From Pseudohongiella sp. O18 (GTDB lineage Bacteria > Pseudomonadota > Gammaproteobacteria > Pseudomonadales > Pseudohongiellaceae): a DNA stretch of 64,000 nucleotides. The stretch is from positions 1,307,445 through 1,371,444 of the forward strand of contig NZ_JAJSAR010000002.1 in assembly GCF_021729085.1 (NCBI RefSeq), given 5' to 3'. Both the position numbers and the translations under genes were made by a program. The notes under the pieces were generated by a model, which worked only from the letters and a program-made list of their open reading frames with translations, made no database searches and had not been told where the DNA came from. Below, one piece after another: positions 1 through 64,000 of the stretch. Numbering within the stretch: the stretch's first letter is position 1; each line of letters opens with the position of its first letter.

Positions 1-1782
1 CAGGAAGGGGTTGTAGAACATACAACCATCTTTGCCCTGGTTATTACTGGTCAGAGCCAGCGAGAGACTTTCACGCGTGGTGAAGACGAAGCCCGGGAAA
101 AATGTCTGCGTGTAGCCTTTATAATAGGCCTGGTTACTGACATTCCACATGGTCGGTATAGCGCCGCCGAAGGGGCCTGGCTCATCACGGAAGTTGAAAG
201 TGGATATACCATTCGGCGTACAGTTGGGGCCGCCCAGGCCATTCACAGCCAACTCGGCACGATCACGCTGGAAAGTCTGATACTCCTGTTCGAAGCTGGT
301 GCCGCTCCAGGAATAGCTGACGTCGTAGTTGAAGCGCCGGTCGTTCATGGCATAAAACTCGCCTTTCACACCAGCCTGCACACCCAGCGTATGGGTCTCA
401 GTGATGTTGGAATTGCCGCCCATGCGTGGCGTGTTGCCGCGTTGCACGCTGGCGTAGAACGGCACATTCAGACCGCCATTGGCCAGGGCGTTGGGTGCAT
501 TCGGGATGCTGGTCGGACGTGTCAGGCCAGCTTTCCCTGCATAGTAGCCAAGCTCTGCCGTCATACCGATGGCATATCCACCAAACGCCGGATTGCCGGC
601 ATGAGAGCCCGGGGCCGCCAGAAAGACTGTCGGACCACGCGACCCATTAGCACCTGAGTCAGAACGCTCAATGGTGGTATCGGAATACTGGAAGAATGAA
701 TAGAACTCTGCTTTGTCACTGAACACATGGTTAAAGGCACCGGCAATGCTGTCACGCTCGGAACCAACCTGCAGGAACTCCCAGTCGTCAGTAAACTCGC
801 GGCAGGTGCCACTGTTTGAGCCGCGACGATCCGTTCGCGTACCGGTAAAGAAGGGAGTGCCATCAGCAGAAGTCAGGTCATCGCACAGGGGGTCGGTAAG
901 CACAGTATTGGAGCTGCCGCCCTCGGCGATGTTGCGCTGGGTGATTGCCTGGTTCAGGTAAGCGGTATTGATGCGCGAACCAAATGCAGGGTTGGCCATG
1001 GTGGCACTGATGTTGCCAGCCATTGAACCGACCACACCTGTGTATTCGACGTGCTCATTGTAGAAACGTCCATATTTTACTGGCACTGGATCACGTCGGA
1101 AGACTTCGCCTGAAATCACAAAGTGGGTATCGCCGCTATCACTGGCCCAACCCCAGATCGCACTACCCGTGCGGTCCTGACGATTGGTGGCGCTGTCCAG
1201 AGCTTGCACATCACCGTAAATCTCCAGGCCTTCGAACTCGGTTCGCATGATGACGTTGACCACACCTGCTACGGCATCCGAACCGTAGAGTGCCGAGCCA
1301 CCATCAGTCAGAACCTCTACCCGCTCAACCATGACCAGCGGGATCGTATTGATATCGACGAACTCGCCACCGCTGCGGGTAACGGTAGCTGCGGATACCT
1401 GGCGCTTGCCGTTGACCAGTGTCAGTGTTGAGTTTTCACCCAGGTTGCGCAGGTTGACGTTGGCGGTACCGGACAGTGCCTGACCCTCGCCCGCGCCTTC
1501 GTTGGTAAATGAACCTGAGTTAATCTCCAGATTCTTGATGACATCCCAGACCTGGGCCGCGCCCTGGGCTTCGATGGAGGTACGATCTACAGTGGTGACG
1601 GGGGAAGGCGCATCGAGTGGGCTGCCACGCAGGTAGGAGCCGGTGACAATAACTTCTTCTACTTCGACTTCGCTATTCTGGCTGTTCTGGGTCTGAGCCA
1701 TGACAGGCAGGCAGGTAGCCCCCGACACGACACCGATCATTAAAGCCAGGGACTTCTTACGGAAACCAGGCGATTTTGCCAT
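1..1782 (-). CDS. TonB-dependent outer-membrane receptor, N-terminal half (cut by window edge)
   Basis: First 594 codons of a large TonB-dependent receptor, which imports a substrate across the outer membrane using TonB energy. The ATG at 1782 follows an AGGGAGA ribosome site. Residues 1-29 form a signal peptide ending VMA. A TonB-box-like EEVIVTGS and a plug domain follow, with the motifs NLRNLGENSTLTL and LTDGGSALYGSDAVAG, then barrel sequence. The frame is open to base 1, where it reads GCMFYNPFL, a motif also found in mid-barrel of the two receptors at 12796-20075. The missing C-terminus is therefore a window artefact, not a pseudogene. It is a clear paralogue of those two, with shared SYLRGSPLDAPSPV after the TonB box. 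The substrate is unknown. Confidence 0.93.
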   Translation of the reverse strand, partial: MAKSPGFRKKSLALMIGVVSGATCLPVMAQTQNSQNSEVEVEEVIVTGSYLRGSPLDAPSPVTTVDRTSIEAQGAAQVWDVIKNLEINSGSFTNEGAGEGQALSGTANVNLRNLGENSTLTLVNGKRQVSAATVTRSGGEFVDINTIPLVMVERVEVLTDGGSALYGSDAVAGVVNVIMRTEFEGLEIYGDVQALDSATNRQDRTGSAIWGWASDSGDTHFVISGEVFRRDPVPVKYGRFYNEHVEYTGVVGSMAGNISATMANPAFGSRINTAYLNQAITQRNIAEGGSSNTVLTDPLCDDLTSADGTPFFTGTRTDRRGSNSGTCREFTDDWEFLQVGSERDSIAGAFNHVFSDKAEFYSFFQYSDTTIERSDSGANGSRGPTVFLAAPGSHAGNPAFGGYAIGMTAELGYYAGKAGLTRPTSIPNAPNALANGGLNVPFYASVQRGNTPRMGGNSNITETHTLGVQAGVKGEFYAMNDRRFNYDVSYSWSGTSFEQEYQTFQRDRAELAVNGLGGPNCTPNGISTFNFRDEPGPFGGAIPTMWNVSNQAYYKGYTQTFFPGFVFTTRESLSLALTSNNQGKDGCMFYNPFL

Positions 1783-1917
1783 GGAATATCTCCCTGTGAT
1801 TCTTATTTTGGGAGGCGTGACTGCTGCTTAACGCCGCTTTAGCTCTAGCAATTCGGCACTACTACTGCACCATAACGGCGCCGGAAAATAGAGAGAATTA
1901 CGTCAAACTGCGGTCGA

Positions 1918-1936
1918 TTGTAGCTAGCAGCTACAA
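1918..1936. promoter_or_regulatory. Perfect 8-bp inverted repeat, possible operator
   Basis: TTGTAGCT and AGCTACAA are perfect inverted arms separated by AGC, centred about 145 bp upstream of the edge receptor ATG. Spacing and symmetry fit a dimeric regulator site, but no known regulator consensus is matched. Confidence 0.3.
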
Positions 1937-1958
1937 GAAATAGAAGAGATTTATAGCA

Positions 1959-1988
1959 TTGACGTTAAAAATTCATGAGTTCTATAAA
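1959..1988 (+). promoter_or_regulatory. Possible sigma70 promoter
   Basis: TTGACG, an 18-bp spacer and TATAAA. It would give a leader of about 180 nt before the secreted protein at 2174. The region is AT-rich, so a chance match is possible. Confidence 0.3.
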
Positions 1989-2173
1989 AAGTCTTTGCAC
2001 GTCACGACCTTAGGATACTAAGTAACTGTTTTAAAAGATTAAAATAGTCGACCTGGCTGTGGTTGAGATCGATAGCTTTACAGGCGAGACCGGTGCATGG
2101 GCGTCACATACCGATTTACCGGGTTTTGGGCTATGATGCGCGTTTCGAAAATAGAGCCCGAGAACCATCGATC

Positions 2174-2650
2174 ATGAAGCGAAGTCTCATTTCATCTGCG
2201 CTGGCCGCCAGCCTGGTCGCTTTAACAGCGCTGCAAACTGCCAGCGCACAATTGTTTCCACGCGGTAATGGATTGGCACTGGCCGACGTTGACCGCTTTG
2301 ACATGTATGTCCAGATTCTGGACTGGGTTGATATCGAGCAGGATCAAACAGCTTTCCGCCTGTCGACACTGAAAGAATTTGAGGAGCAGCTTGCTGAGGC
2401 GGGCATTCGTCGCCAGGCAGCCAGCCGCGACTATCTGGTCTGCGCCCTGCAGGCCCGCCAGCAGGACAACGAAGTGACCTACTCGACCTCACTGGAATAC
2501 TGGCAACTGGAGTCAACGGGCCCCCACAGGCTGATCTGGCAACAGAGTCGACTGGCCGACAGCCCGGCGCGACGATTCGATGCAGAGCGCGTGGCGGCAG
2601 ACTGTGCCGGTGTGCTCATCGCTGAATGGCAGCGCTGGAACAACACCTGA
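2174..2650 (+). CDS. Small secreted protein of unknown function
   Basis: A 158-residue protein with a signal peptide (residues 1-25, cleavage after TASA). The mature part contains two cysteines (in YLVCALQ and AADCAGV) that could form a disulfide, and an RLIWQQSRL segment. I recognise no family. The ATG at 2174 was preferred over an upstream in-frame start at 2063 because it begins directly with the signal peptide. The gene converges on the RND pump, with its stop 17 bp from the pump's stop. Function unknown; probably periplasmic. Confidence 0.7.
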   Translation: MKRSLISSALAASLVALTALQTASAQLFPRGNGLALADVDRFDMYVQILDWVDIEQDQTAFRLSTLKEFEEQLAEAGIRRQAASRDYLVCALQARQQDNEVTYSTSLEYWQLESTGPHRLIWQQSRLADSPARRFDAERVAADCAGVLIAEWQRWNNT

Positions 2651-2667
2651 CGCACAGATGACTCTGC

Positions 2668-5600
2668 CTATTGACCCGCCCGGGCCTGCTCGGGCGAGTA
2701 CCCCAGCACTTTCTCGCGATAGGCGCGCCGCCCGTAGTACCAGCGGGTCAGATCATCCAGGATCAGATAAAGACACGGGATCAGGAACAGTGTCAGCATG
2801 GTGCCGAAAGCAATACCGAATGCCAGCGACAGTGTCATGGGCTTGACCAGCTGAGCCTGCATACTGGTTTCAAACATGATGGGCAACAGACCAAAGAAGG
2901 TCGTCAGTGTCGTCAGCAGGATGGCACGGAAGCGACTGGTTCCAGCATCCAGCACAGCCTGAATGATTGATTGACCATCACGCCGTCCCCGGTTCACAAA
3001 GTCCACCATGATAAGACTGTCGTTGACAATCACACCCGCCAGCGCAACCAGACCAAACAGTGACATCATGCTGACCGTCACGTTAAACACCAGGTGTCCA
3101 ATCACCGCACCGATGACACCAAACGGAATCACTGACATAACGATCAGGGGCTGCACATAAGAGCGCAATGGAATCGCCAGTAGCGCAAAAATCAGGAACA
3201 TTGCCGCCATGAAGAACAAAGCTATACGCTGAATCAACTCAGCCTGTTCCTCACTGGCACCACCCAGCCCAAAGTTGACCTGCGGATAGGTGCGCAACAA
3301 CTCAGGGATGTAATTACTCATGACATCGCGAATGATGGTCCCGGACTGGGCGACTTCAGGATCGACATCAGCGGTAACTGTCACTGTGCGTTCGCGGTCG
3401 ATTCGCGTAATGGTGGCAAAACCCTGTCCCACATCCACTTCCGCCACTTCACTGAACGGCACTTCCGTGCCGTCCTGGGTACGAATCCGCATGTTCTCCA
3501 GGTTCGCGATTGATGTACGCTCCGCTTCCGGATAGCGCACCATGACTTTAAGCTCGTCACGGCCACGTAGCAGGCGCTGAGCCTCCTCGCCGTAAAACGC
3601 CTGCCGCACCTGCGTACCCATGGTATTGGCGGTCAGCCCGAGCTGCTCCGCACCGGGTTTGATCTGCAGTTTAATTTCATTGCCGCCGCGGCTATAGGAA
3701 TTGTTGACGTCAAACACACCGGCGTATTCAGATAGTTTTTGCTGAAGTGCATTGGCTGCCAGCTCCAGCTGTTCATAGTCGGTGCCGGTCAGCCGCAGAT
3801 TGATGGGGGTACCACCACCAGCACTGGTACTGGAGAAGAAACGAATCTCCTGAGCGCCAGGTATCTCACCTACCCGCTCACGCCAGCGCTGCTCAATTTC
3901 CATCGGCGACACAGAGCGTTCTTCCGCCTTTGTCAGTTCAACCAGCAGTGAGCCGCCGAGATCGCCGCTGGTAAACACAGCGACGTGATCCACTGGCCGC
4001 TCGCCATCAAACTCGTCGTTGAGCCCAAGTATGCCGCTTTCCATTCGCGTCAGTGCGTCATTACGCGCCTGGAACGAGGCACCCTCATTCATGGTCAGCT
4101 CAGCCTGAATGAAGTCACTGGGGATATTGGGGAAAAACTCAAACCGCACAACACCGCCAGCAATCATTCCGCCGCTGATGATCAGCAGGCCAAGAAAACC
4201 AGCCACCGCTACATAGCGAGCTGCAAGCACTTTCTCCAAAGCCGGACGGTAGACATTACTGATGAACCGGGACAGGCCGGCTGCCACCCACTCCTGATAT
4301 CGCTCCAGCCAGCTGCGTTTACTCTTCGGTTTGCGACCGATCTTTGAATGCGCAAGGTGGGCCGGCAGAATCAGCTTGGATTCAATCAGTGAAAACAGCA
4401 GGCACAGGATCACTACCATGCCAATCGCTTCAAAAAATGGAGCGACCTGCCCCCCAACCAGCAGCATGGGCGCGAATGCTGCGATGGTCGTCAGAACACC
4501 AAAAGTGGCAGGAACAGCCACCCGCTTGACCCCTGCCACTACATTGTCCAGAGAGTGTCCGTTCTCCGACACCTCGGAATGCACACTCTCGGCGGTAATG
4601 ATGGCATCGTCAACAACGATACCCAGTACCAGTATCAGCCCGAACAGACTGATCATGTTGATATCGACCGGGAAAGGCCCGAGCGGCATCAACCAGATGG
4701 CGCCAAAAAACGCCACTGGAATACCCACCATTACCCACAAGGCTATGTTCAGGCGCAGGAAGGTAGTCAGTACCAGAAACACCAGTACGGCACCCATCAC
4801 CAGATTGCCCAGCATCATATTGAGCTGGCCTTTCAGGTAAAAGGCATTGCTGCCCCAGGTATCGATGTTGACGCCGGGTGGGAAGGTCCCTTCGTTGCGT
4901 TCAATGTACTCCATCACCGCGCGCTCTACTTCGAGTACGCTCTGCTCGGGCGTGACCATGACCTGAATGTTCAGGGCACGCTCACCATCGAAGCGCGAAA
5001 AGTTTTCTGTCTCAACAAAGCCGTCCGTCACAGTGGCAATATCGCGCACCAGCAGGCGGCTGCCGTCCGGGTTGGTCCGCAGCACGATCTCGCCGAACTC
5101 CCGTCCGGTATATGCCTGCTGCTGGGTACGCAACTGAATGCGTCCGTTTTCGGTGCGAATGGCGCCGCCCGGCACATCGATTGACCCGGCGCGAACTGCC
5201 GAAGCGACCTGCGCCAGCGTCAGACCATATTCCCGCAGCGTATGTTCAGAGACCTCGATTGCTATTTCATAGTCGCGATCACCCTGTATCTGTGCCTGAC
5301 TGACCTCTGGCAAAAGCAGGACATCGTCGCGAATCGATTGTGTCAGCGTTTTCAACGCGCGATCGCCCAGGTCGCCGGATACGGAAATCTGCAGCACTGG
5401 CTGCACCATTTCAATTTCGCGGACGAATGGGCGTTCGACACCATTGGGGAAAGTCGAGATTCGATCAATGCGGCTTTTGACTTCGTTCAGCAGCTCGGTC
5501 ACGTCGTAACCACTGGCGACCTCAATCGAGACATTACCCGATCCTTCCCGGGCCGTGGAGCGCAGTCGATTTACGCCGCTGAGATCCTGGATTGCCTCTT

Positions 5601-5829
5601 CAATGGGAATGACAATCGCCAGCTCCACTTCCTCTGGCGCTGCGCCCGGATAGGCCATTGATGCATTGATGGTGCGGGTTTCAAATTCGGGAAACACCTG
5701 AATCTTGATAAAAAATACCGATGCGACACCGGCACACAGAATAAACAGCATCAGCAGATTGGCAGCTACGCTGTTGGCGCAGAACCAGGCAATCATCCCC
5801 TTGTGTTCAGTTTCAGGGATTGATTTCAT
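2668..5829 (-). CDS. RND efflux transporter, inner-membrane pump subunit
   Basis: A 1053-residue AcrB/HAE1-type proton-driven exporter. It has an N-terminal membrane helix (about residues 13-40), a large periplasmic porter domain, a helix-4 motif GIVVDDAIITAE carrying the Asp-Asp proton-relay pair, a second porter half and a C-terminal helix bundle with GVIVNDSLIMVDF. Length is normal for the family. Its ATG overlaps the stop of the adaptor gene by 4 bp (ATGA), so the two are translationally coupled and form one complex. No outer-membrane channel gene is adjacent, so a TolC-like partner must be encoded elsewhere. Substrate cannot be read from sequence; drugs, bile-like compounds or lipids are all possible. 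Confidence 0.93.
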   Translation of the reverse strand: MKSIPETEHKGMIAWFCANSVAANLLMLFILCAGVASVFFIKIQVFPEFETRTINASMAYPGAAPEEVELAIVIPIEEAIQDLSGVNRLRSTAREGSGNVSIEVASGYDVTELLNEVKSRIDRISTFPNGVERPFVREIEMVQPVLQISVSGDLGDRALKTLTQSIRDDVLLLPEVSQAQIQGDRDYEIAIEVSEHTLREYGLTLAQVASAVRAGSIDVPGGAIRTENGRIQLRTQQQAYTGREFGEIVLRTNPDGSRLLVRDIATVTDGFVETENFSRFDGERALNIQVMVTPEQSVLEVERAVMEYIERNEGTFPPGVNIDTWGSNAFYLKGQLNMMLGNLVMGAVLVFLVLTTFLRLNIALWVMVGIPVAFFGAIWLMPLGPFPVDINMISLFGLILVLGIVVDDAIITAESVHSEVSENGHSLDNVVAGVKRVAVPATFGVLTTIAAFAPMLLVGGQVAPFFEAIGMVVILCLLFSLIESKLILPAHLAHSKIGRKPKSKRSWLERYQEWVAAGLSRFISNVYRPALEKVLAARYVAVAGFLGLLIISGGMIAGGVVRFEFFPNIPSDFIQAELTMNEGASFQARNDALTRMESGILGLNDEFDGERPVDHVAVFTSGDLGGSLLVELTKAEERSVSPMEIEQRWRERVGEIPGAQEIRFFSSTSAGGGTPINLRLTGTDYEQLELAANALQQKLSEYAGVFDVNNSYSRGGNEIKLQIKPGAEQLGLTANTMGTQVRQAFYGEEAQRLLRGRDELKVMVRYPEAERTSIANLENMRIRTQDGTEVPFSEVAEVDVGQGFATITRIDRERTVTVTADVDPEVAQSGTIIRDVMSNYIPELLRTYPQVNFGLGGASEEQAELIQRIALFFMAAMFLIFALLAIPLRSYVQPLIVMSVIPFGVIGAVIGHLVFNVTVSMMSLFGLVALAGVIVNDSLIMVDFVNRGRRDGQSIIQAVLDAGTSRFRAILLTTLTTFFGLLPIMFETSMQAQLVKPMTLSLAFGIAFGTMLTLFLIPCLYLILDDLTRWYYGRRAYREKVLGYSPEQARAGQ

Positions 5830-7019
5830 GATGCAACCTGAACTGGATTGACACGCATACCATCAACAGGGACACGCACCGGCGACACAATGACCTGGTC
5901 ACCCTGCTGAATGCCCTCTTCCACATACAACCAGTTAGTATCGGCATGAATGATCGTGACCGGGCGCAGACGCAAACGCTGCTCCTGATCCATGACCATC
6001 ACCTGGTTGTCATTGGTCATCGCAGCAGGCGGCACCCGGTAGACTCCGGAGAGTACACGTCCCTGCAGGCTTGCACTGACAAAGGTACCTGCCAGCAGCG
6101 GAGTACCCGTGCCACCCGATGAAAGACGATAAGGATCCTGCATACGGGCAACGGCGTAGTACATTCGGCTGCTGCTGTCGACGACAGCTTCAGTCCGCAC
6201 GATGCTCGCACGCCACTTCTGCTGTTCGCCGGCAACCTCAGCACGCAGTTCGACGGGAACGCTCTGCCCAATCAGTGACTGGCCAGGCATCGGCAAATCC
6301 AGCCATGCCAGGTCATTTGCACTGAGTGGCAGGCGGATTTCTGCGTAGTCGGTGGCAAATACCTCGGCCACCTGAGAACCCGCGCCGAGGTACTGGCCTA
6401 CGTCCACCAGCTTTTCCCGCACCAACGCATCATAGGGCGCGCGAATCCGTGTCCGCTCCAGTTGTCGCTGTGCCCGTGCCAGTTCGGATTCCGCCAGCAG
6501 CACACGTGCCTGAGCTTCTTTTAGAAATGGCGTACGCAGCGCGAGCAATGGCGCGTTTTCACGCGGGCGGCCCGACAGGTCCCACTCACGCGCCGCCTGA
6601 TCAGCCTGGGCCTGTTCCTGGGTCAGCTGCGCTTCAGCCGAGAGCAGATTCGCCTCTGCCTGAGAAACGGTTACCTGATAGTCAGCATCATCCAGTGTGA
6701 CCAGCACTTCTCCCTGGCGCACATAGCCACCTGATACAAGTTTTTCGGACACCGATCGCACCATGCCGGAAACTTCTGCGACAAGGGTAGTTTCGGTGCG
6801 GGGTATGACCGTACCCTGCGACTGGATGACGATTGGGAGGTCACTGCGCGCGACCGTCATGGTCTGCACCGGCACAACCCGCTCTTCAGCAGCAACACTC
6901 TCTGGCTGAGGACGCAAGGACACCAGCGCTACTGCCAGCGCAATAGCTCCCACCACTATGACTGGCGGCAAAAGGCGTCGCAGCCACAACGATTGATTGG
7001 AAACGGCAGGTTCATTCAT
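5826..7019 (-). CDS. RND periplasmic adaptor (membrane fusion protein)
   Basis: A 397-residue HlyD/AcrA-type adaptor that bridges the RND pump and an outer-membrane channel. The N-terminus has one membrane anchor (about residues 11-31, LLPPVIVVGAIALAVAL). Next come a biotinyl-lipoyl-like half (VSGMVRSVSEKLVSGGYVRQ), an alpha hairpin rich in Ala, Gln and Glu (about 105-190), the second lipoyl half (RIRAPYDALVREKLVDVGQY) and beta-barrel and membrane-proximal domains. AGGA lies about 10 nt upstream of the ATG. It is first in a two-gene operon with the pump. A likely promoter lies at 7117-7146. Confidence 0.93.
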   Translation of the reverse strand: MNEPAVSNQSLWLRRLLPPVIVVGAIALAVALVSLRPQPESVAAEERVVPVQTMTVARSDLPIVIQSQGTVIPRTETTLVAEVSGMVRSVSEKLVSGGYVRQGEVLVTLDDADYQVTVSQAEANLLSAEAQLTQEQAQADQAAREWDLSGRPRENAPLLALRTPFLKEAQARVLLAESELARAQRQLERTRIRAPYDALVREKLVDVGQYLGAGSQVAEVFATDYAEIRLPLSANDLAWLDLPMPGQSLIGQSVPVELRAEVAGEQQKWRASIVRTEAVVDSSSRMYYAVARMQDPYRLSSGGTGTPLLAGTFVSASLQGRVLSGVYRVPPAAMTNDNQVMVMDQEQRLRLRPVTIIHADTNWLYVEEGIQQGDQVIVSPVRVPVDGMRVNPVQVAS

Positions 7020-7116
7020 AGAGCAAGGTCCTGAAAACTGAATAGCTTATAGAGTTGAATTCGGTGAACTTGCGAGTAGCGATGCGATTGGAATTGTTAT
7101 TGCGCGATGTCACACC

Positions 7117-7146
7117 CTTATACCGCGAATTCTGCAGGGGTGACAA
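7117..7146 (-). promoter_or_regulatory. Probable promoter of the RND efflux operon
   Basis: On the minus strand, TTGTCA (7146-7141), an 18-bp spacer and TATAAG (7122-7117), about 100 bp upstream of the adaptor ATG. No operator repeat was recognised and no regulator gene is adjacent. Confidence 0.45.
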
Positions 7147-7263
7147 TTACCCATAAGTATTGATGATACACACTACAACCACTGTTTATTCGTATACCAG
7201 TGCCAAAAGTCCTGTAGTCGATGAACAACCTTTTTCGCGCGCCAGACTGTAAACTTCTCGCGA

Positions 7264-8187
7264 TTACTGCTGTTTACTACCGCCAAAGGCCTTAACAAGT
7301 GACTGACTCAGGTCGCTGACAACCAGAGTCATCACGGCAAAGTCCTGATCAAACTGTTGGGCAGCGTCCTCGGCATCAGCCTCTCGGGCTTTTTCGAGCA
7401 CCATATCCTCAAACCGGACCCGACTGAGGGTCAGATCCGCTGATACATGACAACTCACCGCCTCGTTCCACACTACACCCAGCTTTTTAACCTGTTTGCC
7501 TGCCTCAAGATGCACAGTTACTTCCTCTGCCGTCAGGTCCTGAGATTTACAGCGTATGACATTGCCATCTTCAAGTGGGTTGATTAGCTCGCAGTCCTGA
7601 TCAATCTGAAAACCGTCTGATCCATGGCCGTCCCGCAGCCAGCCGGTCATGACTGCCATCGGTGATTCATTAACATCCAGCAGACGTACCGGAAACGATC
7701 CCAGAGCATCACGCAGCGAAGAGATGAGCTCCTCAGCCTGGGCAGCACTGCTGGTGTTAACAACTAACAGGCGCTGCTTCAGGTCAATATAGGCATGCAG
7801 CACACGATGTCGGCTGAATGCACGCGGCAACAGATCCGCCACCACATCATCCTTAATCTGCAACTTTTCCTTACGATAGACCTTGCGATCATCTCTAGTT
7901 TCAATCTCCTGGATGCGGTTGTCGGCTTCCTCGTTGACGACAGCGGCAGGCAGTATTTTCTCTTGCTTGCGAAGACAGACCAGCACGTAGTTACCGAGTT
8001 CATGAGTCAGCACAGCCGACCTATCATCATCACGGTTGGGAGCAACCGGGTTTACCCAGCCAGCAGCGCTGCGCTCACCGGCACTGCACGGGCGAAAGGC
8101 ATGTTGCGAGACAGCTTCTGCCAGCGCAACTGCCTCCAGTGTGAAGTCATCAGCCAGTGCATAAAGACGAATATTTTTAAACCACAT
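7264..8187 (-). CDS. rdgC: Recombination-associated protein RdgC
   Basis: A 307-residue homologue of RdgC, a ring-forming double-strand DNA-binding protein that limits RecA loading and is linked to replication-fork recombination. The diagnostic N-terminus MWFKNIRLYAL and internal segments (GNYVLVCLRKQEKILP, DLLPRAFSRH, GFQIDQDCEL, RFEDMVL) match the family along its full length (about 300 residues). It stands alone, with 244 bp to the RND operon and about 480 bp to the next plus-strand gene. No LexA-like box was found upstream. Confidence 0.95.
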   Translation of the reverse strand: MWFKNIRLYALADDFTLEAVALAEAVSQHAFRPCSAGERSAAGWVNPVAPNRDDDRSAVLTHELGNYVLVCLRKQEKILPAAVVNEEADNRIQEIETRDDRKVYRKEKLQIKDDVVADLLPRAFSRHRVLHAYIDLKQRLLVVNTSSAAQAEELISSLRDALGSFPVRLLDVNESPMAVMTGWLRDGHGSDGFQIDQDCELINPLEDGNVIRCKSQDLTAEEVTVHLEAGKQVKKLGVVWNEAVSCHVSADLTLSRVRFEDMVLEKAREADAEDAAQQFDQDFAVMTLVVSDLSQSLVKAFGGSKQQ

Positions 8188-8294
8188 GAAACCCAGTCCT
8201 ACTTTCTTTCCAGATTAATCGGGGCTGGCATTGTACTGGAAAGTGATTGCAATCACACAAATGAATTGCCATAGGAACTTGCGTCACGCATTTG

Positions 8295-8322
8295 TTGACA
8301 GAAAAAATTACCGGCATAAAAT
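8295..8322 (+). promoter_or_regulatory. Strong sigma70-type promoter
   Basis: A perfect -35 TTGACA, a 16-bp spacer and TAAAAT as -10. Predicted start near 8329. It is one of the best promoter matches in the window and does not face rdgC. Confidence 0.6.
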
Positions 8323-8345
8323 GCGCAGCATCAACAGATCCAGTA

Positions 8346-8552
8346 ATGGCAATACCTTTCATGAACGCCACACGCAATCACTATAGCGCTCGCCTGCAGG
8401 AAGTCCTGCTGCTGCCTGCTGCGTGCTGGTTCAGTAAATCCCAGATTTCCAACCGCATACATGCTCGCCGTGCACAGCGCAATCTGCTGTCCATGCCACT
8501 GGCGTGTGTGCGCACGATGAAGATTAGCCGGGAGGTCCGCCCGACGACGTAG
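8346..8552 (+). CDS. Possible small basic protein (68 aa) or body of a small RNA
   Basis: A 68-codon frame (ATG 8346; alternative ATG 8361) lying exactly between a strong promoter and a strong terminator. The product would be basic and Arg-rich (SNRIHARRAQRN, MKISREVRP), with no membrane segment or known motif. Codon third positions are G/C-rich, like nearby genes, which favours real coding. Against this, no good ribosome site precedes either ATG, so the approximately 295-nt transcript may instead be a small RNA, or a leader controlling the MFS gene by attenuation. Family not recognised. Confidence 0.4.
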   Translation: MAIPFMNATRNHYSARLQEVLLLPAACWFSKSQISNRIHARRAQRNLLSMPLACVRTMKISREVRPTT

Positions 8553-8584
8553 TTCTGATAACACTTCAGACCAACGGTCAACAG

Positions 8585-8624
8585 AAAGGCCCCTGAGTTA
8601 AGTCGATTCAGGGGCCTTTTTTTT
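8585..8624 (+). terminator. Strong intrinsic terminator
   Basis: Arms AAAGGCCCCTGA (8585-8596) and TCAGGGGCCTTT (8608-8619) pair perfectly around an 11-nt loop and run into eight T residues on the plus strand. It closes the short unit starting near 8329, or acts as an attenuator before the MFS gene. Confidence 0.88.
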
Positions 8625-8668
8625 GGCCATAAAAATAATGAACGGTAGTTCAGGATAAGAAGAGATTG

Positions 8669-9913
8669 ATGATGGAAAATCAATTACGAAGAAATATCAA
8701 GGTCGTGTATGCACTGGCATTCTTTCACATGTTCATGCTGATTGTGCCGGTGCTGGTGCCATTGTTCCAGAGTCGTGGATTGACACTGGCAGAGGTATTT
8801 TACCTTCAGGCAATCTACGCTGCATTCATTGTGGTGCTGGAAGCGCCATCGGGGTATCTTGCCGACCTTCTGGGTCGCCGACTGGTATTGATCATTGGTG
8901 CTGCTGCGCATGCACTGGGATACATCTGGCTGAATTTTGCCACTGACTTCTGGGGCCTGTTGTACTTTGAAATACTGATGGCGGTTGCAGTCAGTATGAT
9001 ATCAGGCGCCGATCTGGCCCTGTTGTACGACAGTGAAAAGGCGCTGGCTGCAGAAGACAACGATCACATATACAGCGTTGCCCATCTGGGGTTCATGAAG
9101 TCTACGGCCGAAGCTCTGGGTGCGCTGCTGGGCGGCGCCCTGGCCATGGTGTCGTTCGATGTGATGATTCTGGCTCAGTCACTGACAGCCTGGGTTTGTC
9201 TGTGGATGGCACTCACCATTACGGAACCACCTGTCACTGAAGAAGATGGCAACGGAAAACGTGTCGTCAGTCTGGCGGATATCTGGCGACACCTGGCCAA
9301 AGGTGATCCGATATTAAAAATGGTCTTCTTCGCCCTGCCCGTATACAACCTGGCTACGGTACTGGTCGCCTGGCTGGTGCAGCCCTTCTGGGACAGCATG
9401 GGCCTGTCACTGGCAGTGTTCGGGATGCTCTGGTTTGCACAGAGCATGACGGTGGCCATCGCCAGCAAACTGGGTTACGAGCTGGAAAGGCGAGCCGGAC
9501 CGGTTGCAGCGCTTTGCACGCTGGGGGTCTTGCCGATCATCGGAATATTTGGCATGGCCTGGCTGAGTGGCTGGGTCGGAATTCTGTTCGGCTTTGTCCT
9601 GTTTTTATCCAGAGGCCTGAGCCAGGTTATCCTGGTAAATGCCCTGAATCGTCGAATCCCGGGCAGATTCCGCGCAACAGTCAATTCACTGAACAGCCTG
9701 ATATTCCGGTTTGGATTTATCGTGGCCGGACCGTTGATGGGACTGTTGGCGCAGGATCACGGTGTCGCTGTTGCGCTGAATGCTGTCGGCGTCATGCTGG
9801 TAGTCAGCTTTTTTGCAGTGATGCTGCCGTTGATACTTGCCGTACGTAAGCTATTGCTTGCCACGGCGGTACAGTCGGCGCAGGTCAAACCAGGTGCGGA
9901 TGCGACACCCTGA
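8669..9913 (+). CDS. Major facilitator superfamily transporter
   Basis: An MFS permease of about 414 residues with roughly 12 hydrophobic helices. The loop-2 motif GYLADLLGRR is the classic MFS motif A. A central hydrophilic loop (about residues 180-205) separates two six-helix halves. The start is ATG 8669 or the adjacent ATG 8672; AAGAAGAG upstream suits either. The closest type is small-molecule or drug exporters, but no substrate can be assigned. Its 3' end overlaps the convergent EAL gene by 29 bp. A terminator 45 bp upstream may gate its expression. Confidence 0.88.
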   Translation: MMENQLRRNIKVVYALAFFHMFMLIVPVLVPLFQSRGLTLAEVFYLQAIYAAFIVVLEAPSGYLADLLGRRLVLIIGAAAHALGYIWLNFATDFWGLLYFEILMAVAVSMISGADLALLYDSEKALAAEDNDHIYSVAHLGFMKSTAEALGALLGGALAMVSFDVMILAQSLTAWVCLWMALTITEPPVTEEDGNGKRVVSLADIWRHLAKGDPILKMVFFALPVYNLATVLVAWLVQPFWDSMGLSLAVFGMLWFAQSMTVAIASKLGYELERRAGPVAALCTLGVLPIIGIFGMAWLSGWVGILFGFVLFLSRGLSQVILVNALNRRIPGRFRATVNSLNSLIFRFGFIVAGPLMGLLAQDHGVAVALNAVGVMLVVSFFAVMLPLILAVRKLLLATAVQSAQVKPGADATP

Positions 9914-11732
9914 TGCCATGCCCCCTGTGAGAGTCAGCCCCCTGCAGGGGGCTGATCTCTACACTGAAGCCCTGACGCTTTTTGGCAAGGTGTTTATTGT
10001 TTGAGGCATACTCCGCCAGCAACTCTGCTGTTACACCTGGCACCTCTTCATTCGTCAGATCAAGCACACCAATGGAAAGATTGAGTAGCGGATGAGTGCG
10101 CCAGTTTCCGTCGCGATCAGGCGCCTCAAACCCGTTTGCTGTCAGGTGTTCACTGCGATACAGACGTCGACACAATTGCTGAAACTGAATGTTCAGTGTG
10201 TCCAGTCTTTCTTGCCAGTCGTCGCTTCGTAACACCAGCATAAAGTCGTCGCCACCAATATGACCCACAAAGTCGCAATCGGGGTCACATATAGACTTAA
10301 GTATCTGAGCAAGGCCCAGCAGGATTTCATCTCCTTTGCCGTAACCATAGATATCATTAAAGGGCTTGAATGAGTCGATGTCGATGTAGCACAGTCGCGC
10401 CGCCAGCTTTCCTTTTAGCAATCGATCCAGACACTCATGAATGGACACGTTACCCGGCAGCAAAGTCAGGGGATTGGCGGATTGCGCCTGCCTCACCTGA
10501 AGTTCGGTAATCTGTCGAAGAACATCAATCACACGGCCAAGTCCGGCATATTGACCTGCATCGGTGATGATAAAATCTTCTTCCAGGCGTTGCCGGGCAC
10601 GGCTGGTCAAAAGCCTACTGACGCGCTGCAGACTCTGCTGGACATCTACTATCAGGGAATCTGACGCAAGCATCTGGGCAATGGGTTTTCTACCATGCAA
10701 TTCCATCGCGTAGGGCTTGAGCATCACCTGACTCAGCGCGTGACAGTGAACAGACCCCAATGGCACGTTATTGTCATCCAGCACCGCCAGACTGTTAAGA
10801 CTGGGCTGACGCTGAAAGCGCTGCAAGACATCGACCACTCTCTCACGATGATGCACACCCGCAACAGGAATCACCAGGCTATGAAGCCCGCCAGCCTGCC
10901 CGTCGCTACGCTCCACAGCATCAAGCTGCTGACCAAGCGCTTCGTGTGTCAATTGAGGGCAGTGCGAGGGACGTTCGAACCAGTAGCCCTGCATCCACTC
11001 CACGCCCATCTCCGACAGCGTATTAAATTCCTCAGAATGCTCCACACCCTCGGCAATGATGTGGGATCGCGAGGCTTTTGCCATGCTCAGGATTGAACCA
11101 ACGAATTCACGCTTGACGGTGTCCTTATGAATGCCGTTGATAAAGTGTCTGTCGATTTTGACGTACTCTGGTTTCAGCTCAGTCCACAGCCTCAGTCCCG
11201 AATAGCCTGCCCCTAAATCATCAATGGCAATGGCAAAACCCATGCTGCGATAGTGATGCAATGCGTTCTGCAGCAAACCCACATTATCGATTGGCGCATG
11301 TTCGGTCAATTCGATAACCAGACGGTTGGCGGTCATGCCCGCCTGTTTGACCAGCTCCAGCGTTCGACCGGACGGGTGCTGCTGTTCCAGCAGACTCTCC
11401 GGTGAGACATTGATAAACAACAATCCCTCAAACTGATGCTGCGCGAATGCAAAAATCGCTTTGGCACGGCACAGCATCTCAAGTTCGGTCAACAGCCCAA
11501 AGTATCTGGCCGTCGAGAAAAGTGTCAATGGTGAGTGTAATGGACTGTTGGACGGCCCACGACTCAGAGCCTCATACCCAACGATCTTCTTTTCCAGCCC
11601 CGACACAATAGGTTGGAACATGACACTGATATCGGCTTCGCGAAGCACCTGCTGCAGAGCTTCAAACTGCTGGGCAACTGACATGGATTGACTACAGACC
11701 TGCGTTGGAGAAAAGACACAAGATAGTGTCAT
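9885..11732 (-). CDS. EAL-CBS-GGDEF signalling protein (c-di-GMP phosphodiesterase, degenerate cyclase)
   Basis: A 615-residue cytosolic protein without membrane helices. The N-terminal EAL domain (about 30-260) keeps the residues needed to hydrolyse c-di-GMP: YEALSR, FINVSP, ELTEH, DDLGAGYSG, KIDR and AEGVE. A CBS-pair-like region follows (about 275-400: SLVIPV, LAVLDDNNVPLG), probably a nucleotide sensor. The C-terminal GGDEF domain (about 425-590) carries GGDDF, with Asp in place of the catalytic Glu, and no RxxD inhibitory site, so it is probably not a cyclase but may bind GTP. Start is uncertain: ATG 11732 or ATG 11684, neither with a ribosome site. Divergent from another EAL gene at 11892. 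Confidence 0.9.
   Translation of the reverse strand: MTLSCVFSPTQVCSQSMSVAQQFEALQQVLREADISVMFQPIVSGLEKKIVGYEALSRGPSNSPLHSPLTLFSTARYFGLLTELEMLCRAKAIFAFAQHQFEGLLFINVSPESLLEQQHPSGRTLELVKQAGMTANRLVIELTEHAPIDNVGLLQNALHHYRSMGFAIAIDDLGAGYSGLRLWTELKPEYVKIDRHFINGIHKDTVKREFVGSILSMAKASRSHIIAEGVEHSEEFNTLSEMGVEWMQGYWFERPSHCPQLTHEALGQQLDAVERSDGQAGGLHSLVIPVAGVHHRERVVDVLQRFQRQPSLNSLAVLDDNNVPLGSVHCHALSQVMLKPYAMELHGRKPIAQMLASDSLIVDVQQSLQRVSRLLTSRARQRLEEDFIITDAGQYAGLGRVIDVLRQITELQVRQAQSANPLTLLPGNVSIHECLDRLLKGKLAARLCYIDIDSFKPFNDIYGYGKGDEILLGLAQILKSICDPDCDFVGHIGGDDFMLVLRSDDWQERLDTLNIQFQQLCRRLYRSEHLTANGFEAPDRDGNWRTHPLLNLSIGVLDLTNEEVPGVTAELLAEYASNNKHLAKKRQGFSVEISPLQGADSHRGHGIRVSHPHLV
9934..9955. repeat. 22-bp perfect palindrome
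   Basis: Two 11-bp arms, TCAGCCCCCTG and its exact complement, meet at a CTGCAG centre, 20 bp after the MFS stop and inside the last codons of the EAL-GGDEF gene. As RNA it would form a GC-rich hairpin able to stabilise or end the MFS transcript, though no T-run follows. Confidence 0.55.
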
Positions 11733-11891
11733 GCGTGCATGACAAATTTATGAATTGAGACTCCCGGCGAATTAACAAATAGATACAATCTATTAAACAT
11801 ATTGCTTTGCCAGCCGATGACAGAGACGACTATATTGACACCCCTCTTTAGCATGATAGGCTGCGGGTTACGCAATAGGAGACGTATTACA

Positions 11892-12668
11892 TTGCAAACA
11901 ATTGTCAGAGCCCAGCAGCACGAGGGCGCTACGGGTTGTGGCCAATGCCGCAAGAGTGCTACAGAATTTGACCTGAGCTTTGCCTTTCAGCCGATTGTAA
12001 AAGCCTCCACACGAACGGTCGTGTCTTACGAGGCTTTAGCGCGAGGAAGTAAGGGCCAGGGTTTTGCGCACGTGGCTGCGCAACTGAATGACGATAATCT
12101 TTATCACTTCGATCAGCGTTGTCGCGTCAGGGCAATCGAACTGGCGACACGACTTGGTCTTCAGGTCGACCTGAACATTAATTTTTCCCCGAATGCTGTA
12201 TATCGTCCGGAATTGTGCATACGCACGACGCTGGAAGCAGCTGAGAAATACGGTTTTCCTGTCGAGCGCATTCATTTTGAAGTCACTGAAAGCGAGGAGG
12301 TCCGCGAGAAGGCCCACCTGACTACCATTCTCGCCTACTATAAAAAGCTCGGATTCACGACTGCCATTGATGACTTTGGCGCCGGTTTCTCCGGGCTCAA
12401 TCTGCTTGCAGAGTTTCAGCCGGATTACATCAAGATCGATCGTGTACTGATCGACCAGATAGATCTGCACGCCGTCAAACAGGCAATCGTTGATGGCGTA
12501 CTGCATACCTGCAACAAGCTTGGCATCGGTGTACTGGCTGAGGGTGTCGAGAGACGTGAAGAGTATCAGTGGCTGAAAGGAGCCGGCGTGGACCTGTTCC
12601 AGGGTTACTATTTCGCACGTCCAGGGTTTGAACAGCTGCCGCAGGTGCCCGCAGAACTTTTTGATTAG
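11892..12668 (+). CDS. EAL-domain c-di-GMP phosphodiesterase
   Basis: A protein of about 258 residues that is almost only an EAL domain, predicted to hydrolyse c-di-GMP in the cytosol. Seen: YEALAR, LNINFSP, FEVTES, IDDFGAGFSG, YIKIDR, LAEGVER and FQGYYFARP, so all metal and catalytic positions are present. A CGQCR pair near the N-terminus could bind metal or sense redox. The start chosen is TTG 11892, because AGGAG lies 10 nt upstream; ATG 11817 or TTG 11802 would add 25-30 residues without a ribosome site. It is divergent from the EAL-GGDEF gene, so the two may share control. A bidirectional terminator follows. Confidence 0.88.
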   Translation: MQTIVRAQQHEGATGCGQCRKSATEFDLSFAFQPIVKASTRTVVSYEALARGSKGQGFAHVAAQLNDDNLYHFDQRCRVRAIELATRLGLQVDLNINFSPNAVYRPELCIRTTLEAAEKYGFPVERIHFEVTESEEVREKAHLTTILAYYKKLGFTTAIDDFGAGFSGLNLLAEFQPDYIKIDRVLIDQIDLHAVKQAIVDGVLHTCNKLGIGVLAEGVERREEYQWLKGAGVDLFQGYYFARPGFEQLPQVPAELFD

Positions 12669-12750
12669 ATCTCTTTATTAACCCCCCGCCCGAACTCCGC
12701 CTGATCCCCTGCAACAAGCCAGCCTTAAGTTGGTGAAAAAACCCACAAAA

Positions 12751-12784
12751 AAGCCGCCGGACATAAGCTTGTGTCCGGCGGCTT
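12751..12784 (-). terminator. Intrinsic terminator between convergent EAL gene and receptor
   Basis: A 13-bp perfect stem (12751-12763 with 12772-12784) around an 8-nt loop. Read on the minus strand it is followed by a T-rich run, so it best ends the receptor at 12796. It may also stop the EAL gene on the plus strand. Confidence 0.85.
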
Positions 12785-12795
12785 TGTTACGTGGA

Positions 12796-15700
12796 TCAGA
12801 ACTGCATCAGAACCCGTGCATACAGTCGACGGCCACGACCGTCAAACTGATAGGCATCGTAGTTCAGTGTGCCTGCATAGTGGAACGGCAGCTCTGCGTT
12901 GAAGGCATCCAGCGCACCTACCGTCAGTGTTGTAGTGCCCAGGTTCTGATTGGCCCACTCATGCACGTAGCTGTACTGAATATCGACGCTGTGATAGCTG
13001 TCGATGTCACGATTGACAATGGAGCGCACATAGTCGTTACCGTTGTCAAAGGTGTCCTGGTAGGACAGGTTCTGATACTGACCTACGAAGCGGTTGATTA
13101 CCGCAACCGAGTGTCGTGTATCGGCACTGTTCCAGGACAGCGTGATATTGCCTTTGACATCGGGCAGTGAGCGCACCAGCAGACCATCACCAGTGGTGCC
13201 AGCGGCATCGAAGATACCGGTTTCGCGCAGACCCAGCTCCAGGCCCGGTACATCAGACAATGTGTACTGACGTACATAGCTGAAGTCAGAGGCAATGCGG
13301 AAGCGGCCCAGATCGGTATCCCACTGATAGCTGGCCTTCAGGTCAACACCGTCAGCAGTCACTTTACCGGCGTTGATGGCAGCAGAACTGATGGTGATCA
13401 GGTTGGCTGTTGTGCTGCCTGCCGCACGAACCACACCGGATACCTGGTACAGACGGGGATCCACCACACAATCCAGACGTGACATCGGAATCACCTGGCC
13501 GGCAGGCGTCTTCGAGTTGTCCGGATTGCTGCCCCACTGCGCTTCGAGTGCATTTGGGTCACAGGAAGTGTAGGGGTTCATGCCGCCGTAGGCCGCAGAC
13601 GGACTGCTTGAGACAGTGCCGTTGAAGACATAATTGTTGGGATCCGCTGCCGCCGCCTCGAACGCGGCAATTTCGCCGCTGATCGCGGAAATACCCGGTT
13701 GCGGCATCACGCGGTCTTCCACCTCAAAGCGCCAGAAATCAGCACCGATACTCAGACCCTGCAGGGCGCCGGCAGGCGTCCAGATAAAGCCGGCACTATA
13801 GGTATCGGCGTACTCATTGCCGATATCCGGTGCTGGAGAACCCACCGTATAGGTAGTTTCCGGCTCAGCATTGTCGTTGTTGGCAGGCACCATGTTGGCG
13901 CGCACCGCCTGGTTGCTGATCGGATCACGGAAGGTCACCGAGCTCGACTCCAGGCCTTCCAGCTGAATGCCGATGTTAGGCGCTCTGAACGACTGAGAGA
14001 AGGATCCGCGGAACAACAACTCGTCAGTCGGACGCCAGCTCAGCGCAACTTTTGGTGTCAGCTCGCCGCCAATCCGGCCGCCGTAGTCCTCATAACGCAG
14101 AGCAATCTGGGATTCGATGCTGTCCAGGAAGGGCAGCGACAGTTCCATAAATGCCGCACGGGTGCTTCGCGTGTGATTGTAGTTAAAGATACATTCGGAA
14201 CACTCAAAGTTGTTCGATACATAGCGGTATTCGTTCGGTTCGCCGTTGGGGCCAAAGCCAGCGATTGCATTTAGACCCGGCTGGTTCATCGCCGGCGCAA
14301 TCGACGCCGCGTTCTGCTCCCGGTGCTGCGCACCCACAGCAAACTGGGCCATGCCGCCGGCCATCTCAAACATCTCGCCTGAAACGACGGCATCAAATAC
14401 GGCAAGCTTGTTGCGCTTGTCTGCCCTGCGAATGGTCGGCATCATCCAGTCGATCAGCTCCTGGGAATTGGCCAGATCCGGGTTGGACTGGCGCGTCAGG
14501 AAGGGGTTGTAGAATTCACAACCACCTTTGCCGTGGTTGTTACTGGTCAACGCATAAGACAGCGACTCGTAGGTATTAAATACGAAACCGGGGAAGAACA
14601 ACTGCGTCATGCTGCTGCCAACAAAATCCCATCCAGTCGGTATGAACGGAGAGATATGTCCGCGAGCGCTGATAAAGTCAAAGTCTGGTACGCCGTTGGG
14701 CGTACAGTTGGGCCCACCAAGGCCATTGGCCGCCAGGTGTGCGCGATCGCGCTGGAAGGTTTTGTATTCCAGTTCAAAGCTGGTACCACTCCATGAGTAG
14801 CTGACATCGTAGTTAAAGCGGCGGTTATTGAACGCGGTAAACTCACCGCGCAGGCCCGCCTGTACCCCGGTCGCCTCAGTGTGACTCATCTGGTTGCCAC
14901 CACCCATACGCGGGGAACTGCCGATGTTCATATTGGCATAACTCGGCGCATTGATACCGCCATTGCGAATATCGGTAGGTGCGTTGGTAATGTCTGCGGC
15001 GGTGGGCCGCGCGAGGCCTATCGCAGGCGCGAAATAACCCAGTTCCATGGGCTGACCAATTGAGTAGCCGCCCCAGGCCGGATTGCCCTGATGTGCGCCG
15101 GGCTGGGCCAGAAACATGGTCGGACCCCGGCTGGTATAAGTGCCTGAGTCAGAACGTTCGATGTCGCTGCTGGAGTGCTGGGCGAATGAGTAGAACTCCA
15201 CGGAATCATTGAATACATGCTCAAAGGCACCCGCAACACTGTCGCGCTCCATACCTACATTCAGCAGGTCCCACTCGAAACTGTTTTCACGGCAACTGGT
15301 GTTGGGGTCACCGCGCTCAGACGTCCTGGTGCCTGTGAAATAAGGAGTGCCATCGGCCGAAGTCAGCGAGTAACACAGCGGGTCAGTGTAGCGAGGGTCG
15401 GCAGTACCTCCCTCTGCGATGGCTTGCGCAACCGCTTCCTGATTCAAATAGGCAGGATTGATACGCGTACCAAAAGCTGCATTGGCAATGGGTGTACCCA
15501 GCCCACCTACCGTACCGGTAAACTCAGAGCGATCATCAAAGTAACGCGCAGCGCTGACCGAGACCGGATCGCGGCGGAATATTTCCCCAGACAACACAAA
15601 GTGCGTCGATCCGGTTTCGTTTGACCAGCCCCAGATGGCACTGAGTGTCTGGTCCTGATTTTCCATCTCTTTTTCGATGGCCTGCACGTCGCCGTAAAGC

Positions 15701-16251
15701 TCAAAGCCTTCAAACTGGGTACGCATGATGACGTTGGCAACACCTGCCACCGCATCAGAACCGTACAGAGCCGAACCACCATCGGTCAGGACCTCAAGGC
15801 GTTCAACCATAACCAGTGGAATGGTATTGATATCCACAAACTCGCCACCAGTAGGCGTAGCTGTGGCAGCTGGCGCAAAGCGCTTGCCGTTGATCAATGT
15901 CAGTGTTGAGTTTTCACCCAGGTTACGCAGGTTGATGTTGGCCATACCGGAGACGTTACCCATCAGGGCATTACCGCCATCGGCACCTTCGTTGCTCACC
16001 GAGCCGGAGTTGACTTCCAGGTTTTTCACAACATCCCAGATCTGCGCCGCACCCTGGGCCTCGATGGACGCACGGTCTACTACCTGTACAGGTGATGGAG
16101 CATCAAGTGGGCTGCCACGCAGATAGGAGCCGGTGACTACCACTTCTTCTACTTCAGGTTCGGAATCCTGGGCAAAGGCAGGTACACAAGAAATTGCAGA
16201 TATGATACCCAGGAGTAGAGAATTCTTTCGGAAACCAGGTCTTGCAGACAT
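12796..16251 (-). CDS. TonB-dependent outer-membrane receptor, paralogue 2
   Basis: A 1151-residue outer-membrane receptor. The ATG at 16251 follows GGGGGA and opens a signal peptide (1-27, ending AFA); an in-frame upstream ATG at 16305 lacks these. After the TonB-box-like EEVVVTGS and SYLRGSPLDAPSPV come a plug domain (about 45-165; NLRNLGENSTLTL, LTDGGSALYGSDAVAG) and a long barrel with cysteine-containing loops (CSECIFNYN, DPLCYSL). It ends in RLYARVLMQF with terminal Phe, the usual outer-membrane assembly signal. It lies in tandem after the receptor starting at 20075, but with its own leader and terminator, so they are separate units. Substrate unknown; no hydrolase or transport genes flank it. 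Confidence 0.94.
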   Translation of the reverse strand: MSARPGFRKNSLLLGIISAISCVPAFAQDSEPEVEEVVVTGSYLRGSPLDAPSPVQVVDRASIEAQGAAQIWDVVKNLEVNSGSVSNEGADGGNALMGNVSGMANINLRNLGENSTLTLINGKRFAPAATATPTGGEFVDINTIPLVMVERLEVLTDGGSALYGSDAVAGVANVIMRTQFEGFELYGDVQAIEKEMENQDQTLSAIWGWSNETGSTHFVLSGEIFRRDPVSVSAARYFDDRSEFTGTVGGLGTPIANAAFGTRINPAYLNQEAVAQAIAEGGTADPRYTDPLCYSLTSADGTPYFTGTRTSERGDPNTSCRENSFEWDLLNVGMERDSVAGAFEHVFNDSVEFYSFAQHSSSDIERSDSGTYTSRGPTMFLAQPGAHQGNPAWGGYSIGQPMELGYFAPAIGLARPTAADITNAPTDIRNGGINAPSYANMNIGSSPRMGGGNQMSHTEATGVQAGLRGEFTAFNNRRFNYDVSYSWSGTSFELEYKTFQRDRAHLAANGLGGPNCTPNGVPDFDFISARGHISPFIPTGWDFVGSSMTQLFFPGFVFNTYESLSYALTSNNHGKGGCEFYNPFLTRQSNPDLANSQELIDWMMPTIRRADKRNKLAVFDAVVSGEMFEMAGGMAQFAVGAQHREQNAASIAPAMNQPGLNAIAGFGPNGEPNEYRYVSNNFECSECIFNYNHTRSTRAAFMELSLPFLDSIESQIALRYEDYGGRIGGELTPKVALSWRPTDELLFRGSFSQSFRAPNIGIQLEGLESSSVTFRDPISNQAVRANMVPANNDNAEPETTYTVGSPAPDIGNEYADTYSAGFIWTPAGALQGLSIGADFWRFEVEDRVMPQPGISAISGEIAAFEAAAADPNNYVFNGTVSSSPSAAYGGMNPYTSCDPNALEAQWGSNPDNSKTPAGQVIPMSRLDCVVDPRLYQVSGVVRAAGSTTANLITISSAAINAGKVTADGVDLKASYQWDTDLGRFRIASDFSYVRQYTLSDVPGLELGLRETGIFDAAGTTGDGLLVRSLPDVKGNITLSWNSADTRHSVAVINRFVGQYQNLSYQDTFDNGNDYVRSIVNRDIDSYHSVDIQYSYVHEWANQNLGTTTLTVGALDAFNAELPFHYAGTLNYDAYQFDGRGRRLYARVLMQF

Positions 16252-16568
16252 GGACTGTTCCCCCGTGATTCTTATTGTTAGATCGGAATGTTGCGCTATA
16301 CGCATCCTGCGCAGTCAATTCGATACTACACCGACCCACTTCCTTGAGAACGGACCGGTACTTCAGGGAATCTCCGTTGACTTTAGCCAATTGAAATAGG
16401 CAATGCAAACAAAATTGAATCACTTCATTATTTTGGAGCTCCTCCTGCCCAGCTCTGATAAAGCAGAACAATATTCATCATTAACAAGACTGATATAAGA
16501 GTCATGAGACATAAAAAAACGGGCCTTGTCTCAGGCCCGTTTTTTTAAAGGATTGCCAGGCGGCTGTA
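16252..16568. other. Intergenic region between tandem receptors
   Basis: A 317-bp gap holding the terminator of the upstream receptor (16513-16546) and the 5' region of the next. On the minus strand the leader reads TAACAATAAGAATCAC before the ribosome site, similar to the leaders of the other two paralogues. No gene and no clear Fur or other operator was seen. Confidence 0.6.
16513..16546 (-). terminator. Intrinsic terminator of receptor paralogue 3
   Basis: 14-bp arms (16513-16526 and 16533-16546) with a CGGGCC core, a 6-nt loop, and A/T tracts on both sides. It lies 22 bp after the stop of the receptor at 16569 and is symmetrical enough to work in both directions. Confidence 0.88.
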
Positions 16569-19500
16569 TCAGAACTGCAGCAATGCCCTGGCGTACAATC
16601 GACGACCCCGGCCATCAAAAACACTGGCGTCGTAGTTCAGTGCGCCCTGATAGCGGAATGGCAGCTCAGCATTGAATGCGTCCAGCATACCAACGGTGAG
16701 CGTGGCACTGCCCAGATCGGGGTTGGCCCATTCATGGCGATAGCTGTACTGCAGGTCAACACTGCTGTAGCTGTCGACTTTCTCCTGCACTACCGATCGC
16801 ACATAGTCATTGCCTGCCTCGAATGTGCTCGCATAGGCCAGATCATCGTAAGAGCCAATAAATCGGCCGATCACCGAAACACTGTGCGCCAGGCTGTTGC
16901 TTGACCAGCCCACAGTTACATTGCCCTTCAGGTCCGGCAGCGAGCGGACCAGCACGCCATCACCTGTAGTACCTGCCGCGTCGAATACGCCGGTCTCCAT
17001 CAGGCCCAGCTCCAGCCCAGGCACATCAATCAGCTCGTAGCTGTTGACGTAGGTAAAGTCAGAACTGGCACGGAAACGACCGACATCAGTCTGCCAGTCG
17101 TAGGCCAGCTTCAGGTCCACGCCATCCGATTCTATTTCACCGGCATTGATTGTGGAGCTCTGAATGGTTATCAGCGCAGCCGTAGTGCTGCCTACCGATC
17201 GAACAACATTGGGTACGACATAGGTAGCCGGGTCAACGACGCAGTCAAGCCGGGAGCCCTCTATGACGCCGCCCGCGGCATTGCGTGAATTGTCCGGATT
17301 ACTGCCCCACTCCGCTTCCAGCGCCGCAGGATCGCAGGCCACGTTGCGCACGGCGGCATCACTGCCCAGTGAGCTGTTGAACACATAGTTGGCAGGATTC
17401 TGGGCCGCTTGCTCGAAAGCAGCTATTTCGCCTTCAATTGACGAAATACCCGGCTGTGGCAATACCCGGTCTTTCACCTCAAAACGCCAGAAGTCAGCGC
17501 CTACCGACAGGCCATCCAGGGCACCAAAAGGTGTCCACTGAAAACCGATATTATAGGTATTGGCTGACTCGTTACCAACATCAGGCGCTGGTGCACCCAC
17601 TGAATAGGTCGTGTTTGGCTCGGCGAATTCATTGGTAGCAGGCCGCAGTCCGGCGCGCACCGCCTGATTTCGAATCGGATCACGGAAGGTGATTTCGCCA
17701 GCCTCCAGGCCCGCCTCGACCACACCCAGGTTGGGCGCACGGAACGACTGCGAGAAAGAACCACGCAGCAGCAGCTCATCTGTGATGCGCCAGCTTGCTG
17801 CCACTTTCGGCGTCAGCTCGCCACCGATGGAACCGCCATAGTCTTCGTAGCGAAGCGCCAGTTGTGTTTCAACGTCGGCCAGAATCGGCAGTGAAAGCTC
17901 TGTGAATACGGCACTGACATCACGATCGGTGTCGTAATTGAAAATACACTGAGAACACTCGTAGTTATTGCTGACGTAGTGAAACTCATCCGGCACGCCG
18001 TTTTCGTCATACCCCAGAATCGCATTGGGGATACCGGGCAGGTTGATGGCTGGTGCATTGGATTTATTGTTCTGCTTGCGCAGCTGTGCACCCACCGCGA
18101 ATTGCGCGGTACCACCTGTCATTTCGAACATTTCGCCGGAGACTACTGCATCAAATACCGCAAGCTGGTTACGTTTGTCGGCACGTTTGACGGTCGGCAT
18201 CATCCAGTCGACCAGTTCCTGAGAGTTGGCCAGATTACTGTCAGTCATCTGTGTCAGGAACGGGTTGTAGAACTGACAGCCGTCCTGCCCCTGGTTGTTA
18301 CTGGTTAGCGCCAGCGACAGACTCTCGCGAGTCGTCAATACGAATCCTGGGAAAAAGGTCTGCGTCAGACCGGCTCCGTAGGCTCCCCAGAAAGTCGGGA
18401 TTTGAGGCGCTATCCCAAGCCGGGTAGCCAGGGCATTGGCGGCCTGAAACGCGGCGGGGTGCTGCGCACCCGCGCTGATAAAATCAAAATCTGCGCGTCC
18501 GTTGGGAGTGCAGTTGGGACCACCAAGGCCGTTTGCTGCCAGTTCGGCGCGGTCACGCTGGAAAGTCTGGTACTCCAGCTCAAAGCTCGTGCCACTCCAG
18601 GAGAAACCAACATCGTAATTGAAGCGACGGTCGCCAAGAGCATAAAACTCACCCTTTAATCCGGCCTGGATTCCGACAGTCTCGGTTTCATTGCGGTTTT
18701 TATTGCCGCCCAGGCGAGGCGCATTGCCAATATTGACATTGGCATACATCGGCACATTGGGCCCGCCGTTATAGCCTGCGATCGGCGCATTGGGTATGGA
18801 AGCAGGTGCATCCAGACCGATCAGAGGTGCCATGGAGCCCAGCTCGGCATAACGGCCGATACTGTAATTGGCAGGTGCGCCGAGCGGAATCAGCGGATTG
18901 CCCTGATGCGCTCCCGGCTGCGCCAGCATCACTGTGGGACCACGGGAGCTTACGGCACCAGAGTCAGAGCGCTCAATGTCGCTGTGTGACCACTGCATGA
19001 ATGAATAGAATTCGGCCTTCTCACTGAAGCTGTGACTGAAGGCACCCGCAATACTGTTTCGCTCCATGCCCACCGCCAGCAGGTTCCACTCGTAGGAATA
19101 CTCGCGGCAGCTTGAGCTGGGCTCACCTCGCGGCGCAGTGTTGGTTCCGACAAAAAACGGTGTGCCGTCTGCAGAGCTTAATTCGCTGCACAATGGATCT
19201 GTGTAGCGAAGCGAGGCGTCACCGCCCTCGGCAACTGCCTGATCGATCGCCGCCTGATTGATATAGTCTCTGTTCAGCCTGGCCCCAAAAGAAGACTGAT
19301 TGATGATGGTGCCAAGTCCACCGACTGTCGCTGAGAACTCAGAGCGTTCATCAAAGTAGCGGGCATCTTCGACGCTGACCGGATCACGGCGGAATGTCTC
19401 ACCTGCCAGAACAAAATTGGTGGCACCGGTCTCGCTCGCCCAGCCCCAGATCACACTGCCGGTCTTGTCAAACTTGTCCCCGGCTTTTTCGATACCCTGA

Positions 19501-20075
19501 ATATCACCGTAGACCTCAAGTCCTTCGAAATCTGTGCGCATGATGATGTTCACTGCGCCGGCCACGGCATCCGAACCGTAGAGTGCTGAACCACCGTCGG
19601 TCAGAACTTCCAGCCGCTCCACCATTACCAGAGGTATTGTGTTGATATCAACAAATTCGCCACCGGATGGGGTGGTTGTTGCAGCAGCGACCTGGCGCTT
19701 GCCGTTGATCAAAGTCAGTGTGGAATTTTCGCCCAGGTTGCGAAGGTTGATGTTGGCGGTGCCGGACAGGGTACCTAGCGCTGCGTTACTGCCTTCTGCG
19801 CCTTCATTGGAAATGGAGCCAGAGTTGATTTCGAGATTCTTGACAACGTCCCATATCTGGGCCGCGCCCTGGGATTCTATAGAGGTTCTGTCGACGACCT
19901 GCACGGGGGATGGCGCATCAAGCGGACTGCCGCGCAAGTAAGAACCGGTTACTACGACTTCTTCAACTTCCTGTGCTTCATCTGACTGCTGGGCAAAAGC
20001 GGGCATAACAACAGCACCTGTTGTCAAGCCAGCGATCGCGCAAGCCAGACTCTTTTTGACAAGCCATCTGGACAT
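16569..20075 (-). CDS. TonB-dependent outer-membrane receptor, paralogue 3
   Basis: A 1168-residue receptor with ATG 20075 behind GAGGAG. The signal peptide is residues 1-28 (ending AFA), followed by the TonB-box-like EEVVVTGSYLRG, a plug and a barrel ending RLYARALLQF. It shares long identical stretches with the receptor at 12796 (FVDINTIPLVMVERLEVL, GGPNCTPNG, FSQSFRAPN) and conserved Cys pairs (CSQCIFNYD), so they arose by duplication. Differences concentrate in presumed surface loops, for example an extra segment around GAQHPAAFQAANALATRLG. Substrate unknown. It has its own terminator and is divergent from the DUF945-like gene. Confidence 0.94.
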   Translation of the reverse strand: MSRWLVKKSLACAIAGLTTGAVVMPAFAQQSDEAQEVEEVVVTGSYLRGSPLDAPSPVQVVDRTSIESQGAAQIWDVVKNLEINSGSISNEGAEGSNAALGTLSGTANINLRNLGENSTLTLINGKRQVAAATTTPSGGEFVDINTIPLVMVERLEVLTDGGSALYGSDAVAGAVNIIMRTDFEGLEVYGDIQGIEKAGDKFDKTGSVIWGWASETGATNFVLAGETFRRDPVSVEDARYFDERSEFSATVGGLGTIINQSSFGARLNRDYINQAAIDQAVAEGGDASLRYTDPLCSELSSADGTPFFVGTNTAPRGEPSSSCREYSYEWNLLAVGMERNSIAGAFSHSFSEKAEFYSFMQWSHSDIERSDSGAVSSRGPTVMLAQPGAHQGNPLIPLGAPANYSIGRYAELGSMAPLIGLDAPASIPNAPIAGYNGGPNVPMYANVNIGNAPRLGGNKNRNETETVGIQAGLKGEFYALGDRRFNYDVGFSWSGTSFELEYQTFQRDRAELAANGLGGPNCTPNGRADFDFISAGAQHPAAFQAANALATRLGIAPQIPTFWGAYGAGLTQTFFPGFVLTTRESLSLALTSNNQGQDGCQFYNPFLTQMTDSNLANSQELVDWMMPTVKRADKRNQLAVFDAVVSGEMFEMTGGTAQFAVGAQLRKQNNKSNAPAINLPGIPNAILGYDENGVPDEFHYVSNNYECSQCIFNYDTDRDVSAVFTELSLPILADVETQLALRYEDYGGSIGGELTPKVAASWRITDELLLRGSFSQSFRAPNLGVVEAGLEAGEITFRDPIRNQAVRAGLRPATNEFAEPNTTYSVGAPAPDVGNESANTYNIGFQWTPFGALDGLSVGADFWRFEVKDRVLPQPGISSIEGEIAAFEQAAQNPANYVFNSSLGSDAAVRNVACDPAALEAEWGSNPDNSRNAAGGVIEGSRLDCVVDPATYVVPNVVRSVGSTTAALITIQSSTINAGEIESDGVDLKLAYDWQTDVGRFRASSDFTYVNSYELIDVPGLELGLMETGVFDAAGTTGDGVLVRSLPDLKGNVTVGWSSNSLAHSVSVIGRFIGSYDDLAYASTFEAGNDYVRSVVQEKVDSYSSVDLQYSYRHEWANPDLGSATLTVGMLDAFNAELPFRYQGALNYDASVFDGRGRRLYARALLQF

Positions 20076-20386
20076 GAGAGACTACTCCTCATTATTGTTA
20101 TGTAAAAAACCTAAACAGCGGTTACATGTTGCTGATTTCACTAGGCCGTTCAGAACTAAACCGGGTCTTCGGCCAGCAACAGGCAGAGAAAAGACACACG
20201 GTACCACTGAGAAAAGCGCTTCAACGATAGCCAAACCCCCAATGCATTGCAAACGAATTAACGGCGAAAATTGTCGCTTTATCCTGTATAAAACCTGAGA
20301 ATATTGCCTATCATCCTTTGTGATCTTTGCGTGTTGAACCGGTCTGATGATCATGACCTTAAATAGCGCAGCGCCCAGGCGACAGA
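20076..20386. other. Divergent intergenic region
   Basis: A 311-bp gap between the receptor reading left and the DUF945-like gene reading right. AT-rich stretches with possible -10 elements (TATAAA near 20287) are present, but I cannot define a full promoter or operator and see no coding frame worth calling. Confidence 0.5.
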
Positions 20387-21160
20387 ATGAGCGGACCGGA
20401 AACAAAATTGAGCAAACTATTGAGAAAAATTCGCAACTTTATACTGACCATCGCATTGCTGGCAGGCTTGATCGCTGTTTCATTACCCGGGGTGATTGGT
20501 CTGGGCGTGCGTCATCAGATGTCAGCGCTGTTGACTGCGGCGACCAACAGCAATCCATACAGCGCCCTGCTGTCCGTGCATCTGGACAGGATTGAACCCG
20601 GCTGGTTCACCAGCAATTACTACCTGACGATTGCGGGGCCTGTATTGTCCGCTGATGGCTCACAAACCGCCACGCAACGCACACAATTGTCAGTCACTCA
20701 CGGCCCAATTATCCGGCACTTGCGTGACACGCCTTTGGCAATTGCGGAATTTCAATTGATCAACCTCGATCCAGTTACCGGGCCGGACACACCGCATTTA
20801 TCCGGGTCAGCGGTGCTGACCATGGAGTCGCCCACTATTGCCGCGCTCCGGGGTATCGCAGGATTCAGCGCCCTCGGCGGTGAACACTGGCTGGAATCAC
20901 GTGGTCATTGGTCGCTCCCTGCGGTTCTGACCAGCGCTGCAGACGAACCGATACCCGGCAACCTTCAACTCTACCTCGATGCCGATGCCGAGGCATTGGG
21001 CGCCGGGGCTGGCAAAGACCTGTTGCAGATCATTCAGTTACAGGGCTGGACTCGCATCAGCAATGGCCGTGCGCTAAGCCATATATCTGTCATTGATGGC
21101 GCCGTCACGGTTAACGGACAGTCACTGCGACTCAGTGTGGGGCCGGCTGATGGCGAATAA
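20387..21160 (+). CDS. DUF945 (YdgA-like) membrane-anchored protein
   Basis: A 257-residue protein with one N-terminal membrane helix (about 18-40, FILTIALLAGLIAVSLPGVI) and a periplasmic remainder. The segments RIEPGWFTSNYYLTI and THGPIIRH resemble the DUF945/YdgA family, which has such a Gly-Trp-Phe-Ser/Thr-Ser pattern and a HGP motif. It is much shorter than E. coli YdgA (about 500 residues), so it represents one half or a compact member. Family function is poorly known. The ribosome site is weak (CAGGCGACAGA). It lies 159 bp upstream of ygiQ with a separate possible promoter between them. Confidence 0.6.
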   Translation: MSGPETKLSKLLRKIRNFILTIALLAGLIAVSLPGVIGLGVRHQMSALLTAATNSNPYSALLSVHLDRIEPGWFTSNYYLTIAGPVLSADGSQTATQRTQLSVTHGPIIRHLRDTPLAIAEFQLINLDPVTGPDTPHLSGSAVLTMESPTIAALRGIAGFSALGGEHWLESRGHWSLPAVLTSAADEPIPGNLQLYLDADAEALGAGAGKDLLQIIQLQGWTRISNGRALSHISVIDGAVTVNGQSLRLSVGPADGE

Positions 21161-21258
21161 TGACCGTACCGACAGACCTATTTGAGGTACCGCGCAATAA
21201 GCGACGCAGTTCTCCGGTCAGGTGCGCAATACAGCATAGCGCCAGCTTCAGGCTATCA

Positions 21259-21287
21259 TTCATGTCAGGGCCACAATCGTGTAGAAT
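21259..21287 (+). promoter_or_regulatory. Possible ygiQ promoter
   Basis: TTCATG, a 17-bp spacer and TAGAAT, giving a start near 21294 and a 26-nt leader with a CAGGTA ribosome site before the ATG at 21320. Confidence 0.35.
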
Positions 21288-21319
21288 GGCGCTGAATTTC
21301 TCAGGTATCCCGCGCCGTC

Positions 21320-23551
21320 ATGTCCGACTCAAGCAAACCGCCACATCTGTTTTCATATCCGCGTTACTGGGCCGAGTGCTTTGGCACCGCTCCCTATCTG
21401 CCCATGTCACGGGCGGAGATGGATGCGCTGGGCTGGGACAGCTGCGATATCATCATCGTTACCGCGGACGCTTATGTCGACCACCCCAGTTTTGGCATGG
21501 CTGTGGTTGGACGTTTGCTGGAGGCTCAGGGCTTCCGGGTGGGCATCATTGCGCAACCCGACTGGCAAAGTGCAGAGCCGTTTAAAGCCCTGGGCAAGCC
21601 GAATCTGTTTTTCGGGGTCACCGGCGGTAACATGGACTCGCTGATCAACCGCTACACCGCGGACCTGCGTATCCGCAGCGACGATGCCTATACACCGAAT
21701 GCAGAACCGGGCAAGCGTCCCGATCGGTCGGTGATCGTTTACAGTCAGCGCTGCCGTGAGGCATTCTACGACACGCCTATCGTCATCGGTGGCATAGAGG
21801 CAAGCCTGCGCCGTATAGCACAGTATGACTATTGGAGCGACCAGGTTCGCCAGTCCATACTCATCGACTCTAACGCCGATATTCTGCTCTATGGCAACGC
21901 TGAGCGGGCGCTGGTTGAGGTTGCTCATCAGATCGCAAATGGCAGGGATCTGGCGACGATGACCGATGTGCGTGGTACGGCTATTGTGCGCAGAGATGTA
22001 CCGGCTGGATGGACCGAGATTGACTCGACCCGCATCGACTGGCCAGGCCGCATCGACAATATTCCGAACCCTTACGAAGTGCCACACGACCAGGCGACCG
22101 ACACCAAGACACGCGAACTCGCCAAAGCCGGGCAGACTGTGAGCATGGCCGGGGGCGACGCTGTAGCAGTCAAAGCGCCTGTGCCTGATGCTGAAACCGT
22201 AACGACGGTCCGCATCATACCGCTGCCGCTGCACCGACAGTTCGACAGCGATCCTGAACGCACATATATCCGGCTGCCGCCATACCACAAGGTGAAAAAA
22301 GACCCTGCACTGTATGCGCACGCCTCAAGGGTATTGCACCAGGAGTCCAACCCCTACAATGCCAAGGTACTGGTTCAGAAGCACGGTACGCTGGACGTAT
22401 GGGTCAATCCACCACCGATTCCGCTGGAAACAGACGAAATGGACGGGGTGTTCGACCTGCCCTATCAGCGTCGCCCGCATCCGTCATATGGCAATGCCCG
22501 TATTCCTGCCTACGATATGATCAAAACCTCGGTGAATATCATGCGGGGCTGCTTTGGCGGCTGTACCTTCTGCTCGATAACAGAGCACGAAGGACGCATT
22601 ATCCAGAGCCGGTCAGAGGGTTCCATTCTTCGCGAGATTGAAAAAATTCGCGACCAGGTGCCTGGATTCACCGGCACGATCTCCGACCTTGGCGGCCCGA
22701 CTGCCAATATGTACAAACTCAACTGTAAGTCCCAGGAGATCCAGAAGCGCTGCAAACGCCTGTCATGCGTCTATCCGACCATCTGTCAGCATCTGAATAC
22801 GGACCATAGCCCTACGACACAACTTTACCGCAAGGCGCGCGCCATTCCCGGGGTAAAACGTGTGGCGATCGCCTCAGGCCTGCGCTATGACCTGGCCATC
22901 AAGGATCCGGAATACGTTGAAGAACTGGTGACACACCATGTTGGCGGCTACCTGAAGATCGCACCGGAGCACAGCGAAGACAAAACGCTTTCCAAGATGA
23001 TGAAACCCAGCATCAGCGCCTACGATGAATTCAAACGCATGTTTGATCACTTTTCGGCCAAGGCTGGCAAGGAACAGTACCTTATTCCCTATTTCATTGC
23101 TGCCCACCCCGGCTCCGATGATGAAGACATGATGAATCTGGCGCGCTGGCTGAAGAAGTACAAGTTCAAGCCCGACCAGGTGCAGACCTTCTATCCATCA
23201 CCGATGGCGCTGGCTACGGCGATGTACTATTCCGGCAAGAATCCACTTAAGAAAGTGACCTACAAAAGTGAATCGGTCACGGTCAGCAAGGACATCGAGC
23301 AGCGCAGACTGCAAAAAGCCTTCCTGCGCTACCACGACCCCAAGAACTGGCCGATGCTGCGCACGGCCCTGCGCAAAATGGGACGTGACGACCTTATCGG
23401 CAGCGCGCCACACTGCCTGGTGCCGGACGACAAACCCGCGAGGGGTGGAAAATCCGCACCGCGCGCTGCGGCGAGACATAGCGCAGGTGGACGGCGACAC
23501 ACTGCTGGTGGCAAGCCGGGCAGAAAGTCCGTCAAACGCCGTATCCACTGA
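21320..23551 (+). CDS. YgiQ-family radical SAM protein
   Basis: A 743-residue member of the YgiQ family (UPF0313), radical SAM enzymes of unknown reaction. An N-terminal domain carries [19 protein letters not shown] and [16 protein letters not shown], both hallmarks of the family. The iron-sulfur motif [10 protein letters not shown] (CxxxCxxC, near residues 411-418) starts the radical SAM core, followed by [11 protein letters not shown] and [10 protein letters not shown]. The C-terminus is basic and low in complexity ([13 protein letters not shown], then KSVKRRIH), perhaps contacting nucleic acid. Length fits E. coli YgiQ (about 740). Monocistronic in this context. Confidence 0.93.
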
Positions 23552-23593
23552 TCCTGGAAACCCTCTGAGGCTCATTCTCAAATGCGATTTACG

Positions 23594-23622
23594 TTGCTAA
23601 CGAGAATGATTAACACTATGAT
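23594..23622 (+). promoter_or_regulatory. Promoter of the FecA-type receptor
   Basis: TTGCTA, a 17-bp spacer and TATGAT. The predicted start is near 23629. The spacer and -10 are covered by a Fur-like box, the usual layout of iron-repressed promoters. Confidence 0.6.
23602..23620 (+). promoter_or_regulatory. Fur box
   Basis: GAGAATGATTAACACTATG matches 14 of 19 positions of the classical Fur consensus (GATAATGAT-A-ATCATTATC) and overlaps the -10 of the receptor promoter. It predicts repression by Fur when iron is plentiful. Confidence 0.65.
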
Positions 23623-23712
23623 TGGCGCAATTTTTTGCATTCGTCATGCGCTCAAAGAAATCGCAGGCAATGCGCCAACACCATAGGACGATACTATCCT
23701 CAGGGGAGTTAT

Positions 23713-25854
23713 ATGAAGATTCGCAACAAGCGTCTGCAATTTGCTGTGTCCGCCATCATCATGGGATCAACTGTCGGCGCCCACGCCTCGAATGTCGAGG
23801 AATTCCTGATCATTGGCAGCCGTGAAGACGCCCGCACCGTGGCCGGCTCCGGCGCTGTGATTGATGGAGAACAGATTCGCATTGAAGCTGCCACAGATAT
23901 CAACCAGCTTCTGAAAACCGTGCCGGGTGTCTACATCCGTGAAGAAGAAGGCCTGGGACTGCGCCCGAATATCGGTATCCGCGGCGCCACATCCGAGCGC
24001 AGCAGCAAAGTCACCATCATGGAAGACGGCATCATGATGGCACCGGCGCCCTACGCCGACCCGTCAGCCTACTACTTCCCTACCGCGACCCGTCAGTCCA
24101 CCGTTGAAGTCCTGAAAGGCGCGCCACTGCTTCGCTATGGTCCTCAGACCACCGGTGGCGTAGTCAATCTGGTCAGCACGCCCATTCCGCAGGAAAGTGC
24201 TGGCAGCGTGCAAACCGTGATTGATGAGCGCGGCAGCGTCGATCTGCATGCCTGGGCAGGTGGACAGGGCGAATCCATGGGCTGGTTGCTGGAAACCGTA
24301 CAGCGCGATGGTGAAAGCTTTAAGGACACCGATCGCAGCAACGATGCCGGCGACTATCGTATTGAGGATTACGTTGCCAAGCTTGGCTGGCAATCCACTG
24401 AAGGACCGGCGCAAAGCCTGCTGCTAAAACTGCAGTATTCAGAGGAAACCTCTCTGGAAACCTATCTGGGTCTGACCGATGCCGACTTCGAAGCCAACCC
24501 CAACCGTCGATACGGCCTGTCATCCATTGATGATATGAGCAATCGTCACTCGTCGATCCAGCTCAGCTATGCTCTGGCGCTAAGCGACAACACAAGCTTG
24601 AGCGCGAATGCCTACCAGAACAATTTCAAACGTAACTGGTTCAAACTCGACGGCGGTGGTGCGTACATTGATGCTGCCAACCGCGGCGATGAGCGTGCCC
24701 AGGCAATTCTGGACGGATCAGGGAACGTGAATGGACTGCGTTACAAGAACAACAATCGTAGTTACGAATCACGCGGTGTTGAAGTTAATCTGACGCATAA
24801 CCAGGGCGATCACTTGATCGAGTTCGGTGCGCGCACTCACGAAGACGAATCAGACCGCTTCCAGCCCGTTGATGTTTACAACCAGGCCGGCGCACGACTG
24901 ATCTACGACCGCCGCATCCAGCCAGGTTCCGGCGACAATCGTGTAGGTTCTGCAGATGCAGTGACCGTCTGGCTGACGGATACCTGGCAGGTCACGGACG
25001 CGCTGACCGTCAACGCGGCATTGCGACACGAAAACGTCACCACCAGCGAACATCGTTACGCAACTCTGGACCGCAGCTCGCTGAACCGTATTACCAACAA
25101 CGAAGCCAGCGAATGGTTGCCAGGCGTGTCACTGACCTATCAGATCAGCGACAGTTTCCAGATCCTGGCTGGCGTGCATCGCGGATTTTCTCCACTGGGT
25201 GCAGGCGCACAACCTAACGAAGACCCGGAAACCAGCGATAATTATGAAGCCGGCTTCCGTTACCAGAGCGGCACCCTGTTCGCTGAACTGATCGGTTTTT
25301 ACAGCGACTTCTCGAACAAGAGTGAGAACTGCTCACTGGCCAGCCCCTGCAGCAACGGCGAAACCAGTGGCTCTTACACTACTGGTGAAGCAGTGATTCA
25401 GGGCCTGGAAGTTCAGTTTGGCAACCGGTTTGCGGTAGGCGACGCGTCTGTGCCCTTCGATTTCAGTTACACCTTGACTGATGCCGAGATCACACGTACT
25501 GATGCAACGGCTGGTGTGAACAAGGGTGACGAGCTGAAAGACGTACCACGTAATATCTTCAGTGTCCGTAGTGGTCTGGAGCTGGCCAATGGCTGGAACA
25601 ACTACATCGTCGGCAAGCTGGTACATGAAATGTGTGTGTCAATCGGGTGTAACAACTCGGTCAGCCCATACGCTAGAACTGACACTCTGTTCGTTACCGA
25701 TCTGATCAGCCGCTACACCATCAATAACGGTGTTGAGTTATTCCTTAAAGTAGAAAACCTGTTCGACAAACAGAAGATTGTTTCACGCGATCCCGACGGC
25801 GCGCGCCCGAACAAGGCTCGTACCGCGTCAGTTGGTTTCCTGTACGAGTTCTGA
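23713..25854 (+). CDS. FecA-like TonB-dependent siderophore/iron receptor
   Basis: A 713-residue outer-membrane receptor for ferric complexes. The ATG at 23713 follows AGGGGAG; residues 1-25 are a signal peptide (ending AHA). It has a TonB-box-like EEFLIIGS, a plug with TVPGVYIREEEGLGLRPNIGI and RYGPQTTGGVVNLVSTPIP, a barrel with DKQKIVSRDPDGARP, and a C-terminal Phe. The sequence style matches the FecA/ferric-citrate branch and is unrelated in detail to the three 1150-residue receptors in this window. There is no N-terminal signalling domain and no FecIR pair, so control is probably only by the Fur box at 23602. The true ligand (citrate or a xenosiderophore) is not decidable. Confidence 0.92.
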   Translation: MKIRNKRLQFAVSAIIMGSTVGAHASNVEEFLIIGSREDARTVAGSGAVIDGEQIRIEAATDINQLLKTVPGVYIREEEGLGLRPNIGIRGATSERSSKVTIMEDGIMMAPAPYADPSAYYFPTATRQSTVEVLKGAPLLRYGPQTTGGVVNLVSTPIPQESAGSVQTVIDERGSVDLHAWAGGQGESMGWLLETVQRDGESFKDTDRSNDAGDYRIEDYVAKLGWQSTEGPAQSLLLKLQYSEETSLETYLGLTDADFEANPNRRYGLSSIDDMSNRHSSIQLSYALALSDNTSLSANAYQNNFKRNWFKLDGGGAYIDAANRGDERAQAILDGSGNVNGLRYKNNNRSYESRGVEVNLTHNQGDHLIEFGARTHEDESDRFQPVDVYNQAGARLIYDRRIQPGSGDNRVGSADAVTVWLTDTWQVTDALTVNAALRHENVTTSEHRYATLDRSSLNRITNNEASEWLPGVSLTYQISDSFQILAGVHRGFSPLGAGAQPNEDPETSDNYEAGFRYQSGTLFAELIGFYSDFSNKSENCSLASPCSNGETSGSYTTGEAVIQGLEVQFGNRFAVGDASVPFDFSYTLTDAEITRTDATAGVNKGDELKDVPRNIFSVRSGLELANGWNNYIVGKLVHEMCVSIGCNNSVSPYARTDTLFVTDLISRYTINNGVELFLKVENLFDKQKIVSRDPDGARPNKARTASVGFLYEF

Positions 25855-25878
25855 TCAACTCCCAGGTGTTTACCGAAC

Positions 25879-25912
25879 AAAAAAGGCAGCTCAACTGAGC
25901 TGCCTTTTTTTT
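25879..25912. terminator. Bidirectional intrinsic terminator
   Basis: 14-bp arms (25879-25892 and 25897-25910) with a GGCAGCTC core, a 4-nt loop and A/T tracts on both flanks. It serves both the FecA-type receptor (+) and tex (-), which converge here. Confidence 0.9.
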
Positions 25913-25944
25913 ATTCAGACTCATTGTCCAAAAAGTAACACAAG

Positions 25945-28287
25945 CTATTTCTTGTTCTTGAGAGCCTGCTCAAACAACGCCGCCATCGTACCGGTCTGAC
26001 GCTTGTTGTCAGCCGCTTTTCCAAAGTCCTTCTTGCCACGGGTGGATGTTGCAGCCCGGGCGCCACCACGCGAGGAACGACTGCCATCGCTTTTCTCGCC
26101 AGGTTGCGGCAAGGGATCATCCAGACGCATGGTCATGGCGATTCGTTTTCTTTCACGATCAACTTCCAGCACTTTGACTTTGACAATCTGGCCGGCACTC
26201 ACCACTTCGTGCGGATCCTTAACAAACTTGTCTGACAGGGCTGAAATATGCACCAGGCCATCCTGATGCACCCCTACATCAACAAATGCACCGAAGTTGG
26301 TGACATTGGTGACAGTGCCTTCGAGTATCATGCCCGGCACCAGGTCTTTTATTTCCTCAACACCTTCTTTCAATTCCGCTGTTTTAAATTCGCCACGCGG
26401 ATCACGACCGGGCTTCTCCAGCTCTTTGAGGATATCCTGAACAGTGGGCAGACCGAATTTCTCGCTGACGTAATCCTGGGCCTTCAGGCCGCGCAGAAAC
26501 GCAGCGTCACCGATCAGTGACTTCACGTCGCGATTGTTGCGACGTGCGATTTCCTCAACCAGCGGATAGGACTCAGGGTGCACTGCGGACCCATCCAGCG
26601 GGTTCTCACTTTCATGGACACGCAGAAAACCAGCTGCCTGTTCAAATGTCTTATCCCCGAACCTGGGCACCTTCTTCAATTGTTCACGCGACCGGAACTG
26701 ACCATTCTGGTCCCTGAATTCCAGAATATTGCTGACCAGCGACTGATTGAGACCGGACACCCTTTTTAGCAATGGAGCCGACGCTGAATTGACATCCACA
26801 CCCACTGCGTTCACACAGTCTTCGACCACTGCGTCCAGACTTCTGGCCAGCTTCACCTGACTGACATCGTGCTGGTACTGACCAACACCAATCGACTTGG
26901 GTTCGATCTTTACCAGCTCGGCCAGAGGATCCTGCAGTCGGCGCGCAATGGACACGGCGCCGCGGATGGTAACGTCCAGATCCGGCAGTTCCTGTGAGGC
27001 AAACTCCGAAGCTGAATACACGGATGCACCCGCCTCGTTGACCATGACTTTCTTGAGCTTGAACTGCGGGAACTGTTTGCAGAAATCACCCACAAACTGG
27101 TCGGTTTCACGCGACGCGGTACCATTGCCGATACTGATCAGTTCAACCGGGTATTTATCACAGAGCGCTTTTAATACGGCAGCCGCCTCCGCCTTGCGAT
27201 GCTGAGGCGCGTTCGGAAAAATTGCACCGTGGTCCAGCACTTTGCCAGTCTGATCCACAACGCAGAGTTTAACGCCGGTGCGCAGACCCGGATCAAGACC
27301 GATCGTGACTTTCTTGCCAGCTGGCGGCGCCAGCAACAGATCCTTGATATTGCGGGCAAACACATCGATGGCGCCCTCTTCCGCCTGCTCACGCAATTGA
27401 GTCAGAAAGTCCGTCTGCAGGTGTGTATGTACCTTGACGCGCCAGGTCCAGCGCACCACATCTGCCAGCCACTTGTCAGCTGCCCTGCCCTGATCATTGA
27501 TCTTCCAGTGCGAGGCAATCATGCCCTCGCAGGCGTGACGCGCTGGTGGTGCGTTTTCGTCGACCGGGATATCCAGCTTCAGATTGAGGATGCCCTCGTT
27601 TCTGGCACGGAACAGGGCCATCACGCGGTGCGAGGGAATGGTCGTAACCGCTTCCGAAAATTCAAAATAATCCCGGTACTTGGCACCTTCCTGCTCCTTG
27701 CCCGGCACCAGCTCCGAGATCATATGCGCGTGCCCCCAGAAGAAGTCCCGCAGCTTGCCCAGCAGATTTGCATCTTCGCCAAACTGTTCGATCAGAATGT
27801 GACGGGCGCCGTCCAATGCTGCTTTTGCATCGGCGACCCCCTGGTCGGCATCAATGTATTTCTCAGCTTCCAGTTCCGGGTCCAGCGTCGGGTTGTCGTA
27901 GAGGCTGTCGGCCAGCGGCTGCAGGCCCGCCTCTCTGGCAATCTGTGCCCTGGTGCGGCGCTTGGGCTTGTAGGGCAGATAGAGATCTTCCAGAGCAGTC
28001 TTGGTATCCGCCTGGCGGATCTGAGCTTCCAGCTCCGGCGTCAGCTTCTCCTGCTCGGAGATGCTCTTGAGAATGACCTCTCGTCGATCTTCCATCTCAC
28101 GCAGATAGACCAGGCGCTCCTGCAATTTGCGCAGCTGTGTGTCATCCAGGCCTCCGGTCACTTCTTTCCGGTAGCGGGCAATAAACGGGACTGTCGCGCC
28201 GTCATCCAGCATGGCAACAGTGGCAGTTACTTGTTGGGCTTTCGCGCCGATCTCCGCGGCAATCTGTTCATACATCGCTGTTAACAC
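25945..28287 (-). CDS. tex: Tex transcription accessory protein (S1 RNA-binding)
   Basis: A Tex homologue of about 780 residues, a nucleic-acid-binding protein linked to transcription and RNA metabolism. The N-terminal helical region carries [21 protein letters not shown] and [18 protein letters not shown]. It is followed by a YqgF/RNase-H-like domain ([16 protein letters not shown]), helix-hairpin-helix repeats ([19 protein letters not shown]), and a C-terminal S1 domain ([21 protein letters not shown]) with a basic tail. The start is GTG 28287, since AGGA lies about 10 nt upstream; ATG 28275 is the alternative. Followed by a terminator shared with the convergent receptor. Confidence 0.95.
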
Positions 28288-28350
28288 TGAATAGGGTTCC
28301 TGCACTTGATTTTGGGTTGTTGTGTTGGGGGTTCGATAGTCAAAAGGTCA

Positions 28351-29172
28351 CTACGCAGCGGAGTCATCCCCGGCATCATTGCGATTGGCACGTTTAACGT
28401 GATCATCAATGTAGGTCAGCACGCCGCGCAGTATGTTGATTTCCATGGCGTCCGGACGTATCCGGCCAAACAGCCTGCGCATACGTGGCATCAGCAAGCG
28501 CGGGTTTTTGGGATCGTGAAAGTCCATGTCAGTCAGCACCTGCTCAAGGTGGGCATAGAACAGTTCCAACTGGTGGTTATCTGCCTTGGGCACATCCCAG
28601 TACTCATCTTCAACGCTGGCATCGTAAAAATCACCACTGTGAACCGGTTGTGCCGCCTCACCTGCCGACAGCGCATCCAGCATGGCAACCCGCACCTCAT
28701 AACAGATCACCACCACAGCCGCCGCCAGATTGAGCGAGCTGTACTCTTCATTGGCGGGAATCTGTACGTGATAATGGCAGAGCTGCAGCTCTTCGTTATT
28801 CAGACCGCTGTCTTCACGGCCAAACACCAGCGCAACTTTGTTGCGACCGGCGTCTGCTGCCACATGATTCGCGCACTGTCGGGGGCTGAGCACTGGCCAT
28901 GGCATCCGGCGTGACCGGGCACTGGCGCCAATCACCAGCCCGCAATCCGCAACAGCCGTCTGCAGATCGGGAAACACCTCTGCCCTATCCAGCACGTCAG
29001 TGGCCGATGCCGCACGCCAGGTTGCGGTATCACTGGGATAGTCCCTGGGATCGACCAGGCGCAGGTTGGGAATCCCCATATTTTTCAAGGCGCGCGCGGC
29101 GGCGCCGATGTTGCCGGGATGTGAGGTATTAACCAGCACGACCTGGATATTGGAAAATTCGGGCAGGCTCAA
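28351..29172 (-). CDS. trmJ: tRNA (Cm32/Um32) 2'-O-methyltransferase TrmJ
   Basis: A 273-residue SPOUT methyltransferase that uses S-adenosylmethionine to methylate the 2'-O of residue 32 in tRNA anticodon loops. Seen: IQVVLVNTSHPGNIGAAARA at the N-terminus, and the knot motifs LVFGREDSGLNNEEL and IPANEEYSSLNLAAAV. The C-terminal extension (about 165-273) is also typical. It is divergent from suhB, an arrangement also seen in enterobacteria. An extended -10 lies about 40 bp upstream. Confidence 0.94.
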   Translation of the reverse strand: MSLPEFSNIQVVLVNTSHPGNIGAAARALKNMGIPNLRLVDPRDYPSDTATWRAASATDVLDRAEVFPDLQTAVADCGLVIGASARSRRMPWPVLSPRQCANHVAADAGRNKVALVFGREDSGLNNEELQLCHYHVQIPANEEYSSLNLAAAVVVICYEVRVAMLDALSAGEAAQPVHSGDFYDASVEDEYWDVPKADNHQLELFYAHLEQVLTDMDFHDPKNPRLLMPRMRRLFGRIRPDAMEINILRGVLTYIDDHVKRANRNDAGDDSAA

Positions 29173-29213
29173 AGATCTCTCCGCGTCCGTTGATGTTTAT
29201 AAAATGGGTCCGG

Positions 29214-29222
29214 ATTATAACA
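29214..29222 (-). promoter_or_regulatory. Extended -10 promoter of trmJ
   Basis: On the minus strand, TG-T-TATAAT, a perfect extended -10, about 42 bp upstream of the trmJ ATG. No good -35 is present, which extended -10 promoters tolerate. Confidence 0.4.
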
Positions 29223-29297
29223 GCCTGATAACAAACTATCTGCGTTGCTCTCGTTTTGCTATCATTGGCGGCTGATTCACTCCCGATTGTCGAGACT

Positions 29298-30080
29298 ATG
29301 CACCCAGTTATCAATATTGCCCTCCGCGCCGCCCGCAGCGCCGCCGAACAAATCGCCCATGTCAGCGACCGCCTGGATCGCGTCAATGTTGTTGAAGACC
29401 ATGGCGGCAACCTGGTGACCAGCATGGACCTGGATGCGGAGCGAACCATCCTCTATCACCTGCGCAAGGCTTACCCTGATTTCAGTGTCGAATCGCGCAT
29501 CAGTGGTTATAGCGAGGGTGCAGATCGTGCCAACACCTGGCTGATAGACCCTATCGTGGGCAACCGTAATTTCTATCGTGGCGTAGGAGCATTCTGCGTT
29601 TCCGTAGCGCTGAAAACCAGCAAGGGCATTACTCAGGGCGTACTCGTCAATCCGGCTACCAATCAGGAATTCACAGCCAGCAAGGGCGACGGTGCCCAGC
29701 TGAATGCGACACGTATCCGGGTTGGCAAGGCCAGTGAGCTTGAGCAGTCCATGATCGCGCTGGATGGTGACCCTCAGGGCGAGACCGTCATCATGCAGAA
29801 ACTCCTGGCCAGCCTGCAGGCGCTGCCGGCGTGGGTTCAGATCAGCGGATGTCCAGCTCTGGACATGGCGCATGTCGCATCCGGACGACTGGATGCTGCC
29901 TGGTGCGCACAGCAGCCGGAAACCGCCATTGCTGCCGCCCGCCTGATTCTTCTTGAGTCTGGTGCTCTGCTGGGAGATCCTCAGGGCAATCCGCAGGTAC
30001 AACAGAGCAAAGAGCTGCTTTTCAGCAATCCCAAATGCTTCAAACAACTCCTGAAAATACGCCAGACCCTGACAAGCTAA
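29298..30080 (+). CDS. suhB: SuhB homologue lacking inositol-phosphatase catalytic residues
   Basis: A 260-residue SuhB homologue. It aligns without gaps to E. coli SuhB (recalled) over the first 92 residues, starting MHPVINIALRAAR. E. coli metal and active-site residues are replaced: Glu67 is Arg67, Asp87 is Val87 (DPLDGTTNF becomes DPIVGNRNF), and the WD pair near 212 reads ET. Asp84 is kept. It should therefore be dead as an inositol monophosphatase. SuhB has a second role as a Nus factor for rRNA antitermination that does not need catalysis, so this is probably a pseudoenzyme kept for that role. ATG 29298 was chosen by family N-terminus. Divergent from trmJ. Confidence 0.88.
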   Translation: MHPVINIALRAARSAAEQIAHVSDRLDRVNVVEDHGGNLVTSMDLDAERTILYHLRKAYPDFSVESRISGYSEGADRANTWLIDPIVGNRNFYRGVGAFCVSVALKTSKGITQGVLVNPATNQEFTASKGDGAQLNATRIRVGKASELEQSMIALDGDPQGETVIMQKLLASLQALPAWVQISGCPALDMAHVASGRLDAAWCAQQPETAIAAARLILLESGALLGDPQGNPQVQQSKELLFSNPKCFKQLLKIRQTLTS

Positions 30081-30116
30081 AACAACAAAATAACTCATCA
30101 GAACCGATGGTCGGAC

Positions 30117-31490
30117 ATGGCAGAACCCAGACGCAGTAATCGCCACAAACTGACAGAAGGCCCCATCGGTCAAACCCTCATCAATATGACCATGCCCATG
30201 ATTGTTGGCATGGTCATGATGTTCAGCTTCAATCTGGTTGATACCTTCTTTATCAGTATGCTCGGCACCGAGCCACTGTCTGCCATCAGTTTTACTTTCC
30301 CCGTCACCTTCACCATCATGAGTCTGGCCATCGGTCTGAGCATCGGCACATCTGCCGTGGTCGCCAAATACATTGGTCGCGGTGAAACAGAAAAGGCCAA
30401 GCAGGCGTCGACAGTGACAAACTACGTCGCCATGGCATTGGCCGGCGTGCTGGCGATTGTCGGTTATATTTTCATGGACAGCATTTTTCTGCTGATGGGT
30501 GCACCAGAACCCATGCTGCCGGCGATTCGCGAGTATATGGACATCTGGCTACCCACCAGTGTGCTGCTGGTCGCCATCATTTGTGCCAACGCCGTGCTGC
30601 GCGCCAATGGCGACACGAGAACGCCCAGCATCCTGATGGCGGCGGCCGGTCTGATCAATGCGGCACTGGATCCCCTTTTCATTTTCGGTCTGGGACCGAT
30701 TCCTGCCATGGGCATTCAGGGTGCCGCTTATGCAACGCTGGCCTCATGGATAGCCGGTGTCTGCTTTCTGTTCTATTACCTGGCCATTCGCCATGAACTG
30801 ATCTATCGCGGCCTGCCCACGGGTCCGGTGTTCAAGAACTCAGCGCGCGAAATGCTGCGCATTGGTATTCCCGCCTCGGGCGCCAATATGATGACGCCGC
30901 TGGCTGCCGGCATCATGACTGCCATCGTAGCCTCATACGGAGAAACCGCAGTTGCTGCGTTTGGTGTCGGTTCGCGTCTGGAATCAATTGCCTGTCTGGT
31001 CATCCTGGCGCTTTCCAGCACCCTCCCTCCGTTTGTCAGCCAGAATCTGGGCGCCGGCAAGCTCGAACGCATTCGCGAGGCATGCCGGCTTTCCATGCGC
31101 TTTGTGCAGGGCTGGCAGTTACTGATCTATATAGTCATGGCACTCGGGGCATCGCTGATCGCCTGGGTGTTTACCCGCGACGCGGAGGTCGCCGGGATAA
31201 TTCGTCTATACCTGTGGATCATGCCGTTGAGCTACGGCATGCAGGGCGTGATCATCCTCTGTAACTCTGCGCTGAATGCCCTGCACAAACCCATGGTGGC
31301 GCTGTATCTGAGCTTTGCCCGCTTTTTTGTATTTTATGTGCCACTCGCCTGGGTTGGCAGTCAACTCTACGGTTTACCGGGGTTCTTTATAGGCGCATTT
31401 ACGGGCAACCTGCTGATGGCCATCGTTTCCTGGCTTACATTCCAGCGTGTACTGGCCGCCGAGCAGGCCCACATGCAACCGGCCAGCTGA
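30117..31490 (+). CDS. MATE-family multidrug efflux transporter
   Basis: A 457-residue MATE exporter with about 12 membrane helices in two homologous halves (first GPIGQTLINMTMPMIVGMVM, second NSAREMLRIGIPASGANMM). MATE proteins export cationic drugs and metabolites using Na+ or H+. Motifs LVDTFFISMLG and ANAVLRANGDTRTPS fit the family. It follows suhB by 36 bp and may be co-transcribed with it. A weak terminator-like hairpin follows at 31490-31537. Confidence 0.92.
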   Translation: MAEPRRSNRHKLTEGPIGQTLINMTMPMIVGMVMMFSFNLVDTFFISMLGTEPLSAISFTFPVTFTIMSLAIGLSIGTSAVVAKYIGRGETEKAKQASTVTNYVAMALAGVLAIVGYIFMDSIFLLMGAPEPMLPAIREYMDIWLPTSVLLVAIICANAVLRANGDTRTPSILMAAAGLINAALDPLFIFGLGPIPAMGIQGAAYATLASWIAGVCFLFYYLAIRHELIYRGLPTGPVFKNSAREMLRIGIPASGANMMTPLAAGIMTAIVASYGETAVAAFGVGSRLESIACLVILALSSTLPPFVSQNLGAGKLERIREACRLSMRFVQGWQLLIYIVMALGASLIAWVFTRDAEVAGIIRLYLWIMPLSYGMQGVIILCNSALNALHKPMVALYLSFARFFVFYVPLAWVGSQLYGLPGFFIGAFTGNLLMAIVSWLTFQRVLAAEQAHMQPAS

Positions 31491-31537
31491 AGCCCGGGCA
31501 GGCATATCCTCCCTTTGCCCACTGCGGCTTTTGTTTT
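31490..31537 (+). terminator. Likely terminator after the MATE gene
   Basis: A two-part stem, AAGCC with GGCTT and GGGCA with TGCCC, followed by TTGTTTT. It starts at the MATE stop codon. The stem is interrupted by a bulge, so strength is uncertain. Confidence 0.5.
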
Positions 31538-31571
31538 ATGCTTCGGAAAAACACATAAAAGGGGATTCCGC

Positions 31572-31661
31572 ATGACTAAACAGACGATGGCAGACAGCCT
31601 AACCAGTCGCACGGCCAATACTGCTGATGCAGCAGTGCGGCAGTTCTGGTCCACCCGATGA
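31572..31661 (+). CDS. 29-aa peptide translationally coupled to a nitroreductase
   Basis: A 29-codon frame starting ATG 31572 behind a strong AAGGGG ribosome site (7-8 nt spacing). Its TGA overlaps the nitroreductase ATG by 4 bp (ATGA). The nitroreductase has no ribosome site of its own, so it probably depends on translation of this peptide. The product is hydrophilic (starts MTKQTMADSL, ends VRQFWSTR) with no membrane segment. It could be a regulatory leader peptide or a true small protein. No family recognised. Confidence 0.55.
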   Translation: MTKQTMADSLTSRTANTADAAVRQFWSTR

Positions 31662-32236
31662 GCAAGATTACCTCCAGCTACAAAGATGCCCTGCAGGTAC
31701 TACACCAGCGGGTTTCAGTATCGCGGGTCAGCGATCCGGCTCCGGATCAGGCCACGCGTGAAGCGATATTTCGTGCCGCGCTGCGGGCCGCCGATCATGG
31801 CCTCTTGCGACCCTGGCGATTTCTGATCATTGAAGGTGAGTCCCGGCACCGCCTGGGCGAGTTGTGGGGTAAGGCGAGCAAGGCTGATAATCCCGAGATG
31901 ACGGAAGCAGATGTGTTGTCCGCGCAGAAAAAAGTGCTGCGGGCGCCAATGATTGTAGTCGGCATTGTCAGCCCAAAAGCCCACCCCAAAGTCCCCGAGG
32001 CAGAACAACACCTTGCCGCCGGAGCGGCCATGCAGAATATGCTTAATGCGGCGTACGCACTGGATGTTGGCGCAATCTGGCGCACCGGGCCAATGGCGAC
32101 CCACCCTGTGATGCGCGAGGGGCTGGGCTTGCAAGCCCACGAATCGATTATCGGTTTTTTATATCTCGGCAGCATCGATGGCCCCGTGCGCAGCGTGCGC
32201 GAAGAGGCACTGATCGACTTTTTCCAGGAGTGGTAA
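31658..32236 (+). CDS. YdjA-like FMN nitroreductase
   Basis: A 192-residue nitroreductase-family flavoprotein, probably an FMN-dependent NAD(P)H oxidoreductase acting as a dimer in the cytosol. Features match the short YdjA branch: HQRVSVSRVSDPAP, ALRAADHGLLRPWRF (FMN-phosphate region), AAGAAMQNMLNAA, VGAIWRTGPMATHP and IIGFLYLGS. Length is normal (E. coli YdjA is 183). It is coupled to the 29-aa frame upstream and abuts the acyltransferase downstream, whose ATG follows its stop with no gap. Physiological substrate unknown. Confidence 0.9.
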   Translation: MSKITSSYKDALQVLHQRVSVSRVSDPAPDQATREAIFRAALRAADHGLLRPWRFLIIEGESRHRLGELWGKASKADNPEMTEADVLSAQKKVLRAPMIVVGIVSPKAHPKVPEAEQHLAAGAAMQNMLNAAYALDVGAIWRTGPMATHPVMREGLGLQAHESIIGFLYLGSIDGPVRSVREEALIDFFQEW

Positions 32237-32851
32237 ATGACTCAAGCCACCGAAGCTCACACGATGCAGATTCGCAAGACCACAGTCTTCTGCACGCCCT
32301 TACTGACAGCTCTGTTACGCGGCCTGGCGACGATGATTCTGTGGATAATTGGCTGGCGGCCTATAGGCAAACCGCTCAACGACCAGCGCTTTGTTCTGAT
32401 CGGCGCGCCACACACCAGCAATTGGGATTTCCCCATCATGCTATTGGTTGTCCTGAAGTTGAAGCTGCGCCTGCACTGGATGGGCAAGAACTCACTGTTC
32501 AAGTTTCCATTTGGTGGGCTGATGCGTTGGCTGGGTGGCATCCCGATAGATCGTTCCCGCCACAACGGCATGGTCGATCAGGTTGTTCAGCAGTACAGAG
32601 ATAACCCGGAGCTGGTGGTTCTGATTCCACCCGAAGGCACAAGGGCCAAGGTCAAGGACTGGAAGACCGGGTTTTACCATATCGCCAATAACGCCGGAGT
32701 TCCGATTCTGATGGGTTATCTGGACGCAGATAAAAAAGAAGCTGGCCTGGCCGACTTCTTTTATCCGACCGGAGATCTGTCGGTCGATATGGCTGAAATT
32801 CGAAAGTTCTACGCCACCAAAAAAGGCATCAGGCCAGAGAATGCTGACTGA
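32237..32851 (+). CDS. 1-acylglycerol-phosphate-type acyltransferase
   Basis: A 204-residue PlsC-like acyltransferase. Catalytic HxxxxD is seen as HTSNWD (His59, Asp64), with the acceptor motif PPEGTR near residue 132 and GGIPIDRS near 95. A hydrophobic segment (about 18-40) probably anchors it to the inner membrane. It resembles the short family of glycerol acyltransferases that modify lysolipids or other glycerol lipids; the exact acceptor is unknown. Its AGGAG ribosome site lies inside the end of the nitroreductase gene, which it directly follows. It overlaps the convergent TetR gene by 23 bp. Confidence 0.88.
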   Translation: MTQATEAHTMQIRKTTVFCTPLLTALLRGLATMILWIIGWRPIGKPLNDQRFVLIGAPHTSNWDFPIMLLVVLKLKLRLHWMGKNSLFKFPFGGLMRWLGGIPIDRSRHNGMVDQVVQQYRDNPELVVLIPPEGTRAKVKDWKTGFYHIANNAGVPILMGYLDADKKEAGLADFFYPTGDLSVDMAEIRKFYATKKGIRPENAD

Positions 32852-33629
32852 CCGAGTCAGAGGCCTCCGCCTGGTCTGAGTTTTGACTGGCAGGTGCCTG
32901 GTAATCCAGAGCACTCAACACATGTGAAAACGCAAAATTGGCAAAAACATTGATGTCTGATTTCAGGTGCTGGAACTTCCAGCGCTTGAGATACCATTGT
33001 TGCAGTATTGCAGTGGTTGCTGCCGACAGCAGTGCCGTGTCGCCCTGATAACGGAACACACCCGCATCAATGCCATCCTGGAAAATAGATTGCAGCCGCT
33101 GGTCAAACTTCAGCTCCATCTGCATGGCAGCTTCCCGCTGGCTGCGATCAAGACCCTTGGCTTCGATAAAACAGAAGTAGTACCACTGATGCATGATGTC
33201 GTTCATGTACAGGTCTGCAAACAGTACAGCCCGGAGGTGTTCGTAAGGTGGCAGATTGTGACTGTGAATATCCGACATGACGTCATCAATAGACTGCCGC
33301 ACCACCGATTCAATCGCAGATGCCAGGTCGCTTTTGCTGCCAATATATGCGTACAAACCACCCATGCTGATCTGAGTCTCTCGGCTCAGGTCACGGAGGC
33401 TCATGGAATGAAAACCCTGGCTGTTGGCCAGACGGAATGTGCAGGTAAAAATCTTCTGGAGATTACGCAAGGCAGTCTTGCCATTTTTAATCTGCATGCG
33501 TTCGTGGTGAACAGCGAATACTCGTTCCCACAATGGTTCGCCTTCCAGCACCCAAGCCTGTTTGAACGCTTTTAGCGAAGTATTGTGCGGCCACTCAGCT
33601 TTAAGCTTGTCTTCTGACACGCCTGACAT
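32829..33629 (-). CDS. TetR-family regulator with long N-terminal extension
   Basis: A 266-residue TetR-type repressor. The DNA-binding helix-turn-helix is at about residues 54-100 (GFHSMSLRDLSRETQISMGGLYAYIGSK). It is preceded by an unusual extension of about 50 residues (SLKAFKQAWVLEGEPLWERVF), whereas most family members start within 10-20 residues of the domain. The ligand domain includes DLYMNDIMHQWYYF. Start ATG 33629 has AAGGAG nine bases upstream, so the extension is probably real. The C-terminus is Ser/Gln-rich. Its target is unknown; the convergent nitroreductase-acyltransferase operon or the TSUP permease are candidates by position only. Confidence 0.88.
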   Translation of the reverse strand: MSGVSEDKLKAEWPHNTSLKAFKQAWVLEGEPLWERVFAVHHERMQIKNGKTALRNLQKIFTCTFRLANSQGFHSMSLRDLSRETQISMGGLYAYIGSKSDLASAIESVVRQSIDDVMSDIHSHNLPPYEHLRAVLFADLYMNDIMHQWYYFCFIEAKGLDRSQREAAMQMELKFDQRLQSIFQDGIDAGVFRYQGDTALLSAATTAILQQWYLKRWKFQHLKSDINVFANFAFSHVLSALDYQAPASQNSDQAEASDSVSQHSLA

Positions 33630-33784
33630 GCGCAGTCACTCCTTGATCAATGCAGGCAACGCTGCTGTCGTTGGGCACCCTCTGTTCGAGGTTCAGTGCC
33701 AGTCAACTCGCGCTTTCGATTCGCTGCCCTGGTTTATTGTTATTTCCGGCCCGTAAGGCCATCTGGAATGGATAGCACAGCAGT

Positions 33785-34510
33785 TTACACCAAGCTGCCG
33801 CCGTTCACCAACGCACTGATCACGGCGTAGAGTCCGGATATCGCACACAATATCAGCGAGCCACCGCGGATGACCTGAGGCGACAGACGGCCCATGGTCT
33901 GTCGTGCGACCCAGAATCCGGCGACGGTTGCGGGGATCAGAGGCAAGGACAGCATGAAGTGGGACCAGCCGAAATGTCCAACCGGCGCGAGCACAAGCAG
34001 GGAGATCAGGCAGCTGACGACAAAAAACGCAGCCAGATTGGCCCGTATCAATGCGACATTCTGATGCTGCCAAAGCAGCGCCATGGGCGGTCCACCGATG
34101 GATGTGCTGGTGCCCATGAAGCCCGAGAGAAAGCCAGCAGCAACCATCCTGCCGTTGGTAGGACTCCAGCGCAACGAACTCAGACTGACCGCCACCGCAA
34201 ACAACACCGAGAGCCCTATCCACAGCGCCAGCATGTTCTTGTCCATCCACAACAGCAGCCCGGCGCCAGCCAGAGAACCGGGGACACGCCCGACCACCGC
34301 CGCCTTCAATCCGCTCAGAGACACTCCTTCACGGAAATACCAGGCATTGATCAGCGAGAGCACCAGTGCGCAGACCGTCACGGGCGCCGGTACATAGGCG
34401 GGATTCACGAAGAACAGCACTGGCGCAGCAATCACAGCCAGGCCGAAACCAACGGCGGTCTGTACGTAGGCACCGACAAAAACCAGTGCGATTGCTATCA
34501 GTATGTCCAT
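33785..34510 (-). CDS. TauE/SafE (TSUP) family permease
   Basis: A 241-residue membrane protein with about 7-8 helices, of the TSUP family that exports sulfite, sulfoacetate or related anions. Characteristic repeats are present: GAYVQTAVGFGLAVIAAPVLF near the N-terminus and AAGFLSGFMGTSTSIGGPPMAL in the second half. It lies about 155 bp downstream of the TetR start, in the same direction, so it is upstream of that gene in transcription order. The actual substrate is unknown. Confidence 0.9.
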   Translation of the reverse strand: MDILIAIALVFVGAYVQTAVGFGLAVIAAPVLFFVNPAYVPAPVTVCALVLSLINAWYFREGVSLSGLKAAVVGRVPGSLAGAGLLLWMDKNMLALWIGLSVLFAVAVSLSSLRWSPTNGRMVAAGFLSGFMGTSTSIGGPPMALLWQHQNVALIRANLAAFFVVSCLISLLVLAPVGHFGWSHFMLSLPLIPATVAGFWVARQTMGRLSPQVIRGGSLILCAISGLYAVISALVNGGSLV

Positions 34511-34596
34511 AAGGATTCCAGAATCTGACTCAGCTCAGCTGCAGGCGCCACTGACTATAAGAAAAACCGCGTATTCTACGCCTGTTATGCCGCCTC

Positions 34597-34605
34597 TGCT
34601 ATAAT
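34597..34605 (+). promoter_or_regulatory. Extended -10 promoter placing the start at the radical SAM ATG
   Basis: TG-C-TATAAT, a perfect extended -10. The expected start of transcription (34611-34613) is at or within 3 nt of the ATG at 34614, so the mRNA would be leaderless or nearly so. No ribosome site is visible. Confidence 0.45.
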
Positions 34606-34613
34606 CCCGCCCC

Positions 34614-35504
34614 ATGTATCCAATGTCCTATATCGAACCGGTTTTTCGCCCACCCAGTGAATGGAAGTCCCTGATCCTGCAGGTGACCAACGGCTGCTCC
34701 TGGAATAAATGCACTTTCTGCGACATGTATACTGCCCCGCAGAAACGCTTTCAGCCCCAATCAATCGAGGCCCTTGAGTCACAGGTGCGTGACATCGTTG
34801 AGCGCGGCCTGCCTGTCTACCGGGTCTTTCTGGCTGATGGTGACGCAATGACGCTGTCAATGCGCCGCCTGAACGAAATACTGGACATGCTCAATCGATG
34901 GTTGCCACACAAACCAAGAATCAGTGCTTACTGCCTGCCGCGCAATCTGCGCAACAAGACGGTGGATGATCTGCGAGAGCTGCGCGCAAAAGGCCTTAGT
35001 CTGCTTTACGTGGGCTGCGAGACCGGCGACGACGAATTGCTGCAACTGATAGAGAAAGGCGAAACTTTTGACAGCTCACTGGACGCCCTGCAGAAGATGA
35101 AAGCGGCTGACATCAAGAGCTCGGTCATGGTACTCAACGGCCTGGGTGGCCCTGAACTGAGTGAGCGCCACGCTATCAACAGCGCCCGACTGATGAACGC
35201 CGCCCAGCCTGATTATCTCTCAACGCTGGTGGTGGAACTGCCCAATGGCACACAGCGCTTTACAAAACACTTTGGTGATCGCTGGCGCAAGCTGGGCAAG
35301 CTGGAACTGTTTCGCGAAATGGAAGTCTTTCTGGAACACCTGGAACTTAACAGCACCATCTTCCGCAGCGATCATGCGTCGAACTATCTTGTTCTGAAAG
35401 GTGTACTGGGCAAGGACAAGGACAGCTTGCTGCGAATTGTGCGCACTGCTATTCATCAGCCAGGGCAAATACCCTTGCGTGAAGAATGGCAACGGGGGCT
35501 GTAG
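34614..35504 (+). CDS. Radical SAM protein with CX4CX2C cluster motif
   Basis: A 296-residue radical SAM enzyme. The cluster motif is NGCSWNKCTFC (Cys28, Cys33, Cys36), spaced C-x4-C-x2-C rather than the usual C-x3-C-x2-C. YVGCETGDDELLQLIEKG and VMVLNGLGGPE are typical radical SAM core segments. There is no cobalamin or obvious substrate domain. It could be a housekeeping Fe-S oxidoreductase; no reaction can be named. The start could be ATG 34614 or ATG 34623. Its stop directly abuts that of convergent ychJ. Confidence 0.85.
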   Translation: MYPMSYIEPVFRPPSEWKSLILQVTNGCSWNKCTFCDMYTAPQKRFQPQSIEALESQVRDIVERGLPVYRVFLADGDAMTLSMRRLNEILDMLNRWLPHKPRISAYCLPRNLRNKTVDDLRELRAKGLSLLYVGCETGDDELLQLIEKGETFDSSLDALQKMKAADIKSSVMVLNGLGGPELSERHAINSARLMNAAQPDYLSTLVVELPNGTQRFTKHFGDRWRKLGKLELFREMEVFLEHLELNSTIFRSDHASNYLVLKGVLGKDKDSLLRIVRTAIHQPGQIPLREEWQRGL

Positions 35505-35915
35505 TCAGCCCTCAGTATCCAGGTAGAACCAGCGGCCCTTGATGCGCAGGAAGCGCGAGCGCTCGTGGTGAATCTGAACCTGCCCGGTTTCGTCGCGCCA
35601 GTGCGCTTTGAACTCGACCATGGCAGAGTCGCCTGACTGATTTGCGTCCAGTATCTCCAGTCTGATCCAGTCTGTGTCCTTTGCGCCCAGTTGTTCGGCG
35701 CTGACAGCTGGGCGGGTATCCACGTGCCAGGTCTGCAGCAGATAGTCTCCCAGTCCGCCAATCGCAAAGGCGCTGTAGCGCGAGCGCATCAACTGTTTTG
35801 CAGTGCGCGCAAATTCTTTGCCAGCATGCAGGCTGCCGCAGCAGACAGAGTAACGTTTACCGCTGTCGCAGGGGCAAATCTGATTTTTAGCGAGGTATTT
35901 TATATCAGGTGTCAT
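35505..35915 (-). CDS. YchJ family protein with N-terminal SEC-C metal-binding motif
   Basis: A 136-residue YchJ (UPF0225) protein. The N-terminus has a SEC-C zinc motif, CPCDSGKRYSVCC (CxC-x8-CC, residues 14-26), as in the SecA tail. The body includes LMRSRYSAFAIGGLGDYLLQTW and HERSRFLRIKGRWFYLD, standard for the family. Enterobacterial YchJ (about 152 residues) often has a second C-terminal Cys motif, which is absent here. Function unknown; the fold is NTF2-like. Stop codons of this gene and the radical SAM gene are adjacent. Confidence 0.9.
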   Translation of the reverse strand: MTPDIKYLAKNQICPCDSGKRYSVCCGSLHAGKEFARTAKQLMRSRYSAFAIGGLGDYLLQTWHVDTRPAVSAEQLGAKDTDWIRLEILDANQSGDSAMVEFKAHWRDETGQVQIHHERSRFLRIKGRWFYLDTEG

Positions 35916-35930
35916 GGCGCTTAACGGCTG

Positions 35931-36530
35931 TCAGTTTTTCGATTTTTTCTGACCCAGTCCCGCGCTCATGATCAGACGCAGCGCATCACCCGCGTCTATA
36001 TCGGCGGGTTCGACACAGTCTCTGGGCAATACCACCATATAGCCACCGACCTGGTAACTCATCGGCAGATACACGGCAATTTCCTGATCGCTGATCATCT
36101 GCCCCAGGCGCGAGCGTTCGTCGTCACCCTGCTTTGTCACGACCCCCAATAATTTGTAAGGCGTATCGGGCATTCTTACCCAGACGACTTTCTGGTCACT
36201 GAAATTCTGCCCGCCAATCAGGTCAAAGAAATCCTTGATGGTGTTATAGAGGTAATTAAGAACGGGAATGCGATCGATCAGTCGATGTCCCCATAGCCAG
36301 AGTGGTTTGATGATGCGCACACGGAAACTGATGCCAGTGACCACAGCCAGCGCCAGAAAGCTCACAATCGCCAGGCCCGGAATATACCACTCGGCCGGCA
36401 GCACCAGATCCCAGACCTGCTTCAGCCATTCTTCAACCGTTGTTAACACCCAGATCAATAATTGTATCGACAGCACAATGGGCAGCAACAGCGACAGGCC
36501 CGTCAACAGATCTTTACTCAACTTCTTCAA
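35931..36530 (-). CDS. DUF502 inner-membrane protein
   Basis: A 199-residue DUF502 protein with two N-terminal membrane helices (about 6-28 and 49-72) followed by a soluble domain. Family features seen: DLLTGLSLLLPIVLSIQLL, IDRIPVLNYLYNTIKDFFDLIGG and VVWVRMPDTPYKLLGVVT. Function in bacteria is unknown. The start is taken as TTG 36530 because a strong GGGGAG sits 6-8 nt upstream and family members begin MKxL; an ATG at 36551 would place that ribosome site inside the gene. It lies 15 bp from ychJ and may be co-transcribed with it. Confidence 0.88.
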   Translation of the reverse strand: MKKLSKDLLTGLSLLLPIVLSIQLLIWVLTTVEEWLKQVWDLVLPAEWYIPGLAIVSFLALAVVTGISFRVRIIKPLWLWGHRLIDRIPVLNYLYNTIKDFFDLIGGQNFSDQKVVWVRMPDTPYKLLGVVTKQGDDERSRLGQMISDQEIAVYLPMSYQVGGYMVVLPRDCVEPADIDAGDALRLIMSAGLGQKKSKN

Positions 36531-36598
36531 AATTCTCTCCCCGTTTGGCATCGACGCGCGGCGGTATCATGGACTTATAACACTGTTTTCAACGTTGA

Positions 36599-38095
36599 TC
36601 ATTCTTCGTAGCGGGGACGACGCTGATTACTCCCCGCCCTCACCCAGCCGGTTTTGACGATGGGTTTGATGCCAATATCGAGATACTGATCATTGTTATC
36701 CAGGCGCGGCCAGCGCCAGGATCTGCCGAGTCGCTCGAAAGCCGCTTCATCCAGATTGGGATCGCCGGTTTCAGCAAACTTTACCAGTATTGACATAAAG
36801 GCGTCGGACACCCAGTCGTCGCGATAGTCCAGTCCAGGATCGGCAGGTATATCCTGACGCGGACCGGGACGAAACAGGTTGCCGTAGTGGCCCGCTATGT
36901 TTTCCAGAACTCCAAACAGGTAGCTGACATCACCGCCATGATACGCCAGGCCGCCGTTGCTGCCCCAGCCATAAGGCAGATGGGTAAAAACATAGGCATA
37001 GACATCGCTTAGCGGCTCAACGGCTGGGGTCAGGGCTCTGGCAATATACGGAGGCGAGGTATCAGGTTCTTTTTCGCTGCCCATCAGCCCCAGAATGATT
37101 GGCACATCATGTTGCGCAGCAAGTCCCTGGAGTGACCAGTTGTCCAATGTAAACACCGAGCGGTATCGCCCTTCGCGGCTGGCTGCGGTGGTGACCAGGT
37201 CCTGCCAGCTTGTTGCCCGCATGCGCTCGAGGGTCTGCTCGCTGCTGTCAATGCCAATCCTGCTGAGCAGATCCACCCCGGCCTGCTCGGTTCGTTCAAG
37301 CGGCACATTGGCTATGCCACCACTCATGACCAGCGCACGATGGAACAGGCCTTCTGCCAATGGAGAGGCCATCAGGAACAGGACCTTTTCACCGCCGCCC
37401 GATACGCCGGCAATGGTGACCCGATCAGGATCGCCACCAAAGGCGGAAATATTGTTTTGCACCCATTGCAACGCCGCTATGGTATCCAGACTGCCGTAGT
37501 TACCAGACACACCCAGTGGCGATTCCGCTGATAATGCCGGGTGTGAGAAGTAGCCCAGCGGCCCCAGGCGATGGTTGACGGACACCACCACGACGCCCTT
37601 GCGAGGCAAAGGTGAGCTGTTGGGCGCATGGGAGTTCCCCCAGCCCGAGGTCAGACTGCCCCCATGAAACCACACCAGCACCGGCTGACGGGCCTCCGGC
37701 GACTGCGCTGCCGAGGTGACATTCAGGTACAGGCAGTCCTCACTCATGCCGGACTCCTGAATCCTGTCATTGCCACGACCAGAGGGAAAATTCTGTGCAC
37801 ACATCGCACTGAAAGTGGTCGCATCGCGATCGCCCTGCCAGGCGGCCGCAGCTTGCGGAGGACGCCAACGCAGCTCGCCGACAGGTGGTGCCGCATAGGG
37901 AATACCACGATAGCTCATGACATCTTCGTGGACACCGGTACCATCCTGGGTCGGCAACGCCATACCTGTCACGGCGCCTTTGTCCGTCAGGATTCGTTCC
38001 GGAAGTGCCGCCTGCACCGGCAGCGACTTTATTAAAAACAGGGGCAACAACAGTATCAGGGCGCGCCCGTTTGAAAGAATTGTTTTGCTCATCAT
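36599..38095 (-). CDS. Secreted type-B carboxylesterase
   Basis: A 498-residue alpha/beta hydrolase of the carboxylesterase type-B (cholinesterase-like) family with a signal peptide (1-29), so periplasmic or exported. Seen: YRGIPYAAPPVGELRWRPP, EDCLYLNV, oxyanion-hole HGG (VWFHGGSL), Glu in LMGSEKEP and the catalytic His in YHGGDVSYLFG. The nucleophile elbow is GVSGG instead of the usual GESAG, still a valid GxSxG. A substrate cannot be assigned; short-chain esters or carbamates are typical. ATG 38095 follows AAGG. It is divergent from the double UvrA. Confidence 0.9.
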   Translation of the reverse strand: MMSKTILSNGRALILLLPLFLIKSLPVQAALPERILTDKGAVTGMALPTQDGTGVHEDVMSYRGIPYAAPPVGELRWRPPQAAAAWQGDRDATTFSAMCAQNFPSGRGNDRIQESGMSEDCLYLNVTSAAQSPEARQPVLVWFHGGSLTSGWGNSHAPNSSPLPRKGVVVVSVNHRLGPLGYFSHPALSAESPLGVSGNYGSLDTIAALQWVQNNISAFGGDPDRVTIAGVSGGGEKVLFLMASPLAEGLFHRALVMSGGIANVPLERTEQAGVDLLSRIGIDSSEQTLERMRATSWQDLVTTAASREGRYRSVFTLDNWSLQGLAAQHDVPIILGLMGSEKEPDTSPPYIARALTPAVEPLSDVYAYVFTHLPYGWGSNGGLAYHGGDVSYLFGVLENIAGHYGNLFRPGPRQDIPADPGLDYRDDWVSDAFMSILVKFAETGDPNLDEAAFERLGRSWRWPRLDNNDQYLDIGIKPIVKTGWVRAGSNQRRPRYEE

Positions 38096-38177
38096 GTGAT
38101 TCTACCTTGAACCGGGCACTTGTCCGAGGGCATAGTGACCTAAACGCGGTCGTCATATTTAGCCTGAAAACGCTGGA

Positions 38178-38206
38178 TGGACACAATCGCAGCAATACTG
38201 TATAAA
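38178..38206 (+). promoter_or_regulatory. Promoter of the double-length uvrA-like gene
   Basis: TGGACA, a 17-bp spacer and TATAAA. The -10 lies inside the LexA-like box at 38196-38215. Confidence 0.6.
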
Positions 38207-38215
38207 TTCACAGTT
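38196..38215 (+). promoter_or_regulatory. LexA (SOS) box
   Basis: CTG-N10-CAG with flanks TA and TT. It matches 16 of 20 positions of the E. coli SOS consensus (TACTG(TA)5CAGTA). It covers the -10 of the promoter and ends 26 bp before the ATG, so LexA binding should block transcription. Confidence 0.75.
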
Positions 38216-38241
38216 TCTCACTTAATCCAGACCCGATTTCC

Positions 38242-41200
38242 ATGCCCAAAACTGACTCCAAGTCCGCCAGACACAAATCACCGGTGATTGATTCGATTGT
38301 CCTGCGCGGTGCCCGCCAGAATAACCTGAAGAACTTAAGCCTGGAGCTGCCGGTCAACAAACTGATTGTGATCACTGGCGTCAGCGGTTCGGGTAAGTCC
38401 ACACTGGCTTTCGATACTATCTACGCCGAAGGCCAGCGCCGCTATGTGGAGACTTTTTCTGCCTATGCGCGGCAGTTTCTGGATCGCATGGACAAACCGG
38501 CTGTCGACAGCATAGAAGGCATTCCACCTGCCATTGCCATCGATCAGACCAATCCGGTGCGCACCTCACGCTCTACTGTCGGCACGATGACCGAGCTGAA
38601 CGATTATCTTAAGCTGGTGTTTGCACGGCTGTCACATTTGCACTGCCCAGGTTGCGGGCGCGAGGTCAAACGAGACTCTACACAAAGCATAGTTGCCGAA
38701 CTGCAGGCCAGCCTGCCCGCCGAGACCAGGCTGCATGTCTGCTTCCCAGCATCGGTGCCCCATAATTTCAGTGAACAGGAAGTGCGCCAGTGGCTGAACC
38801 AGCAGGGTTACACCCGCATTCAGGCCAGTCACGAGAATCAGGTACATGTAGTGCAGGATCGTCTGCGGCTGCGTAGTGACAATCTGGCTCGCCTGGCCGA
38901 AGCGGTAGAAACAGCATTGCATCATGGCAGCGGGCATGTGCTGGTTTACGCCGAACCCGATCAGCCTGAGCAACAGATCAAAGCGTTCTCCAGCCACCTG
39001 CACTGCCCGGACTGCGAACGCGAGTTCAACGATGCAGGCGCCGGTGCATTCTCGTTCAACTCACCAATAGGTGCCTGTGAGACCTGCCGCGGATTTGGTC
39101 GCATCATTGACGTGGATTTTGACCTGGTCATCCCCGATCACAACAAAACGCTGCGTGAAGGCGCCATCAAAATCTGGCAGAGCAAGAGCTTTCTGGAATG
39201 TCAGTTTGACCTGGAGAAACTCGCCCGCAAGCGCGGCATTCCGCTGGATACCCCCTGGCGGGAGATGACTGCTGCCGACCGGAATTGGGTACTGGAAGGC
39301 GAAGGAGACTGGGCAAAAGATGTCTGGTACGGCGTTCGGCGCTTTTTTGCCTGGCTGGAAAGCCGTGCCTACAAGATGCACGTGCGCGTGCTTCTGTCAC
39401 GTTACCGTGCCTATACCGAGTGCCATGCCTGCCACGGCGCGCGTCTGAAACCTGAGTCATTGTGGTGGCGCCTGCATCAGCAGCCGCAGGCGGCCGGAGA
39501 AACCGGGATTCCTGACAATAGCTACACCATCAATGAGCTTATGCAGTTCCCATTACAGGACTGTGCTGACTTTTTCGAGAAACTGCGACTGCCAGGCAAG
39601 CTGGATGCGGCCACCGAACTGTTGATCGGAGAGATCCGGTCTCGCCTGGGATATTTACTCGATGTTGGACTGGGATACCTGACGCTTGATCGTCAATCAC
39701 GCACACTCAGTGGCGGCGAGGTACAACGTATCAACCTGACAACGGCGCTGGGCACATCGCTGGTCAATACACTGTTTGTGCTGGATGAACCCAGCATCGG
39801 GCTGCACACTCGCGACATGCAGCGCATGGTCGGGATACTGCATCGCCTGCGTGACGCCGGCAACTCCCTGATCGTTGTTGAACACGACCCACAGGTCATG
39901 CTGGCCGCCGACCTGATCATCGACATCGGACCCGGCCCGGGCAAGCGTGGCGGTGAAGTACGGTTTATGGGTACACCGGCACAGTTGCTCAAACACAAAG
40001 ATTCACTGACAGCAAAGTACCTGCGCAGCGAGTTGCTGGTGGCCGAAGCAGCTGATGAGCCCCTCGACGCGGTTGCTGAGCCTGCTGCAGTGTACGATTT
40101 TAAAAAACGCGTCAGCTCTGGGCAACAAGGTTCAACACTTCCTCTAATCTGTATTCGCGGCGCACGTGAGAACAATCTCAAGGACGTTGATGTTGACATT
40201 CCCCTGCATGGCCTGGTCTGCCTGACCGGTGTCAGCGGCTCTGGCAAATCGACCCTGATGCGCGACATTCTGTACCGCGGTCTTTGTCGTGAATTTGGTA
40301 TTGCCACCGAAGCACCGGGTGTGCACGACAGTCTGAGCGGTTATGAACACATCAGTAACATTGTGTTTGTCGATCAAAGCCCGCTGGGTAAAACCACACG
40401 TTCAATCCCGGCCACGTATGTCGGTGCGTTTGACGTTATTCGCAAACGTTTTGTTGATCAGCCTCTGGCACGCGAGCGCGGATACAAACCCGGCATTTTC
40501 AGTTTTAACTCAGGCAATGGTCGCTGTCCGGTCTGCGCTGGCAATGGTTTTGAACATGTGGAGATGCAGTTCCTCAGCGATGTCTACCTGCGCTGCAGCG
40601 AATGTAATGGCAAACGCTATCGCCGGGAAATTCTCGAGGTGACACTGCTGGACCCGCATGACAGTCGCCGTGCCCTGTCCATTGCCGATGTGCTGGAATT
40701 GACAGTTGAAGAAGCACTGGCGTTTTTTGACGGTGATGCCGAGGTGCAGAACTGCCTGCAGCCACTACTTGATGTCGGACTGCACTACCTGCAACTGGGC
40801 CAGGCGGTACCAACGCTCAGTGGTGGTGAATCACAGCGCCTGAAACTGGCCGGACATCTGGCCCAAGTTAGTCACAAAAAGCTTAGTAACAAAAAGCCTG
40901 CGAGCAAAACGATTGCCGGCAAGAAACCCTCTGGAAACAAGACATCAGAAAAAGGCATTCTGTTCCTGTTTGACGAACCCACCACCGGGCTGCATTTCCA
41001 CGATATCCATGTGTTGCTGAAAGCGTTTCGCAAACTGCTGGACGCAGGCCATTCACTGCTGATCATTGAGCACAATCTGGACGTAATCCGTGCAGCAGAC
41101 TGGCTGATAGAGATTGGCCCGGAAGGTGGCGCTGAGGGTGGGCAGCTGATTGCTGCGGACACACCGAAACAGTTCATAGCCAGCGGCAAAGGCCATACAG

Positions 41201-43953
41201 CTCATGCGCTGAGAGACTACGAAGCCGAGTTAAAACGCAATCAGGGTAGCGGCAAAAAGCGAGGCACTGCCTTAAAAACACTATCGGGCACATCAAGCAC
41301 CAGTAAACGCACCAAGCCAGTACAGTCGATCCAGATTCACCATGCCCGCGAACACAACCTGAAGAATATTGACGTCAGCCTGCCATGGAATCAATTCACG
41401 GTCATCACCGGCGTCAGCGGTAGTGGCAAGAGCACACTGGCGTTTGATCTTGTATTTGCTGAAGGCCAGCGCCGATATCTGGAATCTCTGAATGCCTACG
41501 CCAGGCAGTTTGTACAGCCAGCAAGTAAACCTGATGTGGATGCCATCCATGGCATCCCGCCTACTGTTGCCATTGAACAACGCACCAGCCGTGGCGGTCG
41601 CAAGAGTACTGTCGCCACACTGACCGAGATTTATCACTTCCTGCGCCTGGTGTTTGTCAAGCTGGGCACACAATACTGCCCGGATTGTGATGTACCCATA
41701 GAACCTCAGAGTCAGGACATGATTCTGTCACGACTTCAGTCCGAATGGCAGGGGCGTCAGGTCACCCTGCTGGCCCCGGTTGTGGTCGGGCGAAAGGGTT
41801 TATACAAGGAACTGGCTGCCTGGGCCGCCAACAAGGGTTACACCCATCTGCGCGCCGACGGCAAGATACTGCCCAGTAACGACTGGCCCGTCCTGGATCG
41901 CTACAAGGAACACGACATCGAAGTCGTGATAGGCGACTGCGCTGTCGACAAGAAAAACGAAGCCGAATTAAACCGCCTGATCGGTGAAGCGCTGGCCGTT
42001 GGCAATGGTCTGTTGAGCGTCACCGAAGTGACGACCGGAAAGCGTCGCAAGAAAGTCAAAGCCGATGCCCTGTTTTCGACGCGACGCGCCTGCCCTGGCT
42101 GTGGCAGCAGCTTTGATGACCTGGATCCCCGACTGTTCTCGTTTAATTCCCGGCATGGCTGGTGCACATCCTGCTTTGGCACCGGCGAACAACTGGCCGA
42201 TTTTAATGAAGAGCTGACTGGTGAAGAAGAAAACTTCCTGGACAAAGACGACAATGCGCAACCCGCCAAAGTCTGCCGCAGCTGTAACGGCAGCCGTCTG
42301 AACCCGACTGCGCTGGCGGTACGATTCCAGAACCAGAGTATTGCTGAACTGACACGGCTGTCCGTCGATGCGGCTGCCACCCACATTTTCAAAATCAAAC
42401 TGGATACCAAGCAGCTGGCCATCGCCCGTGACATACTGCCCGAGCTCAATGGTCGATTGCACTTTCTGCAGAAAGTCGGACTGGGGTATTTAAGCCTTGA
42501 TCGTGCCGCGCCCACGCTCAGTGGTGGCGAGGCACAGCGAATCCGGCTGGCCTCACAGCTGGGCTCCAACCTGCAGGGCGTCTGTTACATTCTGGATGAA
42601 CCCACTATCGGTCTGCATGCCCGCGACAATGCCCTGCTGATCGCGACGCTGCGCGAACTGCAGCAACACGGCAATACCGTAATTGTTGTTGAGCACGATG
42701 ATGCCACCATGGCCGAAGCGGACCACCTGATCGATGTCGGCCCGGGCGCTGGTGTCAATGGCGGTGAGATTGTGGCAACCGGCACGCTCGATCAGCTCAA
42801 GAAGAATAAAAAGTCGCTGACCGGGCAGTTTCTGGCTAATCCCATGCGCCACCCTTTGCCTGATCTGCGCGATAACACGCTGCGTCAGCAGCAGGAAAAA
42901 GAAACACTACAGATACGCGGCGCCAGTCAGAACAACCTGCGGAATGTCGACATCGATATCCCACTGCGACAACTGGTGGTGGTCAGTGGCGTCAGTGGTG
43001 GTGGCAAGAGCACACTGATTCGTGGTGTTCTGTATGACAACCTGCGTGATCCGGTAATCGCCAACAATAAACGTGGCAAGGCCAAAGGCAGTAAACGCAA
43101 GAGCAGCTGGCAGGGCTGCGAATCCATTGACGGCTGGCAGGGTATCAACAGCGTGCTGCAGGTGGATCAGACGCCGATTGGCAAGACACCGCGCTCCTGC
43201 CCTGCAAGTTATATCGGCATCTGGGACACAATCCGCAAACTGTTCGCTGACACTGTCGATGCCAGACTGCGCGGCTACCTGCCAGGCCGTTTTTCATTCA
43301 ACGTTTCCGGCGGGCGCTGCGAGACCTGCAGCGGCAATGGCATGCAGAAAATCGAGATGAATTTCCTGCCTGATGTGCGCGTGGACTGCGAAGCCTGCGG
43401 TGGCTGGCGATTCAATGATGAAACACTGTCGGTGCAATACAAGGGCAAACATATCGGCGAAGTACTGGCCATGAATGTTGACGAGGCCGTCGACTTTTTT
43501 GAGTCAGTACCGTCCGTGCATCACCCTCTGAAGCTGCTACAGGATGTTGGCGTGGGCTATCTGACCCTGGGCCAACAGAGTCCGACACTCAGCGGCGGAG
43601 AGGCCCAGCGCATCAAACTGGTCGCCGAGCTGGCCAAGGCCAAACCACACCTGAGTCTGCGCGGCAGCAAGCCGCCGCACAAGCTCTATGTGCTGGACGA
43701 ACCGACCGTCGGCCTGCACATGGCCGATGTCGAAAAGCTATTGCGCGTGCTGCACCGCCTGGTTGACGCAGGCAATTCGGTAATTGTCATCGAGCACAAC
43801 CTGGACATGATTGCCGAGGCCGACTGGGTCATTGACATGGGACCGGAAGGCGGCGACAAAGGCGGCAAGGTGGTAGCGCAGGGCAGACCTGAGAAAGTGG
43901 CTCGCAGCAAGCGATCGCATACCGGCCGCTACCTGGCGGAAATGCCGCTTTAA
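38242..43953 (+). CDS. Double-length UvrA-like ABC ATPase (four ATPase domains)
   Basis: A 1903-residue protein made of two consecutive UvrA-like units, each about the size of E. coli UvrA (940). UvrA scans DNA for damage and loads UvrB. Four Walker A motifs are seen: GVSGSGKST (about 46, 662, 1056) and GVSGGGKST (about 1581). There are four LSGGE signatures (about 490, 859, 1427, 1783) and four Walker B motifs (LDEPSIGLH, FDEPTTGLH, LDEPTIGLH, LDEPTVGLH). Zinc-type CxxC pairs occur in both units (CPVCAGNG with CSECNGKRY; CETCSGNG with CEACGGWRF). Lys/Ser-rich linkers at about 873-900 and 1000-1030 look like flexible inserts or junctions. The LexA box upstream predicts SOS induction. Confidence 0.93.
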   Translation: MPKTDSKSARHKSPVIDSIVLRGARQNNLKNLSLELPVNKLIVITGVSGSGKSTLAFDTIYAEGQRRYVETFSAYARQFLDRMDKPAVDSIEGIPPAIAIDQTNPVRTSRSTVGTMTELNDYLKLVFARLSHLHCPGCGREVKRDSTQSIVAELQASLPAETRLHVCFPASVPHNFSEQEVRQWLNQQGYTRIQASHENQVHVVQDRLRLRSDNLARLAEAVETALHHGSGHVLVYAEPDQPEQQIKAFSSHLHCPDCEREFNDAGAGAFSFNSPIGACETCRGFGRIIDVDFDLVIPDHNKTLREGAIKIWQSKSFLECQFDLEKLARKRGIPLDTPWREMTAADRNWVLEGEGDWAKDVWYGVRRFFAWLESRAYKMHVRVLLSRYRAYTECHACHGARLKPESLWWRLHQQPQAAGETGIPDNSYTINELMQFPLQDCADFFEKLRLPGKLDAATELLIGEIRSRLGYLLDVGLGYLTLDRQSRTLSGGEVQRINLTTALGTSLVNTLFVLDEPSIGLHTRDMQRMVGILHRLRDAGNSLIVVEHDPQVMLAADLIIDIGPGPGKRGGEVRFMGTPAQLLKHKDSLTAKYLRSELLVAEAADEPLDAVAEPAAVYDFKKRVSSGQQGSTLPLICIRGARENNLKDVDVDIPLHGLVCLTGVSGSGKSTLMRDILYRGLCREFGIATEAPGVHDSLSGYEHISNIVFVDQSPLGKTTRSIPATYVGAFDVIRKRFVDQPLARERGYKPGIFSFNSGNGRCPVCAGNGFEHVEMQFLSDVYLRCSECNGKRYRREILEVTLLDPHDSRRALSIADVLELTVEEALAFFDGDAEVQNCLQPLLDVGLHYLQLGQAVPTLSGGESQRLKLAGHLAQVSHKKLSNKKPASKTIAGKKPSGNKTSEKGILFLFDEPTTGLHFHDIHVLLKAFRKLLDAGHSLLIIEHNLDVIRAADWLIEIGPEGGAEGGQLIAADTPKQFIASGKGHTAHALRDYEAELKRNQGSGKKRGTALKTLSGTSSTSKRTKPVQSIQIHHAREHNLKNIDVSLPWNQFTVITGVSGSGKSTLAFDLVFAEGQRRYLESLNAYARQFVQPASKPDVDAIHGIPPTVAIEQRTSRGGRKSTVATLTEIYHFLRLVFVKLGTQYCPDCDVPIEPQSQDMILSRLQSEWQGRQVTLLAPVVVGRKGLYKELAAWAANKGYTHLRADGKILPSNDWPVLDRYKEHDIEVVIGDCAVDKKNEAELNRLIGEALAVGNGLLSVTEVTTGKRRKKVKADALFSTRRACPGCGSSFDDLDPRLFSFNSRHGWCTSCFGTGEQLADFNEELTGEEENFLDKDDNAQPAKVCRSCNGSRLNPTALAVRFQNQSIAELTRLSVDAAATHIFKIKLDTKQLAIARDILPELNGRLHFLQKVGLGYLSLDRAAPTLSGGEAQRIRLASQLGSNLQGVCYILDEPTIGLHARDNALLIATLRELQQHGNTVIVVEHDDATMAEADHLIDVGPGAGVNGGEIVATGTLDQLKKNKKSLTGQFLANPMRHPLPDLRDNTLRQQQEKETLQIRGASQNNLRNVDIDIPLRQLVVVSGVSGGGKSTLIRGVLYDNLRDPVIANNKRGKAKGSKRKSSWQGCESIDGWQGINSVLQVDQTPIGKTPRSCPASYIGIWDTIRKLFADTVDARLRGYLPGRFSFNVSGGRCETCSGNGMQKIEMNFLPDVRVDCEACGGWRFNDETLSVQYKGKHIGEVLAMNVDEAVDFFESVPSVHHPLKLLQDVGVGYLTLGQQSPTLSGGEAQRIKLVAELAKAKPHLSLRGSKPPHKLYVLDEPTVGLHMADVEKLLRVLHRLVDAGNSVIVIEHNLDMIAEADWVIDMGPEGGDKGGKVVAQGRPEKVARSKRSHTGRYLAEMPL

Positions 43954-43971
43954 TCGCATTGACTGAGTCAT

Positions 43972-44003
43972 TGGCGCAGCTGGGCAGTACCGCCCCTGCG
44001 CCA
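43972..44003 (+). terminator. GC-rich stem-loop after the uvrA-like gene
   Basis: TGGCGCAG pairs with CTGCGCCA, with an inner GGGC/GCCC stem and a 6-nt loop, 18 bp after the stop. No T-run follows, so it may act as a transcript-end stabiliser or weak terminator. Confidence 0.45.
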
Positions 44004-44083
44004 CCGTTGGAGCTCACGCGATTTTCAGCATACACTGTCCGGACAGACGAGCTTCTATTCCTGGACGGCGACCATTTTTTGAT

Positions 44084-45553
44084 ATGAAACTTTGCCCAAT
44101 GATTAGCTCTATAAAACATGCCACAGCAAAGCTGTCGCTACTGAGCCTGCTGACCATACTTACCTTTACATCGCACGCGCAGCCAACCGAACTGCCTGGC
44201 CCGGTGCGCGTCGTCGTTGATGGTCACCAGTTCCCCAGCGATGCCTATGCACTACTGGTCCAGGAAATCGGCAGCGACACGCCGCTATTGTCTGTCAATG
44301 CAGAGCTGCCGCTGAATCCGGCATCAACCATCAAGACACTGACAACGCTGGCGGCACTGGACATACTGGGACCCACTTACACCTGGCGCACTGAACTCTA
44401 CGCGCTGGGTGCCATATCTGACGGCACGCTTAATGGCGACCTGCTGCTGCGTGGCGGTGGCGATCCCTTCCTGGTTGAAGAGCACTTCCGCAGCATGCTG
44501 AAGACACTGCAACGTCGCGGCGTTCAACACATCTCCGGTGACCTGCTGATCGATGCCTCACTTTATGATCCTTCGGTATCACAGGAAGAGAGCCTGGATG
44601 CACAATCCAATCGCGCCTATAACGTGCTCCCACATGCCGCCATCACCAACTTCCAGGCCGTGACTTTTTATTTTTATCCGGCTGCCAACGGCCGGGACGT
44701 GCGTGTCGAGGCCGACCCACCCCTTCCCGGACTGAACATCGACAATCGCCTGCGTTTGCAGGCGGGTGCCTGTACCGGGTTTCAACGCGGCATCAGTTTC
44801 AGTGAGGATCGCAGTAACCAGACGGTGATATTCAGTGGCTCGTTTCCGTCGCGATGCGATGAATATGCGATGACACGCGCGGTGATGGATGCGCCCACGT
44901 ATACCTACGAACTGTTTAGGCAGCTCTGGGCCGAGCTGGGCGGCACATTGGCCGGCAATTATCGACTGTCGGAACTGCCATCGACCGAATCACCACCTGC
45001 GGCAGAGCCCTTGGTGGTCTGGCAGTCACCACCACTTGGGGATATCGTCACATCCATCAACAAGTACAGTAATAACATGATGACCCGGCAACTACTGCTG
45101 ACATTGGGGCTTCATCACAGCGCTCCGCCTGGCACAGTCGACAAAGGCATCGCTGCCATTAACGACTACCTGGATAAGCTGCAAATCGACCGCAGCACAC
45201 TGAGCATTGCGAACGGTTCCGGTCTCTCGCGCGACACGAGACTGTCGGCCAGGCTGCTGGCTGACCTGATGCTGCATGCATGGCAGCAGCCCATCATGCC
45301 TGAGTTCATCGCCTCGCTCCCATTGGCCGGCCTGGACGGCACCATGCGGGACAGACTGTCCGATGAGTCTGCCACCGGAAGAATTCACGTGAAGACAGGT
45401 TCACTTAACGGCGTCGCCGGAGTCACCGGCTACGTGCTGGGCGCGTCGGGTAAACGTTATGTGGTCGCAGCACTGGTAAATCACCCGGGCGCCGACCGGG
45501 GCACTGGCCAGGAACTCGGGGACGCTCTGTTGCGATGGGCAGGCCAACAGTAG
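44084..45553 (+). CDS. dacB: D-alanyl-D-alanine carboxypeptidase/endopeptidase (PBP4)
   Basis: A 489-residue low-molecular-weight penicillin-binding protein of the PBP4/DacB (peptidase S13) family, which trims peptidoglycan peptides in the periplasm. It has a signal peptide (about 1-32). The active-site triads are SxxK as PASTIK (Ser81, Lys84), SxN as KYSNNMM (about 329) and KTG as HVKTGSLNG (about 436). An inserted domain between the first two motifs is typical of PBP4. No clear ribosome site; ATG 44084 was chosen and ATG 44099 is an alternative. Monocistronic or loosely grouped with the TonB-like gene 71 bp downstream. Confidence 0.92.
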   Translation: MKLCPMISSIKHATAKLSLLSLLTILTFTSHAQPTELPGPVRVVVDGHQFPSDAYALLVQEIGSDTPLLSVNAELPLNPASTIKTLTTLAALDILGPTYTWRTELYALGAISDGTLNGDLLLRGGGDPFLVEEHFRSMLKTLQRRGVQHISGDLLIDASLYDPSVSQEESLDAQSNRAYNVLPHAAITNFQAVTFYFYPAANGRDVRVEADPPLPGLNIDNRLRLQAGACTGFQRGISFSEDRSNQTVIFSGSFPSRCDEYAMTRAVMDAPTYTYELFRQLWAELGGTLAGNYRLSELPSTESPPAAEPLVVWQSPPLGDIVTSINKYSNNMMTRQLLLTLGLHHSAPPGTVDKGIAAINDYLDKLQIDRSTLSIANGSGLSRDTRLSARLLADLMLHAWQQPIMPEFIASLPLAGLDGTMRDRLSDESATGRIHVKTGSLNGVAGVTGYVLGASGKRYVVAALVNHPGADRGTGQELGDALLRWAGQQ

Positions 45554-45624
45554 TAGCCTGCATCGGGAACTGAAACTCGAAAGGCAGGTCAAACTCAGCT
45601 GTTTCCCCGCATTCGGCCAGTTTT

Positions 45625-46395
45625 ATGGATGATCGCCAACTCCCCACGCTGCAGCTCCCCGACATCGGGTCGAGTGGCGATCAGGATTGGGATTTTGATG
45701 AGCGCAACGACAGATTATCAGTCGTCAGAGACCGTCGCTTTCTGGGATTGCTACTGATCAGTGTCTGTCTGCACGCAACACTTATAGGTCTGTCATTGCG
45801 CTTCGGCCTGAACCCATCATCGATTCCAGAGACCGAATCTTTCAACCGCATTCAGATCACGCTTGTAGCACCCGCGCCTGGGCCTGAACAACAGGCAGCG
45901 GTCGAGCCTCAAGCGACCATCCCGGCGCCTGCCGAAGCTGCCCCAGTGGAGCAGCCGACAGAACAAATTGCATCAGAGCCAACACCACTAGCTCCAGCTG
46001 CGGAACCACCAGCAACGATTGAAGTTGTCGAATCCGTACCAAGCATCAGCGAGCCCGAGCCCTCAGATGCACCCAGACTGCTGGCACCCACCATGCCGGA
46101 CATTCGCCGCGCAGTGCAGCGCAGCGAAGCCATTCGACATAACAACAACATCGACTGCGATACACGGCAGCGCTTCAGCGAACTGATCGACTGCGGTGAT
46201 GAAGATCCGAACTACGATTTCGCCAGCGCCGAACAACACCCCGCCGCCCTGCTGTTCGCAATACCACTGCCGACCGAGCCCGTTGAAACCGGTGAGGAGT
46301 TCAGCGAATCGCGAGCGCGTGTGCAGGACAACATCAATGTCGTTGACAGCACCCTCAGCTCAACCCGCACCCGCCGCGCCGTGATGGGTCAGTAA
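45625..46395 (+). CDS. TonB-like membrane protein without a TonB C-terminal domain
   Basis: A 256-residue protein with a 38-residue cytosolic N-terminus, one membrane helix (about 39-60), a Pro/Glu/Ala-rich periplasmic stretch (about 80-155) and a unique C-terminus. The helix reads LLISVCLHATLIGLSL, with Ser46 and His50 spaced as the Ser-His pair of E. coli TonB (LLSVCIHGAVV) that couples to ExbBD. The post-helix segment IQITLVAPAP also recalls TonB. The usual TonB C-terminal beta domain that holds receptors is absent; instead there is an acidic region with two Cys (IDCDTRQRFSELIDC). It may couple ExbBD energy to another partner. No exbBD nearby. Confidence 0.6.
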   Translation: MDDRQLPTLQLPDIGSSGDQDWDFDERNDRLSVVRDRRFLGLLLISVCLHATLIGLSLRFGLNPSSIPETESFNRIQITLVAPAPGPEQQAAVEPQATIPAPAEAAPVEQPTEQIASEPTPLAPAAEPPATIEVVESVPSISEPEPSDAPRLLAPTMPDIRRAVQRSEAIRHNNNIDCDTRQRFSELIDCGDEDPNYDFASAEQHPAALLFAIPLPTEPVETGEEFSESRARVQDNINVVDSTLSSTRTRRAVMGQ

Positions 46396-46480
46396 CCCAC
46401 TCCCTTGAATCGCAGAATACACGCTGGCTGCTTGTCGCTTCCGGCATCAGGATTACATTCTTACCAGGACGGTCCGGGAA

Positions 46481-46646
46481 GTGGGTATCAGATCTCGCCC
46501 GGATCGCATACTTTCACCTGTCGCCCGGCGGGGCGGAACTCGACCTCGCACGCTACGCGTGCTCGGGACTCAGACAGTCCTCCCGCTGATCGGGCGACAG
46601 GCAAAAGTATAAACGCGACCTGATTGGGCTCAATTCTGATACCCAC
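46481..46646. mobile_element. MITE- or REP-like inverted element
   Basis: Ends GTGGGTATCAGA (46481-46492) and its exact complement (46635-46646). Inside, CCTGTCGCCCG (46517-46527) is exactly complementary to 46591-46601, and GCACGC-TAC-GCGTGC forms a central hairpin. The whole folds as a branched cruciform. No frame inside encodes a transposase, so it is probably a non-autonomous element. Ends of this style are, from memory, found with IS200/RAYT-type transposases; the link is inference. Confidence 0.55.
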
Positions 46647-46698
46647 CTCCCTCCCCTTGTGCCAGCGTCAACCCTAGACGCACTGAACCAGAACCCGG

Positions 46699-46873
46699 CG
46701 CCGGAAGCGGCTATACGGCCTAATCGATGTGCCGGAAGTGGCAACACGGTCTAATCGAGGCGCCGGGGATAAGGGGGCAAGGAGCGACGAAAACCTGAGG
46801 AGGACTGCCCCCTTAGTTCCGGTGCCGGAAGCGTTGAACCCGATTCCGGTGCCAGACGCATTGAACGCTTCGG
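46699..46873. repeat. Degenerate direct repeats built on a GCCGGAAG core
   Basis: Two 29-bp copies (46699-46727 and 46730-46758) agree at 24 of 29 positions and end CTAATCGA. A third begins at 46760. Two later copies (46821-46847, 46848-46873) share GGTGCC, a GCG/GCA step and TTGAAC. Repeat lengths and sequence vary too much for CRISPR. Confidence 0.6.
46770..46815. repeat. Inverted repeat inside the repeat patch
   Basis: TAAGGGGGCA (46770-46779) and its exact complement (46806-46815) enclose 26 nt. It could be a REP-type palindrome and, as RNA, could end the pst transcript coming from the right. Confidence 0.55.
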
Positions 46874-47746
46874 TTAGCCGTAGCGACCGGTGATGTAGTC
46901 CTCAGTCTGCTTCTTACTGGGGTTCGTAAACAGCGTATCCGTATCACCAAACTCAATCAGCTTACCCATATACATAAACGCAGTGTAATCAGAGACACGT
47001 GCCGCCTGTTGCATGTTGTGGGTAACAATGATGATGGTGTACTGGTGCTTCAGCTCGTTGATCAGCTCTTCGATCTTCAGCGTTGAGATCGGGTCCAGTG
47101 CCGATGCCGGTTCGTCCAGCAGAATGACTTCCGGCTCGATGGCAATTGCACGGGCAATAACCAGACGCTGTTGCTGACCACCTGACATGCCGAATGCGTT
47201 ATCCTGCAGACGGTCCTTGACCTCATCCCAGAGTGCTGCCGCACGCAGGGACTTCTCGACAACTTCGTCCAGCACACGGCGTGACTTCACACCCTGCAGT
47301 CTCAGGCCGTAGGCAACATTCTCATAGATTGATTTCGGGAATGGGTTCGGCTTCTGGAACACCATACCGACGCTGCGGCGCAGATCGGCCACATCCACAT
47401 CGCGGTCGTAGATATTCTTGTCGTCCATGCGAATCTCGCCTTCGATACGGCAGATATCAACGAGATCGTTCATACGGTTGAAACAGCGCAACAGCGTCGA
47501 TTTACCGCAGCCTGAGGGCCCGATAAAAGCGGTTACCCGCTTTTCCGGAATGGTCAGATTGATATTGTGCAGCGCCTGGTCATTGCCGTAATAAAGATTG
47601 AGGTTGTCGACTGTGATCTTCGGCGTTTCCTCCTCGATCGCATAGGATTCGCGCTCGGTCACTGAACGCGCGGATGCTGCAGACACAGTTGGCCGTTCCG
47701 TACGATTAATGCTGCTATCGGCGGTGCCTGGGTTTTCTGCTGTCAT
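46874..47746 (-). CDS. pstB: Phosphate ABC transporter ATP-binding protein PstB
   Basis: The ATPase of the high-affinity phosphate importer PstSCAB. Walker A is GPSGCGKST, followed by the Q-loop [10 protein letters not shown], the signature MSGGQQQRL and Walker [14 protein letters not shown]. The end [10 protein letters not shown] is the PstB hallmark. The core begins near [11 protein letters not shown]. An N-terminal tail of 28 or more residues precedes it; ATG 47746 is chosen because AGGA lies nine bases upstream, but ATG 47803 (309 residues) is possible. It is last in the pstC-pstA-pstB unit; no phoU follows, only the repeat patch. Confidence 0.93.
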
Positions 47747-47811
47747 GTTTGTAGATCCTGTCATCTTTGAATCGGGTTGGCCGTGGTTTACATTGCTACG
47801 CATAGGACTGC

Positions 47812-49479
47812 TTAGTCACCAGCACTGCGGTAACGCTCACGCAGATGGTTGCGGATACTGATCGCAGTGAGGTTCAGAATCACAATCAACATTACCAGTA
47901 TCAACGCAGTGGCATAAACCAGTGGTCTGGCAGCTTCTACGTTGGGGCTCTGGAAACCCACATCATAAATATGGAAACCCAGGTGCATGATCTTACGTTC
48001 CAGGTGAATGAACGGGAACGTGCCATCAATCGGCAGTGTCGGTGCCAGTTTGACCACGCCTACCAGCATCAAAGGTGCCACTTCACCCGCAGCACGTGCG
48101 ATTGCCAGAATCAGACCAGTCATCATCGCAGGCGTGGCCAATGGCACGATCACCTTCCAGAGCGTCTCTGACTTGGTCGCACCCAGTGCAAGGCTACCCT
48201 GGCGAATGGTGCTCGGAATACGCGACAACCCTTCTTCAGTGGATACTATCACGATGGGCAGGGTCAGCAGCGCCAGCGTCAGCGATGCCCAGAACAGGCC
48301 TGGTGTGCCAAAGGTTGGTGCGGGCAATGATGCCTCGTAGAACAACTGGTCAATGTTGCCGCCCAGAAAGTAGACAAAAAAGCCCAGACCGAATACGCCA
48401 TAAACAATGGACGGCACACCGGCGAGGTTATACACAGAGATACGGATGATGCGCGTCATGGTGCCCTGCTTGGCGTATTCGCGCAGATAAATCGCTGCCA
48501 GAATGCCAAACGGTGTCACGATGATAGACATCACCATGACCATGGTGACGGTGCCAAAGATGGCAGGGAATATACCCCCTTCAGTGTTGGCTTCACGCGG
48601 CTCGTCGGTCATGAACTCCCACAGGCGTTCAACATACTGCACTGACTTCTGGAACACCGACATGGTGTTGGGTGCAGTCACACGCATGATGTGAGCAAAA
48701 GAAATATTGACCTCATTGCCCTGACTGGTCTGCATGCGCAGTGTGTCACGCTCGGTAGAGTCGTAAAGCGCGTCCAGTTCCTGACGCAGCAATGCATATT
48801 CGGCTTCCAGCTGGGAACGACCGGTGGCGATTCGCGCGCGCTCCAGAGCTTCCATTTCTGGCGAGAGCGGATTCAGTTCAAGCGTCCGCTCATCCAGGCG
48901 AAGCCGCTCCAGCGCAGTATTGATGCGACCGATCTCTCCACGTTCCAGCTCATGGATTCGATCATAGATCTGCAGACTGCGATCAATGGCTGCCTGCAGT
49001 GATGACCAGAATGCATCATCTGATGGCGTGCTGACAACATTACCATCCTGCAGCAGGGCAACAGGTGTCCCGTAAAAATTACCCCATTCGCGACGTTCGA
49101 CTACAAATATATTGTCCGGGTACTGCCAGGGTTCCATGTACAGGTCGAGATGCCAGACGAAATCCTGGCCGGTCTGGTCACGATTACCCACCTTGATAAG
49201 GTGACGAACAACCAGCTCTTCCGATTCCGGTACCACTTCACCAGAGTCTCTGGCAACTGCGGCGGGAACGGTCTGACTGCGAACCAGCTCACCAATCAAT
49301 TCCCGTCGCTGGCCATCGGCGCCGACCATGGTGATTTGCGCAACATCCGCCGGCCAGAAGTGTCCAAAGCCCCGGATGGCGATCAGACCAATCAGGCCAA
49401 CCACCATGATCATACACAGGGACACGGCACCGGCGTTCAGCCAGATCCACGGTGAGCCACTTTTAAACCACTGTTTCAT
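47812..49479 (-). CDS. pstA: Phosphate ABC transporter permease PstA, long form
   Basis: A 555-residue permease, about twice the length of E. coli PstA (296). The C-terminal half (about 270-550) has the six-helix ABC permease core with the coupling motif [13 protein letters not shown]. The N-terminal half has one helix (about 12-38), then a large domain with a coiled-coil-like stretch (about 165-235, rich in Glu, Arg, Leu), corresponding to the DUF3333-type extension of several marine and pseudomonad PstA proteins. It sits between pstC (42 bp) and pstB. It forms the channel with PstC in the inner membrane. Confidence 0.93.
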
Positions 49480-49521
49480 GCAATTGTCTCTCAGTCGTCG
49501 TTCAGCCAGACCAGCGCGCGC

Positions 49522-51819
49522 TTACAGATTGCTGTAACGATGCCGCAGCCGCTGTCGAATTATTTCTGCCAGTGTATTTACTACAAAGGTAAGCGCCAGC
49601 AGAACCAGTGCTGCCAGGAACAACACCCTGAAGTGAGAGGACCCCACCGCGGTTTCCGGAAGCTCCACTGCTATATTGGCAGACAGTGTGCGCATGCCTT
49701 CAAAGATATTGAAGTTCACCACCGGGCTGTTGCCGGTTGCCATCAGCACAATCATGGTTTCACCAACAGCGCGGCCAAAACCCATCATGACGGCGGAAAA
49801 GATACCGGGGCTGGCTGTCGGCAGCACGACACCGACCACAGTCTGCCAACGCGTGGCTCCAAGCGCCAGAGACCCCTGAGTCAGGTGCTTGGGTACTGTA
49901 AAGACAGCATCTTCAGCAATCGAAAAGATGGTGGGGATGACGGCAAAGCCCATGGCAATCCCCACAATAAGAGCATTGCGCTGATCATAGTTGATACCAA
50001 TATTGGTAAACCACTGACGCATGCTGCCGCCGAACATCCAGACTTCCACCCAGGGGCTGGCAGCCAGACAAAGGTATCCAAAAATCAGGATAACCGGCAC
50101 CAGCAGCGCTGCTTCCCAGCCTTCAGGAACCCGACTGCGGATGTTGACAGGCAATCTGGACCAGGCGTAGGCGAAAACCAGCAACATGACCGGCATCAGG
50201 AAAAGTATACTGAACACAGCCGGCAGATTGCTTTCCACAAATGGCGCCAGCCACAAACCAGCCAGAAAACCCAAAATGACGGTGGGCAGTGCTTCCATGA
50301 TTTCAATACTGGGTTTGACCACTCCACGTAGCTTGGGCGTCATGAAGTAGGCGGTATAGATGGCCCCTGCGATACCCAGCGGCATGGCAAACAGCATCGC
50401 GTAGAATGCAGCCTTCAGTGTTCCAAGACTCAAAGGCACCAGACTGAACTTGGATTCGAACTCATCAGAACCAGAAGACGACTGCCAGATGAACTCCGGA
50501 TCTTCACGTCCCTCATACCAGACCCGGTTCCACATGGCTGCCCAGGACAGTTGTGGATGTTCGTTCCACAGCTCGGCTTCGGTGACCGTGCCCTGCTCGT
50601 CCATGTAGAGAACGCGCTGATTGATCTGGGAAACAGCAACATGAGTCAGGGGTACATCTGAAAATTCGTCGAGCAGCAATGTTCGCGACGAGGTTCCGTA
50701 GTGAATGCCTATCTGGCCGGCACGATCGACAGCAATGAATCCCTTACGTGTGTGTTCCGGGGCGATGGCGGTAATTTCCGCTCCATGGGAGTCAAAGCGC
50801 CGAATCTCTTCAAGCCGAAAATTGTTCTGCTCATTGCGGACCAGAAACCATTGACTCAATTCACCGCTCTCGGTACCCAGAATCAGCGACACCGTGCCAA
50901 CCAGAAATGCCGCCGCTGTAATACGCTCACCGTTTCCTGCATCAACTGTCTGCACCAGTCGTGCCGCTGTTGGTGTGGAAATATCATAGTAGTGAACACT
51001 ACCGGTGGTATCGATGACAAAGAGATTGCGCAGTGACTTATCCAGCAGCAGTTGTTGTGGCGTTGCAGGCAGGTCAGGCAACTCATAGGTCACTGACGAT
51101 ATCTGCACCTGTCCGGTCAACAGGTTGTTGCGGGAACTCACCGAGGTGAGCAGCATGCGCCCGTCACGGGTGTAAGCAGCCAACGCACTGGCCGTGACGC
51201 CTCGCGTGTTGGTTTCCACGGCCACCAGATCCAGTGGCTGCCCTTCGGTATCAACCGTAATGGGCTGCTGTCCCAGTGGGTAGGCCAGCCGCGGTGTCAA
51301 AACACGCTCGTCTACCGGGAAACTGATATCGAACTGATGCTGAACGACCTGAGCCTGGCCGTTGCTGAGACCATACGCATGCATATTGGAAATGGGCTCG
51401 GCAGCGTAGAAGCTGGTTGGCTGCGCGCCATCTGGCAATGGCACGGCAAAACGCTGAAGGGTTGCACCCGTGTCAGAATCGAAAAAGACAACTTCAGCAT
51501 CATCGGTGTATTGCACACCCATGGTTTGATAACGCTCCAACAACAGCTGACGTGTTTCAGCCTCGGATACCGCAGGTTGATAGCTAGCACCTGCGTCGAC
51601 GGTGGCACCGCGAAATATCGGTGCCACCTCGTAAAACAGGTATATGAAGATGGTAGCCAGTGCCAGCACGACACCATAACCCGCGGCCGTAATGCCCCAC
51701 TTGGACAGCTTGTCACGACGCGCACGCCGTTGACGCATGCGCTGGCGTTGTTCCGCGCCGGGCAACAGACTGACCCTGGGTTTGTCGGGAGTTGGGATAT
51801 CCGGGGCAAGGTCAGACAT
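49522..51819 (-). CDS. pstC: Phosphate ABC transporter permease PstC, long form
   Basis: A 765-residue permease, far longer than E. coli PstC (319). The first helix (about 37-60) is followed by a periplasmic domain of about 350 residues with repeated beta-like segments (LRNLFVIDTTGSVHYYDI, GFIAVDRAGQIGIHYG), suggestive of a beta-propeller. The permease core is at the C-terminus (about 460-755), with IEIMEALPTVILGFLAGLWL and the coupling motif GRAVGETMIVLMATGN. Long PstC and PstA forms occur together, so the extensions may act jointly. It has its own PhoB-type promoter, distinct from that of pstS. Confidence 0.92.
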   Translation of the reverse strand: MSDLAPDIPTPDKPRVSLLPGAEQRQRMRQRRARRDKLSKWGITAAGYGVVLALATIFIYLFYEVAPIFRGATVDAGASYQPAVSEAETRQLLLERYQTMGVQYTDDAEVVFFDSDTGATLQRFAVPLPDGAQPTSFYAAEPISNMHAYGLSNGQAQVVQHQFDISFPVDERVLTPRLAYPLGQQPITVDTEGQPLDLVAVETNTRGVTASALAAYTRDGRMLLTSVSSRNNLLTGQVQISSVTYELPDLPATPQQLLLDKSLRNLFVIDTTGSVHYYDISTPTAARLVQTVDAGNGERITAAAFLVGTVSLILGTESGELSQWFLVRNEQNNFRLEEIRRFDSHGAEITAIAPEHTRKGFIAVDRAGQIGIHYGTSSRTLLLDEFSDVPLTHVAVSQINQRVLYMDEQGTVTEAELWNEHPQLSWAAMWNRVWYEGREDPEFIWQSSSGSDEFESKFSLVPLSLGTLKAAFYAMLFAMPLGIAGAIYTAYFMTPKLRGVVKPSIEIMEALPTVILGFLAGLWLAPFVESNLPAVFSILFLMPVMLLVFAYAWSRLPVNIRSRVPEGWEAALLVPVILIFGYLCLAASPWVEVWMFGGSMRQWFTNIGINYDQRNALIVGIAMGFAVIPTIFSIAEDAVFTVPKHLTQGSLALGATRWQTVVGVVLPTASPGIFSAVMMGFGRAVGETMIVLMATGNSPVVNFNIFEGMRTLSANIAVELPETAVGSSHFRVLFLAALVLLALTFVVNTLAEIIRQRLRHRYSNL

Positions 51820-51875
51820 GAGTGAACGCGGTCCTGTGCAGGTGGTCTGTAAAGGCTCTGATTCTTATTTAAGCA

Positions 51876-51904
51876 ATGCCCGGCTGAACGATTCAGCCAG
51901 GCAT
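51876..51904 (-). other. Stem-loop between pstS and pstC
   Basis: 13-bp arms (51876-51888 and 51892-51904) with one mismatch and a 3-nt loop. It sits downstream of pstS and inside the predicted pstC leader. No T-run. It may protect the abundant pstS transcript end or limit read-through into pstC. Confidence 0.5.
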
Positions 51905-51920
51905 TTATTCAACGGCGCGC

Positions 51921-51954
51921 AGTCTACGACAGTATTGTGACCGTTTTATGACAA
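51921..51954 (-). promoter_or_regulatory. PhoB box and promoter of pstCAB
   Basis: Minus strand: TTGTCAT-AAAA-CGGTCAC (51954-51937), then 10 bp, then TAGACT as -10 (51926-51921). A third repeat-like CTGTCGT follows at 51932-51926 after another 4-bp gap. The box-to-(-10) distance equals that of the pstS promoter, which supports both. Confidence 0.65.
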
Positions 51955-51961
51955 AACTGTC

Positions 51962-52954
51962 TTATTCGATTCCCAGCTCAGCCAGGTAACGATCTGCTAC
52001 TGCGGCAGGCAGTGTCACGAAGCCATCGCGATCAACAATTTCCTGGCCTTGCTTGCTATAGACCATCTTGATGAACTCGCGGGTCAGGGGATCCAGCTCG
52101 CGATTCGGGTGTTTGTTGATGTAGATAAACAGGTAGCGCGCCAGCGGGTAATCACCAGTCGCGGCGTTGTCTGGCGTCGGCTCAAAAGCCTGGCCACCGT
52201 GACTTGCAGCTATCGGCAGTGCGCGCACACCCGAGGTACGATAACCGATGCCGGAGTAACCGATACCGTTGATAGATTCGCTGATACCCTGCACTACAGA
52301 TGAGGAACCGGGCTGCTCATTGATGCTGGACTTGAAGTCACCTCCGCACATGGCGTTGTCCTTGAAGAAACCGTAGGTGCCTGATACCGCGTTACGGCTG
52401 TACAGTGCAAAATCACGGTTCGCCCAGGCGTCGCCCAGACCCAGTTGTCCCCAACGGGTGATGTCTTCAGCAAAGCCACAACGACGGGTCGCAGAGAAAA
52501 TAGCGTCGATCTGCGGCAGGCTCAATGATTCGATGGGGTTATCCCGGTTAACAAAAACCGCCAGCATGTCGACTGCAACCGGCAACTCTGTCGGCCGATA
52601 GCCGTGCTGTGCTTCGAACTCCTGAATCTCGGACTGACGCATACCACGGCTCATTGGCGCCAGCATGGCAGTGCCCTGTGTCAGAGCGGGCGGCGCAGTG
52701 GAAGAGCCGGCACCCTGAATCTGCACGTTGACATTAGGGTAGTAGGTGTTGAAAGCCTCTGCCCACAGCGTCATCAGGTTGTTCAGGGTATCTGAACCGA
52801 TGCTCGACAGATTGCCAGACACGCCTGAGGCGCGTTCGTAATCCGACAGAGCAGGATCTACGTCGGCCAACAGCGATGCTGAGAATGTCGCGGTACCGGC
52901 AAATGCGACAACAGCAAACAGTTTTTTCAGTGGGGCAAATTTCAGAGGGGTCAT
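51962..52954 (-). CDS. pstS: Periplasmic phosphate-binding protein PstS
   Basis: A 330-residue substrate-binding protein that captures phosphate in the periplasm and delivers it to PstC/PstA. It has a signal peptide (about 1-30, ending LLA). Phosphate-site motifs are seen: GNLSSIGSDTLNNLM, QGAGSSTAPPAL, APMSRGMRQSE and RNAVSGTYGFFKD. The C-terminal LFIYINKHPNRELDPLTREFIKM is typical of this type. The binding protein lies first in the transport cluster, separated from pstC by 142 bp containing a second promoter, allowing its higher expression. Confidence 0.95.
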   Translation of the reverse strand: MTPLKFAPLKKLFAVVAFAGTATFSASLLADVDPALSDYERASGVSGNLSSIGSDTLNNLMTLWAEAFNTYYPNVNVQIQGAGSSTAPPALTQGTAMLAPMSRGMRQSEIQEFEAQHGYRPTELPVAVDMLAVFVNRDNPIESLSLPQIDAIFSATRRCGFAEDITRWGQLGLGDAWANRDFALYSRNAVSGTYGFFKDNAMCGGDFKSSINEQPGSSSVVQGISESINGIGYSGIGYRTSGVRALPIAASHGGQAFEPTPDNAATGDYPLARYLFIYINKHPNRELDPLTREFIKMVYSKQGQEIVDRDGFVTLPAAVADRYLAELGIE

Positions 52955-53007
52955 GCGTCAATTCTCCGTTCCGTTGTGGATTCGAATCCAACAAATTTCG
53001 GTCTCGG

Positions 53008-53041
53008 ACTATACCGACTGCTTATGACAATTATGTGACAG
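53008..53041 (-). promoter_or_regulatory. PhoB box and promoter of pstS
   Basis: Minus strand: CTGTCAC-ATAA-TTGTCAT (53041-53024), a near-perfect pair of PhoB half-sites with 4-bp gap, then 10 bp and TATAGT as -10 (53013-53008). Predicts induction by PhoB in low phosphate. Confidence 0.8.
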
Positions 53042-53057
53042 CATTGTTACGCAGCGA

Positions 53058-54722
53058 TCACTTTCCAGCCTGATCACTACCAGCAAGCTGCGTTTCATCC
53101 CGGCCGGATTTACGGACCTCCGGCAGCGACTGCGCCAGCTCCCGCATGCGGCTGGCAATGCGCGTTACACGCTCGGCCACTCGCAGCAGAATGCGCAGAT
53201 TATCAATCGCAGGGTTCAGACTTGCAACCGGAAGTTGCCGATTGGCCCCAGCCTCCAGCAACTCTGTCTTGAGCGCCCGCCACTGCTCGCGCAGCGACTG
53301 ATAACGCGCTTCCATGTCGCTGACATCAAAACCTGGCAGTTGCGGATCACAGTACTCAATCATGGCGACGACCGCCTTTTGATAGTCGATCACCTGGTCA
53401 CGCATGACGCCCTTCAGCAAAACCTTTACATCCTCATGGTGCTCGACGTTTTCCTGTGCCTGCGCCACCGCTTCATCAATATATCCGGCAATGCGCAACA
53501 CCTGCGGCAACTGACGCGCAATATCAGAATGCAGGCGGTCAGTTTCCAGCCGTGTCACAGCCATCTCCACGGCCTGGGCCAACTGCCGCAGACCGTCATG
53601 TTGGTCCTGCAGCGACTCCAGGTCCTTGGCCTGATGACTGGCTGCCATCGCCGCGTGTTGTCGGGTCAGGGCAGCCATACGCTGCAGTTCCAGTAAAAAC
53701 GCGTCCATGGCCAGGCTGGGTGAAGCGATCACGTTTCGGTCAAGATACTGAGGCCTTCCGAGTTGTTCCACAAAGTTTGTAAAACGTCTCGCCAGCCAGT
53801 TACTGAATCGTCCACTCAGGGGTTGCTGCAGAATGACGCCCAGGGTATTGAATACGGTGTGAAACAGCGCAACTGCCATGGCCGGGTTGCCTGACAGGCT
53901 GCCGCCTGAATTAAACGCCATGATCGCCAGTGGCAACAACGCCAGTCCCACCATGGCATTAAAGCTGTTGATCAACACATGACTGGCAGCAACCCGTTTC
54001 GCATTGGGTGTGGCGCCGATCACCGCAAGCGCCGAAGTGGAAGTCGTGCCCACAGTAGCCCCGATGGTGGCGGCCGCCGCCTCCGGGAACTGAATCAGAC
54101 CACCTGCCATTGCTGTCAGCGCCAGAGCAATTGCGGCGCCAGAGGATTGTGTCAGCACGGTGGTTACCAGCCCAATCAGCACAAACATTGCTATGCCCAT
54201 CAGTCCCTGGGGACGCAGGGACTCGAGGTCGATGCTGGCCGACACATTTTCGAAAGCATCACCCAGAAAATCGACCCCGATAAAAAACAGGCCGAAGCCT
54301 GCCACCGCCTCCCCTACTGCGCCCAGCCGTCTGCTGGGTCCAAAAAGGCGCATCATCATGCCCAGCCCCACCATCGGCAGCGCAAAGCTGGCAATATTCA
54401 GATCAAAACCAACAATCGACACCAGCCAGCCCATCATGGTGGTTCCGATGGTAGCCCCGAGAATAATGCTCATCGCCTGTTTGAGACCCAGCAGCCCGGC
54501 ATTGACAAAGCCTATGGTGGCAATTGTCACTGCGCTGGATGACAACACCACACTGGTAAGCAGAAATCCCGATGCTATACCTCTGACTGGTGTCCGCGTC
54601 GAACGCGCCAGGATATCTCGCAAGGCCCGTCCTGCCGCCAGCTTAAGACCATCCGTAATCATCGACACGGCCAACAGGAAAATACCCAGGCCGCCCAGCA
54701 ATGTCCCTAGTGTCACCAACAT
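53058..54722 (-). CDS. Na/Pi cotransporter family protein with PhoU-like tail
   Basis: A 554-residue NptA/YjbB-type protein. The N-terminal half has two copies of the Na/Pi cotransporter repeat with QSSGAAIALALTAMAGGLI and GLLGLKQAMSIILGATIGTT, about 8-9 helices in all. The C-terminal part (about 335-540) is helical, PhoU-like (LQRMAALTRQHAAMAASHQ, EQWRALKTELLEAG). The family moves phosphate with Na+, often outward, and may bleed off excess phosphate. It lies next to pstS in the same direction but upstream, with the pstS Pho box between them. The PhoU-like tail is the only PhoU-type sequence in this window. Confidence 0.88.
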   Translation of the reverse strand: MLVTLGTLLGGLGIFLLAVSMITDGLKLAAGRALRDILARSTRTPVRGIASGFLLTSVVLSSSAVTIATIGFVNAGLLGLKQAMSIILGATIGTTMMGWLVSIVGFDLNIASFALPMVGLGMMMRLFGPSRRLGAVGEAVAGFGLFFIGVDFLGDAFENVSASIDLESLRPQGLMGIAMFVLIGLVTTVLTQSSGAAIALALTAMAGGLIQFPEAAAATIGATVGTTSTSALAVIGATPNAKRVAASHVLINSFNAMVGLALLPLAIMAFNSGGSLSGNPAMAVALFHTVFNTLGVILQQPLSGRFSNWLARRFTNFVEQLGRPQYLDRNVIASPSLAMDAFLLELQRMAALTRQHAAMAASHQAKDLESLQDQHDGLRQLAQAVEMAVTRLETDRLHSDIARQLPQVLRIAGYIDEAVAQAQENVEHHEDVKVLLKGVMRDQVIDYQKAVVAMIEYCDPQLPGFDVSDMEARYQSLREQWRALKTELLEAGANRQLPVASLNPAIDNLRILLRVAERVTRIASRMRELAQSLPEVRKSGRDETQLAGSDQAGK

Positions 54723-54851
54723 CCTATCGTTATCCCTGTCTCAGTATGGCGCCAACTGTGGTCACCAGTGTACTCGCTGCCATCCGGGAATTGCCAGCCT
54801 CGCCCCTACTGGTATAGATTGGAAGGCCGGGCTGACGTCTTCAAGGCACTT

Positions 54852-56471
54852 ATGTCCAGATACGATCTGTGGAACCTCTTCCTTTGCGCGGTGCTCCTGC
54901 TCACCGGGCTGGCGATTTCATCTCTGGCCGCCTGGCAGGTATCCACCAACGACCAGCGTCTCTGGCAGCTGCAGTCTGTAACCAATGCCGAACGCCTGAG
55001 TGCCGAACTCAGATTCCGGATTCTCGCTAATCGCGAACCACTGATAGCCATCGCAAGCCTTTACTCCGGTTCCGACGACGTTACCCAAAGCGAACTTGTT
55101 GCTGCGCATGAACTTATCCTAGAGACAACGGATAACCAGATCGCCCATTCCGTTGCATTCGTCACAAACCAAAACGGAGACTATCTGGCCGAGCAGGCAA
55201 ACGGCGAGCTGGCACTGCTGCCAACTCGCGCCAGCAGCCCGCTGGACACGCAGTTGCGGGCAGCTGTCGACGCAGCCAGGATGATGCCTGGCGCTGTGGT
55301 GATTCATGCTCCGATACGGAAAGATGGCGACAGCTATCTGCCAATGGTGCTGACTGCCAGCAACGGCGACACTGGCGGTGTATTGATGCTTTTGCTGGAC
55401 TTCAGTCGACTGCTGTCTATTGTCATGAGTGATGTACTGAACGGTCACACAACCGTCAACATCTACCACCCACTGACGCCAGGTGTGAATCACGCCAATC
55501 TGCCGCCGCTGAGTACCGAGGCTGAAAATCGACATACTGTGCGTGTACCAGTCGGCCTGGATATCTGGCAACTGGAATGGCTGTTTGACGCCGATCAGGC
55601 ACCTGACATTGATATCAGCCAGGCTTATCTTGTGCTCTTTGGCGGTATATTGATAAGTATGCTCTTAAGCCTGGTTTTCTACACCCTTTTGCAGCAAAGA
55701 GCAGTGGTCAATCAGCAAATATCGCAGCGTACTGAAGAGCTCAGACAGACACAGCACCAGTTGTTGCAGAAAGAAAAAATGGCAGCCCTGGGACAACTGG
55801 TCAGCGGTGTTACCCAGGGACTCGACAGGCCGATCAACCAGATACGGGAAACAGTCACAGAGCTGGAGCAGCGCCTGGCCGGTGACTCAAAAACAGGCAG
55901 CGCACTGACCGCGCTTGACCAGAATGTGCGACGGGCCATAGTGATACTGAATGGGTTTCAGCGCATTGCCAGTGACCAGAGCACTGAACAAAGACGCAGT
56001 TTCAATCTGCTTGAAGCGATAGAGGAACTGGCAGAAACGCTGGGGCCGGGGCTGCAGACCAATAAGCTTAAATTGCAGCTTGATGTACCGGGCAATATCA
56101 TACTGGACAGCTATCCGGGCGCGCTTTATCAGGTGCTCAGTGCCTTGATAGGCAATGCATTGGTCCACGCCTATCCCCCCGGACACAAGGCTGAAGGCAT
56201 CCTGTCTCTGTCCGCAGAGCTGCAACGCCAGTCAGTGAGCCTGCGCTTTGCCGACGATGGTGTCGGCATTCCTGCAGAAATGCACAATCGCATTTTCGAG
56301 CCGTTTTTCACCACGCAGGCAGCCGCTGGCAGCGGCCTGGGGCTTCATATCGCTTACACGCGAGTTGTAGATTTGCTGGGCGGCTCTATCTGCCTTATAC
56401 CCAGCGAAACGGGCAGCTGCTTTGAAATTATTCTGCCGCTGTCGGCGCCCATGCGGGCCGACGGACATTAA
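54852..56471 (+). CDS. Sensor histidine-kinase homologue lacking the phosphoacceptor His
   Basis: A 539-residue membrane sensor. Two helices (about 8-30 and 260-282) bracket a periplasmic ligand domain of about 230 residues. A short coiled coil (QQISQRTEELRQTQHQLLQ) leads into the dimerisation region, GQLVSGVTQGLDRPINQ. Where family members have HExxNP, this reads QGLDRP, so His is Gln322. The ATP-binding domain is intact: N-box ALIGNALVHAY, DDGVGIP, FEPFFTT and GSGLGLHIAY. It may be a pseudokinase, a dimer partner, or use another residue. No response regulator is adjacent. ATG 54852 with AAGG was preferred over a GTG at 54768. Confidence 0.85.
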   Translation: MSRYDLWNLFLCAVLLLTGLAISSLAAWQVSTNDQRLWQLQSVTNAERLSAELRFRILANREPLIAIASLYSGSDDVTQSELVAAHELILETTDNQIAHSVAFVTNQNGDYLAEQANGELALLPTRASSPLDTQLRAAVDAARMMPGAVVIHAPIRKDGDSYLPMVLTASNGDTGGVLMLLLDFSRLLSIVMSDVLNGHTTVNIYHPLTPGVNHANLPPLSTEAENRHTVRVPVGLDIWQLEWLFDADQAPDIDISQAYLVLFGGILISMLLSLVFYTLLQQRAVVNQQISQRTEELRQTQHQLLQKEKMAALGQLVSGVTQGLDRPINQIRETVTELEQRLAGDSKTGSALTALDQNVRRAIVILNGFQRIASDQSTEQRRSFNLLEAIEELAETLGPGLQTNKLKLQLDVPGNIILDSYPGALYQVLSALIGNALVHAYPPGHKAEGILSLSAELQRQSVSLRFADDGVGIPAEMHNRIFEPFFTTQAAAGSGLGLHIAYTRVVDLLGGSICLIPSETGSCFEIILPLSAPMRADGH

Positions 56472-56497
56472 ACCTGCCAGCCTGGAAAGCCTGCTGC

Positions 56498-57367
56498 CTA
56501 TTTGAACACGACGGTCTTGTTGCCGTTGACGATAATGCGATGCTCGCAGTGCCACTTTACTGCGCGGGCAAATGCCGCACACTCTGCATCCCTGCCGATC
56601 TGCATCAATTCATCAATGTCGAAATTGTGATCAATGCGTTCAACCGCCTGTTCAATGATTGGACCTTCATCCAGTTCGGTGGTGACGTAGTGTGCCGTCG
56701 CGCCGATTATCTTGACGCCTCGCATATAAGCCTGACGATATGGATTGGCACCTTTAAATCCGGGCAAAAACGAGTGATGAATATTGATGGCCCGACCAGC
56801 CATGGCCTCGCACATGGTTGGTGAGAGAATCTGCATGTAGCGCGCCAGCGCCAGCAGATCAACCGACTTGTCGCGGATGATGTCGAGAATCGCGGCTTCC
56901 TGCTGCTGCTTTGTTTCAGCGGTCACAGGCAGGTGATAATAATCAAGGCCATACCACTCGGTGATGCCTCGCATGTCATCGTGATTGGATACCACACCCA
57001 CCACGTCTGCCGGTAGTGCCCCGCTGCTCCAGCGATGCAGCATATCGATCAGGCAGTGCCCGTGCTGGGAAACAGCCAGCAGGACTCTGGGCCGCTTTCT
57101 GAGGTCGAAAAAACTCCATTGCATGTCGAACCGGGCGGCAAGCTCGGAAAAGTCTTCATCAAGCTTTTCTGATGACGGCAGATCTACCTCGACCTCTTCG
57201 AATTCAACACGCATGAAGAAGCGATCAATGACAGGATCTCGATGCTGTGCTGCCTCGCTGATTGTTGCCCCCCGCTGATAGAGGAAATCACTGACGGCAC
57301 GCACTATGCCATTGGCTTCGGGGCAGGAAACTGTCAATACGTATTTGTGGCGGTCATCTATGCTCAT
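56498..57367 (-). CDS. purU: Formyltetrahydrofolate deformylase PurU
   Basis: A 289-residue enzyme that hydrolyses 10-formyl-tetrahydrofolate to formate and tetrahydrofolate, balancing one-carbon pools. The N-terminal ACT domain (about 8-85; YVLTVSCPEANGIVRAVSDFL) gives regulation by glycine or methionine in known members. The C-terminal formyltransferase-type domain has LARYMQILS, INIHHSFLPGFKGANPY (catalytic Asn and His) and TTELDEGPIIEQ (catalytic Asp). The ATG at 57367 (MSIDDRH) was preferred over an upstream in-frame start because it matches the family N-terminus. The one-carbon enzyme folD lies 2.3 kb away but in another unit. Confidence 0.94.
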   Translation of the reverse strand: MSIDDRHKYVLTVSCPEANGIVRAVSDFLYQRGATISEAAQHRDPVIDRFFMRVEFEEVEVDLPSSEKLDEDFSELAARFDMQWSFFDLRKRPRVLLAVSQHGHCLIDMLHRWSSGALPADVVGVVSNHDDMRGITEWYGLDYYHLPVTAETKQQQEAAILDIIRDKSVDLLALARYMQILSPTMCEAMAGRAINIHHSFLPGFKGANPYRQAYMRGVKIIGATAHYVTTELDEGPIIEQAVERIDHNFDIDELMQIGRDAECAAFARAVKWHCEHRIIVNGNKTVVFK

Positions 57368-57530
57368 CTTGCTCAAATCTACTCGTTTTCGGGGCAGCCG
57401 CGAATAGTAGCATTTTTTGCAGACGATGAAACTTACCCCGTTTTCCGCCCCCTTTTCAGGGGGTGCCGGCAATCAGTGCGATTCCTTACGCTATGTCGTC
57501 ACTACACTTAGGAATTCTGGAGTTAACGTA

Positions 57531-58571
57531 ATGAAGCTGTTCAACCGATCTCTCGTCGCCGCGGCCATGCTGCTTAGTGGCAGTGCCGCCTTGGCTCAGA
57601 CTGCTGCCACTATCCCCGCGTCCATGCAGGGCACCTACAATGTCACATTCGGCTCCGCACAGCCGGGCGCGCCATTGACCAACGGCACCACGGCCACCAT
57701 GGTCATCGCTCCGGGCGGCGCCATCTGCATCGCCGAGTACCTGTTCTCTAATCCAGTGCAGGCAGACAACTCCACTGCAGAAGCTGTCTACACCTCAGCA
57801 GCGCTGGGTCTGAAACTGCGCCTGTCCAACATTCAGAGCGGCAGCTTCAACGAACTCAACGTCATGTCATCTTCTGACGCTTTCCTGGGTCAGCTGAGTG
57901 GTTCCAAAGTCAGCAACGAAACCAGCTGCGCCATGCTGGGTGGCACACCACCCGACATGAGCACGATTGCCGATATCTTCAAATATGCTGAACAGGCCTA
58001 TGCATCGCTATTCCCGAACGCCCAAGTGGATAACACTTTTGAGATTATCGACGGATTTATTGCCCGCAGCTATGCCTCAACAGGCACTTATATTGGCATA
58101 CGCAACGGCACTGTTTATGTGCTCGGCGGCGAATTTGGCAATCAGCCAGTCACAATCGGTACCGTCGCTAACACACGTGCACAACTGATCTCTACGGTGA
58201 CTGGTGAGCCTGTGACGCCGGTTGAAGAACCCAAAGTTGACATTCCCTCAGGTGATTACAAACTGACCATCTCCGGTGTTGTTGGTGCCACCGTGTTTGG
58301 TGTTACCACATCATCAAATTTTGGTCTGACCATCGACTCTATTGAAGCCCCTGACTCAACCACGGTCGAGGAACTTGAGAAGGATGTCAAGGATGCCTTT
58401 AAGGAAGTCGAGAACGTGGATGTTGCAACGTTTACTGACTTCCAGATCAGCGAAATCAGCGTTGGCGACAACCGTGTCTTCTTCCGTGCGCAGTTCAAGG
58501 CAACCACCACGTCATCGGGAGTCACTGTTAACCAGTCCTACAACATCACTTACGAGTACTTGAAAAAGTAA
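57531..58571 (+). CDS. Secreted protein with two unrelated modules
   Basis: A 346-residue exported protein with a signal peptide (1-22, ending ALA) and GGAG before ATG 57531. An N-terminal beta-rich part (about 23-145) contains a Cys pair (GGAICIAEYL, ETSCAMLG). The middle (about 150-225) contains FKYAEQAYASLFP, then YASTGTYIGIRNGTVYVLGG. This resembles a short repeat often seen at the ends of secreted proteins of beta- and gammaproteobacteria (recalled pattern W/YAE-x-LFP ... TGxYLGVxxGxVYV). The C-terminal part (about 245-346) is another beta domain. No enzyme motifs. Function unknown. A strong terminator follows. Confidence 0.75.
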   Translation: MKLFNRSLVAAAMLLSGSAALAQTAATIPASMQGTYNVTFGSAQPGAPLTNGTTATMVIAPGGAICIAEYLFSNPVQADNSTAEAVYTSAALGLKLRLSNIQSGSFNELNVMSSSDAFLGQLSGSKVSNETSCAMLGGTPPDMSTIADIFKYAEQAYASLFPNAQVDNTFEIIDGFIARSYASTGTYIGIRNGTVYVLGGEFGNQPVTIGTVANTRAQLISTVTGEPVTPVEEPKVDIPSGDYKLTISGVVGATVFGVTTSSNFGLTIDSIEAPDSTTVEELEKDVKDAFKEVENVDVATFTDFQISEISVGDNRVFFRAQFKATTTSSGVTVNQSYNITYEYLKK

Positions 58572-58588
58572 GTGTATCGGGGCCTGTC

Positions 58589-58622
58589 AAAAAGGCTGCG
58601 GCATCCACCGCAGCCTTTTTTT
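58589..58622 (+). terminator. Intrinsic terminator
   Basis: 13-bp arms (58589-58601 and 58608-58620) with GGCTGCGG core, a 6-nt loop and a run of T residues, 18 bp after the secreted-protein stop. Confidence 0.9.
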
Positions 58623-58674
58623 ATGCCTTGTCGCACGCTATGCTTGCGGTCTGTTGTCAATCAGGACGCAAGAC

Positions 58675-59082
58675 ATGACTCGCACATTTAAATATCACCG
58701 ACACGTGACTGCATTGATATTGCTGACCCTGAGCAGCCTTGGCATCGCTGACGAAGGCCTGCCATCGCTGGAAGGCCGCTGGCAGGGAGAGCTTGTTGCG
58801 GCGCGCTATCAGCCGATACCGCTGATACTGACCATCACCACCTCGGCAGATGACCAGTACACCGGCGCCCTGGACATCCCCTCGCAGTTTCAGGCCGGTG
58901 TGCCGGTTAATCCATTCTCGCCCCGCGGAAACAATATTACGCTTAGGGTCCCAGCTCTTCAGGTTGAATTCTATGGCAACCTGGTTCTGAATGATGCTGG
59001 CACCGAAGTACTTGCGATTGAGGGGGACTGGAGCCAGTCTGGCGAATATGTCCCGCTTCGCCTGACACCAGCAGCAGACTGA
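58675..59082 (+). CDS. Small secreted beta-barrel-like protein
   Basis: A 135-residue protein with a signal peptide (about 1-25, ending GIA). The mature part, [11 protein letters not shown] at its start, [19 protein letters not shown] in the middle and [16 protein letters not shown] at its end, matches the small beta-rich module that in many bacteria sits in front of alpha/beta hydrolase or beta-lactamase-like domains (pattern GxWxGxL ... GIPV ... GxWxQxGxxxPLxL). Here it stands alone. Start ATG 58675 after AGGA; a TTG at 58654 is less likely. Ligand and role unknown, periplasmic. It lies 35 bp upstream of gloA and may be in the same transcript. Confidence 0.7.
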
Positions 59083-59117
59083 TACCAAAGCAAACCGAGA
59101 CGTTTGAGGTTGATACT

Positions 59118-59537
59118 ATGAAATACCTGCACACCATGGTCCGCGTCAGCGACCTGGATGAGTCGCTGGACTTTTACTGCAACAAACTGGGCATGCGTGA
59201 GATACAACGCAAGGTCAATGAAAAAGGCCGCTTTACCTTGGTGTTTCTGGCCGCACCCGGTGATGAAGATGCTCAGATCGAACTGACCTGGAACTGGGAT
59301 CCGGAGGAGTATGGCGAGGGTCGCAACTTCGGCCATCTCGCCTACCGGGTAGAGAACATCTACGAGCTGTGCCAGTCACTGATGGATCAGGGTGTCACCA
59401 TCAACCGTCCACCAAGGGATGGCCGCATGGCCTTTATTCGATCACCGGATAACATCTCCATTGAGCTTTTGCAGGCAGGCGAGCCTCTGCCTTTGGCGGA
59501 GCCCTGGGAAAGCATGCCAAATACCGGCAAATGGTAA
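59118..59537 (+). CDS. gloA: Lactoylglutathione lyase (glyoxalase I)
   Basis: A 139-residue glyoxalase I that isomerises the hemithioacetal of methylglyoxal and glutathione to S-lactoylglutathione. Metal ligands are visible: His5 (LHTMVRV), Glu in QIELTWNW, His in NFGHLAYRV and Glu in ISIELLQ. Short length without the eukaryotic inserts suggests the Ni/Co-type bacterial enzyme. A GAGG ribosome site lies 9 nt upstream. It is followed by a promoter for folD, so probably transcribed apart from it. Confidence 0.95.
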
Positions 59538-59559
59538 GTGCATTCAGGCACTTGCCAGC

Positions 59560-59588
59560 TTGAGACGAAAGCAGTGCTCGTTTAATAT
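59560..59588 (+). promoter_or_regulatory. Promoter of folD and the aminotransferase
   Basis: TTGAGA, a 17-bp spacer and TAATAT, about 42 bp upstream of the folD ATG and just after gloA. Confidence 0.5.
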
Positions 59589-59629
59589 TGCGACCTTTCA
59601 AAGATGGGTCAACGGCCAGGGGCAGAATC

Positions 59630-60511
59630 ATGCAATTACTCGACGGAAAACAGACAGCTGAGCAGATAAAAGCCGAGATCGCGCAGCAGGTCGCCGAGAT
59701 CAAGGCAGCGGGTGGAAAAGTGCCCCACCTGGCGGCCATTCTGGTCGGCAATGATGGCGCCAGCGAAACCTACGTCAATGCCAAGGTGCTGGACTGTGAA
59801 CAGGTGGGCTTTGATTCCACACTGATTCGCTTGCCCGAAGATGTCTCTGAAGCAGCTCTGCTGGCAGAGATCGCCAAATTGAACGAGAACGATGACATCG
59901 ATGGATTCATTGTTCAGGTACCGCTGCCCGCCCATATCGACGAGACTCGCGTCACCTTGACCATCGACCCTGCCAAAGACGTAGACGGCTTTTCTCCGGC
60001 CAGTGTGGGTCGTATGTGCCTGAGTCTGCCAACGTTTATCTCGGCGACACCCAATGGCATCATGGAGCTGCTCAAGCGCTACAAGGTCGAAACCAGTGGC
60101 AAGCACTGCGTGGTGGTCGGTCGCAGCAATATCGTTGGCACCCCCATGTCCATTCTGATGTCGCGCAACAGCAATCCGGGTAACTCCACAGTGACACTGG
60201 TGCACAGCCGCACACCGAACATGGTTGAGGTATGCCGTAGCGCTGACATTCTGATTGTCGCCATTGGCAAGCCGGATTTTGTAACTGGCGACATGGTCAA
60301 GGATGGCGCCGTTGTAATAGATGTCGGCATAACCCGTGTACCAGACGAAACCCGCCCGCGCGGCTTCCGGCTGACTGGCGATGTCGACTTCGCCTCGGTC
60401 AGTGAAAAATGCTCGTTTATCACTCCCGTGCCCGGTGGCGTCGGCCCGATGACCCGGGCATCCCTGCTCCAAAATACCCTGAAGGCGCAACAGTTGCGCG
60501 GCCAGTTCTAA
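59630..60511 (+). CDS. folD: Methylenetetrahydrofolate dehydrogenase/cyclohydrolase FolD
   Basis: A 293-residue bifunctional enzyme converting 5,10-methylene-THF to 10-formyl-THF. Seen: ETYVNAK (catalytic Lys), [27 protein letters not shown], the NADP site [14 protein letters not shown] and [23 protein letters not shown] 59630 follows AGGGG. Several segments ([40 protein letters not shown]) look more like the Bacteroidota FolD type I remember than the usual proteobacterial type, so it may have been acquired by transfer. The aromatic aminotransferase begins 10 bp later and forms an operon with it. Confidence 0.95.
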
Positions 60512-60521
60512 GGACCACATC

Positions 60522-61718
60522 ATGTTCCAAAACACCAAAAGCCTGCCCGCAGATCCGATTCTTGGCCTGCTGGCCGCCTATCGCGTTGACAGCAATTCAC
60601 ACAAGATTGATCTGGGTGTAGGCGTTTACAAGGACGAGAACGGCAACACGCCGGTGATGCGTGCCGTGAAGGCTGCGGAGCAGAAACTGCTGGAAACCCA
60701 GGACAGCAAATCCTATGTTGGCCCGGCTGGACAGGAAGCATTTAACCACCTGACCGCCGGTCTGGTGCTTGGTGATAGCCTGCGCGAATCTCTGGGCGCT
60801 CGACGCGTGACATTCCAGACGCCGGGAGGCTGCGGTGGTCTGCGCCTTGGTGCCGAGTTCATTCAAAAGGTTAAACCTGGCGCCAATATCCTGGTCAGCG
60901 ATCCAACCTGGGCCAACCACATTCCCCTGCTGGGCGAAGCCGGCCTGCAGATTGAGAAGTACCCCTACTACGATTACCAGCAACACGCGATTCGCTTTGA
61001 CGACATGATGCAGGCGCTGCAAAAAGCCGGCCCGGGCGACCTGGTATTGTTACATGGCTGTTGCCACAATCCCTGCGGGGCAGATCTGGATCAGGATCAG
61101 TGGCGCAGTGTCACCGATCTGGCAGAAAAGAACGGCTTCACACCGTTTATCGATCTGGCTTATCAGGGCCTTGGCGACGGCATTGATGCCGATAGTTTTG
61201 GTGTCCGGCTGATGGCTGAGCGGCTGCCGGAATTGATCGTGGTCAACTCCTGTTCAAAGAACTTTGGCCTGTACCGTGAGCGCACCGGTGCCTTGACGGT
61301 AATCACAGACAATGCCGACGCCACCCGCGCCGCTGCCAGCCAGATTGCGGCAACCGCCCGCGGCATTTACTCAATGCCACCGGACCATGGCGCAGCAGTT
61401 GTCACAACAATACTGCAGGACTCTGCCCTGAAACAGGACTGGGACCTGGAACTGAAAGAGGTTCGTGAGCGAATCAATGCGCTGCGCTCCGAGTTGGTCA
61501 ACGCTTTGACTGCAGAGGGCGTAGACCGGGATTTCAGTTTCATCGAACGCGAAAAGGGCATGTTCTCGTTTTTGGGGCTGAGCGTTGAGCAGGTTCGCAG
61601 CCTGATTGACGATTACAGTATTTACCTGGTGGACTCCAGCCGTATCAATATCGCTGGCATCAACCACAGCAATCTTGCCTACCTGACTCGTGGCATCGCA
61701 GAGGTGCTGACTCGATAA
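60522..61718 (+). CDS. Aspartate/aromatic amino-acid aminotransferase
   Basis: A 398-residue PLP-dependent class-I aminotransferase of the AspC/TyrB type, transferring amino groups between glutamate and aspartate or aromatic amino acids. Seen: IDLGVGVYKDENGNTPVM, TPGGCGGLRLG, the LHGCCHNPCGADLD motif, the pyridoxal Lys in SCSKNFGLYRER (about residue 246) and the RINIAGIN end. AAGGA precedes ATG 60522. It is second in the folD operon. AspC and TyrB cannot be told apart from sequence alone; the DAHP synthase gene nearby hints at aromatic synthesis but is on the other strand. Confidence 0.92.
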   Translation: MFQNTKSLPADPILGLLAAYRVDSNSHKIDLGVGVYKDENGNTPVMRAVKAAEQKLLETQDSKSYVGPAGQEAFNHLTAGLVLGDSLRESLGARRVTFQTPGGCGGLRLGAEFIQKVKPGANILVSDPTWANHIPLLGEAGLQIEKYPYYDYQQHAIRFDDMMQALQKAGPGDLVLLHGCCHNPCGADLDQDQWRSVTDLAEKNGFTPFIDLAYQGLGDGIDADSFGVRLMAERLPELIVVNSCSKNFGLYRERTGALTVITDNADATRAAASQIAATARGIYSMPPDHGAAVVTTILQDSALKQDWDLELKEVRERINALRSELVNALTAEGVDRDFSFIEREKGMFSFLGLSVEQVRSLIDDYSIYLVDSSRINIAGINHSNLAYLTRGIAEVLTR

Positions 61719-61776
61719 GTTCGAGCCAGCACAATCCAGCAGCTACTTACTGTTTAGTCGAGGACTGCTGGGCTGT

Positions 61777-62214
61777 TTAGACGCGGACGGTCAGGATATC
61801 GCAGGGTGTGCCGTGCAGGACGGCGTTTGCGGTTGAGCCCAGCATGGCCCTGACCGGGTTCTGGCCGTGGGTGCCAATTACGACCAGATCAACGCCCAGC
61901 TTTTCAGCCAGCGCCTTGATTTCGGTAGCTGGTTTCCCTCGCAGAAAGTGTATGTGATCTGCCTTGACGGATGGAAAGCGAACAGCCAGCTCGGCAGTCA
62001 TTTTCTCAGCCACCTGAGCCTGGTGGTCCTGCTGGACTTTTTCGAAGTCTGCCATGTTCAATTCGAATGAGTAGCTGCCCAGCAGGGGCTCGAATACCAT
62101 TACAACATCGACCTGCGCATTACTGTCGGCAGCAATAGCCAGGCCTTTGTCCACGATCCTGGCTGATTCATCGGAACCATCGACGGCAATCAGTACTTTC
62201 TTGTATCCAGCCAT
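61777..62214 (-). CDS. Universal stress protein (UspA family)
   Basis: A 145-residue UspA-type protein. The ATP-binding motif G-2x-G-9x-G-S is present in VVIGTHGQNPVRAMLGS, so it is probably a nucleotide-binding UspFG-like member. The N-terminal KKVLIAVDGSDES is typical. Expected role is survival under stress, often anaerobiosis or growth arrest. It is divergent from a 36-aa membrane protein, with Fnr/Anr-like boxes between them (62275 and 62326). A possible promoter is TTGATC, 17 bp, TATGAT (62288-62260, minus strand), with the first box on its -35. Confidence 0.92.
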   Translation of the reverse strand: MAGYKKVLIAVDGSDESARIVDKGLAIAADSNAQVDVVMVFEPLLGSYSFELNMADFEKVQQDHQAQVAEKMTAELAVRFPSVKADHIHFLRGKPATEIKALAEKLGVDLVVIGTHGQNPVRAMLGSTANAVLHGTPCDILTVRV

Positions 62215-62274
62215 GTCTGCTCTCCTTTTTTAAGTGTCCACCCTTTGAGGTGTAACTTCATCATAGTGAAAAGC

Positions 62275-62288
62275 TTGAGGTCGATCAA
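62275..62288 (-). promoter_or_regulatory. Fnr/Anr-like box, one mismatch
   Basis: TTGAG-GTCG-ATCAA on the plus strand, one base from the consensus TTGAT-N4-ATCAA. It overlaps the putative -35 of uspA, so it could repress or modulate rather than activate. Confidence 0.45.
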
Positions 62289-62325
62289 TTTTTGCAGCGT
62301 TCCTGCAAATCTGTTGCTGAACTCG

Positions 62326-62339
62326 TTGATCCAGATCAA
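62326..62339 (+). promoter_or_regulatory. Perfect Fnr/Anr box
   Basis: TTGAT-CCAG-ATCAA matches all ten conserved positions. Its centre lies about 70 bp upstream of the ATG of the 36-aa protein, which leaves room for a class II activated promoter (weak -10 candidates TATCAA or CAATAT near 62359-62367). Confidence 0.7.
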
Positions 62340-62402
62340 TTCCGGCAGTCCTCGGTGGTATCAATATGACATCACCGACAGGCAATTAACCGGAGTTAAA
62401 AA

Positions 62403-62513
62403 ATGGAAGACAAGATTGTATTGCGCAACATGGGCATCGCTATTGGTACTATCGCACTGGTCGCGGTGATGCTTATTACCATTTCCACGCTGCTGGGAAA
62501 TGCAATTGGCTGA
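62403..62513 (+). CDS. 36-aa single-helix membrane protein
   Basis: A 36-codon gene. The product has a charged N-terminus (MEDKIVLRN) and one hydrophobic helix (about residues 10-32, GIAIGTIALVAVMLITISTL). A GGAG ribosome site lies 8-9 nt before ATG 62403. A perfect Fnr/Anr box upstream suggests expression at low oxygen. Size and topology resemble accessory subunits of respiratory complexes or other regulatory microproteins, but no known family is recognised. A stem-loop at 62537-62567 follows. Confidence 0.65.
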   Translation: MEDKIVLRNMGIAIGTIALVAVMLITISTLLGNAIG

Positions 62514-62536
62514 ATCCGGGATGCGTCAGGAACTGT

Positions 62537-62567
62537 TTGCCAGGGCCGGTTATCGACGCCCTGGCAA
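62537..62567. terminator. Stem-loop between convergent microprotein gene and aroG
   Basis: TTGCCAGGGC (62537-62546) and its exact complement (62558-62567) around an 11-nt loop; it spans the aroG stop codon. No long T-run on either strand, so termination strength is uncertain. Confidence 0.5.
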
Positions 62568-63623
62568 TACGGGTTTCAGCGCTGCCGCCAGATTACGCAA
62601 GGCAGCTTCCGTTGCTGGCCAGTCGATACAGGCATCGGTGATTGAAACGCCGTAGCGTATTTCTTCCAGATCATCGGGAATGGGCTGATTACCTGCGTGA
62701 ATATGACTTTCCAGCATCACACCGATAATGGACTGGTTACCATCCACGATCTGCTTCGTTACATCCTCCAGCACCGACACCTGACGCTCATGCTGTTTGC
62801 TGGAATTTCCGTGACTGCAGTCAATCATGATGTTTTCTCTGATCGCAGCCTTGCGTAGCTCCTGCTCACAGGCCTGCACATGCTCAGCCTGGTAGTTGGG
62901 CTGCTTGCCACCACGAAGTATGACATGACAATGCGGGTTGCCTGAGGTCCGAAACGCCGCCACCTTGCCTTCATCAGTAACGCTGATAAACGTGTTGATG
63001 GCAGACGCTGCGCGAATGGCGTTCACGGCAACAGTCAGACCACCATCAACGTTATTTTTGAAACCCACGGCTGAGGAGATACCACTGGAGAGCTTGCGAT
63101 GAGTGGGCGATTCTGTGGTACGGGCGCCAATGGCTGTCCAGCTCACCAGATCCTGCAGATACTGCGGGGAGATCAGATCAAGCGCTTCAACACCAATAGG
63201 CAGTCCCAGTTCATTGATATCCAGCATCAATTGTCGACCGATGCGCAAACCATGCTCGATGCGATGACTGCCATCAAGATAGGGATCGTAAATCAGACCT
63301 TCCCAGCCCACGGTTGTGCGCGGCTTTTCGAAGTAGACGCGCATCACAATCATCAGTGTGTCTTTCAGTTCTTCGGCGAGTGGCTTGAGAAGTCTCGCAT
63401 AGTCCATCGCCACCTTAGTGTCATGAATTGAGCAGGGGCCAACAATCACCAGCAATCGCTGGTCGTTGCCGTCCAGAATATCCTTGACGCTCTTGTGCCC
63501 GTACAGCACCGTATCGAGCGCCCTGCCCTGCAGTGGCATTTCTTTCTTCAACTGCGCTGGCGTCGGCAGCTCCTCGCTGGCAATGATATGCAGATTTTCG
63601 ACCTGAATTGCGGATTTGGACAT
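62550..63623 (-). CDS. aroG: 3-deoxy-7-phosphoheptulonate synthase (DAHP synthase)
   Basis: A 357-residue class-I DAHP synthase, the first enzyme of the shikimate pathway, joining phosphoenolpyruvate and erythrose 4-phosphate. Seen: LLVIVGPCSIHD, MRVYFEKPRTTVGWEGLI, GARTTESPTHRKLSSG, DCSHGNSSK, GVMLESH and the end-region GVSITDACIDW. Length fits the AroF/AroG/AroH group. Feedback specificity (Phe, Tyr or Trp) cannot be fixed by eye, so the gene symbol is generic. Convergent with the 36-aa protein gene. Confidence 0.93.
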   Translation of the reverse strand: MSKSAIQVENLHIIASEELPTPAQLKKEMPLQGRALDTVLYGHKSVKDILDGNDQRLLVIVGPCSIHDTKVAMDYARLLKPLAEELKDTLMIVMRVYFEKPRTTVGWEGLIYDPYLDGSHRIEHGLRIGRQLMLDINELGLPIGVEALDLISPQYLQDLVSWTAIGARTTESPTHRKLSSGISSAVGFKNNVDGGLTVAVNAIRAASAINTFISVTDEGKVAAFRTSGNPHCHVILRGGKQPNYQAEHVQACEQELRKAAIRENIMIDCSHGNSSKQHERQVSVLEDVTKQIVDGNQSIIGVMLESHIHAGNQPIPDDLEEIRYGVSITDACIDWPATEAALRNLAAALKPVLPGRR

Positions 63624-63695
63624 GTTGGACTCTCAAGCAAATAGTTGTCTTTTGCCAATAATGAAGGCAGGTGGGGCCTGTTTCAAGCGCGTGAA

Positions 63696-64000
63696 TCAGG
63701 CGTGACGACGAAAATGCGCCACGCGCATCCCGGTCATAAACAACATCAGTGCGTATAACGCCATGCCGCCAAAACACAATAAGGCCATCACGCCCGCCTG
63801 GTGCCAGGTGCTCCACACAAGCCACTGCTGCCAGTCACCCGCCAGCCAGACCAGAAACAGGCACATCATTGTGTTGGCAAACGCTACGCGCAGCGCAAAG
63901 ACCAGCCACCCTGCCTGGAACTGGAACACCCCCTCTTTGCGCAAGCCTGCCAGAAGCAGTCCGGCATTGAGAAAAGCAGCCAGGGATGTCGCCAGCGCCA
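63696..64000 (-). CDS. murJ: Lipid II flippase MurJ, C-terminal part (cut by window edge)
   Basis: The last 101 or so codons of a MurJ/MviN homologue, which flips lipid II across the inner membrane for cell-wall synthesis. The open frame runs to the window edge, with two helices plus part of a third. Segments SLAAFLNAGLLLAGLRKEGVF, QAGWLVFALRVAFANTMM and the end GMRVAHFRRHA match the MurJ C-terminus. The start lies beyond base 64000. Confidence 0.85.
   Translation of the reverse strand, partial: ALATSLAAFLNAGLLLAGLRKEGVFQFQAGWLVFALRVAFANTMMCLFLVWLAGDWQQWLVWSTWHQAGVMALLCFGGMALYALMLFMTGMRVAHFRRHA

Follow-up and report, generated by a model that had tools for sequence, protein, structure and literature searches.

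SuhB of Pseudohongiella, a likely natural pseudoenzyme that keeps the IMPase fold and the NusA-binding helix

SuhB ordinarily has two jobs: it is a phosphatase of sugar phosphates, and it assists in the production of ribosomal RNA. The catalytic site usually persists in SuhB proteins, although the transcription role of the E. coli protein needs no activity. In E. coli, IMPase activity is dispensable for relief of the effects of suhB mutants, and the double substitution KL251/254AA lowers the affinity for NusA-AR2 more than 1000-fold and reduces antitermination (PMC6614801). The closest solved relative of the protein studied here is Pseudomonas aeruginosa SuhB (8wdq, 8wip; 37% identity over 263 columns), which differs from it in keeping the whole catalytic site, with inositol-1-phosphate bound according to the entry title. 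Our literature search, limited to CC-licensed PMC papers, found no report of a SuhB pseudoenzyme.

The window analysed here is a stretch of 64,000 nucleotides of Pseudohongiella sp. O18, whose assembly comprises 3.47 Mb in 4 contigs. Its relevant features, in window positions, are the following.

28351..29172, minus strand: trmJ, SpoU-type methylase gene, divergent neighbour of suhB; 273 aa from the listed TTG start
29173..29297, no strand: trmJ/suhB intergenic region, presumed from its position only to hold divergent promoters
29298..30080, plus strand: suhB, encoding a degenerate SuhB (pseudo-IMPase); 260 aa plus stop, PF00459 match
29427..29429, plus strand: codon of D44, kept according to the alignment; D in 90/101 and E in 11/101 members of the degenerate clade
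29496..29501, plus strand: codons 67-68, metal ligands lost; E67 to R (CGC), E68 to I (ATC)
29547..29558, plus strand: codons 84-87; D84 kept (GAC), D87 to V (GTG), metal ligand lost
29922..29927, plus strand: codons 209-210, aligned with E. coli W211-D212, now T-A; catalytic pair lost
30042..30053, plus strand: codons 249-252, equivalent to E. coli K251 to L254, with K and L kept; NusA-AR2 contact per PMC6614801

Divergent trmJ adjoins suhB in 118 of the 121 loci of the window's family and marks the window gene as the orthologous suhB locus. The same linkage exists in E. coli. The window protein, a full-length member of PF00459, scored 121.6 bits against that model (gathering threshold 27), a value that measures homology and not activity. 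With the NCBIfam equivalog NF008027 it reached 142.7 bits, below the 332-bit cut-off; as this model is named inositol-1-monophosphatase, it gauges the E. coli-type enzyme rather than the Nus role. An Rfam scan of the window gave no matches.

Aligned with E. coli SuhB, whose sequence came from PDB chains, the window protein carries R67, I68 and V87 and retains D84, exactly the loss of metal ligands claimed in the original prediction. That claim had been based on a gap-free alignment, which does not hold, as the window protein is about two residues shorter in the stretch from position 156 to 165. Once this two-residue gap is placed, W211-D212 aligns with T209-A210 and not with the ET pair named earlier, and thus D212, the fourth metal ligand, is also lost. 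Only D84 is left among E67, E68, D84, D87 and D212; judged by these residues, the protein does not qualify as a catalytic IMPase. We dropped the T90 to R change from the list of losses because R is already there in intact relatives of the same family. Sequencing error does not account for the changes, since the same loss occurs in a 99% identical relative (L034 of genome G008), and all 15 genomes of Pseudohongiella share it, including that of the cultured P. nitratireducens SCS-49. No second intact SuhB is present at the locus.

Surveying SuhB in 121 genomes from eight genera, we found the loss to be conserved in a clade, as the pseudoenzyme claim had called for. The protein is degenerate in 101/101 sequences of five genera, namely g1 (Pseudohongiella), g4, g5, g6 and g7, and intact in 20/20 sequences of the sister genera g2, g3 and g8. 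All 101 degenerate proteins lack E67, E68, D87 and D212, save for one stray D at position 212. They form one clade beside the intact genera in the SuhB tree (support 99) as well as in the TrmJ tree (98), and a single loss inside the family is the simplest history. The intact proteins of g2, g3 and g8 resemble the window protein in their trmJ-linked locus, in 36-46% identity, in keeping K251 and in having already lost R184; unlike it, they have intact EE, DPIDGTRNF and WD motifs, and they are not accompanied by a second IMPase of the P clade.

The degenerate gene is under purifying selection. Median dN/dS of suhB was 0.046 in g1, 0.12 in g5 and 0.25 in the faster-evolving g4, and 0.127 in the intact g8. 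Position 67 is Arg in 101/101 degenerate proteins with all six Arg codons in use; hence Arg67 itself is selected, being invariant though written with six codons. Positions 68, 87, 211 and 212 drift within the clade (entropies of about 1.9-3.4 bits), while P85 and G186 do not vary at all and D44 and D84 hardly do. Nearly all degenerate family members (e.g. L004) also carry a near-invariant RLDR motif at residues 25-28, where E. coli has TPDA, and this motif is a possible RNA or protein contact.

The fold is kept, as had been claimed. An AF2 model built from 23 homologues, including distant PF00459 homologues from viral contigs, reached a pLDDT of 90.5 and a pTM of 0.90 and matched E. coli SuhB (6ib7; Z 36.2, 2.1 Å, 255 residues), as well as SuhB as seen in complex with NusA-AR2 (6ib8; Z 35.5) and within the rrn antitermination complex (6tqn; Z 35.6). 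From 16 close relatives alone, the overall AF2 model was poor (pLDDT 76.8, TM 0.49). Several IMG/VR viral contigs (L325-L338), the longest of 194 kb, carry genes for PF00459-type proteins whose best segment is 24-35% identical to SuhB; these are probably large-phage phosphatases resembling CysQ or IMPase. Compared with the E. coli structures (2qfl, 6ib7, 6ib8, 6tqn/6tqo), the window protein shares the full-length fold and the K251/L254 helix, and its genome encodes a two-repeat NusA; it differs in lacking E67, E68, D87, W211 and D212, in carrying Arg at 67 and in its replaced R184.

R184 belongs to the dimer core of E. coli SuhB, where R184I abolishes complementation, and the window protein has I at this position. 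Because intact relatives in the family are also without R184 (F, M or I instead), its replacement is not tied to the catalytic loss, and we rejected R184I as a diagnostic sign of a lost dimer or RNA polymerase role. The expectation that both NusA and dimer contacts were retained thus stood in part: K251 is kept and the L254 position is mostly hydrophobic, but the dimer-core R184 has become I.

Residues K249 and L252 of the window protein correspond to E. coli K251 and L254. Loss of the NusA contact, which would have spoken against a Nus role, was not observed, as position 251 is K or R in 100/101 degenerate proteins of the family. Outside the family, 32/34 genomes with degenerate SuhB also have K or R there, as do 70/72 intact SuhB proteins; the L254 position is Ser or Thr in 18/101 degenerate proteins. 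In the second IMPases, position 251 is K in only 2/50 cases, though the catalytic site is kept there. The residue patterns of degenerate SuhB and second IMPase therefore separate catalysis and NusA contact in opposite ways, a double dissociation.

The window genome encodes NusB and a 495-aa NusA whose C-terminal part has two repeats. It also carries boxA-like GTTCTTTAA in the rrn leader and spacer, a matter of sequence likeness only, as these sites are at least one base off the E. coli TGCTCTTTAACA and single such matches arise by chance. On contig C4 (L322 3245-3238 (-), 1347-1336 (-)), the leader has boxA-like GGTTCTTTAAAAGA soon after promoter-like TATAATACGCGGCC, and the 16S-23S spacer carries GTTCTTTAACAATCG. 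Leader GATTAAGTAATAGAGGTG on the same contig is complementary to CACCTCTATTACTTAATC directly after 16S, forming an RNase III-type stem.

Three PF00459 genes are present in the window genome: suhB, a CysQ fusion (L002) and a second IMPase. The last, at C1:139879-140703, has an intact site and is the separate catalytic enzyme that had been suggested as worth looking for elsewhere in the genome. It belongs to the PF00459 family like the window SuhB, to which it is about 32% identical, and it scores higher against that model and bears a SuhB-like RRxGSAAL motif; it differs in having 5/5 catalytic positions, E and R at the K251 and L254 positions, and no trmJ linkage. CysQ likewise shares PF00459, but it is a member of an intact nucleotidase family (TIGR01331, above cut-off) and not SuhB. 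An APS-kinase-like (CysC-like) domain precedes it at the N-terminus of the same 482-aa frame (L002 C2:1010275-1013979, ORF 1441-2889 (-)). In the tree, the extra IMPases form one clade (support 100) apart from the trmJ-linked SuhB proteins, with one outlier (L260), and all but one copy keep the catalytic site.

Among family genomes at least 90% complete, which share ancestry and are thus not independent, the second IMPase is present in 71/75 of those whose SuhB is degenerate and in 0/18 of those where it is intact. Fisher p values, which take no account of this ancestry, were not counted in favour of an independent association. Its gaps in g4 fit assembly incompleteness (10 missing, 9.8 expected). 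In g8, one genome whose SuhB is intact encodes an additional IMPase (G057:C202:1750-2523) that shares about 40% identity with the Pseudohongiella second IMPase; contamination or a separate gain could explain it. Outside the family, the second IMPase occurs in 21/33 degenerate and 0/16 intact genomes, and f26 and genus g80 of f40 have a different non-CysQ IMPase. The PF00459 survey detected no P-type IMPase in G183, G330, G279, G317 and three f38 genomes; the f38 members, G279 and G317 have CysQ-like copies only. As a separate observation, the degenerate SuhB is the sole PF00459 protein of G183 (f7; SuhB in L206) and G330 (f39; L217), whose genomes are 99-100% complete. In the window's family, catalysis may have become redundant once the second IMPase was gained. 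Because some degenerate genomes are without one, it is not a general requirement for loss, and we rejected the notion that it always accompanies the loss.

The original prediction spoke of this lineage, to which the case is not unique: eight more family codes of the order include degenerate SuhB. Every sampled member of f6, f7, f20, f26, f37, f38 and f39 has a degenerate trmJ-linked protein; within f40, genus g80 is degenerate and the other genera are intact, as are the remaining sampled families. As the sampling of outside families was steered by weak matches, these counts give no frequency for the order. In this wider survey the five catalytic positions behave as all or none: intact SuhB proteins always have 5/5, no degenerate one has more than 2/5, and the loss pattern is therefore not a product of chance. 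The TrmJ tree, in which several branches are long, needs 6 changes, of which strong branch support makes at least 3 unavoidable, and it rejects one common origin for all the degenerate SuhB proteins (AU p 0.0195). Thus the loss is recurrent: the site was lost in the Pseudohongiella group and at least two more times in related groups. The SuhB tree itself joins f6, f7, f20, f26, f37, f38 and f39 (support 99), which may reflect long branches.

Arg67 recurs in f26, f37, f39, G229 and G335, a pattern in the sequences that possibly represents convergence. One speculative extension, to which we give a lower chance than its opposite, is that in many lineages of the order SuhB, a Mg2+-dependent phosphatase and Nus factor in one, repeatedly became a Nus subunit that needs no metal and has no other task. 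An Arg at the former Mg2+ ligand would lock the pocket; this E67R change is seen in f26, f37, f39 and the window's clade, as well as in individual members of f38 and f6. If so, rRNA synthesis would be uncoupled from Mg2+, Li+ or inositol phosphate control acting on catalytic SuhB.

Other explanations of the degenerate protein were weighed against these data. Relaxed constraint, that is a decaying pseudogene or sequencing error, could be read from four changed catalytic positions and the raised dN/dS in g4. The frame is nevertheless open in almost every genome (an in-frame TAG turns up once, in G110) with low dN/dS, and the same changes recur in independent assemblies and an isolate and have been kept over the age of several genera; this explanation is already refuted by clade-wide conservation and retains almost no credence. 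Just as hard to believe is that the second IMPase took over the Nus role and left the trmJ-linked gene as a relic. Its RRxGSAAL motif and higher PF00459 score would fit such a takeover, but it lacks K251/L254, sits in its own clade and is absent from some degenerate genomes.

The co-occurrence with a second IMPase in the family, together with the dimeric nature of IMPases, would suit a degenerate SuhB that is a regulatory pseudo-subunit, or heterodimer partner, of that enzyme and not mainly a Nus factor. We hold this to be quite improbable, as f38 members, G279, G317, G183 and G330 do without such an IMPase and the conserved K251 helix is unneeded for such a role. Somewhat less remote, though still unlikely, is a pocket with a new ligand-binding or catalytic role, such as anion or nucleotide sensing via Arg67, in a neofunctionalised enzyme or sensor. 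The invariance of R67 across six codons and of P85 and G186, the near-invariance of D44 and D84 and the recurrence of Arg67 elsewhere speak for it. The free variation at positions 68, 87, 211 and 212 is a misfit for a specific ligand site, and both R67 and D84 are missing from other degenerate families.

The best reading is that SuhB has been retained for rRNA antitermination only, its catalysis having been lost when dispensable. Most likely, the window SuhB is a natural pseudoenzyme that keeps the IMPase fold and the NusA-AR2-binding C-terminal helix and serves as a Nus factor only, and we are fairly confident of this. The earlier interpretation that the Nus role is under selection while catalysis is gone is supported, and nothing named in advance as contradicting it was encountered. 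We infer that the protein does not hydrolyse inositol phosphate and that it acts in antitermination; selection would then act on the Nus role alone. Loss of activity and a sole Nus function have a good probability when sequence, selection, predicted fold and genome context are taken together. In the proposed mechanism, catalysis would have been dropped as dispensable or as covered by the second IMPase, and Arg67, beside D84 and D44, may replace the lost Mg2+ electrostatically. The degenerate SuhB would bind NusA and nascent rRNA bearing boxA, aid the joining of NusB/S10 to RNA polymerase and delay Rho-dependent termination.

Because the catalytic site is lost while the fold and the known NusA contact are kept, the two jobs of SuhB appear to have been separated in nature in these marine bacteria. 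Many "inositol monophosphatase" annotations in these Gammaproteobacteria are probably not enzymes. Degenerate SuhB proteins offer ready-made separation-of-function material for structures of the rRNA antitermination complex, and at least three natural losses, together with intact sister genera, make the question of why the site usually persists testable by comparison and gene exchange.
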